Shown here: positions 1 through 49,331 of the stretch, piece after piece
How the letters are laid out: every line of letters starts with the position of its first letter
How positions within the stretch are numbered: the stretch's first letter is position 1
Source: Clostridiaceae bacterium
GTDB lineage: Bacteria; Bacillota; Clostridia; Oscillospirales; Acutalibacteraceae
Direction: 5' to 3'
Assembly (NCBI GenBank): GCA_016288315.1
Contig: JAEEYU010000065.1
Span: 1 to 49,331, forward strand
Length of the DNA stretch: 49,331 nucleotides
The notes under the pieces: generated by a model
Told to the model about the DNA's origin: nothing
What the model saw: only the letters and a program-made list of their open reading frames with translations
The model's database searches: none
Translations under genes and position numbers: made by a program

Positions 1-58
1 CGCCGAGCACCATAAGGACGCTCAGCAGAAGAGACAGACATCTTTTGCCCGTTTTCAT
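1..58 (-). CDS. Start of a secreted protein (partial)
   Basis: Only the first 19 codons are inside the window; the gene runs off the left edge. The ATG is preceded by a strong AAGGAGG ribosome site at the normal distance. The visible residues, MKTGKRCLSLLLSVLMVLG, form a basic N terminus followed by a hydrophobic core, typical of a Sec signal peptide. The function of the mature protein cannot be read from here. Confidence 0.7.
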   Translation of the reverse strand, partial: MKTGKRCLSLLLSVLMVLG

Positions 59-239
59 TATTATTCCTCCTTGAAGAAAACAATATATACAAAATTATTT
101 TAACATTATAAGTGTTAAAATTCAAGAGAAAAACCCTTTCACTATATAAGATACGAAAAAAACGGAAATTCCCACCCGAAATTGAAAAATTTTTGGGATT
201 TTTTGAAAATGCAACGCAACAGAGGGGGCATTCGCAACG

Positions 240-294
240 GGTTGCAGGGGGATTGAGGTTTTTGAGATTCTTCGCCTGCGGCTCAGAATGACAG
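240..294 (+). repeat. Dispersed repeat A, copy 1
   Basis: A unit of about 55 bp beginning GGTTGCAGGG and ending GCGGCTCAGAATGACAG. A near-identical copy follows at 383-437 in the same orientation, and the 3' half recurs at 32718-32747. The core contains the short inverted repeat GCCTGCGGC. I see no open frame or transposase associated with it. Confidence 0.75.
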
Positions 295-358
295 TTTTTT
301 GGGAAATTGCAATTAAAACGGCGGGCGTTGTTCTGTCTGAAATTGAGGTTAAGGCGGC

Positions 359-377
359 GGGCGATTGACAATCGCCC
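359..377. repeat. Perfect inverted repeat
   Basis: GGGCGATT, a GAC spacer, then AATCGCCC: an 8-bp perfect stem with a 3-nt loop. It sits between the two copies of repeat A. It has no T tract, so it is more likely part of a REP-like repeat than a terminator. Confidence 0.65.
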
Positions 378-382
378 CTACC

Positions 383-437
383 GGTTGCAGGGAGATTGGA
401 GTTTTTGAGATTTTGAGCCTGCGGCTCAGAATGACAG
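383..437 (+). repeat. Dispersed repeat A, copy 2
   Basis: Second copy of the 55-bp unit of 240-294, same orientation and length, with a few substitutions (for example TTTTGAGCC where copy 1 has TCTTCGCC). It is followed directly by a TTAGGTTTTAGGGG stretch, as is the related copy near 32747. Confidence 0.75.
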
Positions 438-475
438 GTTAGGTTTTAGGGGTCAGGTATGAGGAGAAAGCAGTT

Positions 476-589
476 TTGACCCTTCCGTCTTGCCTGTCGG
501 CAAGCCACCGTCTCGCCTGTCGGCTCGGTCGGCGCTTCTGCTTCGCAGAGGTGTCCACCGGACACCCGCGCCCCTGTGAGGGGAGGCTA
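476..589 (+). repeat. Dispersed palindromic repeat B, long form
   Basis: Begins TTGACCCTTCCGTCTTG and ends GAGGGGAGGCTA, the same ends as the shorter element at 32657-32714. The centre holds CTTGCC-TGTC-GGCAAG and further short palindromes. Compared with the other copy, the central hairpin has a different sequence but is still self-complementary, which suggests the fold is what is kept. Leftward open frames across it look spurious. Confidence 0.7.
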
Positions 590-652
590 ATGCGGGGAGG
601 CGGGGAAATAAATATTTTATAATTCCCGAAAGATATATACATATCGTTTTTT

Positions 653-681
653 TTGTTGTATAATTATATTTAACATATTAT
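653..681 (+). promoter_or_regulatory. Sigma-A promoter of the secreted lipase-like gene
   Basis: TTGTTG at 653-658, a 17-nt spacer, TATTAT at 676-681. It lies about 80 bp before the chosen start at 759 in AT-rich DNA. Confidence 0.45.
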
Positions 682-758
682 TAATGATACAATGGATAAC
701 TGTGCGGCATACGGTGTGTGAGACGAGAGATGGGATTACAGTAAGGGAGAAGCGGAAA

Positions 759-2471
759 ATGAAAAACATTTTTAAAAGGACGGCGGCTCTGCTGCTTGCG
801 TTTGCCATGCTGCCGGTGTTTTCGGCAGCGGCGGCGGCGAAGGAGACGATGTGGATTTCTCAGAGCTTGAGCGACATTCCCGTAATAAGAATATCCGGTG
901 ACGGCGAAAAGCTTGTTGACGAAGACGGAAACAAGGTTTTTCACTACAAGGATATACCCTCGCTTATCAAAAACGAGGACGGCAACGGGCTCAAGGCGAA
1001 AAATGTGCTTGAAGCCATTGCCAACATACTTGAGCCGTGGCTGATTGACGGCGTTCTCAAAAACGACTGGGAGCCCTACTACGACAACCTGCAGAAAGAA
1101 ATCACCGACCTTTTCGAGCGCTCTCTGCTTGACAAGGACGGCAACGCGCAATACGGCACGGGTCTGCGCCCGGAGCGCATTGAAAAAATGAACAGAACGA
1201 GGCACAACGACCAGGGCTGGCACACGCCCGAGGGCAAAAAATACTATGTGCACGACAGATACTGGTTCTATTACGACTGGCGGCTTGACCCCGTTGAGAC
1301 GGCGGCGGAATTCAAGGCGTTTGTGGATGACATACTTGCCTCCACCGGCTGCAGTCAGGCGGGAATTATTGCGAGCTGCCTCGGCACAAACGTTGTGACC
1401 GCCTACCTCGCCGTTTACCCCGAACACGCGGCTGAACATATAAGAGGCGTTGCCTATGACGGAAGCGTTGTTGAAGGAGCGGAGATAATCAGCGAGCCGA
1501 TAAGCGGCAAATTTGTTGTGGATTTTACGGCAATCAACCGTCTGCTGCGCGACTGCGCCGCCATCGACATGTTTGACGTGGGAGAGTTTGTAAACATCTC
1601 GCTGGAGATGCTTGACGGCACGGGCGTGCTCGACGCGGCAATCGTCTTCCCGAGATATGTGCTTTACAATATGCTTGTAAAGGGAGTTACATCGGCGCTT
1701 GCGCTCTCAACATTCTACACCTGGCCGAACTACTGGGCCTGCGTTTCAAAAGAGGACTACCCGACGGCGAAGGAGTATGTTTTCGGGCCCGAGGGCAGCG
1801 AGAAGCGCAAAGAATACGCCGGGCTGATTGAAAAGCTTGACAATTACGACAGACTTGTGCGTCAGAGAGTTCCCGAAATTCTCACCTCCACCGCGGAAAA
1901 CGGCGTGCATTTCGGCGTGATTTCAAAATACGGCTTCCAGACTCTGCCGACCTGCAGAACGAACTACCTGGTATCCGACCAGTTTGCAAGCGTGCGCCGC
2001 TCCTCTTTCGGGGCAACAACTGGCACGATATATAAAGACCTTGAGGATGACTACCTCGCAGAGCGCAGGGCGGCGGGCTTCGGCGGATATCTTTCGCCCG
2101 ACGGTCAGATTGACGCCTCCACCTGCCTGTTCCCCGAAAGCACCTGGTTTATAAAGAACTCCACACATTCGAGCTGGTCCGACTGGGAGCTGCGCCTGCT
2201 GTATGACATTGCGACATCCGAAGAGGCGGTAACCGTTGAAAACGGCTGCTGGCCGTCGAGATTTGTTGTTTATACACGAACGAATCCCGATGACGCCGCC
2301 GACGGCGAAATAGAAGCGATGACCGCAGAAAACTGCGACACGGAGCACTGGGAGGCGGATGATGAAATCGACAATCCCGACGGTATTTTTGAAAAAATCC
2401 GCGCGAGGTTCCTCTCATTGTTCAACTGGATAAAGAAGCTTTTCAAGCTCATTTTTAAGTCTGCTGAGTGA
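759..2471 (+). CDS. Secreted LCAT/lipase-like alpha/beta hydrolase with Cys at the nucleophile elbow
   Basis: A 570-residue protein. An in-frame ATG lies upstream at 684, but the ATG at 759 is preferred because TAAGGGAGA precedes it and a clear signal peptide begins there (residues 1 to about 28, ending in an Ala run). YDWR at residues 172-175 and the following strand-turn-helix resemble the phospholipase/acyltransferase (LCAT-type) branch of alpha/beta hydrolases. At the nucleophile elbow the sequence reads ASCLGTN where relatives read AHSMGGN, so Cys207 sits where Ser is expected. A His in STHSSW late in the protein could complete the triad. The last 28 residues form a basic, aromatic amphipathic helix that may hold the protein at the membrane or wall. 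The substrate is unknown; a lipid ester is the likeliest guess. Confidence 0.65.
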   Translation: MKNIFKRTAALLLAFAMLPVFSAAAAAKETMWISQSLSDIPVIRISGDGEKLVDEDGNKVFHYKDIPSLIKNEDGNGLKAKNVLEAIANILEPWLIDGVLKNDWEPYYDNLQKEITDLFERSLLDKDGNAQYGTGLRPERIEKMNRTRHNDQGWHTPEGKKYYVHDRYWFYYDWRLDPVETAAEFKAFVDDILASTGCSQAGIIASCLGTNVVTAYLAVYPEHAAEHIRGVAYDGSVVEGAEIISEPISGKFVVDFTAINRLLRDCAAIDMFDVGEFVNISLEMLDGTGVLDAAIVFPRYVLYNMLVKGVTSALALSTFYTWPNYWACVSKEDYPTAKEYVFGPEGSEKRKEYAGLIEKLDNYDRLVRQRVPEILTSTAENGVHFGVISKYGFQTLPTCRTNYLVSDQFASVRRSSFGATTGTIYKDLEDDYLAERRAAGFGGYLSPDGQIDASTCLFPESTWFIKNSTHSSWSDWELRLLYDIATSEEAVTVENGCWPSRFVVYTRTNPDDAADGEIEAMTAENCDTEHWEADDEIDNPDGIFEKIRARFLSLFNWIKKLFKLIFKSAE

Positions 2472-2492
2472 CATTTTAATCCATATAATCGC

Positions 2493-2534
2493 AAAACGAA
2501 CCGTTTCAGAAATGAAGCGGTCCGTTTTGTTTTT
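2493..2534. terminator. Bidirectional intrinsic terminator
   Basis: An AAAACG-rich arm at 2493-2507 pairs, with G-U wobbles, with GAAGCGGTCCGTTTT ending at 2528, and T runs follow. It lies between the convergent ends of the hydrolase gene (2471) and the glycosidase gene (2551). Confidence 0.7.
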
Positions 2535-2550
2535 TATAAAATATACTGTT

Positions 2551-3933
2551 TTATTTCTCGGCATAGACGAAGAAATCGCCCTCAAGACCGTGCCAGCGGA
2601 TGCGGACTCTTGTGCTGCCCGTTCCGACGGCGCGGATCTGCCAGCCGGAGATTTTAATGACGCTCTCGTCATAATCATAAAACTGCGCTCCGAAAAGCAC
2701 GGGGAAGGTGAAGGCGTCGGAATCCATTGCCATTACAAGCAGATTCGCACTGCCTTTGATGTGATAGACCTGCTTTTCCGCCTTAATCATTATAACCTCG
2801 GGAACGGCGCGCACCCTGCTGCGGATGACGGGCATTTCAATATTTTTCTCCGCAGATAAATCGGTTTTGGGAGCGTCGGAGAGAGACAGGGCAACACGGT
2901 GGAATCTTGTGGGCCAGTTGCCCCAGTCGGAGCCGTAGGCGTAGGAGAGATATACGGGGTCGCCTTTGCCGATGTGACCGTCCGCCCTGCCGGAGATGCC
3001 GCAGTTGTGGAGTTTCTTTGCCGTATTGTTTTTGACAAAACCGCTTCTGCGGAAGTTTATGCCGTCGAAGGACTCCCAGACGGAAACGCAACTGTCATCC
3101 GAAAAGCGCTTTTCGGTAAATACGGCTATGAATCTGCCGTATTCGTCGCAGTATCTGACATCCGCTGAGTCGCCTGAATCTTTGGGAGGAAGGCACTCGC
3201 CGTGAAATTCGAGGGCGGCGGGCCAGTTCTCATCGGTTGCGTCAGCCGTGGCAACTCTTGTTGTGGAGCCGGAATCGTTCCAGGAATAATAGATGTAGAG
3301 AGTGCTGCCCATCAGCACAAAGGAGGGCTCGCCCGAGCCGAAGCCCTCGGGGTTGCCGTCATATTTTATAAGCGGAACAACGGGGGCTGTTCCCCAGCCG
3401 CTGCCCGTCCATTTTTCAAAGGGACCGTCGGGGTTTTTGCTGCGCGCGATATAGACGCTGTTGTTGACTCCGCGCGGGTCGGTAGTTGAGGTGCAGCCGA
3501 TGTAGTAGTAGCCGCCGAATTTTATTACGCCGGGGTCGCAGACCCATTTTGCATCCTCCGTTTCGGGAGTGGGTCGGAGCGCGACAACCTCTTTAGTGCG
3601 CTTTTTGCCGCCGTCAAAGAGGCGGCTGTAGGTGACAACGTCGGTGATGTCGCCCGGACCGTTTGCGGCGCTCCACAGATCGATGCTGCCGTCTTTGTTG
3701 AGAATCATTGACGGACCGTAGCGGTAGCCGCCGTGAATCTCGCCGGGTCTGAAGGTGTCAATGCCCGTGTCAACGGCGTCAATCTGCAGGTATTTTGCGG
3801 TGTCGCCGGGCTGCGACGGCTCAGACGGCGGGAAGTCACCACCGCCGGTCATCGGAGCAAACGAGGAGGAGCCGATGCCGAGCAGGGTCAGGTAGATGAG
3901 GATTGTTTTAAGGACTAAATAAAAAATATCCAT
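2551..3933 (-). CDS. GH43-like five-bladed beta-propeller glycosidase, exported
   Basis: The chosen start gives 460 residues: GGAGG lies 5 nt before the ATG at 3933, while the frame open further upstream has no such site. The N terminus MDIFYLVLKTILIYLTLLGIG is a hydrophobic export or anchor segment, followed by a Pro/Ser-rich linker. The body shows repeated propeller-blade motifs typical of glycoside hydrolase clan GH-F: YRYGPSMILNKDGSIDLW, then CDPGVIKFGGYYYIGCTS, then GEPSFVLMGSTLYIYYSW. These place an Asp, an Asp and a Glu where GH43-type catalytic residues fall. About 80 C-terminal residues form a beta-rich domain. Likely action is on a plant or host glycan outside the membrane; the linkage cannot be told. 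Confidence 0.65.
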   Translation of the reverse strand: MDIFYLVLKTILIYLTLLGIGSSSFAPMTGGGDFPPSEPSQPGDTAKYLQIDAVDTGIDTFRPGEIHGGYRYGPSMILNKDGSIDLWSAANGPGDITDVVTYSRLFDGGKKRTKEVVALRPTPETEDAKWVCDPGVIKFGGYYYIGCTSTTDPRGVNNSVYIARSKNPDGPFEKWTGSGWGTAPVVPLIKYDGNPEGFGSGEPSFVLMGSTLYIYYSWNDSGSTTRVATADATDENWPAALEFHGECLPPKDSGDSADVRYCDEYGRFIAVFTEKRFSDDSCVSVWESFDGINFRRSGFVKNNTAKKLHNCGISGRADGHIGKGDPVYLSYAYGSDWGNWPTRFHRVALSLSDAPKTDLSAEKNIEMPVIRSRVRAVPEVIMIKAEKQVYHIKGSANLLVMAMDSDAFTFPVLFGAQFYDYDESVIKISGWQIRAVGTGSTRVRIRWHGLEGDFFVYAEK

Positions 3934-4085
3934 GTGTGCCTCCGGGGGTGAGATTTGCGCTGCGCGGCAGACGTAAAACCAGGCAGGGACTTTTGACCGC
4001 ACGGCTGTTTTCAATAAAAGTATATTAACACGAAAGAACGGTTTTTTCAATCAGGCGGCGGGATGTCTTTTTATCGGCGGATATA

Positions 4086-4114
4086 TTGAAAAATGGGATT
4101 AATACTGTTAAAAT
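4086..4114 (+). promoter_or_regulatory. Sigma-A promoter of the S51 peptidase operon
   Basis: TTGAAA at 4086-4091, 17-nt spacer, TAAAAT at 4109-4114, about 20-30 bp before the first gene. The transcript leader would be very short. Confidence 0.6.
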
Positions 4115-4135
4115 GGAAATATAATTTGCAAAGGG

Positions 4136-4840
4136 GTGGTTAAGACGGGCAGAATTGTTGCAACAGGCGGCGGTTTCGGAGGGGAGCACACCGATTTTCT
4201 GGTGAGGCACATTCTTTCGCTTTGCGAAAAGAAAAATCCCTCTTTTCTGCTTATTCCCACGGCGGGTTTTGACGGCTACGGGAGCGGTCTGCTTTCGCGG
4301 TTTTTCAACTGCGGCTGTGACGTTGACGTGCTGTGCCTGACGCACCCTTACATAACGGAAGAACTCGTCGCCCGGAAGATTCGCAGTGCAGATATAATCA
4401 ACGTGCCCGGCGGAAACCTTCGGTTTCTTATTGAAACGTGGAAAAAGACGGGTGCTGACAGATATCTCAGGGAGGCGTTCGATTCGGGCAAGGTTCTTTT
4501 CGGCGATTCCTCGGGCGCCATGTGCTGGTTTGCCTCCGGATATGACGATTGCGGACCCGAAAACTCCTTTATGACACTCGACTGCCTCGGACTTATTCCA
4601 TACGGCAACTGCCCGCACTACGACAGTCAGGACTGGCAGAGCTTCAACTCAGCCGCACCCTGCCTCGGGCGCTCGTCGATAGCGCTTGAAAACGACATCG
4701 CCCTGTGTTTTATTGACGGAAAATACTCGCTCCTGCACTCGCCCGAAAGGGTTGACGCGAGGGCGTGGTTCTTTGACAAAGATAAAGATTACCGCAGATT
4801 CGACCTTGACGCACACCCCGAAATTCTTGAAAGGCTGTGA
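4136..4840 (+). CDS. Peptidase S51 (dipeptidase E-like), paralogue 1
   Basis: A 234-residue cytoplasmic serine peptidase of the PepE/cyanophycinase superfamily, with a class I glutaminase-like fold. Visible marks are the N-terminal glycine-rich ATGGGFGG, the PGGNLRFL segment, and the nucleophile turn GDSSGAMCW with Ser125 in the position of Ser in the PepE motif GWSAGAN. It is clearly related to the second copy at 26563-27258. The start is awkward: the GTG at 4136 lies inside the best ribosome site, and no ATG, GTG or TTG follows in frame at normal spacing. Alignment with the paralogue puts the natural start at 4145, which here is ACG. It is first in a tight operon with a flavoprotein and a phosphatase-superfamily protein. 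Confidence 0.75.
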   Translation: MVKTGRIVATGGGFGGEHTDFLVRHILSLCEKKNPSFLLIPTAGFDGYGSGLLSRFFNCGCDVDVLCLTHPYITEELVARKIRSADIINVPGGNLRFLIETWKKTGADRYLREAFDSGKVLFGDSSGAMCWFASGYDDCGPENSFMTLDCLGLIPYGNCPHYDSQDWQSFNSAAPCLGRSSIALENDIALCFIDGKYSLLHSPERVDARAWFFDKDKDYRRFDLDAHPEILERL

Positions 4841-4844
4841 GAAT

Positions 4845-6161
4845 ATGAAGAAGATTCTTGTTGCGGGAGCGGGGCACGGAGGCCTTGTTGCGGCGGCTAA
4901 GCTCAGCGATGCGGGCTATGACGTTACCGTGCTTGAAAAAGGAGAGGAGGGCACTCTCGGTCACGACTGGGAGGACGGCTTCGGGCTTGCCAACCTTGCA
5001 AAGGTGCTCGGAATAAAAACGGAGGAGCTGCCCTCTGATTTCTGGCGGCCGAGGGGAGACGGTGCATTTTTCAGCCCCTCCAAACGTAAAAAAATCGTTG
5101 TTCACTACGGTCCGACAGGGCAGAGAGTTGTGTGGCGCAAAACGCTCATCAGCATGCTGCTGGCCCACGCCGTAAATCACGGTGTCAGAATTGAATACGG
5201 AGTTGAGGTTCTTGCCCCCATTGTTGAAAACAACCGTGTGACGGGGCTTGAAACATCAGCGGGAAAATATGAAGCCGACCTTGTGATAGATGCGGCAGGT
5301 GCCTTTTCGCCCGTGCGTATGAACCTTCCCGACTCTTTCTGCATAGAAAAAACGCCGAAGGACGGCGACGTATTTTACGGTCACAGGGGCTATTACAGCA
5401 AGGCGTATGAGTATCAGCCCGACATCGGGTTTGAGGTTTATCTCTACCACGAGCGTGAGCAGGGGCTCTCCTGGTTTGACACGAGCAGAGAGGGCTGCGA
5501 TGTGCTTATAGGCAGGGTGTTCCCGCTTGACGACGCAAAGGTGGAGGAGCAGCACGCCCTTTTCAGAAAGGATCATCCGTGGTTCGGCAACGAGCTGCTG
5601 CACGGCGGTTATTATGCGATTATTCCCGTTCGCAGACCGCTGACGCTTATGGTTGCCGACGGCTATGCGGCGGTGGGCGATTCCGCCTTTATGACTACGC
5701 CGATGAACGGTATGGGAATTGACCTTTCACTGCTTGCGGGCGGTATTCTCGCCGATACAATCATAAAGTATAACAGCGCCGACGCTAAAGATTTGTGGAA
5801 ATACAACCGCGCCTATCACATTCTTTACGGTGCAAACAATGCGAGAAATCACGGGCTCAAGGGGGCGCTTCTCGCCCTGCCGTTCGAGGCGATAGATTTC
5901 TTTTTTGAGAACGGAATTATTCAGTCCGCTGACCTTCAGGGAGCCGGCGACAACACAAGTCTGCCCGTGCTGCTCGAAAAATTCATAAGGGGTATGAAGC
6001 ATCCGAAATGGTTTTTCACCCTGCTGGGCGGACTTATGAAGGGCACGGCGGCGGCAAAGCTTTACCGCAATCCGCCCGAAGAATATTCGCTGCCCGAAAT
6101 AAACGCCTGGTCTGAAAAAATCGGGAGCAAAGATGTGAAGGTTGAGGTCAGAGCTCACTGA
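4845..6161 (+). CDS. FAD-dependent oxidoreductase (geranylgeranyl-reductase/phytoene-desaturase-like)
   Basis: The start is the ATG 4 nt after the peptidase stop, giving 438 residues; the frame is open upstream but the dinucleotide-binding fold begins here. MKKILVAGAGHGG (Gly8, Gly10, Gly13) followed by a Glu at the end of the second strand (VLEKGEE) is the Rossmann FAD-binding motif. VGDSAFMTTPMNGMGID near residue 290 is the second FAD-contact motif found in flavin hydroxylases, geranylgeranyl reductases and halogenases. The segment between them should form the substrate domain; the hydrophobic C-terminal quarter could touch the membrane. The substrate is unknown. Tight coupling to the genes either side suggests one small pathway. 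Confidence 0.7.
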   Translation: MKKILVAGAGHGGLVAAAKLSDAGYDVTVLEKGEEGTLGHDWEDGFGLANLAKVLGIKTEELPSDFWRPRGDGAFFSPSKRKKIVVHYGPTGQRVVWRKTLISMLLAHAVNHGVRIEYGVEVLAPIVENNRVTGLETSAGKYEADLVIDAAGAFSPVRMNLPDSFCIEKTPKDGDVFYGHRGYYSKAYEYQPDIGFEVYLYHEREQGLSWFDTSREGCDVLIGRVFPLDDAKVEEQHALFRKDHPWFGNELLHGGYYAIIPVRRPLTLMVADGYAAVGDSAFMTTPMNGMGIDLSLLAGGILADTIIKYNSADAKDLWKYNRAYHILYGANNARNHGLKGALLALPFEAIDFFFENGIIQSADLQGAGDNTSLPVLLEKFIRGMKHPKWFFTLLGGLMKGTAAAKLYRNPPEEYSLPEINAWSEKIGSKDVKVEVRAH

Positions 6162-6170
6162 GAGGTAAAA

Positions 6171-6977
6171 ATGGAAGAAAATCAGGTTTGCATAACATCG
6201 GTAAAAAACACTGTGCTCGGGGTGCTGGGTCTTGCACAAAACCCCGGTTGCGCACCCGCAAATGAAGAGGCATTGTCTCTCGCGGAGAAAGCATTTTGCG
6301 GGGAAAAGGCGGACAGAGCCGTTATCTATAACCCCGACGCCGTCGCGTGGTGGATATTCGAAAAATACAGCGATATGTTCGCTCCCGCCCTTGAAAAAAG
6401 CGGAATAACAATGAAAATGCGCTCCGTAATGCCGAGCGTAACTCCGGTCTGCTTCGGCTCGATGTATAGCGGAGTTATGCCCGAAAAGCACGGAATTATG
6501 AAATATGAAAAGCCCGTGCTCACCATTGAAACGCTTTTTGACGTTATGATTGAGCAGGGCAAAAAGGCGGCGATAGTCTCGACAACGGGCGACAGCATTT
6601 CAAAAATATTCCTGAAAAGAAATATGGATTATTACATATATCCGTCGGTCCGCCTTGTAAACCGCAAGGCGCTGCGGCTCATCAAAGAGAACAGATACGA
6701 CCTGATTGTTATATACAACGGCAACTATGACGCTTCAATGCACGCAACGGGTCCCGAGGGTCGTCTGGCGATAAAATCACTCGGCAAAAATATAAAATTC
6801 TACCGTAAAATGGCGGATGCGATTGAAAAACACATGAAAAACAGCAACGTGTTTTACGGCTTCTGCCCCGACCACGGCTGCCACGCCATTGACAGCGGCC
6901 GCGGCTCGCACGGTCTTGACATGGAAGAGGATATGAACGTCGTTCACCTGTATTGCGCAAAGAAAAAAGAAGGGTAA
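6171..6977 (+). CDS. Alkaline-phosphatase-superfamily (type I phosphodiesterase-like) protein
   Basis: A 268-residue cytoplasmic protein, third in the S51-flavoprotein operon, 9 bp after the previous stop and preceded by GAGAGGT. MPSVTPVCFGSMYSGVMPEKHGI carries the usual nucleophile Thr region of nucleotide pyrophosphatase/phosphodiesterase relatives, and PDHGCHAID with a later SHG gives the C-terminal metal ligands. The N terminus has a long lead (about 50 residues) in place of the compact LVDGMRPD strand seen in the related protein at 24891-25664, so the first metal-site Asp is less certain. Activity is likely hydrolysis of a phosphodiester or sulfate ester; the substrate is unknown. Confidence 0.6.
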   Translation: MEENQVCITSVKNTVLGVLGLAQNPGCAPANEEALSLAEKAFCGEKADRAVIYNPDAVAWWIFEKYSDMFAPALEKSGITMKMRSVMPSVTPVCFGSMYSGVMPEKHGIMKYEKPVLTIETLFDVMIEQGKKAAIVSTTGDSISKIFLKRNMDYYIYPSVRLVNRKALRLIKENRYDLIVIYNGNYDASMHATGPEGRLAIKSLGKNIKFYRKMADAIEKHMKNSNVFYGFCPDHGCHAIDSGRGSHGLDMEEDMNVVHLYCAKKKEG

Positions 6978-6994
6978 ATGAAAATTGAATTCTG

Positions 6995-7036
6995 CATAAC
7001 AACAAACGGCACCCGGCGGTGCCGTTTGTTGTTATG
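6995..7036. terminator. Very strong bidirectional terminator
   Basis: A perfect 19-bp stem (CATAACAACAAACGGCACC and its complement) with a CGGC loop, between convergent genes ending at 6977 and 7064. T-rich flanks are present in both directions. Confidence 0.85.
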
Positions 7037-7063
7037 TTTATCCGGAATTGAAATGCAGGTTAT

Positions 7064-8833
7064 TCACCCAAGGTCGGGGGTGTCGTCGAGGGTGATTGTC
7101 GGGAAGAGGGAGGTCGGGGCGACGCCTTCTGTTTCGAGCAGGACTACGGTGTTTATTCCTTTTTTAAGGAAGGGTGCGGGCAGGTATGCCGAGTGCTGAG
7201 GTCCCCTCTCCCAGTAGCGTGAAAGAACTCTGCCGTTTACAATAATCACGCCCTTTGTGAAGCCCTGCGTTTTAACGAAGGTGTCGCAGGGTTCGTCTTC
7301 AATGCTGAGTTCAGCGTAAAGGAAGGTTGCCGTGCCGTCAAAGGCGGCTTTGTCATTCCATTCGATTTTTTCCGTGTTGTCAAGCGGGAGGCAATACGCC
7401 TGCCAGTGATATATGTAATTGTTGCCGAAGCCGGCGCCGTGAGTTATGCCCTTGCGGTCGGCGAGGAGGCGTCCGTAGTTGGTTCTGCCCATATTTTCAA
7501 CGAGGATGTCGAGACGCATTCCCTCTTCGGGAACGGCAAGCTCAATCTCGTTTTCGCCGGGCGCGTCGTTTATATATTTCATGCCCGCATATTTACCGTC
7601 GGTGTAGATATAAGCCCTGTCGTGCAGGTCGTCAAGGTGGAGCGGCTGCTCCTCGCGCGGACCTCTCACAACAGTTGAATAGAGAATATATCCGTAGCCC
7701 TGACCGAGTTTTTCCATATTCCTCGGAGAAACGAGTTTTACCGGAGCGGCAAGGTTGCCGAGGTTGTCGAGCAGGCGGGCGCTCTTTGTTATTTTAAGCT
7801 CTCCGTAGCGTTTTGCGGGTATCGGTGCGGGAAGTTCAATCTCCGGCAGGGGCGCATATTTGCTTACGACATCGCGGAAAAGAAAATATTTCGGGGTGGT
7901 TCCGCCGTTCTCGTTCAGGGGGGCGTCGTCGTCATAGCTCGAAACCGTCGGCTCGTAAACCTCATAGTGATTCGCACCGTTCATCCAGCCGAAATTTGTT
8001 CCGCCGTGGAACATATATGCCGAGACGCTCGCGCCGAGCGAGAGAATTTTATCCAGCGTGGCGGCGGCGTCCTCCGGGTCGCGCGAGTGGTGACCCTCGC
8101 CCCAGTGGTCGAACCAGCCGTTCCAGTATTCGGCGCACATAAGCGGACCTTCGGGCTGATATTTCCGCAAAAATGCAAAATTCTTTTCGGGGTTAGAGCC
8201 GAAATTTGCCGTCTTGTGTATTTCGGGCAGAGTGCCGCCCGTCATCATCTGGTATTCGGGGCCGTCGGAGGTGAATAGCGGAACGGTGATTCCGCCTTTT
8301 CTGAGCATACCGGCAAGGCGGCGCAGATACTCGCTGTCATCGCCGTAGCTGCCGTATTCGTTCTCATTCTGGATTAGAATGACATTTCCGCCGTTTGTTA
8401 CCTGGTGCTTTGCAAGGCGGGGAATGAGCTCGTCAAAAAAGCGTTTTACGCAGGCAAGATATGTTTCGTCGCTTGAGCGAAGTTCTATGTTTTCATAGTT
8501 GAGAATCCACCATGGCAGACCTCCGAAATCCCACTCCGAGCAGATGTATGGTCCGGGGCGCACAATCGCATAAAGCCCCAGCTCCTGCGCAAGAGAGAGG
8601 TATGCCTCAATATCGAGCATTCCTTCAAAATCGAACACGCCCTCGCGCGGCTCGTGCATATTCCATGCAACGTAGGTTTCAACCGTGTTGAAACCGCAGG
8701 CGCGCAGTTTGACGAGACGGTCGCGCCAGTATTCGCGCGGAACGCGGAAATAGTGAATTGCGCCCGAGATAATGCGGAAGGGCTCGCCGTCGAGCAGAAA
8801 ATCTTTTTTGCCGATTTCAAAAGTGTGGTTCAT
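7064..8833 (-). CDS. GH35 beta-galactosidase, cytoplasmic
   Basis: 589 residues from the ATG at 8833, which follows a CGAGGTG site; ten more codons are open upstream but add nothing conserved. The N-terminal TIM barrel shows family GH35 marks: GAIHYFRVP, TYVAWNMHEP, VRPGPYICSEW, the acid/base motif QNENEYGS (residues 155-162), and the nucleophile in CAEYWNGWFD (Glu235). The C-terminal half holds the beta-sandwich domains usual for bacterial GH35. No signal peptide is present, so it probably cleaves imported terminal beta-galactosides. It stands alone, bounded by the terminator at 6995 and a divergent promoter. Confidence 0.9.
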   Translation of the reverse strand: MNHTFEIGKKDFLLDGEPFRIISGAIHYFRVPREYWRDRLVKLRACGFNTVETYVAWNMHEPREGVFDFEGMLDIEAYLSLAQELGLYAIVRPGPYICSEWDFGGLPWWILNYENIELRSSDETYLACVKRFFDELIPRLAKHQVTNGGNVILIQNENEYGSYGDDSEYLRRLAGMLRKGGITVPLFTSDGPEYQMMTGGTLPEIHKTANFGSNPEKNFAFLRKYQPEGPLMCAEYWNGWFDHWGEGHHSRDPEDAAATLDKILSLGASVSAYMFHGGTNFGWMNGANHYEVYEPTVSSYDDDAPLNENGGTTPKYFLFRDVVSKYAPLPEIELPAPIPAKRYGELKITKSARLLDNLGNLAAPVKLVSPRNMEKLGQGYGYILYSTVVRGPREEQPLHLDDLHDRAYIYTDGKYAGMKYINDAPGENEIELAVPEEGMRLDILVENMGRTNYGRLLADRKGITHGAGFGNNYIYHWQAYCLPLDNTEKIEWNDKAAFDGTATFLYAELSIEDEPCDTFVKTQGFTKGVIIVNGRVLSRYWERGPQHSAYLPAPFLKKGINTVVLLETEGVAPTSLFPTITLDDTPDLG

Positions 8834-8911
8834 AACGCACCTCGAATAATTAAGATTATTCAAATTTTAACATACAGCCGTGAAAAATCAACATAAAATG
8901 ATTGATATAAC

Positions 8912-8940
8912 CCCGTTTTGGGTATAAAATAAAAGCAGTA
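8912..8940 (+). promoter_or_regulatory. Sigma-A promoter of the membrane-anchored repeat protein
   Basis: TTGATA at 8912-8917, 17-nt spacer, TAAAAT at 8935-8940, 25 bp before the TTG start. Confidence 0.65.
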
Positions 8941-8965
8941 TAACCGACGGGAAGGAGGATAAGCT

Positions 8966-9772
8966 TTGAAAAAGGTGCGAAGCAGAAGCATAATACCGCC
9001 CGAATATGTCAAAGGCATAATCGCCTCATGCGTTATGACGGCGGTTGCTGTCGCAGGCATAATCGCCACCCTGCTTGCCGTCAGATGGAAAAAAGAGTCT
9101 GCCCCTCCCGAGGAGGAAACGAGGATAAAGTGGCACTGGGTATCGGATGAAAAAGATATAAAAGGCGCAAAGGTGCTCGAAACGCGCGAGCAATACAGAT
9201 TCCGCAAAAAGCAGTTCCGCAAGGGGCAGATGATGAGTGAGCTGCCCGGCTGGGAGCTTTACAACATAAACAAGGTGTGGAGCGATGAGATTCAGACAAC
9301 ATCCGACGCCTTCATTGACGAGGCGCCCCCGGGCACGCTGGAATACCGCACCGAAACGCACTATGAAGATGTTAAAATCACTCAATACAACTACAAGCGT
9401 TACCATTACAGAGAGCACGGAAAGGATTATTACACCTTTACCGCCTCGCACGGCGGCGGCGAATGGGAATACAACGTTCTCGCCTACGAGCTTGCCAAGG
9501 GCGGAATATACGAGAACCGGCAGACAAGGGTTGACGAAGATGGCGGAATCTGGTTCAAGGCAGGCGTCAATAACGAAAGCGACCTGACCGAAAGCACGAC
9601 GGTTACCGTTGTTTCGTCGCCTTATACAGTCTATTTTTTCAGGCGCGCCACATATTCCTACGACTTTTACAGGTGGGGCGAATATTCCTCCTGGAGCTTT
9701 ACGAAGCCCGCCGACAGCGACGATGTTCAGTATGAATCAAGAACGGTTTACAAGGTGGAAATTGAGGATTAA
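8966..9772 (+). CDS. Membrane-anchored protein with three Trp/Ser-ETR repeats, function unknown
   Basis: 268 residues from a TTG start placed by GGAAGGAGG at ideal spacing. A short basic cytoplasmic end is followed by one membrane segment (about residues 18-40); the rest would be extracellular. It carries three degenerate copies of a module: a Trp/Ser patch, an acidic turn, then an E(T/S)RxxY strand. These are WHWVSDEKDI...LETREQYRF, VWSDEIQTTS...YRTETHYED and YSSWSFTKPADSDD...YESRTVYKV. Similar WS-S-W...VETRTVY modules occur in surface and carbohydrate-active proteins of Firmicutes, from general knowledge. The protein is rich in Tyr, Trp and charged residues. Its role is not known; surface binding is the simplest guess. 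Confidence 0.55.
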   Translation: MKKVRSRSIIPPEYVKGIIASCVMTAVAVAGIIATLLAVRWKKESAPPEEETRIKWHWVSDEKDIKGAKVLETREQYRFRKKQFRKGQMMSELPGWELYNINKVWSDEIQTTSDAFIDEAPPGTLEYRTETHYEDVKITQYNYKRYHYREHGKDYYTFTASHGGGEWEYNVLAYELAKGGIYENRQTRVDEDGGIWFKAGVNNESDLTESTTVTVVSSPYTVYFFRRATYSYDFYRWGEYSSWSFTKPADSDDVQYESRTVYKVEIED

Positions 9773-9796
9773 TACGACAAAAACGGTGTTTGAATT

Positions 9797-10969
9797 ATGA
9801 AAAAACGTGTATTTTTAATTGTGCTTGACAGCTTCGGCATCGGCGAAGCGCCCGATGCCGCCGCCTTCGGCGACGAAGGCGCAAACACCCTGCGCTCCGT
9901 ATCGCGCAGCGCAGAGTTCAGACCCGAAAATTTTAAAAAGCTCGGGCTTTTCAACATTGACGGCGCAGGTTTTGCTGACAGTGTGCAGAACCCTCTCGGC
10001 GCATACTGCCGCCTGAGCGAAAAATCGGCGGGCAAAGACACAACCGTAGGTCACTGGGAGATAGCCGGGCATATTTCCGGCAGCCCCCTGCCGACCTACC
10101 CCGACGGCTTTCCGCAGGAGATAATCGACGCCTTTTCAGAGGCGACGGGCAGAGGAGTGCTGTGCAACAAACCGGCATCGGGCACACAGGTTATTGCAGA
10201 CTTCGGCGAAGAGCACCTCAGAACAGGCGACCTCATTGTTTACACCTCGGCAGACAGCGTCTTTCAGATTGCCGCACACGAGGATGTTGTGCCTCCGGAG
10301 CTTCTTTATGAATACTGCCGCGCGGCAAGAAAGATTCTCACCGGCAAAAACGGTGTGGGCAGGGTGATTGCAAGACCGTTCGAGGGCAGCCCCGAAAGCG
10401 GATTTTCCCGCACGCCAAGACGCCACGATTTTTCACTCGAGCCGCCCGTTCCCGTTCTGCCCGATTTTGTCAAAGCGGCGGGCAAAGACAGCATCTCGGT
10501 CGGCAAAATCTATGATATTTTTGCGGGCAGGGGCTTCACGGACCACGTTTACACCTCGGGCAACACCGAGGGGATGCAGCGCACTCTCGAATATATGAAA
10601 TCGGATTTTGAGGGGCTCTGCTTTGTCAACCTTGTGGATTTCGACATGCTCTACGGCCACCGCAACAACGTTGACGGCTACGCAAAGGCGCTCACCGAAT
10701 TTGATCTCTGGCTCGGCAGCGCTCTGCCGCTTCTTCGTGATGATGATGTTCTTTTCATAACCGCCGACCACGGTTGCGACCCGGGCTTCACAAAAACCAC
10801 GGATCACACAAGGGAATACATCCCCCTGCTTGTTTATTCAAAAGATATCAGACCGCATTCTCTCGGCACAAGGGCGGGCTTTTCGCATATCGGCAAAACA
10901 ATCTGCGCCCTGCTCGGTGTTGAGAACAATCTGAGCGGAGAAAGTTTTGAGGGTGAAATATTTGAATAA
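9797..10969 (+). CDS. deoB: Phosphopentomutase
   Basis: Interconverts ribose-1-phosphate or deoxyribose-1-phosphate and the 5-phosphates, feeding nucleoside sugars into the pentose phosphate pathway. The 390-residue length is normal. Visible family marks include the first metal/nucleophile region VLDSFGIGEAPDA, GKDTTVGHWEIAG, the cap domain with CNKPASGTQVI, and the C-terminal metal cluster NLVDFDMLYGHRN...TADHGCDP...DHTREYIPLL. No clear ribosome site precedes the ATG, so the exact start carries some doubt, but the conserved strand begins immediately. The cytidine deaminase gene overlaps its end, making a nucleoside-salvage pair. Confidence 0.93.
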   Translation: MKKRVFLIVLDSFGIGEAPDAAAFGDEGANTLRSVSRSAEFRPENFKKLGLFNIDGAGFADSVQNPLGAYCRLSEKSAGKDTTVGHWEIAGHISGSPLPTYPDGFPQEIIDAFSEATGRGVLCNKPASGTQVIADFGEEHLRTGDLIVYTSADSVFQIAAHEDVVPPELLYEYCRAARKILTGKNGVGRVIARPFEGSPESGFSRTPRRHDFSLEPPVPVLPDFVKAAGKDSISVGKIYDIFAGRGFTDHVYTSGNTEGMQRTLEYMKSDFEGLCFVNLVDFDMLYGHRNNVDGYAKALTEFDLWLGSALPLLRDDDVLFITADHGCDPGFTKTTDHTREYIPLLVYSKDIRPHSLGTRAGFSHIGKTICALLGVENNLSGESFEGEIFE

Positions 10970-11372
10970 CAAAGAGCTTGTCAGAGCCGCCTTTGAGGCG
11001 ATGAAAAACGCATACGCCCCGTATTCGGGCTACAAGGTCGGAGCCGCTCTGCTGACGCAAAGCGGCAGGGTTTTTACGGGTTGCAACATTGAAAACGCCG
11101 CCTATTCGCCATCCGTCTGCGCCGAGAGAACGGCATTTTTCAAGGCGGTCAGCGAAGGCGAAACGCAGTTTGAAAAGATAGCTGTCTGCGGCGGCAAAGA
11201 CGGAGAGCCGGATGATTATTTTTACCCCTGCGGCACCTGCCGCCAGGTTATGGCGGAGTTCTGTAACGGCGACTTTGCTGTTGTTACGGCGAAATCACCC
11301 GATGATTTCAAAGAGAGCACACTCGGAGAAATGCTCCCGTTTGCGTTTACAAAGGATAAAATCGATAAGTAA
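10962..11372 (+). CDS. cdd: Cytidine deaminase
   Basis: Deaminates cytidine and deoxycytidine to uridine forms using zinc. The TTG at 10962 is chosen because GAGGGTG lies 6 nt upstream, giving 136 residues, the usual size of the tetrameric short form, and overlapping the deoB stop by 8 bp. A TTG at 10947 is in frame but has no site. The zinc motif is complete: NIENAAYSPSVCAERTA supplies the first Cys and catalytic Glu, and YPCGTCRQV supplies the other two Cys. It is translationally coupled to deoB, as expected for ribonucleoside salvage. Confidence 0.93.
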   Translation: MNNKELVRAAFEAMKNAYAPYSGYKVGAALLTQSGRVFTGCNIENAAYSPSVCAERTAFFKAVSEGETQFEKIAVCGGKDGEPDDYFYPCGTCRQVMAEFCNGDFAVVTAKSPDDFKESTLGEMLPFAFTKDKIDK

Positions 11373-11530
11373 AATGCGGGCGGAAAACATTATTGTCTTT
11401 AACGCTCTGCCGTCTGATTCGGATATCTGCCCGTCTTTCCGTCTGAAATATGGACTTTTTTATTTTAACGTGCTATTATAATTCCGTAAAGTAAAAAAAG
11501 CGCCCTGAATGCGCAAAAAGGAGGATGTCT

Positions 11531-12688
11531 ATGCAGGGTATAATCTCTTTTTTTCTCGCAATAATAATGTTCCTCGTTCCCACTGCCAACATTCCCAAGG
11601 CGGTAGTTGACGACAGCGGCTGGAACACTCAATACGAGTGCGTGTTTGTTCACGGTCTTTCCGGCTGGGGCAGCTACGATTTTGTCTATAACATTATGCC
11701 CTACTGGGGTATATTCGGCGGCGACCTTATGAAATATTTAAACGCCCGCGGCTTCAAATGCCACGCTGCCTCCGTCGCCCCCTCCGACAGCTCCTGGGAC
11801 CGCGTGTGCGAGCTCTACGCCCAGCTGACAGGCACAAGGGTTGACTACGGCAAGGAGCATTCCGAGCGCTGCGGTCACGCCCGCTACGGCAAGGATTTTT
11901 CAAAAAACCCGTTAATCAGAAAATGGGATTCCGAAAATAAAATCAACCTCTTCGGTCACTCCTTCGGCGGAGCGACCATCCGTCTGCTCGCCCGCCTTAT
12001 GGCAGACGGCAGCCCCGAAGAGCAGGCGGTAACGGATAAAAGCGAGATTTCCGGTCTCTTCACCGGCGGCAAGGCGGATTACATCTACAGCATAACAACC
12101 CTTGCCTCTCCCCACAACGGCACAACGGCTTACCTTGTCGGCAGGGAGGTTGAAGAAAACGGCGGCTCCGCAGGCGAGGTTGTCGAAACAGAGATTATGA
12201 ACTTCGCCTCGCACGAGAATATCGACGGCAGATCTCCCGACGATTCCGCGTCATACGATATGGATATTGACAACGCTCTCGCTCTCAATGAGAAAATCGG
12301 AACCGTGCCCGGAATCTACTACTTCTCATACGCCTGCAGCTCTTCATCAAAGGGCGCCGACGGCAAATGGAAGGCGGACACCGAAAGAATGGAGCCTCTG
12401 TTTGTAAGCAGTGCAAAGCTTATCTGCGCCTACACGGGCACAACGAAGGGCGGAGTGGTGCTTGACGAGAGCTGGCAGGAGAATGACGGCCTTGTAAACA
12501 CAATCTCCGCAAAGGCGCCGTTTGGCGACCCGCAGCAGGAGTATGACAAAAACAGCGTCGAGCCGGGCGTGTGGAACATAATGCCCGTCTATAAAGGCGA
12601 CCACATGTCGCTGCAGGGCGGTCTGCTGATGAACAATAACGTCCGCCTGCTCTATGTCGAACATATTTCAATGCTCAATTCGCTCTAA
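11531..12688 (+). CDS. Secreted lipase of the staphylococcal/Bacillus (family I.5/I.6) type
   Basis: The second of two close ATGs (11531, not 11525) has proper spacing from AAAGGAGG, giving 385 residues with a short signal peptide (about 22 residues). Family marks: VFVHGLSGWG (oxyanion region), the nucleophile GHSFGG with Ser144, LASPHNGT after it, the acid in NDGLVNT, and the catalytic His in GDHMSLQGG near the end. The insert between strand 3 and the Ser is rich in Asp, His and Cys, like the zinc-binding insert of thermophilic Bacillus lipases. It should hydrolyse acylglycerols outside the cell. It is a single-gene unit ended by the hairpin at 12713. Confidence 0.8.
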   Translation: MQGIISFFLAIIMFLVPTANIPKAVVDDSGWNTQYECVFVHGLSGWGSYDFVYNIMPYWGIFGGDLMKYLNARGFKCHAASVAPSDSSWDRVCELYAQLTGTRVDYGKEHSERCGHARYGKDFSKNPLIRKWDSENKINLFGHSFGGATIRLLARLMADGSPEEQAVTDKSEISGLFTGGKADYIYSITTLASPHNGTTAYLVGREVEENGGSAGEVVETEIMNFASHENIDGRSPDDSASYDMDIDNALALNEKIGTVPGIYYFSYACSSSSKGADGKWKADTERMEPLFVSSAKLICAYTGTTKGGVVLDESWQENDGLVNTISAKAPFGDPQQEYDKNSVEPGVWNIMPVYKGDHMSLQGGLLMNNNVRLLYVEHISMLNSL

Positions 12689-12712
12689 TAAAATAATTAA
12701 CAATAAAGATAT

Positions 12713-12747
12713 AACCCGGTGGGATATGACATCCCGCCGGGTTTTTT
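12713..12747 (+). terminator. Intrinsic terminator of the lipase gene
   Basis: AACCCGGTGGGAT and ATCCCGCCGGGTT form a 13-bp stem with one G-U pair, followed by six T. Confidence 0.85.
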
Positions 12748-12778
12748 ACTGTTTAAGCCGGGTGACAGACGCCGGCTT

Positions 12779-13720
12779 TTATTTTATGCTCTGGGCGATG
12801 AACGCCTCCATTGCCCTTGTTGTGTATCTGCCGTGTTTTTTGAAGATGCACACCCTTCTTCTGCTTTGTCTTCCGCCGATGCGGAAATAATAAAGGGAGG
12901 AGTTGGGGGCTGTGCGCGAGACGAGCATACTGCCGGTGAAGGAGATTCCTATGCCCGAGCAGGTTGCGAGGTAGGCGGTCATCTGCTGGTCAAACTCCAT
13001 AATCACATCCGGCTCAAAATTCTGCTGTGCGCAGATGAGGTCCGCTCTGCGGCGCGAGTCGTTTGCGGGCTTTAACAGTATGAACGGCAGGTTTTTAAAT
13101 TCACGCAGCGGAACGGGCGGAGTTTTTTCCATTTTGTCATTTGTTATCTGCGCAGGGTCGAGTATATATTTCCCGAGCCGTCTGCCGTCCGCCATCGCTT
13201 TGGGAACGGCGAGAATCAGGTTGTCCTCCTCGATTGTTTCCATGTCGAAGCCGTCGCCGCACGCCGTTTCGTAGTCAATCATAATGTCAATGCTGCCCGT
13301 CTGAAGCATGTTCTCCAGTGCGGATGTCGTCTCCTCAACAAGTTCGAGGCGGATGTCGGGGTATTTTTTGCTGAATTCGCCCAGCAGAGGCGGAATGACG
13401 AGGGAGGAGAACAGACTGCTGCCGCCGAGAACGAGACTGCCTCGTTTGAGCCCGTCGCGGTCGTTGACGAACTCCGAAAATTCACGCTCGAGGGCAAAAA
13501 TTCTCTCAACCGTTTCAATATAGCGTCTGCCGCACTCCGTGAGCTGCAGAGGTTTTACGCTCCTGTCAAAAAGGCAGCAGCCGGCACGCTCCTCGGCACG
13601 GCGCACCGATGCGCTCACAGAGGGCTGAGAGATAAACAGCTTCTCCGCCGCCTTCTGAAAACTGCCCTGCCTGTAAACCTCATAAACATATTCCATGCCC
13701 TGAAAAATGTTTTCTTCCAT
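12779..13720 (-). CDS. LysR-family transcriptional regulator
   Basis: A 313-residue protein. Residues 1-65 form the LysR winged helix-turn-helix (YRQGSFQKAAEKLFISQPSVSASVRRAE in outline). The rest is a periplasmic-binding-like effector domain (from about residue 90, GSLVLGGSS). GGAGG precedes the ATG. It is divergent from aspA with 138 bp between, the usual arrangement for a LysR protein that controls its neighbour and itself, so an amino or dicarboxylic acid such as aspartate or fumarate is a reasonable effector. That is inference from position only. Confidence 0.85.
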   Translation of the reverse strand: MEENIFQGMEYVYEVYRQGSFQKAAEKLFISQPSVSASVRRAEERAGCCLFDRSVKPLQLTECGRRYIETVERIFALEREFSEFVNDRDGLKRGSLVLGGSSLFSSLVIPPLLGEFSKKYPDIRLELVEETTSALENMLQTGSIDIMIDYETACGDGFDMETIEEDNLILAVPKAMADGRRLGKYILDPAQITNDKMEKTPPVPLREFKNLPFILLKPANDSRRRADLICAQQNFEPDVIMEFDQQMTAYLATCSGIGISFTGSMLVSRTAPNSSLYYFRIGGRQSRRRVCIFKKHGRYTTRAMEAFIAQSIK

Positions 13721-13751
13721 AATCCGCCTCCGTAAATATTCGATTAATATA

Positions 13752-13780
13752 ATTATACAGTTATATCATTTAAAATTCAA
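13752..13780 (-). promoter_or_regulatory. Promoter of the lysR-type gene
   Basis: Reading leftward: TTGAAT (13780-13775), 17-nt spacer, TATAAT (13757-13752). It lies within 10 bp of the rightward aspA promoter, so the two compete for space. Confidence 0.6.
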
Positions 13781-13792
13781 TCGATATTTGAT
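13778..13792. promoter_or_regulatory. Candidate LysR operator
   Basis: TCAATCGATATTTGA is an imperfect dyad (TCAA...TTGA) containing the palindrome ATCGAT, 15 bp long, the size and T-N11-A form of a LysR box. It overlaps the -35 region of both divergent promoters. Confidence 0.4.
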
Positions 13793-13816
13793 TATATTTT
13801 TCGGCAGTGTTATTAT
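13788..13816 (+). promoter_or_regulatory. Promoter of aspA
   Basis: TTGATT at 13788-13793, 17-nt spacer, TATTAT at 13811-13816, 42 bp before the aspA start. Confidence 0.6.
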
Positions 13817-13858
13817 TAAAAAAAAGAGGCGGATGCCGTATAATCAGGGAGGCAGATT

Positions 13859-15286
13859 ATGAGCAGAAAAGGTTACCGCAGCGAGAAGGATTCAATCGGA
13901 ATAAAGGATGTTCCCGAAAATGTCTATTACGGCGTGCAGTCGTTAAGGGCGGCGGAGAATTTTCACATAACCGGGCTCAATATGCACCCCGAAATAATAA
14001 ACAGCCTTGCCTACATCAAAAAGGCGGCGGCAATAGCCAACTGCGAGGTAAATCTGCTTGACAAAAGCACAGCCGACGCCATTGTGCAGGCGTGCGACGA
14101 AATTCTTTCGGGCAGGTTCCGCGAGCAGTTTATTGTTGACCCGATTCAGGGCGGCGCAGGCACCTCGATAAATATGAACGCAAACGAGGTTATCGCCAAC
14201 AGAGCCATTGAAATACTCGGCGGAGAAAAGGGCGATTACTCTATTGTTCACCCGAACGACCACGTCAACTGCGGGCAGTCCACAAACGATGTTATTCCCA
14301 CTGCGGGCAGAATTACATCACTGCGCCTGCTTTTCAACCTCAAGGCGGAGTTAAAAACCCTTGTGGATGCGCTTAAAGCCAAGGCAAAGGAGTTTGACGG
14401 CGTTCTCAAAATGGGCAGAACGCAGATGCAGGATGCCGTTCCCGTCCGACTGGGGCAGGAGTTCAGCGCCTATGCCGCGGCACTCAGCCGCGACATCAGC
14501 CGTATGGACAAGGCGATGGAAGAGATGAGAACGGTCAACATGGCGGGCACGGCTATCGGCACGGGAATAAATGCCGACGAGGGTTACCTGAAAAGGATTG
14601 TTCCCATACTCAGCGAAACGGCGGATTTGCAGCTTGTTCAGGCGTTTGACCTCATTGACGCAACGCAGAACCTCGACTCCTTTGTGGCTGTTTCGGGCGC
14701 CGTCAAGGCGTGCGCCGTGACGCTCTCCAAAATTGCAAACGACCTGCGGCTTATGTCATCGGGGCCGAGAACGGGCTTCGGCGAAATCAATCTGCCGGCA
14801 AAGCAGAACGGCTCCTCGATTATGCCGGGCAAGGTCAACCCCGTTATTCCCGAGGTTGTAAACCAGGTCGCCTTCAATATAATCGGCAACGATATGACAA
14901 TAACTATGGCGGCGGAGGCGGGTCAGCTTGAGCTCAACGCCTTTGAGCCGATTGTGTTCTACTGCCTGTTTCAGTCCATTGACACGCTGGCATACGCCGT
15001 TCACACCTTTACGGTCAACTGCATAAACGGAATAACCGCAAACGTTGAGCACTGCGCCGAGCTTGTTGAAAAGAGCGTGGGAATCACCACCGCCCTGTGC
15101 CCGCACATCGGCTACGGCAAGGCGGCGGAGATTGCAAAGCGCGCGCTCGAAACGGGCGAATCCGTGAGAAGCATTGTTGTGTCGGAAGGACTGCTCACCG
15201 AGGATGAATTAAACGAGATTCTTGACCCGATGGCCCTGACTCAGCCGGGCATAGCGGGCAAGGAGCTTCTGCATAAAAGCAAATAA
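13859..15286 (+). CDS. aspA: Aspartate ammonia-lyase (aspartase)
   Basis: Converts aspartate reversibly to fumarate and ammonia in the cytoplasm. The 475-residue length fits the aspartase/fumarase superfamily. The signature GSSIMPGKVNP (residues 318-328) carries the catalytic Ser loop, and earlier conserved blocks GGAGTSINMNANEV and NCGQSTNDVIPT are intact. GGTxMxxAV-type residues read KMGRTQMQDAVPVRLGQE. Aspartase is preferred over class II fumarase because of the overall pattern, including PTAGRIT and the DPIQGGAGTS block, but the two are close relatives. Divergent from a LysR gene and followed 18 bp later by an ADP-ribosylglycohydrolase. Confidence 0.88.
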   Translation: MSRKGYRSEKDSIGIKDVPENVYYGVQSLRAAENFHITGLNMHPEIINSLAYIKKAAAIANCEVNLLDKSTADAIVQACDEILSGRFREQFIVDPIQGGAGTSINMNANEVIANRAIEILGGEKGDYSIVHPNDHVNCGQSTNDVIPTAGRITSLRLLFNLKAELKTLVDALKAKAKEFDGVLKMGRTQMQDAVPVRLGQEFSAYAAALSRDISRMDKAMEEMRTVNMAGTAIGTGINADEGYLKRIVPILSETADLQLVQAFDLIDATQNLDSFVAVSGAVKACAVTLSKIANDLRLMSSGPRTGFGEINLPAKQNGSSIMPGKVNPVIPEVVNQVAFNIIGNDMTITMAAEAGQLELNAFEPIVFYCLFQSIDTLAYAVHTFTVNCINGITANVEHCAELVEKSVGITTALCPHIGYGKAAEIAKRALETGESVRSIVVSEGLLTEDELNEILDPMALTQPGIAGKELLHKSK

Positions 15287-15304
15287 ACGGCAAAGGAGAA
15301 AACT

Positions 15305-16102
15305 ATGACAGGCGCTGTTCTGGGCGATATAATCGGCTCGCCCTATGAATTTGATATGGGAGACAAAGCCAAGGATTTTCCGCTTTTTTCAAAGCGCAGC
15401 GAATTCACCGACGACTCGGTTATGACAGTAGCGGTTGCAGAGGCGCTGCTTGACAGCGAAGGCGCTCCGGATGAAGAAATCAGAAAAAAGCTTGTTGAAT
15501 CAATTCGCAGGTGGGGGAAGAAATATCCCGATGCGGGATACGGCGTGCGGTTCAACAACTGGCTTCATTCGGAGAATCCGCTGCCATACGGAAGCTTCGG
15601 CAACGGCTCGGCAATGAGAGTCTCGGCGGCGGGCTGGCTTTACGGCACGCTTGAAGAAACACGCAGAATTGCCGCTCTGACCTCGGAGGTCACACACGAC
15701 CATCCCGAGGGAATCAAGGGTGCTCAATCGGTTGCGAGCGCAATTTTTCTTGCAAGAACGGGCAAAAGCAAGGCGGAAATCAAAGAATATATAACAAACG
15801 AATTCGGCTACGACCTTTCGCGCACCTGCGACGAGATAAGACCGGGCTACCGCCACGTGGAATCCTGCCAGCAGACCGTGCCCGAGGCAATAACGGCTTT
15901 TCTCGAAGGCACGGATTTCGAGGACGTAATAAGAACAGCGGTTTCTCTCGGCGGCGACTGCGACACGCTGACCTGCATAGCGGGCAGTATGGCGGAGGCG
16001 TTCTACGGCGTGCCGGAGGAACTGAAAGCCGAGTGTCTGAAAAGAATCGACCCCGAAATGGCGCAGGTTGTCACAAGATTTTACGAAGCGGTCAATAAAT
16101 AA
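15305..16102 (+). CDS. ADP-ribosylglycohydrolase (DraG/ARH-like)
   Basis: 265 residues with the binuclear-metal ADP-ribosylhydrolase fold. GAVLGDIIGSPYE opens the protein, FTDDSVMTVAVAEALL supplies the first Asp pair, and SLGGDCDTLTCIAG supplies the second, all in expected order. Such enzymes remove ADP-ribose from proteins or small molecules. DraG reverses ADP-ribosylation of nitrogenase reductase, but no nif gene is here. It lies 18 bp after aspA and shares its terminator, so the two are probably co-transcribed; a role in reversing modification of a nitrogen or aspartate enzyme is possible but unproven. Confidence 0.82.
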   Translation: MTGAVLGDIIGSPYEFDMGDKAKDFPLFSKRSEFTDDSVMTVAVAEALLDSEGAPDEEIRKKLVESIRRWGKKYPDAGYGVRFNNWLHSENPLPYGSFGNGSAMRVSAAGWLYGTLEETRRIAALTSEVTHDHPEGIKGAQSVASAIFLARTGKSKAEIKEYITNEFGYDLSRTCDEIRPGYRHVESCQQTVPEAITAFLEGTDFEDVIRTAVSLGGDCDTLTCIAGSMAEAFYGVPEELKAECLKRIDPEMAQVVTRFYEAVNK

Positions 16103-16107
16103 AAAGC

Positions 16108-16143
16108 ACCGGCGGAGAATTTCCATTCTCCGCCGGTTTTTGT
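16108..16143. terminator. Bidirectional intrinsic terminator
   Basis: ACCGGCGGAGAAT and its perfect complement with a TTCC loop, then T-rich DNA, between convergent genes ending at 16102 and 16151. Confidence 0.85.
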
Positions 16144-16150
16144 TTTATGT

Positions 16151-16939
16151 TTATCCCTTTATAAACGGTCTTATGAAGTTGATTGTGAAATCGACGCCCC
16201 ACTCGCCTTTTTCGCCCTGCCAGTTGTGCGAGTGCGGTTCAATCGAAACCATTTTGTCGTAGCCCTTTATATAGAGCAGCGCCATTACCGAACGCCAGTC
16301 CGTCGGGTCAAGACCTGCGGGCGGGTCGTCGTAATGCTCGCCGTCAACATAGAGAGTGCCTTTGAGGTGGAAGTGATAAAATCTGTCGCCCCAGTCGCGG
16401 ATTTCTTTGAGATAATCGCCGTGCCTGTTTATGCAGTGCGAAACATCGTATTTGATTCCGAGCTCGGGCATGTTGCTGTGAATTGCAGACCACGCCTTGT
16501 CGTTATATACGAAGTTGCCCCAGTCGCAGTTGTAGGTGGCGATTTTTACGTTTTTGCCCTTTGCGTATTCAATGAGCTTCGCAAAATAACCGGCGGCTAT
16601 GTCGCAGTTTTCTTTGTAGTTTTTGCTCTCTGTATAGTTGCAGCCGCAGTTGAAAACGGGGCAGCCCACTGCGGAGGCGGCGTCTATGACGTCATAATCC
16701 TCTTTGAGAACCGGCTCGTTTATTGTGCCGTCGTCATTGATTCTTTTTGAGCCCCAGCGGCCCATTGAAAGAATCTTTACGCCGTATTTCTCCTGCCACT
16801 CGTTGAGCGAGGGAACAAGAGCGAGCAGCTTGTCTGTCGGCTGGTCGTGGTTGTAGCAGAACTCGACGCAGTCAAGCCCTTTGCCCTGAACATATCTGAA
16901 GCCCTCTTCGCTCCAGTCGCCAATAATTCCTAATCTCAT
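16151..16939 (-). CDS. Xylose-isomerase-like TIM-barrel sugar isomerase/epimerase
   Basis: 262 residues of the AP-endonuclease-2/xylose-isomerase-like barrel family (sugar phosphate isomerase/epimerase type). Marks are GLDCVEFCYNHDQ at strand 2, GIKYDVSHCINRHGDY with Asp and His ligands, FYHFHLKG, and the C-terminal VSIEPHSHNW Glu ligand. Where many relatives have a Glu-Asn pair at strand 5, this protein has ATYNCDWGN, so one metal ligand may differ. Substrate unknown; a keto sugar or inositol-type compound is typical. An AGAGGTG site precedes the ATG. It is last in the leftward group that starts at 18544, though a gap of 21 bp separates it from the DUF5662 gene. Confidence 0.7.
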   Translation of the reverse strand: MRLGIIGDWSEEGFRYVQGKGLDCVEFCYNHDQPTDKLLALVPSLNEWQEKYGVKILSMGRWGSKRINDDGTINEPVLKEDYDVIDAASAVGCPVFNCGCNYTESKNYKENCDIAAGYFAKLIEYAKGKNVKIATYNCDWGNFVYNDKAWSAIHSNMPELGIKYDVSHCINRHGDYLKEIRDWGDRFYHFHLKGTLYVDGEHYDDPPAGLDPTDWRSVMALLYIKGYDKMVSIEPHSHNWQGEKGEWGVDFTINFIRPFIKG

Positions 16940-16960
16940 AACAGCACCTCTTTGTTGAGT

Positions 16961-17500
16961 TTAATAATCTTTACCGCTTTTTATAAAATCGCGGATATAT
17001 GCAAAAGTTTCATCCTCACCCTTTTCGCTGAGCATTGTCAGCAGCTTTTCGAGAAAGTCGGAGGTTTCGGGGTGTATGGAGCGCTTGTCGCGTCCGCGCT
17101 CAAAATAGGCGAGCGCCGAATTGTCGGTGTATTTTTCGCCCTGATAAATCTTGCTTGCGGCAACGCGGTCGCAGAACATTTCCGCAACATAGCGGACAGG
17201 CATTTTGACGGGCTGAACCTTTCGCACCTTCGGGTTGTAATCCGCCCAGTATTCAAAATGGTGGCGGTTGCGCCCCTTGTGGTGCAGCCAGGCGAGCGAA
17301 TAGCCGTATTCCTCGCGCTCCGCCTCGTTTGGCGAGCGGTTGCCCTGGTAGTATTTTGCCCCCGGTATAAACTCCGTGGGCGTGTATTTTGACAGGTCGT
17401 GTTTAAGCCCCTGCAGCGGGATTCCCGCCCTGAAGCAGTGCCTCATAACAGCGTGCCTGTGTTTTGTGATTGTTTTGAAATGCTTTAACGGATGCGCCAA
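16961..17500 (-). CDS. DUF5662 family protein
   Basis: 179 residues. The run of His, Asp and Tyr in LKHDLSKYTPTEF, GYSLAWLHHKGRNRHHFEYW matches the DUF5662 family as I know it; the function is not established. The clustered His and Asp suggest a metal site of the HD type. The start is TTG, 4 nt after the AlkD-like stop and preceded by AAGGAAGTG. Some databases label relatives as catalase; nothing in the sequence supports that. Confidence 0.65.
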   Translation of the reverse strand: MAHPLKHFKTITKHRHAVMRHCFRAGIPLQGLKHDLSKYTPTEFIPGAKYYQGNRSPNEAEREEYGYSLAWLHHKGRNRHHFEYWADYNPKVRKVQPVKMPVRYVAEMFCDRVAASKIYQGEKYTDNSALAYFERGRDKRSIHPETSDFLEKLLTMLSEKGEDETFAYIRDFIKSGKDY

Positions 17501-17504
17501 AAAT

Positions 17505-18179
17505 TCACTTCCTTAACGTGCGGAGATATGCCTTTTGATCGGGCGTTATGCGGCTGCTCTCAACAGCTTTCTGAATCGCTTTGTTGTGAACCCAACCGGG
17601 CAGAACGCCGTTTTCGATGAATCCTATGCAACAGTCCCACTGCTTTGCCAGGGCGGTTGCGAAATACCACGCAGACATCATATTTATATAGTATTCTTCA
17701 CTTCTGATTTTTGCAACCTTTTTTGCATATTTTATATCAAAATCAGCGTCGAGAAACCATCTCATCAGCATGCCCGTGCCGAAACGCACGGTGTATGTCT
17801 CCCCCGAGTCAATCCAGGCAAACGCCTTTTCTGCGAGCTCCGCCTTGTGTTTGCCGAAAACGGCTGGCGAGAGCTGGTCGCAGGTTGCCCAGTTGTCAAC
17901 AAACGGCAAAAACGCTTCAACCTGCGCCATACACTTTTCAAAATTCTTTTCGCGGTTGAGCAGAAAAATATGAAGCTGATTCTCGTCGAAATATCTGTGC
18001 GGCAGCTTTCCGAGAAAAGTTTCCACCTGCTTTGTGCCAGCAGTTTCTTTCGCAAGCGCCTTGAGTCCGGGCGTTCTCACTCCTATAAACAGCCCCCGCT
18101 CAATGTTCGGAATAAGCTTTGCCTGAAAATCGGCGTAGGGTGCATCTGCTCTTTCACGCAGCATCTGAAGGACCGTCAT
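17505..18179 (-). CDS. AlkD-like DNA alkylation repair protein
   Basis: 224 residues of the HEAT-repeat DNA glycosylase family (AlkC/AlkD). GVRTPGLKALAKET, HRYFDENQLHIFLL, FVDNWATCDQLSP and EEYYINMMSAWYFATALA are characteristic helices; the conserved Trp and Asp of the DNA-facing groove (DNWATCD) are present. AlkD-type enzymes remove positively charged N3/N7-alkyl purines without flipping the base. The ATG overlaps the stop of the upstream membrane-protein gene by four bases (ATGA), so the two are coupled. Confidence 0.82.
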   Translation of the reverse strand: MTVLQMLRERADAPYADFQAKLIPNIERGLFIGVRTPGLKALAKETAGTKQVETFLGKLPHRYFDENQLHIFLLNREKNFEKCMAQVEAFLPFVDNWATCDQLSPAVFGKHKAELAEKAFAWIDSGETYTVRFGTGMLMRWFLDADFDIKYAKKVAKIRSEEYYINMMSAWYFATALAKQWDCCIGFIENGVLPGWVHNKAIQKAVESSRITPDQKAYLRTLRK

Positions 18180-18544
18180 TCGCCCGAGCCCTCCGCCTCG
18201 TGACGCCTTTTGTTCTCTTCGGCGACAAGGGCATCGTAGTAGGTATACATCTTCTGCACGCCGTTTTCAAGCAGATAGTAATGCTTGATGTAGGGTGCGA
18301 GCAGAACTACGAGCAGCAGCACGAGAATATACGCCTGAGGGGCGCCGAAAATCGCTATTGCAAGCGCGATGAACGTCACTATGGCAAAGGTGATTGTCAC
18401 AATGAGGTGAATGAGCCGCTCGTGCTGAAAATACTCAATCTGAATAAGCATATCCCTGCGGAACGCCTCAAGGTCGCCGTCGGAGAGCTCCTCCGGGTGC
18501 GTTTCGCTTAGGTATCTGAGATAGGCAAGAATTCTTTTTTTCAT
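18176..18544 (-). CDS. Small two-helix membrane protein, unknown
   Basis: 122 residues. An amphipathic, charged N-terminal 43 residues (with EELSDGDLEAFRRDML) precede two membrane helices (about residues 44-88) and a charged tail. AAAGGAGCGG precedes the ATG. It is first in the leftward operon with the AlkD-like gene. I do not recognise the family; it is not AtpI-like despite lying beside the ATP synthase operon, from which it is divergent. Confidence 0.55.
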   Translation of the reverse strand: MKKRILAYLRYLSETHPEELSDGDLEAFRRDMLIQIEYFQHERLIHLIVTITFAIVTFIALAIAIFGAPQAYILVLLLVVLLAPYIKHYYLLENGVQKMYTYYDALVAEENKRRHEAEGSGE

Positions 18545-18759
18545 AACCCCGCTCCTTTGTGTAAATCAGGTTGATGTGAGTTTGAAGATATGTCTTTGCG
18601 AAGGATTGTTACGGTCGTGCTGCTGATATAATACTGTTGCACAAAGCCGGAAAAACAGCGCGCACACAATCCTTACCTGATTATTTTATAACAATTTTCC
18701 GCTGTTTTCAAGCGGGGAAAAAGTGTCTGCGGGATAAAAACGGGGGTATATTATAAATA

Positions 18760-18787
18760 TTGACTTTTATTATAAGAGTGATATAAT
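18760..18787 (+). promoter_or_regulatory. Strong sigma-A promoter of the ATP synthase operon
   Basis: TTGACT at 18760-18765, 16-nt spacer, consensus TATAAT at 18782-18787. The leader is about 105 nt. Confidence 0.75.
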
Positions 18788-18792
18788 TTAAA

Positions 18793-18838
18793 TTCCAAAT
18801 AAGGTATAAAACGGGTTCCAGATAAGGTGTAAAACGGG
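18793..18838 (+). repeat. Two 23-bp tandem repeats in the atp leader
   Basis: Units 18793-18815 and 18816-18838 start TTCCA, end ACGGG and differ at two positions. GTGTAAAA in the second unit is complementary to TTTTACAC at 18861-18868, enclosing the hairpin GTGCG-TTACGG-CGCAC at 18839-18854. Confidence 0.75.
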
Positions 18839-18899
18839 GTGCGTTACGGCGCACAATACCTTTTACACTCACTTTACACTCACGGAAGGAGGCGTTTTT

Positions 18900-19760
18900 T
18901 TGAGCAAAAAACGAAAAATCGTGAGCTTGGCCGTTTTCGGCGGTATCATAATCGCACTGATTGTCGGAATTGTCGCGACGGCTCCGCCCGCAGGGGCGAA
19001 GGAGCCGATAAACGAGGTTATGAAGGATGCCGTTTTGCACGAAACGGGCAGAATAAATCTGTTCGGTGCGGTTCAGGTCAACCCGGCGCTTGTTTCGGCA
19101 TACATTGTTACCGCCATACTGATTGTTTTTGCCGTTATTGTGCGGATATTCTTTATTCCGAGATTCACGCCGATACCGGGAAAGTTCCAGTATCTGCTTG
19201 AAAAGGGAGTCGGGCTTTTCACGGGGCTTGCAAAGGAGAACAGCCCGCACAAAACGCAGTTCATCGGCGGATACATATTCACGGCAGGCGCATACATCTT
19301 TTTCGGCACGCTGTTTGAGCTCTTCGGATTTCAGGCGGTGACCGTCTCGGGGCATTCGATTGCCCTGCCCGCTCCGCTCGCCGACATAAACGGAGCGATA
19401 GCGATGGGATTTTTCTCCTACGGCGTCATACTTTTCGGCGGACTTGTCAACAACGGAATCAAGGGGATGCTTCACGCGCTCAAGGATTTCACGCTCCCCG
19501 TTTCAATGAGCTTCCGTCTGTTCGGCGCTCTGCTTTCGGGCGCGCTTGTAACCGAGCTTGTTTATTACTACACACTCACAAGCTATGTTCTGCCCGTAAT
19601 TGTGGGCGTTATGTTCACGCTTTTGCACGCGCTTATTCAGGCATACGTTCTGACGATGCTTGTTTCAATATTCTACGGTGAATCCTCCGAAAAGAAGGAG
19701 AAAAGCGAAAAAGCCGTAAAAACCAAAATCAAAAAAGAGAAAAGAAGGAAAGTATCATGA
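18900..19760 (+). CDS. atpB: F-type ATP synthase subunit a
   Basis: 286 residues from a TTG start with GGAAGGAGG at ideal distance. Subunit a forms the ion half-channels beside the c ring in the membrane. A signal-like first helix is followed by the usual helices; SMSFRLFGALLSGAL holds the essential Arg206, and LHALIQAYVLTMLVSIFY is the last helix. The protein ends in an unusually long, strongly basic tail (Lys-rich, about 25 residues). First gene of the operon; atpE overlaps its stop by ATGA. Confidence 0.92.
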   Translation: MSKKRKIVSLAVFGGIIIALIVGIVATAPPAGAKEPINEVMKDAVLHETGRINLFGAVQVNPALVSAYIVTAILIVFAVIVRIFFIPRFTPIPGKFQYLLEKGVGLFTGLAKENSPHKTQFIGGYIFTAGAYIFFGTLFELFGFQAVTVSGHSIALPAPLADINGAIAMGFFSYGVILFGGLVNNGIKGMLHALKDFTLPVSMSFRLFGALLSGALVTELVYYYTLTSYVLPVIVGVMFTLLHALIQAYVLTMLVSIFYGESSEKKEKSEKAVKTKIKKEKRRKVS

Positions 19761-20143
19761 ATAAAACAATAAAAATCATTATGGCAGTTCTCGGCATTAT
19801 GTTTATTCTCGGCGCAGTTATGCTCCCCGCATTTGCGGCTGATGAAACGCTCATTGCCCCCGCTCCCGCCGCAGCCACGGAAGAGGCGCAGGAGCAGGAA
19901 ACCTCCGCAGACGCAAATGTCAAAAGCACAAAGGCGATTGCCGCAGCTGTTGTTCTTGCGACTACCGCAGTGGCAGGCGCAATTGCGATGGGCATAGCAA
20001 TCAAGAGTTCGTCAGACGGTATTGCACGCCAGCCCGAGGCGGCAGGCAACATCCGTAGCGGTATGATGCTCGGCCTTGTGTTTATTGAGACTGTTGTTAT
20101 CTACGCGCTTATTGTTGCGATTCTTATTATTTTCGTTCTTTGA
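19757..20143 (+). CDS. atpE: F-type ATP synthase subunit c with N-terminal signal-like extension
   Basis: 128 residues, where subunit c is usually 70-90. The C-terminal 75 residues are a normal c hairpin: first helix, polar loop ARQPE (residues 90-94), second helix with the ion-carrying Glu111 in FIETVVIY. In front is a typical signal peptide (residues 1-27, cleavage likely after AFA) and an Ala/Glu-rich stretch of about 27 residues. The position of Gln32 of sodium-type c rings (Ilyobacter) is Met here, although Thr and Tyr follow Glu111 as in sodium rings, so proton use is somewhat more likely. Start is fixed by the ATGA overlap with atpB. Confidence 0.9.
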   Translation: MNKTIKIIMAVLGIMFILGAVMLPAFAADETLIAPAPAAATEEAQEQETSADANVKSTKAIAAAVVLATTAVAGAIAMGIAIKSSSDGIARQPEAAGNIRSGMMLGLVFIETVVIYALIVAILIIFVL

Positions 20144-20158
20144 TACGGAGGCGTAAAA

Positions 20159-20641
20159 ATGCCGTTAAACATTGACATTCAACAGATTCTGCTCCACTTG
20201 CTGAATTTTGTCATACTGTTCGCCGTTATGTATTTTGTGCTTTACAAGCCGGTCAAGGCGTTTATTGACAACCGCGACAGATACTTCAAAGAGAAAGAGG
20301 ATGAAACCTCAAAAGCTCTCGAAGAGGCAACCGCCGCAAAGGATGAGTATGAGGCAAAGCTCAGGGGAGCGGCAGAGGAGATAAAGACGATGAAGGCGGA
20401 GGCGCAGAAAGACGTCCGCGAAGACGCCGACAAAATCCGCTCCGATGCAAAAAAAGAGGCAAAGAACATTCTGACAACCGCAAAGCTCAAGGCGGAACAC
20501 GACACAGAGGTAATGATAAAAAACGCAAATTCCGAGATATGCGAGCTCGCCCGTCAGGCGGCGGAGAATTTTGTTATTACAAACACATCCGACGCTTACA
20601 ACAGCTTTATTGAGGCGGCGGACGCACCGGATGAGGACTGA
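20159..20641 (+). CDS. atpF: F-type ATP synthase subunit b
   Basis: 160 residues, normal length. One membrane helix at the N terminus (residues 9-28) then a long charged helix with the b-type pattern ([15 protein letters not shown], repeated Ala and Glu/Lys heptads) forms the peripheral stalk dimer. The C-terminal segment ARQAAENFV corresponds to the delta-contacting end. GGAGGCG precedes the ATG. The next gene begins 5 bp after its stop, with no room for a separate delta gene. Confidence 0.92.
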
Positions 20642-20646
20642 CAGCT

Positions 20647-22362
20647 ATGGATATTAACCCGAAATGCGCCTACCTCTATGCCGACACTCCGCCGGATGAG
20701 GCACAGCTTGAGGCGCTGTTGAAACTCCTTAAAAAAAGGCACAATATTGAAGAACTCGAATTTGTTCACGACGACAGCATAAAGGGCGGTTTCAGGATGA
20801 CCGCCGGCGACCGTCTCTACGACTGGACGAACGAAGGCAGACTTAAACAGTTCAACCGCGCTGTGGATAAAGCGGTAGGCGGCAGCAACGTTCTGCCGCT
20901 GCTTAAAGACACAATTAACGGTTTCACGCCCGGCACGCTCGGGGAGGAAATCGGAACGGTGCTGACAGTCGGCGACGGCATAGCCATTGTAAAGGGGCTT
21001 GAGAGCGCGGAATACGGCGAGATTCTTATGTTTGAAGGCGGCTCGCGCGGACTTATTCAGGACCTTCGCGAGAACGAAATCGGCTGTATTCTTTTTGACG
21101 ACGGCGACGACGTGCTTCAGGGCGACCTTGTTTTAAGAACAGGTATGGTCGCAGGTATGCCGGTAGGCGAGGATTACATAGGCAGGGTTATTGACGCTCT
21201 CGGCAACCCCGTTGACGGTCAGGGCGACATAATCCCCGACGACACCTATCCCATTGAAAAGCATGCGCCCGGAATAATCGAGAGGCAGCCCGTCAGCGTT
21301 CCGCTTGAGACGGGCATTCTTGCAATAGATTCGATGTTCCCCATAGGAAGAGGTCAGCGAGAGCTGATTATCGGCGACAGGCAGACGGGCAAAACCGCCA
21401 TAGCAGTTGACACAATAATCAACCAGAAGGGCAAGAACGTAATCTGCATTTACGTTGCGATAGGGCAGAAGTCGAGCTCTGTTGCGGCTCTTGTGAACAC
21501 GCTGAACAAATATGACGCCATGGATTACACGATTGTTGTAAATTCATCGGCGAGCGATGCCGCGCCCCTGCAGTATATAGCGCCCTATGCGGGCTGCGCC
21601 CTTGCGGAATATTTTATGGACAAGGGCAGAGACGTGCTGATTGTTTATGACGATTTGTCAAAGCACGCCGTCGCCTACAGAACGCTGAGCCTGCTTCTCA
21701 GCAGAGCGCCCGGCAGAGAGGCATATCCCGGCGATATCTTCTACCTGCACTCACGCCTGCTTGAACGCTCGGCAAACCTGAGCGACACAAAGGGCGGCAG
21801 CATAACAGCACTGCCGATTGTCGAAACCCAGGCGGGCGACATTTCGGCGTATATTCCCACAAACGTAATTTCAATCACCGACGGCCAGATATTCCTGGAA
21901 GCGGATTTGTTCAACAGCGGGCAGCGCCCCGCGATAAACGTCGGCGAGTCCGTCTCACGAGTGGGCGGCGACGCGCAGACGGAAGTTGTCAAAAAGGCGT
22001 GCAAGAGTCTTAAACTCGAGCTGTCGCAATACCGTGAAAAGCTTGTTTTCACGCAGTTTTCGGGCGACCTCGACGCAGAGACGGTCAAAACGCTGAAGTT
22101 CGGCGGAGGGCTTATGCGCCTGCTGAGGCAAAAGCAATACAGTCCCGTTTCACGCCACCGTCTGGTAACAATCTTCGCGGCGGCTCTTGCAAAAAAATTC
22201 ATTGACCTGCCCGAGAGCGGAATCGAGGCGGCTGCGTCGGGTCTTTGCGATGCGGTTGAAAACGAGCTGCCGGCAATCTGCAAAAAGATTGAAACAAAGG
22301 GCACTCTCAGCGCGGCAGATGCAAAGACGCTGACGGACTATATCGGTAACTACGAGATTTGA
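20647..22362 (+). CDS. atpA: Fusion of delta C-terminal domain with ATP synthase alpha subunit
   Basis: 571 residues, about 70 more than usual for alpha. Residues 1 to about 76 match the C-terminal domain of subunit delta/[24 protein letters not shown], then [18 protein letters not shown] followed by RLKQF, against the delta pattern [20 protein letters not shown]...QLERL. From about residue 82 the sequence is ordinary alpha: an N-terminal helix, [14 protein letters not shown], Walker A GDRQTGKT (243-250), [12 protein letters not shown]-type region, and [20 protein letters not shown]. The delta N-terminal six-helix domain, which normally docks on alpha, is missing from the operon. The fusion would tie the b-binding domain covalently to alpha. 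The frame is continuous, so this is not a sequencing join. Confidence 0.93.
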
Positions 22363-22363
22363 T

Positions 22364-24833
<2,470 letters not shown>

Positions 24834-24848
24834 GCATAAGAAAAAAGC

Positions 24849-24876
24849 AAAACGAGCCGGACGGCTCGTTTTTTCT
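24849..24876 (+). terminator. Terminator of the ATP synthase operon
   Basis: AAAACGAGCC and GGCTCGTTTT with loop GGAC, then a T run. The A run on the 5' side lets it also serve the leftward gene ending at 24891. Confidence 0.88.
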
Positions 24877-24890
24877 TTGACTATGTTTTT

Positions 24891-25664
24891 TCAGATTTCA
24901 AGCGGGGTGCCTTCCCATTCGGGATCGGGTTCAACGCCGAGCACTCTGCAGACGGTCGGGGCCAGGTCGATAATATTACCGCCCTCTTTTATCGACGGGG
25001 CGAGTGATGAATTATAAAGCATTACAGGTATAAACATATCCTCGTCAAGGTCGGAGCCGTGCCCTCTGCCGTGCCCGCCGTGATCGGCTGTGACAATCAC
25101 GAGGTAATCATCGGGCAGGTTGCGGCAAAGCTGCTCAATGCAGTCAAAGCTCTGATTGACGGCGTTCATATACTCTTCGCTCATCCAGCCGTGGTTGTGC
25201 CCCTCGGCGTCAGTTCTGCCGAGATAAACAAACACAAAATCGGGAGCATCGGCGTCAATATAGCTGCGGGCGAGGCGGCAGACCTGCCTGTTTGCCTCCT
25301 CATAGCCGTAGATATGCCCCGAAACATAGGCGGAAAACGCAAGTGAATCCGGTCTTGAGAGGTCTTTGATTTCTTCCCAGTTATAGACGAGCGCGCATTT
25401 TTTGCCCGCCGCGCGCAGAACCTCGCAGATTCCTCTGACGGGGCGCACCTGCGGGACGTAGGTGTTTGTAAGAATCCCGTGCCTGTCGGGCTCAACGCTG
25501 TGAAACAGCGACATGTGGCAGGGCAGGGTGACGGACGGCATAACCGTTCTTGCCGCGTTAAAATACACGCCCGTTTCGCAGAGCTTTTCCGCAAACGGAT
25601 GCCCGCACTTCTCAACAGCGTCGGGACGCATTCCGTCAACTAAAACCAAGAGCACTTTATTCAT
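24891..25664 (-). CDS. Type I phosphodiesterase/alkaline-phosphatase-superfamily protein
   Basis: 257 residues, cytoplasmic. LLVLVDGMRPDAV supplies the first metal-site Asp, ARTVMPSVTLPCHMSLFHS the nucleophile Thr, and VTADHGGHGRGHGSDLDEDMFIPVM the second metal site; VFVYLGRTDAEGHNHGW carries the Asp-His pair. All residues expected of a nucleotide pyrophosphatase/phosphodiesterase-type enzyme are present. Substrate unknown. It is a relative of the protein at 6171-6977. It lies 12 bp after an alpha/beta hydrolase gene with AAGGAGAA in front, so the two form one leftward unit. Confidence 0.8.
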   Translation of the reverse strand: MNKVLLVLVDGMRPDAVEKCGHPFAEKLCETGVYFNAARTVMPSVTLPCHMSLFHSVEPDRHGILTNTYVPQVRPVRGICEVLRAAGKKCALVYNWEEIKDLSRPDSLAFSAYVSGHIYGYEEANRQVCRLARSYIDADAPDFVFVYLGRTDAEGHNHGWMSEEYMNAVNQSFDCIEQLCRNLPDDYLVIVTADHGGHGRGHGSDLDEDMFIPVMLYNSSLAPSIKEGGNIIDLAPTVCRVLGVEPDPEWEGTPLEI

Positions 25665-25676
25665 AGCAGTTCTCCT

Positions 25677-26465
25677 TTATCCGCCGAAAAAATCAAGCAG
25701 TTTGTTTTTATAGTCCCGCGCCTCGTCATAGACGGCGTGACCGTATTTTTCATCATACATATACAGTTCCGAGCCCTTTATGTGCCGGGCGATATATTCC
25801 GAAGCACCGTGAGGCATAATTGCGTCGCCCTCACTGCCGATGACAAGAGTCGGGCAACTGATTTTTTCAAGCTCCGCCGTAAAATCAAAGCTGAGGCAGG
25901 CACCGGCAAGAACGGAGAAATCTTCAAGCTCCTGCGCCGACACATCGGAATTGAAATCCACAATCATTTTTTTTGCGTTTTTAAGAACGGCGGGCGAAAA
26001 CACGTTCCCGGCAATATTTTCGGCAAGGGCGCGGATGTTTTTCTCATTTGCGAGCTTTACCCACTGCTCCATAATTATTTGTATATTTTTATACGATTTT
26101 GCCGCAGTCGAGCCGACCGCCAACTTTGAAACAAGCCGCGGATGTTCAGCCGCAGTCAGCAGGGCGAGCATTCCTCCCTGTGACGCTCCGAAAACGCAGG
26201 CGTTTTCAATCCCCGCCGCCTCTATTGAGCGGGCGGTATCCTCCGCCATCTGCCCGAGAGTGTAGCCGGCGGGAGGGTTTTTAATTCTGTCAAAAAGATA
26301 AACCGTATAATCCTTTGAAAAAGCGGAATAGGCGCTCTCAACCGCGTCTGCGCTTCTCAGCACGTTCGGCAGCGAGAGCCCCGGCAGCATTACAAAGGGT
26401 GTTTTGCCGCTGCCGAATTTTAAATACTGCGCCTGCCCGCCTTCAAATTCAGCTGTTAAAATCAT
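25677..26465 (-). CDS. Alpha/beta hydrolase
   Basis: 262 residues from the ATG at 26465; a GTG three codons upstream is possible but lies within the GGTGAT ribosome site. A classic small hydrolase: FVMLPGLSLP oxyanion region, nucleophile FGASQGGMLALL, acid in IGSEGDAIMP, and the catalytic His in YGHAVYDEA. Such proteins cleave esters, thioesters or C-C bonds; the substrate is unknown. It is divergent from the second S51 peptidase, with about 100 AT-rich bases between. Confidence 0.8.
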   Translation of the reverse strand: MILTAEFEGGQAQYLKFGSGKTPFVMLPGLSLPNVLRSADAVESAYSAFSKDYTVYLFDRIKNPPAGYTLGQMAEDTARSIEAAGIENACVFGASQGGMLALLTAAEHPRLVSKLAVGSTAAKSYKNIQIIMEQWVKLANEKNIRALAENIAGNVFSPAVLKNAKKMIVDFNSDVSAQELEDFSVLAGACLSFDFTAELEKISCPTLVIGSEGDAIMPHGASEYIARHIKGSELYMYDEKYGHAVYDEARDYKNKLLDFFGG

Positions 26466-26562
26466 TAAAATCACCGTTTTTATTATATATCAAAAAAATA
26501 ATATTTCAATATCCGTCAATTTGTGGTATGCTTTTTTTATAATCTTTGACGGAGGCGTTTTT

Positions 26563-27258
26563 ATGGGCAAGGTAATGGCGCTTTGCGGCTTTGACAGCGA
26601 GTTTGAAGAGATATGGAAGCTTGCGTTCAAGGCCATTGAATTCACGGGCAAAAGCAACCCGAATTTTCTGATTATTCCCACCTCTACGTTTGATGATTAC
26701 AACCGCGGCACACTCAACTGCTACCACAAGGCGGGCTGCAGCGTGGACCTGCTCCTGCTGACTCGCGAGGGCGGCTCGCCCGAAACAATAAGGCAGAAAA
26801 CCGAGTGGGCAGATATGATATGGGTGCCCGGAGGGAACCTGAAATATCTCAAAGAGATGTGGGATAAAACCGGCACAACGGATGAAATCAGACGCGCCTA
26901 TGAGAGGGGAGCTCTCCTTTTCGGCAGCAGCGCAGGCAGTATGTGCTGGTTTGCCGAGGGATATGACAACTGCGCACCCTATGACGGCAAGATGTTCACC
27001 CCGGGCACAGGGCTTCACCCCTACTGCATCTGCCCGCATTTTCAGAGTGAAAACTGGCAGAGCTTCAGGCAGGATGTCAGAACCCGCAAAATCAGCGGAA
27101 TAGCCGTTGAAGACGGCGCCGCCCTCTGCCTGATTGACGGCGAAAACAGCGTTTTCACCTCGCAAGGCACAGAGACGGTCCGCTACTTTGACGCAGACGA
27201 CAGCTTCAGGGAATATGACCTTAAAGAAAATCCCGGTATTCTTTTTAATCTTAAATAA
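26563..27258 (+). CDS. Peptidase S51 (dipeptidase E-like), paralogue 2
   Basis: 231 residues from an ATG after ACGGAGGCG. Same family and length as the protein at 4136-4840: PGGNLKYLKEMWDKTG, nucleophile turn GSSAGSMCW with Ser123, CPHFQSENWQSF, and a closing DLKENPGIL block. The paralogues share the unusual CxxCPHxxSxxWQSF region, so they form one subfamily distinct from E. coli PepE. The next gene starts 14 bp downstream, suggesting joint work on the product of the propeller/barrel protein or on a shared substrate. Confidence 0.82.
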   Translation: MGKVMALCGFDSEFEEIWKLAFKAIEFTGKSNPNFLIIPTSTFDDYNRGTLNCYHKAGCSVDLLLLTREGGSPETIRQKTEWADMIWVPGGNLKYLKEMWDKTGTTDEIRRAYERGALLFGSSAGSMCWFAEGYDNCAPYDGKMFTPGTGLHPYCICPHFQSENWQSFRQDVRTRKISGIAVEDGAALCLIDGENSVFTSQGTETVRYFDADDSFREYDLKENPGILFNLK

Positions 27259-27272
27259 AGCAGGTGGTTAAA

Positions 27273-29369
27273 ATGAAAAATATTGCAGGAACCTACAATT
27301 CTGAAAAATTCATTATGAGAGAGAAAAAGCTTCTTACGGGCATCCCCTGTGAGAAGGTAAACGCCCTTCTGCTTGACGGAGCGTCAAAGCTTTATGCGGG
27401 CACGGCGCAGGGGCTTTACATCCTTCGAAGCGAAACCTTTGCTCCTCTTTTTGCCAACAGGTTAAAGGGGAACATCTCCGCTTTGGCCCTGCTCCCCGAC
27501 GGCACCGTTGCCGCGGCTTCGGGCTGTGATATTTATTATATCAAGGGCTCTTCGCTCAAAAAAATGCGCACGTTTGAGAGTGAAATCGTCGCCCTTGCCT
27601 GCGCGAGAGGGTATATCTGGATTCTTACAAAACAGAAGCTTGTATGCTCTGCTTACGGGCTTGACGATGACGTGACAAACCGCTTTCTCGAGGGCGGGCA
27701 GGGAGTTGCGCTCGCTGTTGATGAAAACAATATGTATGCCGCCACAGAGAGCTACCTCAGCCTTATTCACGGCAAGCGAAACGAGTGGAAAAACATTATG
27801 CCGCGCTTTTCTGCCATGCCGGAGGGGAAAATTCTCTCGCTTGCATTCGATTCGCTCGGATACCTTCACCCCGGCACCGAGAACGGAGCCGTCATTTATG
27901 ACAACGCTTCGCACTGGCTGGATTCCTCTGACGTTTCCGCCCTGCCGAAAAATCCCGTTTACAAAACGGTGTTCGACTCCTGCGGAGGCACGTATTTTGC
28001 AACAGATGCAGGTGTTGCATACCTCAAAAACGGCAGAACAAAATATTTCTCCGCCGACAGATGGGTGCCCTGCAACAAAATCAACGACATAGCCGTCACA
28101 TCCGACGGCTCGGTAATCTATGCAGCCACCGACAAGGGCGTGAGCGCCGTTGTTTCATCATACACAACCCTTGCAGAGAAGGCGGAAAAATTTGAAGAGA
28201 GAATTGAAAAATACCACATCCGCAGGGGCTTCACCGCCTCGCGCAGTGTGCGTAATTACGATATGGACAACGGCGAGGTCTGCATAAGCGACAACGACGG
28301 CCTATGGACGGGCTGCTATGTTGCGGCACAGTCACTTCGATATGCGGCAACGGGAAGCAAGGAGGCGCTCGGCAAGGCAAGGCGCGGAATGAAGGCGATG
28401 CTGCTTCTCACAAGAGTTACGGGCATACCCGGCTTCACCGCAAGAGCCGTTCGTTACAAGGGCGAAGAGGGTTTCGGCAACGGCAATAAAGAATGGCATT
28501 CCTCACCGGTTTACAGCTGCGAGTGGAAGGGCGAAACCTCCAGCGACGAGATGACCGGGCACTACTTCGGCTTTTCAATCTACTACGACCTCTGCGCCGA
28601 CGAAAAGGAGAAAAAAGAAATCCGCAAGGCGCTGTGCGCAATTACGGACCACATTGTTGAAAACAAATACCGCCTGGTTGATGTTGACGGGCGACCGACA
28701 ACCTGGGCGTGCTGGGACCCGGAGGCGCTCAACCACGACGAGCGCTGGTTTGCCGAGAGAGGCATAAATTCACTTGAACTGCTCGGCTTCCTCAAAGTCA
28801 GCTATCATATTTCCGGCAAAGAAAAATACAGGAAGCTCTATGATGAATTCATTACCAGGCACCGCTACCCGCTCAACCTGATATGCCACAAGGTCAAGGA
28901 CGCCCACACCTGCCACATAGACGACAACCTCGCCTTCCTCGCGACGCTCACGCTTATGCGCCTTGAGGAGGATGAAGCCATCCGCTCGATAGTTATGTGC
29001 GCCCTTGAGGATCACTGGCAGTATGAGCGCACAGAGAGGCAACCGATGTTCTGCATGATTCACGCCGCCCTGACGGGCAGGGATGAAGACATAGGCGAGG
29101 GCATTGCATCTCTTCGCGAAATTCCACTTGACCTCATTCACTACAGAACGCAGAACTCCCTGCGCCGCGACCTCGTCTGGGACACAGAGCAGGAGGAGTG
29201 GCACGAGGAGCCGCAGCTCAAAAATGCTCTGCCCTATGACGAGTTCAACGTTCACCGCCCGGACGGCTCGCCCTTCAAGGCGGACAGCGGCGCCGGCGGA
29301 GCCGCCGACCCGACAATCTTCCTGCTTCCCTACTGGATAGGCCGCTACTACGGCATAATCGGGGAATAA
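27273..29369 (+). CDS. Two-domain protein: beta-propeller plus alpha/alpha barrel, function unknown
   Basis: 698 residues, no signal peptide, from an ATG after CAGGTGG. Residues about 25-300 contain repeated blade-like strands (KLYAGTAQGLYIL, GTVAAASGCDIYYI, MYAATESYLSLI, VIYAATDKGVSAV) resembling two-component-regulator propellers. After a charged linker, residues about 340-695 are helical with HYFGFSIYYDL, WACWDPEALNHDERWF, SLELLGFLKVSYHISG and DDNLAFLATLTLM, the pattern of an (alpha/alpha)6 toroid as in glycoside hydrolases, lyases and epimerases. A cytoplasmic propeller joined to such a barrel is not a combination I can name. Coupled to a peptidase S51 gene. Confidence 0.6.
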   Translation: MKNIAGTYNSEKFIMREKKLLTGIPCEKVNALLLDGASKLYAGTAQGLYILRSETFAPLFANRLKGNISALALLPDGTVAAASGCDIYYIKGSSLKKMRTFESEIVALACARGYIWILTKQKLVCSAYGLDDDVTNRFLEGGQGVALAVDENNMYAATESYLSLIHGKRNEWKNIMPRFSAMPEGKILSLAFDSLGYLHPGTENGAVIYDNASHWLDSSDVSALPKNPVYKTVFDSCGGTYFATDAGVAYLKNGRTKYFSADRWVPCNKINDIAVTSDGSVIYAATDKGVSAVVSSYTTLAEKAEKFEERIEKYHIRRGFTASRSVRNYDMDNGEVCISDNDGLWTGCYVAAQSLRYAATGSKEALGKARRGMKAMLLLTRVTGIPGFTARAVRYKGEEGFGNGNKEWHSSPVYSCEWKGETSSDEMTGHYFGFSIYYDLCADEKEKKEIRKALCAITDHIVENKYRLVDVDGRPTTWACWDPEALNHDERWFAERGINSLELLGFLKVSYHISGKEKYRKLYDEFITRHRYPLNLICHKVKDAHTCHIDDNLAFLATLTLMRLEEDEAIRSIVMCALEDHWQYERTERQPMFCMIHAALTGRDEDIGEGIASLREIPLDLIHYRTQNSLRRDLVWDTEQEEWHEEPQLKNALPYDEFNVHRPDGSPFKADSGAGGAADPTIFLLPYWIGRYYGIIGE

Positions 29370-29394
29370 GCGGGGAACGCATTATAAATACATA

Positions 29395-29421
29395 AACGGC
29401 GCCTGACGGCGCCGTTGTTTG
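29395..29421. terminator. Intrinsic terminator between convergent genes
   Basis: AACGGCGCC-TGAC-GGCGCCGTT, a 9-bp perfect stem followed by a T-rich run; serves the gene ending at 29369 and possibly the lipoprotein gene ending at 29434. Confidence 0.8.
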
Positions 29422-29433
29422 TTATTTATGAAA

Positions 29434-30159
29434 TTATACGAGGGCGGTGGTGGTGTCGGGTTCGGTTACTGTTGCGGTTTCTTCCTGCGGAGCGGAAGTT
29501 GTGCCTGCCGGAGCCGTTGTTGCCGGTGCCGTGGTTGTGGGTTTGCCCTTCGGCTTTGTTGTCAGCGGTTTTACGGGGTGTCTGGTGGTCGGTTTGGTTG
29601 TGGTTGCTTTTGTGGTTGCCTTTGTTGTCGCCTTTGTGGTAGCTTTTGTGGTGGCTTTTGTAGTTGCCTTTGTTGTGGCTTTGGTAGTCGCCTTTGTGGT
29701 TGTTGTGCTCTGCTTGGTTGTCGGTTTTGCTGTGGTTGTATTCTTTTCGGTTGTTTCTTTCTTTGCTGTTGTGGTGGTGGTTTGCGCCTTTGTTGTTGAG
29801 GACTCGGGAGCCGTTGTTGTCTGAGCTGTTGTTGAGGGCTCGGTGACGGGCTGTGTTTCGGTCAGCCATCTCTCATAGGGGCTCTCTTCGGAGTATTCGG
29901 GCTCTGTTGTGAGGGCGGCGTCGGCGGCTGCTTTGACCTGCTCTCTGAGCTCTTCAAATCTCTCTTCGGGACCGTATTCTTCAACCGCCTTGTTGATTAC
30001 GATTTCCGCGCTGACATAGGCGCCGCGGTTATATAAATCAAGGGCGCGGCTGTAGCTTTCATCGGCGAGCGCCGCCGTGTCGGGCTCCTCCGGTGCGCCG
30101 CAGGAGGCAAACGAAACAACCGCCGCCAGGCAGATTAATAAAGCGATGAGTTTTCTCAT
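29434..30159 (-). CDS. Lipoprotein with TPR-like segment and Thr/Lys repeat
   Basis: 241 residues. Signal peptide ends in a lipobox (SFASC), so Cys20 would be lipidated and the protein anchored outside the membrane. Residues about 30-80 look like one or two TPR helices (RALDLYNRGAYVSAEIVINK). The C-terminal two thirds are Thr-rich with eight KATT units, then Pro/Thr-rich sequence, a likely wall-spanning or O-glycosylated stalk. No catalytic motif is seen. It may be a spacer-bearing surface protein. Confidence 0.7.
   Translation of the reverse strand: MRKLIALLICLAAVVSFASCGAPEEPDTAALADESYSRALDLYNRGAYVSAEIVINKAVEEYGPEERFEELREQVKAAADAALTTEPEYSEESPYERWLTETQPVTEPSTTAQTTTAPESSTTKAQTTTTTAKKETTEKNTTTAKPTTKQSTTTTKATTKATTKATTKATTKATTKATTKATTKATTTKPTTRHPVKPLTTKPKGKPTTTAPATTAPAGTTSAPQEETATVTEPDTTTALV
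29600..29702 (-). repeat. Eight 12-bp units encoding KATT repeats
   Basis: Each unit codes Lys-Ala-Thr-Thr on the minus strand. The units differ from each other mostly at third codon positions, so the peptide is conserved while the DNA has drifted; recent slippage is unlikely. Confidence 0.8.
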
Positions 30160-30260
30160 ATTTTTTTCTCCTTTTCGGAATAAAAGCTTTTTCGATATTC
30201 AATCTATTATAAAACTTTGCGCCGTAAAAATCAACATCCCGACATAATTTGCGTTAAGTA

Positions 30261-30289
30261 TTGTTTTTTTACTGCTGTTTTATTATAAT
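30261..30289 (+). promoter_or_regulatory. Promoter of ychF
   Basis: TTGTTT at 30261-30266, 17-nt spacer, TATAAT at 30284-30289, 40 bp before the start codon. Confidence 0.55.
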
Positions 30290-30328
30290 ATACATATTGT
30301 TTAACAGGCAAAGGAGATATGAACATAA

Positions 30329-31423
30329 ATGAAACTCGGAATAGTCGGTCTGCCCAACGTAGGCAAGTCAACGCTTTTTAACGCAATCACAAATGCGGGC
30401 GCACAGTCCGCAAACTACCCGTTCTGCACCATCGACCCCAATGTGGGCGTGGTTGCGGTGCCGGATTCGCGCCTTGACAAACTCTCCGCCATGTATGAGC
30501 CGGAGAAGACGACGCCCGCCGTTATTGAATTTGTTGACATAGCCGGGCTTGTTCGCGGCGCATCAAAGGGCGAGGGTCTGGGCAACAAATTCCTTGCGAA
30601 CATCAGGGAGACGGACGCCATTGTTCACGTTGTGCGCTGCTTTGAAAATGATGACATTGTTCACGTTGACGCAACAATAGACCCTGCGAGGGATATTGAA
30701 ACAATAAACCTTGAGCTGATTTTCTCCGACATCGAGATGGTAGAGCGCCGCATTGACCGTGTAGGCAAGCAGATGAAGGGCGACAAGACGCTTGCGGGCG
30801 AATACGAGTTCCTCAGAAGAGTCAAAGAGGCGCTTGAGAGCAACATTCCCGCGCGCAACATAGAAACGGATGAAAACGAGAAGGCGTGGCTCAAGGAGGT
30901 TTCGCTCCTGACTGCCAAGCCCGTGATATACGCCTGCAATATGAGTGAAGACGACTTTGCCGGCGGAATAGAAAGCAACAAATACTACCAGGCGGTCAAG
31001 GCAATCGCTGACGCAGAGGGGAGCGAGACGCTGCCTATCTGCGCCGAGCTTGAAGCGGAAATCGCCTCGCTTGACAAGGAAGAAAAAGAGATGTTTTTAG
31101 CCGACCTCGGCATTGAGCAGGGCGGTCTTGACAACCTTGTGCAGAAGAGCTATTCGCTGCTCGGGTTAATCAGCTTTCTCACCTCGGGCAAAGACGAGTG
31201 CCGCGCCTGGACCATCAGAAAGGGCACAAAGGCGCCTCAGGCGGCGGGCAAAATCCACTCCGACATTGAGAGGGGATTTATCCGCGCGGAGGTTATTGCG
31301 TTTGAGGACCTTATTGCAATCGGTTCGCTGACTGCCGCAAAAGAAAAAGGCATGGTGCGCAGCGAGGGCAAGGAATATGTTATGCAGGACGGCGACGTTG
31401 TGCTGTTCAGATTCAACGTTTAA
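30329..31423 (+). CDS. ychF: Redox-regulated ATPase YchF (Obg family)
   Basis: 364 residues, standard length. A ribosome-associated TRAFAC P-loop ATPase. Walker A GLPNVGKST near the N terminus, switch region with DIAGLVRGASKGEGLGNKFL, NMSE in place of the GTP-specifying NKxD motif (which is why YchF prefers ATP), a helical hairpin insert, and a C-terminal TGS domain (CRAWTIRKGTKAPQAAGKIH). AAGGAG lies 12 nt before the ATG, a longish gap, and an out-of-frame ATG at 30319 intervenes, too close to the site to be used well. Confidence 0.96.
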   Translation: MKLGIVGLPNVGKSTLFNAITNAGAQSANYPFCTIDPNVGVVAVPDSRLDKLSAMYEPEKTTPAVIEFVDIAGLVRGASKGEGLGNKFLANIRETDAIVHVVRCFENDDIVHVDATIDPARDIETINLELIFSDIEMVERRIDRVGKQMKGDKTLAGEYEFLRRVKEALESNIPARNIETDENEKAWLKEVSLLTAKPVIYACNMSEDDFAGGIESNKYYQAVKAIADAEGSETLPICAELEAEIASLDKEEKEMFLADLGIEQGGLDNLVQKSYSLLGLISFLTSGKDECRAWTIRKGTKAPQAAGKIHSDIERGFIRAEVIAFEDLIAIGSLTAAKEKGMVRSEGKEYVMQDGDVVLFRFNV

Positions 31424-31443
31424 AAAAATGTAATGTATAATTA

Positions 31444-31478
31444 AAGCCGCGCCGTTGACAAAGGCGGCGCGGTTTGTT
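31444..31478 (+). terminator. Terminator of ychF
   Basis: CCGCGCCG at 31447-31454 pairs with CGGCGCGG at 31465-31472, followed by TTTGTT. Confidence 0.75.
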
Positions 31479-31511
31479 AAAATAATATCCGCCCGCAAAG
31501 GGCAGAAAGAT

Positions 31512-31586
31512 GCCTCCATAGTTAAATGGATATAACAAGCCCCTCCTAAGGGCTAGTTGTAGGTTCGATTCCTACTGGGGGTGCCA
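31512..31586 (+). tRNA. tRNA-Arg (anticodon CCT)
   Basis: 75 nt with all arms: acceptor GCCTCCA/TGGGGGT, D stem GTTA/TAAC, anticodon stem AGCCC/GGGCT with loop CTCCTAA (anticodon CCT, codon AGG), T stem GTAGG/CCTAC with loop TTCGATT, and an encoded CCA end. A strong terminator follows after 4 nt. The first pair is G-U, a small oddity. Confidence 0.95.
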
Positions 31587-31590
31587 AGGT

Positions 31591-31624
31591 AAGCCCCGCC
31601 CGTCATCCGACGGGCGGGGCTTTG
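31591..31624 (+). terminator. Terminator of tRNA-Arg
   Basis: AAGCCCCGCCCGTC and its complement, a perfect 14-bp stem with an ATCC loop and a short T run. Confidence 0.85.
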
Positions 31625-31750
31625 CAGTGCGGGCAATAAATAATTATTACAAATGTGCCGATTGTTATTGAATATGGCGGACGGCTTTGATAAAATATTA
31701 CTGCGGCAAAAAGCCGATATTCAACCGTAAAAGACGGGGAGGAACGGATT

Positions 31751-32590
31751 ATGTCAAAAGAATACAGCGGTTTTCCGATGAGATTCGCACACACGGGGGT
31801 TACGCAGTTTGCTCCCGAAAACTCGCTTGAGGCGTTCAGCAAGGCGGCCGAGCTCGGCTGCGAGGGAGTTGAGATGGATATTCAGCTCAGCGGCGACGGC
31901 GAAATAATCGTAACGCACAACGACAACCTTGCCTATATGACATTTGAGGAGCACAGGGACAGTCTGAGAGCCCTGACGGCTCAGCAGATAAAGCAGTTTG
32001 ACATCCCCTACCGCAATGCGCTCAAGCTGAAATATCCGCCGTATCCGTGGACGGAGCATTTCGGCGGCAGACGCATGATTACGCCGCCCGACTACGTTGA
32101 AAACAGGGTGACTCACCTTATCACGATGCCCGAGTTTGACGAGTGGCTCGCGACGGTTGACTACGACCTGACAGTCGAGGTCGAGTTCAAGTGCACGGGA
32201 ATGTGCCCGCGCATGGATGAGATTCTTGCGAAATCGAAGAACGTTTCGAGATATATTCTTTTCTCGGGCAACTGGGATGTGCTCGAGGAGATGCAGGAGC
32301 ATTACCGCAAAAACGGCAAGCCCGAAGGTCTGCGCCTGGGCGCGAACATCCGCTTTATAAACGATACGACGATGGATTTTGTGCGCCGTTCCGATTTGTG
32401 GGAGGTCGGTCTCAACAACGAGGCGTTCACGAAGGAGGACGTTGAAATGTTTGAGAAGATGGGAATAAAGGTTTTCTCAAACCTCGGCGACTACCCGGAG
32501 TGGTGGCAGCAGATTTGCGACATGGGAGTAACCGGCTTCAAGACGAATTACCCCGACGCATACACCGAGTGGTGGGCGGCGAAAATTTAA
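31751..32590 (+). CDS. Glycerophosphodiester phosphodiesterase family protein
   Basis: 279 residues, cytoplasmic. GDPD barrel marks: APENSLEAFSKAAELGCEGVEMD and LSGDGEIIVTHND give the Glu, Asp and His of the calcium site, and the C-terminal GVTGFKTNYPDA matches the family end. The opening motif, normally AHRG, reads FAHTG: His14 is kept but the phosphate-contacting Arg is Thr15. A hydrophilic insert of about 40 residues follows the His motif. The enzyme may prefer a substrate other than glycerophosphodiesters. GGGGAGGAACGG precedes the ATG. Confidence 0.8.
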   Translation: MSKEYSGFPMRFAHTGVTQFAPENSLEAFSKAAELGCEGVEMDIQLSGDGEIIVTHNDNLAYMTFEEHRDSLRALTAQQIKQFDIPYRNALKLKYPPYPWTEHFGGRRMITPPDYVENRVTHLITMPEFDEWLATVDYDLTVEVEFKCTGMCPRMDEILAKSKNVSRYILFSGNWDVLEEMQEHYRKNGKPEGLRLGANIRFINDTTMDFVRRSDLWEVGLNNEAFTKEDVEMFEKMGIKVFSNLGDYPEWWQQICDMGVTGFKTNYPDAYTEWWAAKI

Positions 32591-32601
32591 AAGGGAAATA
32601 T

Positions 32602-32631
32602 AAAAGGCACGGGGGACCGTGCCTTTTTTGT
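32602..32631 (+). terminator. Terminator of the phosphodiesterase gene
   Basis: AAAAGGCACGG-GGGA-CCGTGCCTTTT, an 11-bp perfect stem with T run. Confidence 0.85.
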
Positions 32632-32656
32632 CGGGGCGGTTGGAGGGGTGAGGGTT

Positions 32657-32714
32657 TTGACCCTTCCGTCTTGACCGCAAGCGGTCAAGCCACCTCTCCT
32701 ATGAGGGGAGGCTA
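32657..32714 (+). repeat. Dispersed palindromic repeat B, short form
   Basis: Same ends as the element at 476-589 (TTGACCCTTCCGTCTTG and GAGGGGAGGCTA). The central hairpin is CTTGACCGC-AA-GCGGTCAAG, longer than and different from that of the other copy, yet again perfectly paired. Confidence 0.75.
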
Positions 32715-32717
32715 TAA

Positions 32718-32747
32718 GAGATTCTTCGCCTGCGGCTCAGAATGACA
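32718..32747 (+). repeat. Dispersed repeat A, 3' half
   Basis: GAGATTCTTCGCCTGCGGC and the following CTCAGAATGACA match copy 1 at 240-294. Here it follows repeat B directly, whereas at the left locus it precedes it, so the modules move or recombine separately. Confidence 0.75.
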
Positions 32748-32840
32748 TATTAGGGGTTAGATTTTAGGGGTTAGGAGTTTTGTTTTAGGGGTTAGGTGGT
32801 AGGAGTTAGAGGTTAGGTTTTAGGCAGTAGGGGTTAGGCT
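32746..32840 (+). repeat. Degenerate TTAGGGG-type repeat tract
   Basis: About twelve close, imperfect copies of TTAGGGGT, TTAGGTTT and TAGGAGTT in 95 bp. A short tract of the same kind (438-455) follows repeat A at the left locus. It is strongly strand-asymmetric in G and lies just past the dapL stop. Confidence 0.65.
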
Positions 32841-32865
32841 GCGGAATGGCGGACGGGGTTGGGGG

Positions 32866-34047
32866 TTATTTCAGCAGGTTTTTGATTCTTTCGGCGGCTT
32901 CCTGTGTGTCGGAGGGGTTGCCGAAGGTGGTGAAGCGGATGAACTGCTTTGCGCATTCGCCGAAGCCCTCGCCGGGGGTGGCGACCACCTGAATTTCGTT
33001 GAGGAGTCTGTCAAAGAACGACCAGCTGTCGGTGCCGTCGGGGCACTGCATCCAGATATACGGGGCGTTTTTGCCGCCTGTGAACCATGCTCCCGCTTCT
33101 TCGAGAGCGCTCATAAGCGTTTTTGCGTTGCGCTTGTAAACCGAGAGTGTTTCGTGAATCTGCCGCTGACCCTCATCGGTAAAAACCGCCGCCGCGCCTC
33201 TCTGCAGGATGTATGAAATGCCGTTTGTTTTTGTTGTGCGGTTGCGCACCCACATTGAATTTAACTGCATACCGCCGCGCACGAGGGCTTTGGGAATTAC
33301 GGTGTATCCGCATCTTGTGCCGGTGAAGCCCGCTGTTTTTGAGAGCGAGCAGATTTCTATGGCGCAGGTTTCGGCGCCGGGGATTTCAAATATGCTGTGC
33401 GGAACGTCCGGCTCCTCAATGAACGCCTCATAAGCCGCATCAAAGAGGATGACCGCCTGCGTTTTGTTTGCGTAATCAATCCATCTTTTAAGCAGTTCAC
33501 TGCCGCAGACCGCACCCGTGGGGTTGTTGGGAGAACAGAGATAGATTACGTCAATGCCGTCGCTTTCGGGCGGTTCGGGTAAAAATCCGTTTTCTTTGCA
33601 GGTTGCGAGATGCACGATTTTGTTGCCCGCCATAACATTTGCGTCAACATAGGCGGGGTAAGCGGGCTCGGGGATAAGCACGGTTTTGCCGTGCCCGAAG
33701 AGGTCGAGGATGTCGCCGAGTTCATCGCTCGCGCCGCTTGAAACAAAAACCTCATCCGTTTCAAGCTTTATTCCCCGTTTTGCATAGTGGGCGGCTATAG
33801 CTTCTCTGAGGAAGGGGGCGCCGCACTCGGGCATATAGCCGTTGAAGGTTTCAATATTTGCCTGGTCTTCGACGCCCTTTTTAAGCGCCTCAATAACTGC
33901 GGAGCACAGCGGCTGAGAGACATCGCCGATTCCCATACGCAGAAGGCGTTTGCCGGGGTTGGCTTCCAGATATGCCTTTGTTTTCTGCGCTATATTGTAA
34001 AAAAGATAAGAGTCTTTTAAATTGCCGTAGTTCTGATTCGGTATCAT
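32866..34047 (-). CDS. dapL: LL-diaminopimelate aminotransferase
   Basis: Converts tetrahydrodipicolinate directly to LL-diaminopimelate with glutamate as donor. 393 residues from the ATG at 34047 after GGTGGAGG; six more codons upstream overlap dapF and are not needed. A class I/II PLP aminotransferase: YPAYVDANVMAG, LCSPNNPTGAV, DAAYEAF, and SLSKTAGFTGTRCGY with the PLP Lys and Arg contacts. The closing FIRFTTFG has the substrate Arg. Its ATG overlaps the dapF stop. Last gene of the asnB-pyrG-dapF-dapL operon. Confidence 0.92.
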   Translation of the reverse strand: MIPNQNYGNLKDSYLFYNIAQKTKAYLEANPGKRLLRMGIGDVSQPLCSAVIEALKKGVEDQANIETFNGYMPECGAPFLREAIAAHYAKRGIKLETDEVFVSSGASDELGDILDLFGHGKTVLIPEPAYPAYVDANVMAGNKIVHLATCKENGFLPEPPESDGIDVIYLCSPNNPTGAVCGSELLKRWIDYANKTQAVILFDAAYEAFIEEPDVPHSIFEIPGAETCAIEICSLSKTAGFTGTRCGYTVIPKALVRGGMQLNSMWVRNRTTKTNGISYILQRGAAAVFTDEGQRQIHETLSVYKRNAKTLMSALEEAGAWFTGGKNAPYIWMQCPDGTDSWSFFDRLLNEIQVVATPGEGFGECAKQFIRFTTFGNPSDTQEAAERIKNLLK

Positions 34048-34835
34048 AAATCCTCCACCTCGCATTCACAGATTGCAGTTGCGGGACCCTGCATAATTAC
34101 GGTGTAATCGTCAAGAACCGTTATAACAAGCTTTCCGCCGTCGAGGATAACCGTGACTTCTTCGTTTTTATTGCAGAAGCCGGCGCTGACTGCCGCCGCA
34201 ACCGTCGCGCACGAGCCGGTGCCGCAAGCCATAGTTATTCCGCTGCCGCGCTCCCAGACGCGCATTCTGATTGTGTTTTTGTCAATTATCTGCGCAAATT
34301 CGGCGTTGACCCCGTCGGGGAAATAAGGATGCTTTTCGAGAGCCGCGCCCGTTGTTGTCAGCGGTGCGTTTTCGGCATCGTCAACAAAGGTGACGGTGTG
34401 GGGATTGCCCGTTGAGACGGGGGATGTAACGATTTTTTCGCCGCAGACATCAAGGGTTACGGGGGGCGAAACAACAGCTTTGCCCATATTGACCCGCACG
34501 CTCTCAACCCTGCCGCCGCGCACATTGAGTTTAAGATATTTTATGCCGGAGAGCGTTTCTATTTCAAGGTCGGTTTTGTCTGTCAGACCCTTGTCATAGA
34601 CGAATTTGCCCACACAGCGTATTCCGTTGCCGCACATTTTTGCTTCGCTGCCGTCGGCGTTGAAAATACGCATTTTAAAATCGGCTTTATCCGATTTGTC
34701 AATGAGAATTATGCCGTCGGAGCCGATGCCGAAATGGCGGTCGGAGAGCTTTATTGAGACCTCTGCGGGGCTGTCAATCTGACCGAAGTGATAGAGGTAG
34801 TCGTTGCCGAGACCTTCCATTTTAGTCCAGCGCAT
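34044..34835 (-). CDS. dapF: Diaminopimelate epimerase
   Basis: 263 residues. Interconverts LL- and meso-diaminopimelate for lysine and peptidoglycan. Both catalytic cysteines are present: NADGSEAKMCGNGIRC and ACGTGSCAT. The N-terminal TKMEGLGNDY, STGNPHTVTFV and WERGSG blocks are typical. The family usually has an N or H in place of Glu in KMEGLGND (KMHGLGND), a small variation. It starts 3 nt after pyrG and overlaps dapL by ATGA. Confidence 0.94.
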   Translation of the reverse strand: MRWTKMEGLGNDYLYHFGQIDSPAEVSIKLSDRHFGIGSDGIILIDKSDKADFKMRIFNADGSEAKMCGNGIRCVGKFVYDKGLTDKTDLEIETLSGIKYLKLNVRGGRVESVRVNMGKAVVSPPVTLDVCGEKIVTSPVSTGNPHTVTFVDDAENAPLTTTGAALEKHPYFPDGVNAEFAQIIDKNTIRMRVWERGSGITMACGTGSCATVAAAVSAGFCNKNEEVTVILDGGKLVITVLDDYTVIMQGPATAICECEVEDL

Positions 34836-34838
34836 AAA

Positions 34839-38052
<3,214 letters not shown>

Positions 38053-38094
38053 ATTACCGCCTCCTTCATTTGCATACATATTGAAATAAAAAAG

Positions 38095-38127
38095 AGGCAA
38101 AGACGCCCTCTGCGGGCGTCTTTGCCT
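38095..38127 (-). promoter_or_regulatory. Attenuator in the asnB leader
   Basis: Reading leftward: AGGCAAAGACGCCC, a 5-nt loop, and its complement, followed by a run of T, all between the asnB promoter and its ribosome site. A competing hairpin GGC-AAAGAC-GCC (38126-38115) uses the same 5' arm. Same design as the leaders of glnA, gdhA and the second glnA. Confidence 0.75.
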
Positions 38128-38139
38128 TTGTATGCTTGC

Positions 38140-38168
38140 ATTTTAACACCGCAAAAAACCAATGTCAA
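38140..38168 (-). promoter_or_regulatory. Promoter of the asnB operon
   Basis: Reading leftward: TTGACA (38168-38163), 17-nt spacer, TAAAAT (38145-38140). Confidence 0.75.
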
Positions 38169-38268
38169 GCGGTAATTTTCCGTTTTCGCAATTTTAACAA
38201 AACACCTGTTTTGAAGCAGAATTGCTTTTGTGCAAAACAAAGAAAGTGCATTTTTATTCAAAAAAAAG

Positions 38269-38297
38269 TTGACTTGACGGAAAAACAGGAATATAAT
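38269..38297 (+). promoter_or_regulatory. Promoter of glnA (first copy)
   Basis: TTGACT at 38269-38274, 17-nt spacer, TATAAT at 38292-38297. It is about 100 bp from the divergent asnB promoter in the same 328-bp gap. Confidence 0.8.
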
Positions 38298-38303
38298 CGG
38301 CAT

Positions 38304-38365
38304 TGAACAAAGGCGTTCATTGGTTACAGGCATAAGTGCAATCAATGGGTGCCTTTTGACTTTTT
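38304..38365 (+). promoter_or_regulatory. Attenuator in the glnA leader
   Basis: First hairpin TGAAC-AAAGGC-GTTCA (38304-38319). Its loop and 3' arm (from 38309) also start a 17-pair terminator stem, with wobbles, ending GCCTTT at 38356 and followed by TTGACTTTTT. The two folds exclude each other. The ribosome site AAGGAG follows at once. Confidence 0.78.
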
Positions 38366-38380
38366 AAGGAGCCGGAAAGT

Positions 38381-39589
38381 ATGAAGCTGACCATTCAGGA
38401 TGTTAAGGACTACATTGAGCAGGAAGATGTAACCTTTATAAGACTTGCTTTCTGCGACGTGTTCGGAAAGCAGAAAAACATATCAATAATGACCACCGAG
38501 CTTGACCGCGCATTTGAGACGGGAATTGCCATTGACGCTTCCGCCGTAAAGGGCTTCGGCAGCGAGGAGAAGAGCGATCTGTTCCTTTTCCCCGACGCAT
38601 CAACACTTGCCGTTCTGCCGTGGCGACCTTCGCAGGGCAGTGTTGTGAGAATGTATTGCGACATCCGTTACCCCGACGGCACCCCGTTTGAGATGGATTG
38701 CAGGAATATGCTCAAAGAGGCGGTAAAATACGCACAGTCAAAGGGATATTCCGTAAACTTCGGAGCGGAGCACGAGTTTTATCTTTTCAGAACAGATGAC
38801 GAGGGCTACCCCACAAAGCAGGTTCACGACAGGGCGGGATATATGGATATAGCCCCCGAAGACAGAGGCGTGAATGTGCGCAGGGAAATCTGCCTGACGC
38901 TCAGCGAAATGGGGATTCTGCCCGAAAGCTCGCACCACGAGGAGGGTCCCGGTCAGCACGAGATAGATTTCAAATACAGTGACGCTCTCTCGGCGGCGGA
39001 CAATTCAATTACGTTCAAATCGGTTGTAGCCACAATAGCGGAGCAATACGGGCTTTATGCGGACTTTTCACCAAAGCCCCTGCCCGATGAGAGCGGAAAC
39101 GGCGTTCACATAAACATCTCGGTAAAATCCGGCTCCGGTGAAGACTGCCTTGAAAGCTTTATGGCGGGCGTGCTCAGAAGAGTCAAAGAAATCACGGCTT
39201 TTCTCAACCCGACGGAAGATTCATACAAAAGGCTGGGAGCGAAGAAGGCGCCGAAATATATCACCTGGTCAAAAGAGAACAGGTCGCAGCTTATAAGAAT
39301 ACCCGCAGGCAGCGGCGAGCAGAGAAGAATGGAGCTCAGGTCGCCGGACGCAACGGCAAACCCATACATCGCCTGCACCCTTCTTATTTATGCGGGCATT
39401 GAGGGGATTGAAGAGGGAATGACAGCCCCCGCGCCCACCGATTTAAACCTTTACAGCGCAACTGAAGAGCAGTTAAGCGGCATAGAGATACTGCCGGGCA
39501 GCCTTGACGACGCAAACAGGATTGCCCGCAGCAGCGAATTTGTGAAAAGGCTTTTACCGCAGAGAGTAATAGACACCTACACTCTGTGA
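38381..39589 (+). CDS. glnA: Glutamine synthetase, short form
   Basis: 402 residues, about 40 shorter than typical type I enzymes and than the second copy at 45258. Makes glutamine from glutamate and ammonia. Beta-grasp domain opens with VTFIRLAFCDVFGKQKN; catalytic domain has GAEHEFYLF, SSHHEEGPGQHEIDFKY, NGVHINIS, and IRIPAGSGEQRRMELRSPD. FDGSSIEGF of standard enzymes is replaced by AIDASAVKGFG. All metal and substrate motifs appear, but divergence from the second copy suggests a specialised or regulatory role. It is followed 43 bp later by the ANTAR gene. Confidence 0.88.
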   Translation: MKLTIQDVKDYIEQEDVTFIRLAFCDVFGKQKNISIMTTELDRAFETGIAIDASAVKGFGSEEKSDLFLFPDASTLAVLPWRPSQGSVVRMYCDIRYPDGTPFEMDCRNMLKEAVKYAQSKGYSVNFGAEHEFYLFRTDDEGYPTKQVHDRAGYMDIAPEDRGVNVRREICLTLSEMGILPESSHHEEGPGQHEIDFKYSDALSAADNSITFKSVVATIAEQYGLYADFSPKPLPDESGNGVHINISVKSGSGEDCLESFMAGVLRRVKEITAFLNPTEDSYKRLGAKKAPKYITWSKENRSQLIRIPAGSGEQRRMELRSPDATANPYIACTLLIYAGIEGIEEGMTAPAPTDLNLYSATEEQLSGIEILPGSLDDANRIARSSEFVKRLLPQRVIDTYTL

Positions 39590-39632
39590 GAGCCGAAATC
39601 ACAACCTCATTTCCGGAAAAAGGAGGGAGAGT

Positions 39633-40211
39633 ATGCCGCCGGAAAAAAGATGCTTCAGTGTGCTTGCCGTGTCAGGCAAAAAGCAGAATACGGATATGCT
39701 CGCGGCTATGCTCGACCCCTCTGTTTACAGACCGGTTGACTCCGCCTCGAGCGCAGGCGAGGCAAAAAGGAAGATGCTGAGAAACGCTTATGATATTCTC
39801 ATTGTTGACCCGCCTCTGCCCGACGAATTCGGGAGCGATTTTGCAGTTGACGCAACAGTTTCATCCCGCGCGGGAATAATGATTACGGTCAGGAGCGATT
39901 TGTTTGAGCTGACCTGCCGCAAGGTTGAAGACGCAGGAGTGCTCACGCTTGCAAAGCCCGTTTCAAAAGCGGATTTTTACACGGCGTTGAAGCTGATTAC
40001 CGCAACGAGCGCACGCCTTCTCAATGAGGAGAAGAAAGCGCGCCGCCTTCAGGACAAGCTTGAAGAAACAAAGCTTGTGAGCAGGGCGAAAATGATTCTT
40101 ATGGAAAAAATGAAGATAACCGAGCCCGAGGCGCACCGATACATTGAAAAGGAAGCGATGGACTCGAGGCAGACGAAAAAAGAAGTTGCCGAAAAAATAA
40201 TAAACGGTTGA
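39633..40211 (+). CDS. ANTAR-domain antiterminator (NasT/AmiR type response regulator)
   Basis: 192 residues after AAGGAGGGAGAG. Residues about 8-125 are a receiver-like domain with DILIVDPPLPD in the acceptor position; the acidic pocket looks incomplete, so it may be a pseudo-receiver. A coiled-coil leads to the ANTAR RNA-binding domain (about 135-188): LVSRAKMILMEKMKITEPEA and the AMDSRQTKKEVAEKII helix with the conserved Ala, Ala-Met and hydrophobic pattern. Such proteins bind leader hairpins with A-x-x-G-x-x loops and prevent termination. It sits between glnA and gdhA, both of which have such leaders, so it is the obvious candidate regulator of this cluster. Confidence 0.87.
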   Translation: MPPEKRCFSVLAVSGKKQNTDMLAAMLDPSVYRPVDSASSAGEAKRKMLRNAYDILIVDPPLPDEFGSDFAVDATVSSRAGIMITVRSDLFELTCRKVEDAGVLTLAKPVSKADFYTALKLITATSARLLNEEKKARRLQDKLEETKLVSRAKMILMEKMKITEPEAHRYIEKEAMDSRQTKKEVAEKIING

Positions 40212-40218
40212 TTATACG

Positions 40219-41655
<1,437 letters not shown>

Positions 41656-41697
41656 TTGACGACAATCCCTCTCTCTTTCTATACACACACTCGGAAG

Positions 41698-41727
41698 CCC
41701 GCAGAAATTAACGTTTCTGCGGGTTTT
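41698..41727 (+). terminator. Terminator of gdhA
   Basis: CCCGCAGAAA-TTAACG-TTTCTGCGGG followed by TTTT: a 10-bp perfect stem. Confidence 0.88.
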
Positions 41728-41764
41728 CCGAAAAATTTTCAATTCTGTCTGAAAGGCATTTATT

Positions 41765-43297
41765 ATGGAAAAAATACTTGTGCTTGATTTCGGAGGGCAA
41801 TACAATCAGCTTATTGCGCGGCGTGTGCGTGAAATGAACGTTTACTCCGAAATTGTTCCTTACAATAAAACCTCCGTTGCCGGTATTGCGGAGGCCGGCT
41901 ATAAGGGTATAATCTTCACGGGAGGACCGAACAGCGTTTATGATGAGAGCTCCCCGCATTTTGACGCTGAAATTCTCAATGCGGGCATACCCGTTCTCGG
42001 AATATGCTACGGCTGCCAGCTCATAGCGTATATGGCGGGCGGTGAAATCTGCAGCGCGGGAAGCGTAAGCGAATACGGCAAAACAGGGCTTACCGTGAAA
42101 AAAAGCACGCTCTTTGCGGATGTTCCCGAAAAAAGCGTGTGCTGGATGAGCCACACCGACTATGTCAGAACCGCACCCGGCGGCTTTGAGATAACTGCGG
42201 CGACGGCAAACTGCCCCTGCGCCGCCTTTGCCGACGAAGAAAGAAAAATCTACGGCGTTCAGTTTCATCCCGAGGTGACGCACACCGAATACGGCGGGCG
42301 GATTCTTGAAAATTACATCAAAAACATCTGCGGCTGCCGCGGCGACTGGACTGCCGAAGATTTTGTAAACACATCTGTTGAAAAATACAGGGAGGAGCTT
42401 GCCGGCAAAAAGGTGCTGTGCGCCCTTTCGGGCGGGGTGGATTCCTCTGTGGCGGCGGTGCTCCTGCATAAGGCAATCGGGAGCAATCTTATATGCGTGT
42501 TTGTTGACCACGGCCTTCTGCGAAAAGACGAGGGCGACACGGTGGAGCGCGTTATGAAAAACGAGATGGGGCTCAATCTCATAAGAGTAAACGCTCAGAA
42601 GAGATTCCTTGAAAAGCTTGAGGGCGTTACCGAGCCCGAAAAAAAGAGGAAAATAATCGGCGAAGAGTTCATCCGGGTTTTTGAGGATGTCGCAAAACAG
42701 ACGGGCAAGGTTGACGTGCTTGTTCAGGGCACAATCTACCCCGATGTAATCGAGAGCGGAAAGGGCGACGCCGCCGTTATAAAAAGCCACCACAATGTAG
42801 GCGGTCTGCCCGACGTAATCGAATTTGAAAAAATAGTCGAGCCGCTTAAAAACCTTTTCAAGGATGAGGTCCGCGCGGCGGGCAGGCAGCTCGGCATTCC
42901 GGAATACCTTGTAAACCGTCAGCCCTTCCCGGGACCGGGGCTTGCCATAAGAACAATCGGCGAGGTGACCGAAGAAAAGCTCGCAATACTGCGTGAGGCA
43001 GACGCGATTTTCAGGGAGGAGCTTGACTGCTCCGGCTTCGGCAAAGAGGCAAACCAGTATTTTGCGGTTCTGACCGACTGCCGCACGGTGGGTGTCATGG
43101 GTGACGCCCGCACTTACGGCTACACTGTGGCGTTGAGATCTGTTACAACCGACGATTTTATGACGGCGGACTGGACGAGAATACCGTTTGAAATTCTCGC
43201 AAAGGCATCAAACAGAATCACAAACGAGGTGCGCTCGGTGAGCAGGGTTGTTTACGACATAACTGCAAAGCCGCCGGCAACGGTGGAGTGGGAATAA
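41765..43297 (+). CDS. guaA: GMP synthase (glutamine-hydrolysing)
   Basis: 510 residues. Converts XMP to GMP. Class I amidotransferase domain: [11 protein letters not shown] with Cys81, and [11 protein letters not shown] with His and Glu. ATP-pyrophosphatase domain: [12 protein letters not shown] from residue 222. C-terminal dimerisation domain ends [18 protein letters not shown], the family's invariant end. Another glutamine-consuming enzyme in the nitrogen cluster, though its own leader lacks the shared attenuator. AAAGG is the only ribosome site seen. Confidence 0.97.
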
Positions 43298-43351
43298 TAT
43301 CCAAATTTCAAAAAATGGCTTAAACAGGCGGTTTGCGGGGATAAAATCAAT

Positions 43352-43374
43352 TCCGTGATGCTAAAATGACGCTG
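43352..43374 (+). repeat. Left flanking repeat of the XRE gene
   Basis: A 23-bp sequence, TCCGTGATGCTAAAATGACG plus CTG, matching 44682-44704 at 19 positions in the same orientation. Confidence 0.6.
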
Positions 43375-43390
43375 TTTTTCTAAAAAGGAT

Positions 43391-43434
43391 AATCCCCAAT
43401 CATTTAACGAAAGTTAGATGATTGGGGATTTTTT
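43391..43434. terminator. Strong terminator between guaA and the XRE gene
   Basis: AATCCCCAATCAT pairs perfectly with ATGATTGGGGATT around a TTAAC-GAAA-GTTAG inner hairpin, then a T run; ends the rightward transcript and, with the A run on the other side, the leftward one. Confidence 0.88.
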
Positions 43435-43435
43435 A

Positions 43436-44524
43436 TTACAGTGTTTCAATTATCTCCTGAAATTCAGGTGTTGCTTTAAATTCATCGGGAAGCGGGTATT
43501 TTTCTTCAAGAAGTGTTTTAACACGGCTGCTTGCAACAAAGGTGCTGCCAAGCGTGTGTTTATCAAACTCTCTTCCTTCAAAAAAGGTAGAGTGCATGAT
43601 TGTTATTCTGTCTAAAGCATCAAACTGTTTTGCGAGGTCTACTTCGTGTTTCAAATATTGAATTCCTTTTTCATAATCGCCAGTTTTAGCGAACAGATAG
43701 CCAAGATAGCCGTAAGAAAATATGATATTTCGCCAAGCTCTTCCGTAATTGCCATCATCATAAAACAGATTCAGCATATTGATTTCTGTTTGAACGCCGT
43801 GGATTAATTCATCCGGTTTGTTGTCTTCGTTCGGAACATAAAAAAGATGCGATATGCCGTGGCAAAGCAGGCTGATTTCCTCCTCCACTGCTTCCATAGT
43901 ATATCCTCTCCAGTTGTCTGTGTCGTGCGGATGAAGATAAGAGCGCAAAAACTCTTGTCCGTCTCGCATATACGGCATTTCCTTGAGGATTTCTTCGCAA
44001 TCCTCGTGGGTGATGCCGCTGTCTTTATTATAAGCCAGCGTATTGTAATAGGCGGCTAAATATCGCTTGGCACAGATACGAATTGTGTCAATTCTGCAAT
44101 TATTCTGAATGTTCGTATAAATTGCCTTGATTTTCGGTAACTGCTCTTTGAAATCCCTGCCGTTGTTCCGAAACGCCAAATCTGCCATATACCGCAGTTG
44201 AATACGGAAATCATTTGGGAACTTTTCCTTTGCATCCATAATGATTTCGTGCTTTGTTGCGGAATCCGAAAGATTGTCATATTCTTCAATTATGCTGAGT
44301 ATTTCTTGTTCGTTTTGAGCACGGTTTACACCGAGCAATTCATCCACGGAAACGCCGAAATACACCGCAATTTCGGGTAACATTTCAATATCGGGATAAC
44401 TTTCGCCGCGTTCCCATTTGCTGACTGCCTGAAAAGAAACGCCGAGGAAATCGGCAAGCGCTTCCTGCGTTAAATCACGCTCCTTGCGCAAGCGTTTAAT
44501 GTTTTCGCTGAAATAAATATTCAT
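43436..44524 (-). CDS. XRE-family regulator with helical repeat C-terminal domain
   Basis: 362 residues from an ATG after GAGGTGAT. Residues 5-65 are a Cro/C1 helix-turn-helix (IKRLRKERDLTQEALADFLG, SFQAVSKWERGESYPDIEML). The rest is helical with TPR-like pairs (YGYLGYLFAKTGDYEKGIQYL). Such proteins often sense a peptide or small ligand. The gene is visibly richer in A and T than its neighbours, points against the surrounding genes, and is flanked by 23-bp direct repeats, so it looks inserted. Target unknown. Confidence 0.82.
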   Translation of the reverse strand: MNIYFSENIKRLRKERDLTQEALADFLGVSFQAVSKWERGESYPDIEMLPEIAVYFGVSVDELLGVNRAQNEQEILSIIEEYDNLSDSATKHEIIMDAKEKFPNDFRIQLRYMADLAFRNNGRDFKEQLPKIKAIYTNIQNNCRIDTIRICAKRYLAAYYNTLAYNKDSGITHEDCEEILKEMPYMRDGQEFLRSYLHPHDTDNWRGYTMEAVEEEISLLCHGISHLFYVPNEDNKPDELIHGVQTEINMLNLFYDDGNYGRAWRNIIFSYGYLGYLFAKTGDYEKGIQYLKHEVDLAKQFDALDRITIMHSTFFEGREFDKHTLGSTFVASSRVKTLLEEKYPLPDEFKATPEFQEIIETL

Positions 44525-44681
44525 TTTATCACCTCAATTTATATTGGCGGTTCCGTCTGATTTCATCTTAACGCATATCAGCTTTGAACGCAATAACCCG
44601 ATTCTTGAAAAGGTTTCTACCAATGGTTGAATGAAACATCAAACAAAATCCTCTGCCAATGACAGAGGATAACTTTCCAAA

Positions 44682-44704
44682 TCCGTGACGCTATTTTGAC
44701 GCTG
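44682..44704 (+). repeat. Right flanking repeat of the XRE gene
   Basis: TCCGTGACGCTATTTTGACG plus CTG; 19 of 23 positions match the copy at 43352-43374. Within it TGACGCT occurs twice, four bases apart. Confidence 0.6.
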
Positions 44705-44745
44705 AAAAGTTTGAAAAAGAGATAGAGCGTGTAAAACAGGCATAA
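44689..44745 (+). pseudogene. Possible 3' remnant of a lost gene
   Basis: One frame reads RYFDAEKFEKEIERVKQA then stop, a plausible helical C terminus, but there is no start and an in-frame TGA lies just before. It may be what is left of a gene broken by the event that brought in the XRE gene. Too short to assign. Confidence 0.25.
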
Positions 44746-44901
44746 GAAATCACAGTAAAAACTTTATACTTAAAGAATTTACTGTAAGAATTAAGCGGAT
44801 TTCTATGGGTGGGAATGATTGTTGTTTTGCACAAAAAGAATATTCTTTTTTGTGGCAGAATGAACACATATTCCGAAATTTTCGTTTCGGGCAAAATACG
44901 G

Positions 44902-44930
44902 TTGACAAAAGAAAATACAGAGAGTAAAAT
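44902..44930 (+). promoter_or_regulatory. Promoter of the second glnA operon
   Basis: TTGACA at 44902-44907, 17-nt spacer, TAAAAT at 44925-44930. Confidence 0.8.
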
Positions 44931-44940
44931 CAAATTATAC

Positions 44941-44998
44941 AAGGCAAAGGCGTCTTTGAGTTACGGCTCATTGACGCCTTTTAATATTTTTATTTTAA
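44941..44998 (+). promoter_or_regulatory. Attenuator in the leader of the second glnA
   Basis: Hairpin AAGGC-AAAGGC-GTCTT (44941-44956) competes with a terminator in which AAAGGCGTC (44946-44954) pairs with GACGCCTTT (44973-44981), followed by a long T-rich run. An inner hairpin TGAG-TTACGG-CTCA lies between the arms. Same layout as the asnB, first glnA and gdhA leaders. Confidence 0.78.
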
Positions 44999-45012
44999 GT
45001 TAAAAAAGCAAC

Positions 45013-45038
45013 GGCGCTTTTCCTTCGGGAAGAGCGCC
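45013..45038 (+). promoter_or_regulatory. UUCG-capped hairpin before the small ORF
   Basis: GGCGCTTTTCC and GGAAGAGCGCC form an 11-bp stem closed by a C(TTCG)G tetraloop, an exceptionally stable cap. No T run follows; it may stabilise the mRNA 5' end after read-through or processing. Confidence 0.65.
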
Positions 45039-45063
45039 CTTCGCATTTTAAGGAGGTAAAAAA

Positions 45064-45225
45064 ATGAATAACGGCAGATTCGACAATTCAGACGAGGTTT
45101 ATTTCTTTATGGATGAACCTCAGGTAAAACCGATTGGCTGCGACGAGCTTGAAAAAAATCACGTCGAAGCGGATCCGCAGAACGGCGATGAAATCTACTG
45201 CGCCAACGAAACAACAAGAGACTGA
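45064..45225 (+). CDS. Small acidic 53-residue protein between the attenuator and glnA
   Basis: ATG with AAGGAGG at ideal spacing, 53 codons and TGA, 32 bp before the glnA start. The protein begins MNNGRFDNSDEVYFFMDEP, is strongly acidic, and has two Cys (26 and 46). I recognise no family. Its location in the glnA transcript, behind the same nitrogen attenuator, suggests it acts on glutamine synthetase or in nitrogen signalling, as small GS-binding proteins do elsewhere; that is inference. The perfect ribosome site is the best evidence that it is a real gene. Confidence 0.6.
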   Translation: MNNGRFDNSDEVYFFMDEPQVKPIGCDELEKNHVEADPQNGDEIYCANETTRD

Positions 45226-45257
45226 CAATAATTATTAAAGATACGGAGGAAAAAACA

Positions 45258-46601
45258 ATGAGTAAAATCACAAAAGAAGAAATACTGAAGAGTGCGAAAG
45301 AGAACAATGTTGAATTCATACGCCTGCAGTTCACCGACCTGTTCGGCATAATGAAGAATATAGCCGTTACGGTCTCGCAGCTTGAGAAGGCGCTTGACAA
45401 CGACTGTATGTTTGACGGCTCGTCAATCGACGGCTTTGCGAGAATAGATGAGAGCGACATGTATCTGCACCCCGACCTTGACTCCTGGGCGATAGTCCCC
45501 TGGAGGAAGCACCATGAAATTCAGACGGGGCGTCTTATCTGCTCGGCATACAAGGCGGACAACAAAACTCCCTTTGACGGCGACCCGAGAAACATTTTCA
45601 AAAAGGTAATCGACAAGGCGGCGGCGGAGGGCTGCGGCTTCAACGTAGGCCCCGAGTGCGAGTTCTTCCTTTTCAAGCTTGATGAGAGCGGAAAGCCCAC
45701 GCTTGAGACGGGCGACGAGGCGGGATACTTTGACCTGAACCCCATTGACCACGGCGAGAACTGCCGCAGGGATATCTGCCTTGCGCTTGAAAAGATGGGC
45801 TACACCATTGAAGCGTCGCACCACGAGGTTGCGGAAGGTCAGCACGAAATCGACTTCCAGTTCGGCGACGGTCTGACAACGGCCGACAGGGTTATGACCT
45901 TCAAGCACGTTGTAAAAACCTACGCCACAAAGCACGGACTGCACGCAACCTTTATGCCCAAACCGATTTACGGCATTAACGGTAGCGGTATGCACACGAA
46001 CATGAGTCTTTACGATATAAAGACGGGCAAAAACATTTTTGACGACCCGGACGGCGACCTCGGACTTTCAAAAGAGGCGTATTCGTTTATAGCGGGCATT
46101 ATGGACCATATCAAGGGTATGGCGGTGTTCTCAAACCCGACGGTAAACTCCTACAAGCGCCTTGTGCCCGGCTATGAAGCGCCGAGCTACCTTGTGTGGA
46201 GCACGTCGAACCGCTCCTGCCTTGTGAGAATCCCCGCCGCAAGAGGCAAGGGCACCCGTGTTGAGCTCCGCTGCCCCGACCCGACCTGCAACCCCTACCT
46301 TGAAATGGCGCTGTGCCTCGCCGCAGGTCTTGACGGCATAAAGAGAGGGCTTACACCTAAGCCCGCATACGACAAGAACGTGTTTGTTCTCTCCGACGAA
46401 GAGCTTGCGAAGGAGGGCATTGACTGCCTGCCCGGCACCCTCGAAGAGGCAATAAAAGAGGCGGAGAAAGACCCGTTCATCAAAGAGGTTATCGGCGAAC
46501 AGGCGTTTGACAACTACATCAAGGGCAAGAAAGCCGAATGGGACGATTACAGAACAAAGGTAAGTCAGTGGGAAATTGACAGATATATGATTAACTATTG
46601 A
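45258..46601 (+). CDS. glnA: Glutamine synthetase type I
   Basis: 447 residues, the standard clostridial/Bacillus-type length, from an ATG after ACGGAGG. VEFIRLQFTDLFGIMKN opens the beta-grasp domain; FDGSSIDGFARIDESDMYLHPD, VGPECEFFLF, ASHHEVAEGQHEIDFQF, NGSGMHTNMSL and VRIPAARGKGTRVELRCPDP are all present. The adenylylation Tyr region of enteric enzymes is not expected in this group; control is more likely by feedback and the leader attenuator. Probably the main housekeeping GS of the cell. Confidence 0.95.
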   Translation: MSKITKEEILKSAKENNVEFIRLQFTDLFGIMKNIAVTVSQLEKALDNDCMFDGSSIDGFARIDESDMYLHPDLDSWAIVPWRKHHEIQTGRLICSAYKADNKTPFDGDPRNIFKKVIDKAAAEGCGFNVGPECEFFLFKLDESGKPTLETGDEAGYFDLNPIDHGENCRRDICLALEKMGYTIEASHHEVAEGQHEIDFQFGDGLTTADRVMTFKHVVKTYATKHGLHATFMPKPIYGINGSGMHTNMSLYDIKTGKNIFDDPDGDLGLSKEAYSFIAGIMDHIKGMAVFSNPTVNSYKRLVPGYEAPSYLVWSTSNRSCLVRIPAARGKGTRVELRCPDPTCNPYLEMALCLAAGLDGIKRGLTPKPAYDKNVFVLSDEELAKEGIDCLPGTLEEAIKEAEKDPFIKEVIGEQAFDNYIKGKKAEWDDYRTKVSQWEIDRYMINY

Positions 46602-46642
46602 TTATTTATTCAGAACACTTCTTACATTTTGCTCCTTTTCAA

Positions 46643-46728
46643 CGGGAATGCCCTTTGCTTGCGGGCGGGGGCGTTCCCGGCATTTAAACAGAAAAAAACG
46701 GCACATAAGCATTTTGCATGCGTGCCGT
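46643..46728 (+). promoter_or_regulatory. Two hairpins between glnA and the ammonium transporter
   Basis: CGGGAATGCCC (46643-46653) pairs with GGGCGTTCCCG (46669-46679); then ACGGCAC (46698-46704) pairs with GTGCCGT (46722-46728). Neither is followed by a proper T run and neither has the AAAGGC loop, so their role differs from the other leaders. No promoter is obvious before the transporter gene. Confidence 0.5.
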
Positions 46729-46754
46729 AATCAGACGAAAGTGATTATAAAGAT

Positions 46755-48509
46755 ATGACGGATTCAATTTTAACAGCCGTGACGCAAAACGTATTCGGCG
46801 TGTGGTTTTTAATCGGAGCGGCACTTGTGTTCTTTATGCAGTGCGGCTTTGCAATGGTCGAAAGCGGATTCACAAGGGCGAAGAATGCGGGCAACATCAT
46901 AATGAAAAACCTGATGGACTTCTGCATAGGCGCCGTTATGTTTATTCTGCTCGGCTTCGGTCTTATGATGGGCGAGGAGTGCCTCGGCGGTTTAATCGGG
47001 ATGCCGACGCTCGGAGTGTTTACCGACTATGCCGGTTTTGACCGTGCAAATTTTGTTTTTAACCTTGTGTTCTGCGCCACTGCCGCCACAATAGTTTCGG
47101 GCGCCATGGCGGAGAGAACGAAATTTTCATCATACTGCATTTATTCGGCTGTTATTTCCGCCGTTGTTTACCCCGTTGAGGCGGGCTGGATATGGAACGG
47201 CAGCGGCTGGCTTGCAAAACTCGGATTTCACGATTTTGCAGGTTCAACGGCAATTCACATGGTCGGCGGTATAGCGGCGTTTATCGGAGCAGCAATGCTC
47301 GGCCCGAGAATAGGCAAATATAAAATCGACAAGGCAACAGGCAAAAAGACGGCGAGGGCGATTCCCGGTCACAACCTGACCGTCGGCGCTCTGGGCGTAT
47401 TCATACTCTGGTTCGGCTGGTATGGCTTCAACGGCGCGGCCGCAACAGACGCCGAAATGCTCGCTTCAATATTTGTCACCACAACGCTTGCCCCTTCGGT
47501 TGCCACTGTTGTTACAATGATTTTTACCTGGATAAAAGACGGCAAGCCCGATGTTTCAATGAGTCTGAACGCATCCCTTGCGGGTCTTGTGGCAATAACG
47601 GCGCCCTGCGACTGCACGGACGCTCTCGGCTCGATAATAATCGGCGCCGTCTCGGGTGTTCTGGTGGTTGTCGCAGTTGAGGTGATTGACAAAAAGCTTC
47701 ACGTAGACGACCCCGTGGGCGCATGTGCGGTTCACCTTGCAAACGGCATCTGGGGCACATTTGCCGTAGGTCTTTTTTCAACCGGGGCAAACGGAGTCGG
47801 CAAAGGGCTTTTCTATGGCGGCGGCTTCGGACAGCTCGGTATTCAGGCGCTCGGCTTTGCCTGCGTTGCGGCGTGGACGGTATGCACAATGCTCATTGTG
47901 TTCACGGCAATCAGAAAATTCCACGGTCTGCGTGTCAGCGAAGAGGAGGAAATCAAAGGGCTTGACGCTACAGAGCACAATCTCCCCTCCGCCTATGCGG
48001 ATTTTATGCCCGCCATGGCTTTCGCAACATCCGCTTCAATGAAGGCGATACTCCCCGATGCAAAGGATGTTGCGCCTCTTGTTCCCGCTCAGCCGGTCGA
48101 GACGGCAGTGCTGGTGGAATCATATATTGCCAGGAGCAAACCCGCTCTTACAAAGATTGTTATGGTATTCAACCCCGCGCGTTTTGAGGCGGTCAAGGAC
48201 GCAATGAACGAAATAGGCGTTACCGGTATGACAGTAACAAACGTTATGGGCTGCGGAACGCAGAAGGGGCATAACATCAGAAAATACAGAGGCGTTGAAA
48301 TCGAAGAGATGAATCTCAACCCGAAGATGAAGCTTGAAATGGTTGTATCTGCGGTGCCTGTGCAGGATGTTGTTGATGCGGCGCGAAGGGTGCTCTACAC
48401 AGGCAACATCGGCGACGGCAAGATATTCATTTATGAGGTTGACGACGTTGTCAAGGTCCGCACCGGCGAGCGCGGTTATGACGCTCTGCAGGGCGAGGAC
48501 GATATTTAA
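46755..48509 (+). CDS. amt: Ammonium transporter fused to a PII signalling domain
   Basis: 584 residues. Residues 1 to about 410 form an Amt/Mep channel with eleven membrane helices: FMQCGFAMVESGFTRAKN, DFAGSTAIHMVGG (first pore His) and ACAVHLANGIWG (second pore His). A linker of about 55 residues leads to a complete PII domain (465-584): LTKIVMVFNPARFEAVKDAM, T-loop GCGTQKGHNIRKYRG, and the closing GDGKIFIYEVDDVVKVRTGERG block that binds ATP/ADP. The Tyr51 uridylylation site is Ile in VEIEEM. The tethered PII would gate the channel by 2-oxoglutarate and nucleotide. Weak ribosome site (AAAGTGAT). Confidence 0.93.
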   Translation: MTDSILTAVTQNVFGVWFLIGAALVFFMQCGFAMVESGFTRAKNAGNIIMKNLMDFCIGAVMFILLGFGLMMGEECLGGLIGMPTLGVFTDYAGFDRANFVFNLVFCATAATIVSGAMAERTKFSSYCIYSAVISAVVYPVEAGWIWNGSGWLAKLGFHDFAGSTAIHMVGGIAAFIGAAMLGPRIGKYKIDKATGKKTARAIPGHNLTVGALGVFILWFGWYGFNGAAATDAEMLASIFVTTTLAPSVATVVTMIFTWIKDGKPDVSMSLNASLAGLVAITAPCDCTDALGSIIIGAVSGVLVVVAVEVIDKKLHVDDPVGACAVHLANGIWGTFAVGLFSTGANGVGKGLFYGGGFGQLGIQALGFACVAAWTVCTMLIVFTAIRKFHGLRVSEEEEIKGLDATEHNLPSAYADFMPAMAFATSASMKAILPDAKDVAPLVPAQPVETAVLVESYIARSKPALTKIVMVFNPARFEAVKDAMNEIGVTGMTVTNVMGCGTQKGHNIRKYRGVEIEEMNLNPKMKLEMVVSAVPVQDVVDAARRVLYTGNIGDGKIFIYEVDDVVKVRTGERGYDALQGEDDI

Positions 48510-48521
48510 CAGAATAAAACG

Positions 48522-48561
48522 GCAGAAAGGGCAGTGTGACACTGCCCGTCCTCTGCTTTTT
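48522..48561 (+). terminator. Terminator after the ammonium transporter gene
   Basis: GGGCAGTG-TGA-CACTGCCC inside an outer GCAGA/TCTGC stem, followed by five T. It could also act as an attenuator for the glutamate synthase gene, 25 bp further on. Confidence 0.7.
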
Positions 48562-48586
48562 AAGAATAAGTAAAGGAAGACGGCTT

Positions 48587-49331
48587 ATGCTCAGAGAAGG
48601 CGAGATAAGAATACCGTCCGGCTGTGCGATAGCGGCGGTTATCGACAGAAAAGGCGGAATGATAAACGGCTCGGAAATCATTAAATCAATATCGCTTATG
48701 CACGACCGCTCAAACGGACTGGGCGGCGGTTTTGCCGCTTACGGCATTTACCCCGAGCACAGGGACGAATACGCTTTTCACATCTTTTTTGAGAACGCTC
48801 AGGCGCATCAGGCGTGCGAGGAGTTTCTTTTCAGGCATTTCAACATTGATGTTGCGGAGAGGATTCCGACAAAAAAAGTTGATTCAATCAGCAACGGCCC
48901 CGATATATGGCGTTATTTCGGCAGGGTGAACCGTGTGCGCATGAAGAACTCCCGCCTTGACGAGAGCGAGTATGTTGTGCAGTGCGTGACAAAGGTGAAC
49001 TCCGCCTATGACGGAGCATATATTTTCTCCTCGGGTAAAAATATGGGCTGCTTCAAGGCGGTCGGCTACCCTGAGGATGTGGGCGAGTTCTATATGCTCG
49101 ACAAATACAACGCATACCTGTGGACGGCTCACGGCAGATTCCCCACAAACACGCCCGGCTGGTGGGGAGGAGCGCACCCGTTCAACATTCTTGACTGGTC
49201 AATAGTGCATAACGGCGAGATTTCGAGCTATGACGCAAACCGCCGCTACATAGAGCAGTTCGGCTACAAATGCACGATGCAGACCGACACGGAGGTTATT
49301 ACCTACCTTTTTGACCACCTGATAAGGCACC
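48587..49331 (+). CDS. gltB: Glutamate synthase, glutamine amidotransferase subunit (partial)
   Basis: 248 codons up to the right edge, frame open to the end. AAAGGAAG precedes the ATG. The sequence matches the stand-alone class II amidotransferase form of GltB found in Clostridia and archaea: IPSGCAIAAVIDRKGGMING with Cys13 as the likely nucleophile, LMHDRSNGLGGGFAAYGIYP, AHGRFPTNTPGWWGGAHPFN and IVHNGEIS. The residue after the Cys, usually Gly, is Ala. It releases ammonia from glutamine for glutamate synthesis; the FMN and GXGXG subunits should follow beyond the window. Confidence 0.88.
   Translation, partial: MLREGEIRIPSGCAIAAVIDRKGGMINGSEIIKSISLMHDRSNGLGGGFAAYGIYPEHRDEYAFHIFFENAQAHQACEEFLFRHFNIDVAERIPTKKVDSISNGPDIWRYFGRVNRVRMKNSRLDESEYVVQCVTKVNSAYDGAYIFSSGKNMGCFKAVGYPEDVGEFYMLDKYNAYLWTAHGRFPTNTPGWWGGAHPFNILDWSIVHNGEISSYDANRRYIEQFGYKCTMQTDTEVITYLFDHLIRH

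What the first reader, a model, noticed from the sequence alone, without database searches (positions are those of the whole stretch)
20647..22362. Delta C-terminal domain fused to ATP synthase alpha; delta N-terminal domain missing
Between atpF and the alpha frame there are only 5 bp, and no atpH exists in the operon. The first ~76 residues of the alpha protein match the C-terminal domain of delta/OSCP, including the [18 protein letters not shown] block, and the normal alpha N terminus follows. In known enzymes one delta sits on three alphas through its N-terminal domain and holds the b dimer through its C-terminal domain. Here every alpha would carry a b-binding domain, so three copies per enzyme would meet one b dimer. 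That implies either asymmetric use of one copy or a different peripheral stalk. b-delta fusions are known in mycobacteria; I know of no described delta-alpha fusion.
Basis: partly seen in the sequence, partly recalled or inferred. Interest (0 to 1): 0.87.

Follow-up and report, generated by a model that had tools for sequence, protein, structure and literature searches.

The report
ATP synthase alpha fused to delta
In this bacterium the ATP synthase has lost half of the small subunit that normally allows only one outer stalk, and the stalk-binding half is built into the alpha subunit, present three times per enzyme, so the enzyme could carry up to three stalks; the same design was engineered in a laboratory in 2025 and predicted for a few other bacteria.

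Summary
The alpha ORF (20647-22362) starts with the C-terminal, b-binding domain of delta/OSCP (residues 8-73), then a linker, then a normal alpha. No delta N-terminal domain was found in the 77.7%-complete genome, nor above cut-off in 10 congeners (at least 90% complete) with a fused frame of this type. The claim that no such fusion is described does not hold: Ueno et al. 2025 engineered this delta(dN)-alpha fusion (PDB 9jc1, up to three peripheral stalks, H+/ATP 5.8) and reported natural cases in Acidaminococcus fermentans and two UniProt entries. The window is a new member of a published kind. Beyond the paper I found alpha-size fused frames in 26 of 66 CTD-positive genomes (147 searched) of its order, fusions that do not form one clade, standalone delta-CTD genes, tandem CTDs and, also in the window's genus, b'-deltaCTD-alpha triple fusions beginning with a transmembrane helix. 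Triple fusions tie a stalk strand to every alpha, which favours several stalks over one used and two idle domains. Best reading: a three-fold symmetric F1 docking one to three b2/a stalks, with a raised ion/ATP ratio. Stalk number is untested here.

The parts
20668..20865 (+). delta/OSCP C-terminal (b-binding) domain, residues 8-73 of the fused alpha
   Evidence: Pfam OSCP positions 111-171; family profile 68 bits; beta-alpha-beta-beta-beta-alpha in the model, block pLDDT 66-82 over residues 1-70 and 55 over 71-80; dN/dS 0.09-0.17
20866..20943 (+). linker and residual alpha N-terminal helix (predicted helix at residues 83-91)
   Evidence: pLDDT under 50 at residues 79-97, helix 83-91; fast-evolving, dN 0.15-0.38 among window, L032, L033
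20944..22362 (+). ordinary F1 alpha body (beta barrel, nucleotide-binding domain, C-terminal domain) with stop codon
   Evidence: TIGR00962 669 bits; PF02874, PF00006, PF00306
20159..20641 (+). b subunit (atpF), 160 aa, one TM helix; the only b gene of the operon
   Evidence: PF00430 62 bits; hydrophobic stretch at residues 10-28
18900..19760 (+). a subunit (atpB); exact start uncertain (first start codon in frame is TTG)
   Evidence: PF00119 59 bits
19757..20143 (+). c subunit (atpE), 128 aa, with an N-terminal extension that looks like a signal peptide (by eye)
   Evidence: PF00137 47 bits at residues 61-124; extension read
22364..23200 (+). gamma subunit (atpG)
   Evidence: PF00231 224 bits
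23197..24591 (+). beta subunit (atpD)
   Evidence: TIGR01039 756 bits
24588..24833 (+). epsilon subunit (atpC), 81 aa, without the C-terminal helical domain
   Evidence: PF02823 42 bits; 4 residues after the beta-sandwich model

Best explanation
It is an F-type ATP synthase/ATPase whose delta subunit has been reduced to its b-binding C-terminal domain and made part of alpha. SHOWN: the only alpha gene found encodes one delta CTD at its start; no delta N-terminal domain is encoded in the operon or was found in the genome; the domain is under purifying selection and recurs in many relatives. INFERRED: F1 (three alpha-CTD, three beta) then offers three equivalent docks for a b2 dimer, and nothing on the three-fold axis limits it to one. 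The complex assembles with one to three b2 stalks, each bringing its own a subunit, as the engineered enzyme does. Each added a subunit passes another ion per c subunit per turn, so ions per ATP rise in proportion. ATP can then be made, or a small gradient maintained, at an ion-motive force too low for a one-stalk enzyme, which would suit an anaerobic fermenter.
For: Same architecture as PDB 9jc1: colinear sequence match through the junction; Foldseek ranks 9jc1 chains I and K first and second, 568 columns for 571 residues, TM 0.80 and 0.79. That construct bound b2 canonically, formed up to three stalks, had a 2.2x and b 1.8x, and H+/ATP 5.8. Repeated evolution: forcing all 54 fused rows into one clade is rejected (AU p 1.3e-63; group named after seeing the tree); fusions also lie in a lineage with standalone CTD genes and in family f53 among unfused enzymes. 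A delta-NTD profile hits 43 of 43 unfused operons (built from 30 unfused deltas of the order, so about half of these are independent), 4 of 5 type F, and 0 of 56 rows of types A-E. In the likely sister clade, and in the window's own genus, alpha is fused to deltaCTD and to a b-like segment (13 loci read; N-terminal TM helix in 10 of 10 scanned) next to a separate b gene, so every alpha there brings a stalk strand. The alpha N-terminal helix, which normally also holds delta-NTD, is less conserved in fused alphas at matched core identity (0.23 vs 0.40; 0.34 vs 0.42; 0.42 vs 0.50; 0.48 vs 0.66; pairs not independent).
Against: Stalk and a-subunit number cannot be read from sequence. The operon keeps one a and one b gene with no visible device for making more of them. 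By the paper, molecules with three stalks were rare on cryo-EM grids. One occupied and two idle CTDs would need the same genes. The N-helix result is also expected if only one stalk binds. The b-like part of type C is weak: Pfam's b model passes its cut-off in 1 of 3 proteins scanned. Pfam OSCP is not fully sensitive to divergent domains (G336's CTD scores 13.1 bits), so a very divergent NTD elsewhere is not excluded. Clade I (A+B+C+F) has SH-aLRT of only 80.
Confidence: 0.6

Rival explanations
1. Single-stalk enzyme with asymmetric use: one of three CTDs binds the b2 dimer, the other two stay empty. Fusion keeps delta's function in a smaller protein set, and the NTD was lost because three copies cannot fit on the axis.
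For: One a and one b gene as in ordinary operons. Near-full delta-alpha fusions (type F: L069, L070, L071, L122) lie in the same clade as type A, so NTD loss after fusion may be a steric consequence.
Against: The engineered homologue does take up further stalks. Triple b'-deltaCTD-alpha fusions leave no way to have only one stalk strand unless two b' helices idle in the membrane. Standalone CTD genes exist, so losing NTD does not require fusion.
Confidence: 0.3
2. Mixed alpha population: internal translation start or proteolysis makes unfused alpha from the same gene, so one fused and two plain alphas form the usual one-stalk enzyme.
For: Of 59 fused genes scanned, 29 have some in-frame ATG/GTG with an upstream SD of 4+ bases between CTD residue 20 and the start of the alpha barrel; the window is one of them.
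Against: In the window that site is a GTG inside the first barrel strand (EEIGTV), which would delete alpha's N terminus and whose SD-like bases encode a conserved protein motif; its linker GTG has no SD and is absent in L032 and L033; L066, L069, L080 and L132 have no start codon at all in the region. In 51 of 59 genes some start upstream of the CTD has an SD of 4+ bases. Proteolysis was not tested.
Confidence: 0.07
3. Artefact: assembly error or a true atpH elsewhere in the missing 22% of the genome.
For: The held genome is 77.7% complete in 74 contigs.
Against: L032 and L033 share the frame; of 12 congeners at least 90% complete with a CTD match, 10 have one frame of type A length and no full delta; the domain is under purifying selection.
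Confidence: 0.02

Closest known systems
Engineered Bacillus PS3 delta(dN)-alpha FoF1 (Ueno et al. 2025, PMC12229609; PDB 9jc1)
   Same: delta N-terminal domain removed, delta C-terminal domain fused through a short linker to alpha's N terminus, epsilon C-terminal domain absent; best sequence and fold match
   Different: designed, not natural; 47-48% identical in the fold alignment; stalk number, H+/ATP and structure are measured there and unknown here
Natural delta(dN)-alpha fusions named by Ueno et al. (Acidaminococcus fermentans, UniProt G4Q3K6, A0A1I2C5T3)
   Same: same domain order and missing NTD, as the paper states
   Different: their sequences were not seen here. Unnamed family f53 (L115, L116), with a Na+-type c motif, may be their kin (inference only) and is a lineage apart from the window in the tree
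Mycobacterial b-delta fusion (NF009961, PRK13428)
   Same: a delta domain fused to another stator subunit
   Different: fused to b, with full delta, one copy per enzyme (recalled); the nearest thing here is L041, b-deltaCTD
N-type ATPases
   Same: F-type relatives described as lacking a delta subunit (PMC5706428, passage)
   Different: longer b subunit like the archaeal E subunit (same passage) and a c ring of 17 (PMC12229609); the window's alpha scores 581 bits to the alternate-F1F0 alpha model against a cut-off of 750.5

Membership tests
F-type ATP synthase (F1Fo) | operon with a, c, b, alpha, gamma, beta, epsilon | tested here: met
   all seven found by Pfam in order
F-type ATP synthase (F1Fo) | complete two-domain delta/OSCP | tested here: not met
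   only profile positions 111-171 present, fused to alpha; no second OSCP match in the 77.7%-complete genome at E<=10
delta(dN)-alpha fused FoF1 (Ueno et al. 2025) | delta CTD joined N-terminally to alpha | tested here: met
delta(dN)-alpha fused FoF1 (Ueno et al. 2025) | no delta N-terminal domain | tested here: met
   own genome; NTD profile 0 of 38 type A loci; none over cut-off in the type A congeners; sensitivity to a very divergent NTD is limited
delta(dN)-alpha fused FoF1 (Ueno et al. 2025) | more than one peripheral stalk and a subunit per enzyme | not testable with these tools
   needs native mass spectrometry or cryo-EM
delta(dN)-alpha fused FoF1 (Ueno et al. 2025) | raised ion/ATP ratio | not testable with these tools
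   needs proteoliposome thermodynamics
N-type ATPase | alpha belongs to the TIGR03324 (alternate F1F0 alpha) model | tested here: not met
   580.9 bits, cut-off 750.5; ordinary atpA TIGR00962 669 bits over its cut-off 484. That TIGR03324 stands for N-ATPase alpha is recalled

The most novel reading that the evidence does not exclude
Multi-stalk ATP synthases are not a laboratory curiosity but have evolved several times and are common in an order of anaerobic Clostridia. The window's enzyme is one of them, and its likely sister clade, present in the same genus, has gone further: a b'-deltaCTD-alpha triple fusion makes alpha itself a membrane-anchored stalk protein, so three peripheral stalks (three b/b' pairs and up to three a subunits) are built in by gene structure, giving some of the highest ion-to-ATP ratios in nature.
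Probability: 0.42. Interest if true: 0.92.

Novelty: new member of a known kind. Interest (0 to 1): 0.68.

Why it matters
The one-stalk rule of ATP synthase, and with it the fixed ion/ATP ratio c/3, was broken by design in 2025, and the authors suggested that nature may do the same. This window and its relatives make that testable. They give many natural fusions in separate lineages, intermediates (near-full delta-alpha, standalone CTD) that let the steps be ordered, a triple fusion that should force three stalks, and genomes carrying both a full-delta and a fused enzyme (for example G178, G091, G315). If confirmed, textbook stoichiometry and energy budgets for these anaerobes would have to be revised.

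Tried and rejected
Chance match: rejected. Second atpH or a second rotary ATPase in the held genome: not found. Internal start giving plain alpha: no conserved signal in the window's group. One origin for all fusions: rejected by AU test, though the group was named after seeing the tree and the base tree was the quick kind; an early fusion split again in some lines is not excluded. Unanchored N-helix comparison was off by one residue in some rows and was redone anchored on the conserved glycine. Identifying family f53 as Acidaminococcaceae was not possible by name. The type C model is poor (pLDDT 65.4, pTM 0.51) and its Foldseek TM scores are low (0.37 to 9jc1_I, its first hit); only its domain order was used. 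Literature: the listings showed one paper on delta-alpha fusion or multi-stalk FoF1 (PMC12229609), on gamma-beta fusion, listed none. Not all hits were listed (20 of 33, 10 of 13, 15 of 20). I opened three papers: PMC12229609 (abstract, sections 7 and 13, passages), PMC5706428 (passages) and PMC5709465 (passages; it treats b-delta fusions). No paper on b-delta-alpha or gamma-beta fusions turned up; subscription journals and preprints are mostly not held.

Rows chosen or dropped: alignment A1 holds 44 of the 87 CTD segments, 3 of them from full deltas, so it leans towards reduced domains; yet each full-length delta that Pfam listed for handles up to G146 is also among the matches. A2 holds 35 of 40 type A proteins, A3 12 of 13 type C (L040 is cut). 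For the 106-row tree I left out 18 loci as near copies, cut copies or the window's own duplicate (L001, L003-L005, L015, L018, L022, L027, L028, L030, L040, L056, L061, L117, L119, L126, L128, L129), the 28 short loci L087-L114, and L021 (68 aa). Of the 26 fused genomes, G028, G041 and G144 were classed by frame length alone. Of 10 pairs, CTD dS could not be computed for 5; the other 5 gave 0.056-0.230.

Full report
The alpha frame runs 20647-22362 and starts 5 bp after the b gene; the operon is a, c, b, alpha, gamma, beta, epsilon with no atpH. Pfam OSCP matches residues 14-72 at profile positions 111-171 of 172 (E=2.9e-5 whole protein, 1e-6 for residues 1-80), and the atpA model takes over at residue 81. 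A profile made from relatives gives 68 bits. The missing part is the delta N-terminal domain. The held genome, 77.7% complete, has one OSCP match (E<=10), one alpha and one beta.

Incomplete data are an unlikely explanation. In the window's genus, 27 of 45 genomes matched my CTD profile at E<=0.01 (one of them, G335, weakly and in a frame with three stops). Of the 15 genomes at least 90% complete and at most 5% contaminated, 12 matched: 10 with a frame of type A length (573-604 aa) and 2 with a longer one (738 aa), each with a single match; three (G298, G307, G321) had none and were not looked into. A Pfam OSCP search of the same 45 genomes at E<=10 found full delta only in G302, G303 and G315. 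The best stretch resembling an NTD alone was below cut-off (G311, 15.1 bits, E=0.025, 156-aa frame; G311 is a type C genome) and was not followed up. Pfam's sensitivity is limited: G336's CTD scored only 13.1 bits. The nearest relatives, L032 (Ruminococcaceae RUG13231) and L033 (Clostridia RGIG2708, goat omasum), carry a 571-aa protein of the same layout. Between window-L032, window-L033 and L032-L033 the CTD has dN/dS of 0.157, 0.171 and 0.086, the alpha core 0.062, 0.062 and 0.079, and the linker 0.27, 0.43 and 0.38. The domain is kept by selection, less strictly than the core.

The kind is already in print. Ueno et al. 2025 (PMC12229609; abstract, sections 7 and 13 and found passages seen) reasoned that delta's N-terminal domain, lying on the three-fold axis, limits the enzyme to one stalk. 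They deleted it, fused delta's C-terminal domain to alpha, and obtained up to three b2 stalks with a subunits, about two on average, and H+/ATP of 5.8 against 3.0; molecules with three stalks were rare on grids, which they put down to sample preparation. They named A. fermentans and two UniProt entries as natural cases. The window's best PDB sequence match is that construct, 9jc1_I, colinear through the junction. Its AlphaFold2 model (mean pLDDT 74.7; residues 1-77 beta-alpha-beta-beta-beta-alpha; residues 79-97 under 50) matches 9jc1 chains I and K first, over 568 columns, while the chains of other entries in the top 50 align over 467-508.

What the relatives add. I read operons in 51 loci of the order (L034-L084, 50 genomes), picked from the CTD-only and odd matches listed and so not a random sample, plus L032, L033 and 20 more loci (L115-L134). 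Types: A deltaCTD-alpha (window and most); B two tandem CTDs and alpha (L039, 675 aa); C b'-deltaCTD-alpha (736-759 aa where complete) next to a separate b of 138-141 aa (L038, L040, L044, L046, L047, L048, L050, L053, L054, L067, and L127-L129 in the window's genus); D a standalone CTD gene of 72-74 aa (L035, L036, L051, L056, L060, L061, L064, L068); E b-deltaCTD (L041); F near-full delta-alpha (L069, L070, L071, L122; L118 is shorter and has no NTD hit); G delta with an extra CTD (L034); H a shortened delta (L042). Pfam agrees with the domain order in L039, L036, L041 and L069. In type C it finds OSCP and alpha in all three proteins scanned, but the b model passes its cut-off only in L044 (32.5 bits) and falls short in L127 and L054 (23.8 each; cut-off 28). 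An N-terminal hydrophobic helix is present in 10 of 10 type C proteins scanned.

Census. In 147 genomes of the order, 66 matched the CTD profile at E<=1e-4. Of these, 26 have an alpha-size fused frame (521-781 aa; types A, B, C and F together; one cut by a contig end), 4 a standalone CTD, 2 odd forms (261 and 161 aa), and 34 only delta-size frames; G091 has both a fused and a full one. The other 81 had no match and were not examined for other ATPases. Across 398 genomes of the phylum, 328 matched at E<=1e-3; the frames shown are mostly of delta size, and the list was cut short. Fused frames beyond the order were read in the same class (L122 of G730, L123 of G559) and elsewhere in the phylum in f53 (G359, G403, G505; L119 of G530 is cut) and f71 (L118 of G419).

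Evolution. A careful alpha tree of 83 rows puts type C on one branch (100/100), next to a clade of A, B and F rows, and a second clade of D with three A and one E. With phylum rows added (106 rows, quick tree), the f53 fusions fall among unfused enzymes, and clade I as a whole has modest support (80). Forcing all 54 fused rows into one clade is rejected (AU p 1.3e-63; group chosen after seeing the tree). The simplest reading is at least three fusions by two routes: delta joined alpha and then lost its NTD (type F rows in the A clade), or NTD was lost first (type D) and the CTD then joined alpha or b. An old fusion split again in some lines is not excluded. An NTD profile, built from 30 unfused deltas of the order, hits 43 of 43 unfused operons in the tree (23 of them loci from outside that set), 4 of 5 type F, the one type G, and none of 38 A, 1 B, 10 C, 6 D, 1 E and 1 H.

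How it probably works. The alpha gene carries a b-binding domain, and the part that breaks the symmetry is gone; three docks per enzyme follow. That up to three b2/a stalks are used is inferred from the engineered enzyme and from type C, where a stalk strand is covalently part of each alpha. The alpha N-terminal helix, which also holds delta-NTD in ordinary enzymes, is less conserved in type A than in unfused alphas at equal core identity (means 0.23 vs 0.40, 0.34 vs 0.42, 0.42 vs 0.50, 0.48 vs 0.66), as expected once NTD is gone; this does not separate one from three stalks. Internal starts that could make plain alpha are not conserved. The window's epsilon lacks its C-terminal domain, as in the engineered construct, but most type A relatives keep theirs (6 of 36 type A epsilons short), so this is not a fixed part of the design.

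What stays open is the number of stalks in a native enzyme. I put the multi-stalk reading at 0.6 and a one-stalk, two-idle reading at 0.3.

Noticed in passing
L041:2385-4709, L082:2688-5048, L084:8943-11303, L052:1039-2976: gamma and beta share one open frame: gamma has no stop codon of its own, and an SD-like stretch plus a start codon (ATG, GTG or TTG) precedes beta inside the frame (by eye). One gamma-beta fusion plus free beta per enzyme would covalently link rotor and stator. Seen in 4 of the 74 loci read (L082 and L084 are two species of one genus; L052 is frame-shifted further on and doubtful); Pfam run on L084 only; no paper listed.
   Followed up: partly
19757-20143 and most type A loci of the window's clade: The c subunit has an N-terminal extension that looks by eye like a cleavable signal peptide (window ...LPAFA/ADE) followed by an acid- and alanine-rich linker: ORFs of 111-157 aa in 31 of 38 type A loci and in type B (125), against 70-91 in types C-H; unfused loci have up to 100 apart from one ORF of 148 with two c matches (L138). 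ORF lengths run from the first possible start.
   Followed up: partly
24588-24833; type C loci: epsilon lacks its C-terminal helical domain in the window's subclade (window, L032, L033, L132-L134) and in the 10 type C loci measured (tails of 3-21 residues), but not in the other 30 type A loci measured (57-71).
   Followed up: partly
type C loci, separate b gene: The separate b of type C is about 20 residues shorter (136-139 from model start) than b in the other types (152-168, apart from the b-deltaCTD fusion L041).
   Followed up: no
L034:6899-7654: A delta with its own NTD and CTD followed by a second CTD (251 aa), unfused to alpha; one such protein might hold two b dimers.
   Followed up: no
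L115, L116 c subunits: The c subunits of f53 carry a Na+-type pattern (Q in helix 1, ES...Y in helix 2; motif recalled), whereas the window's c has M at the Q position and ET...Y.
   Followed up: no
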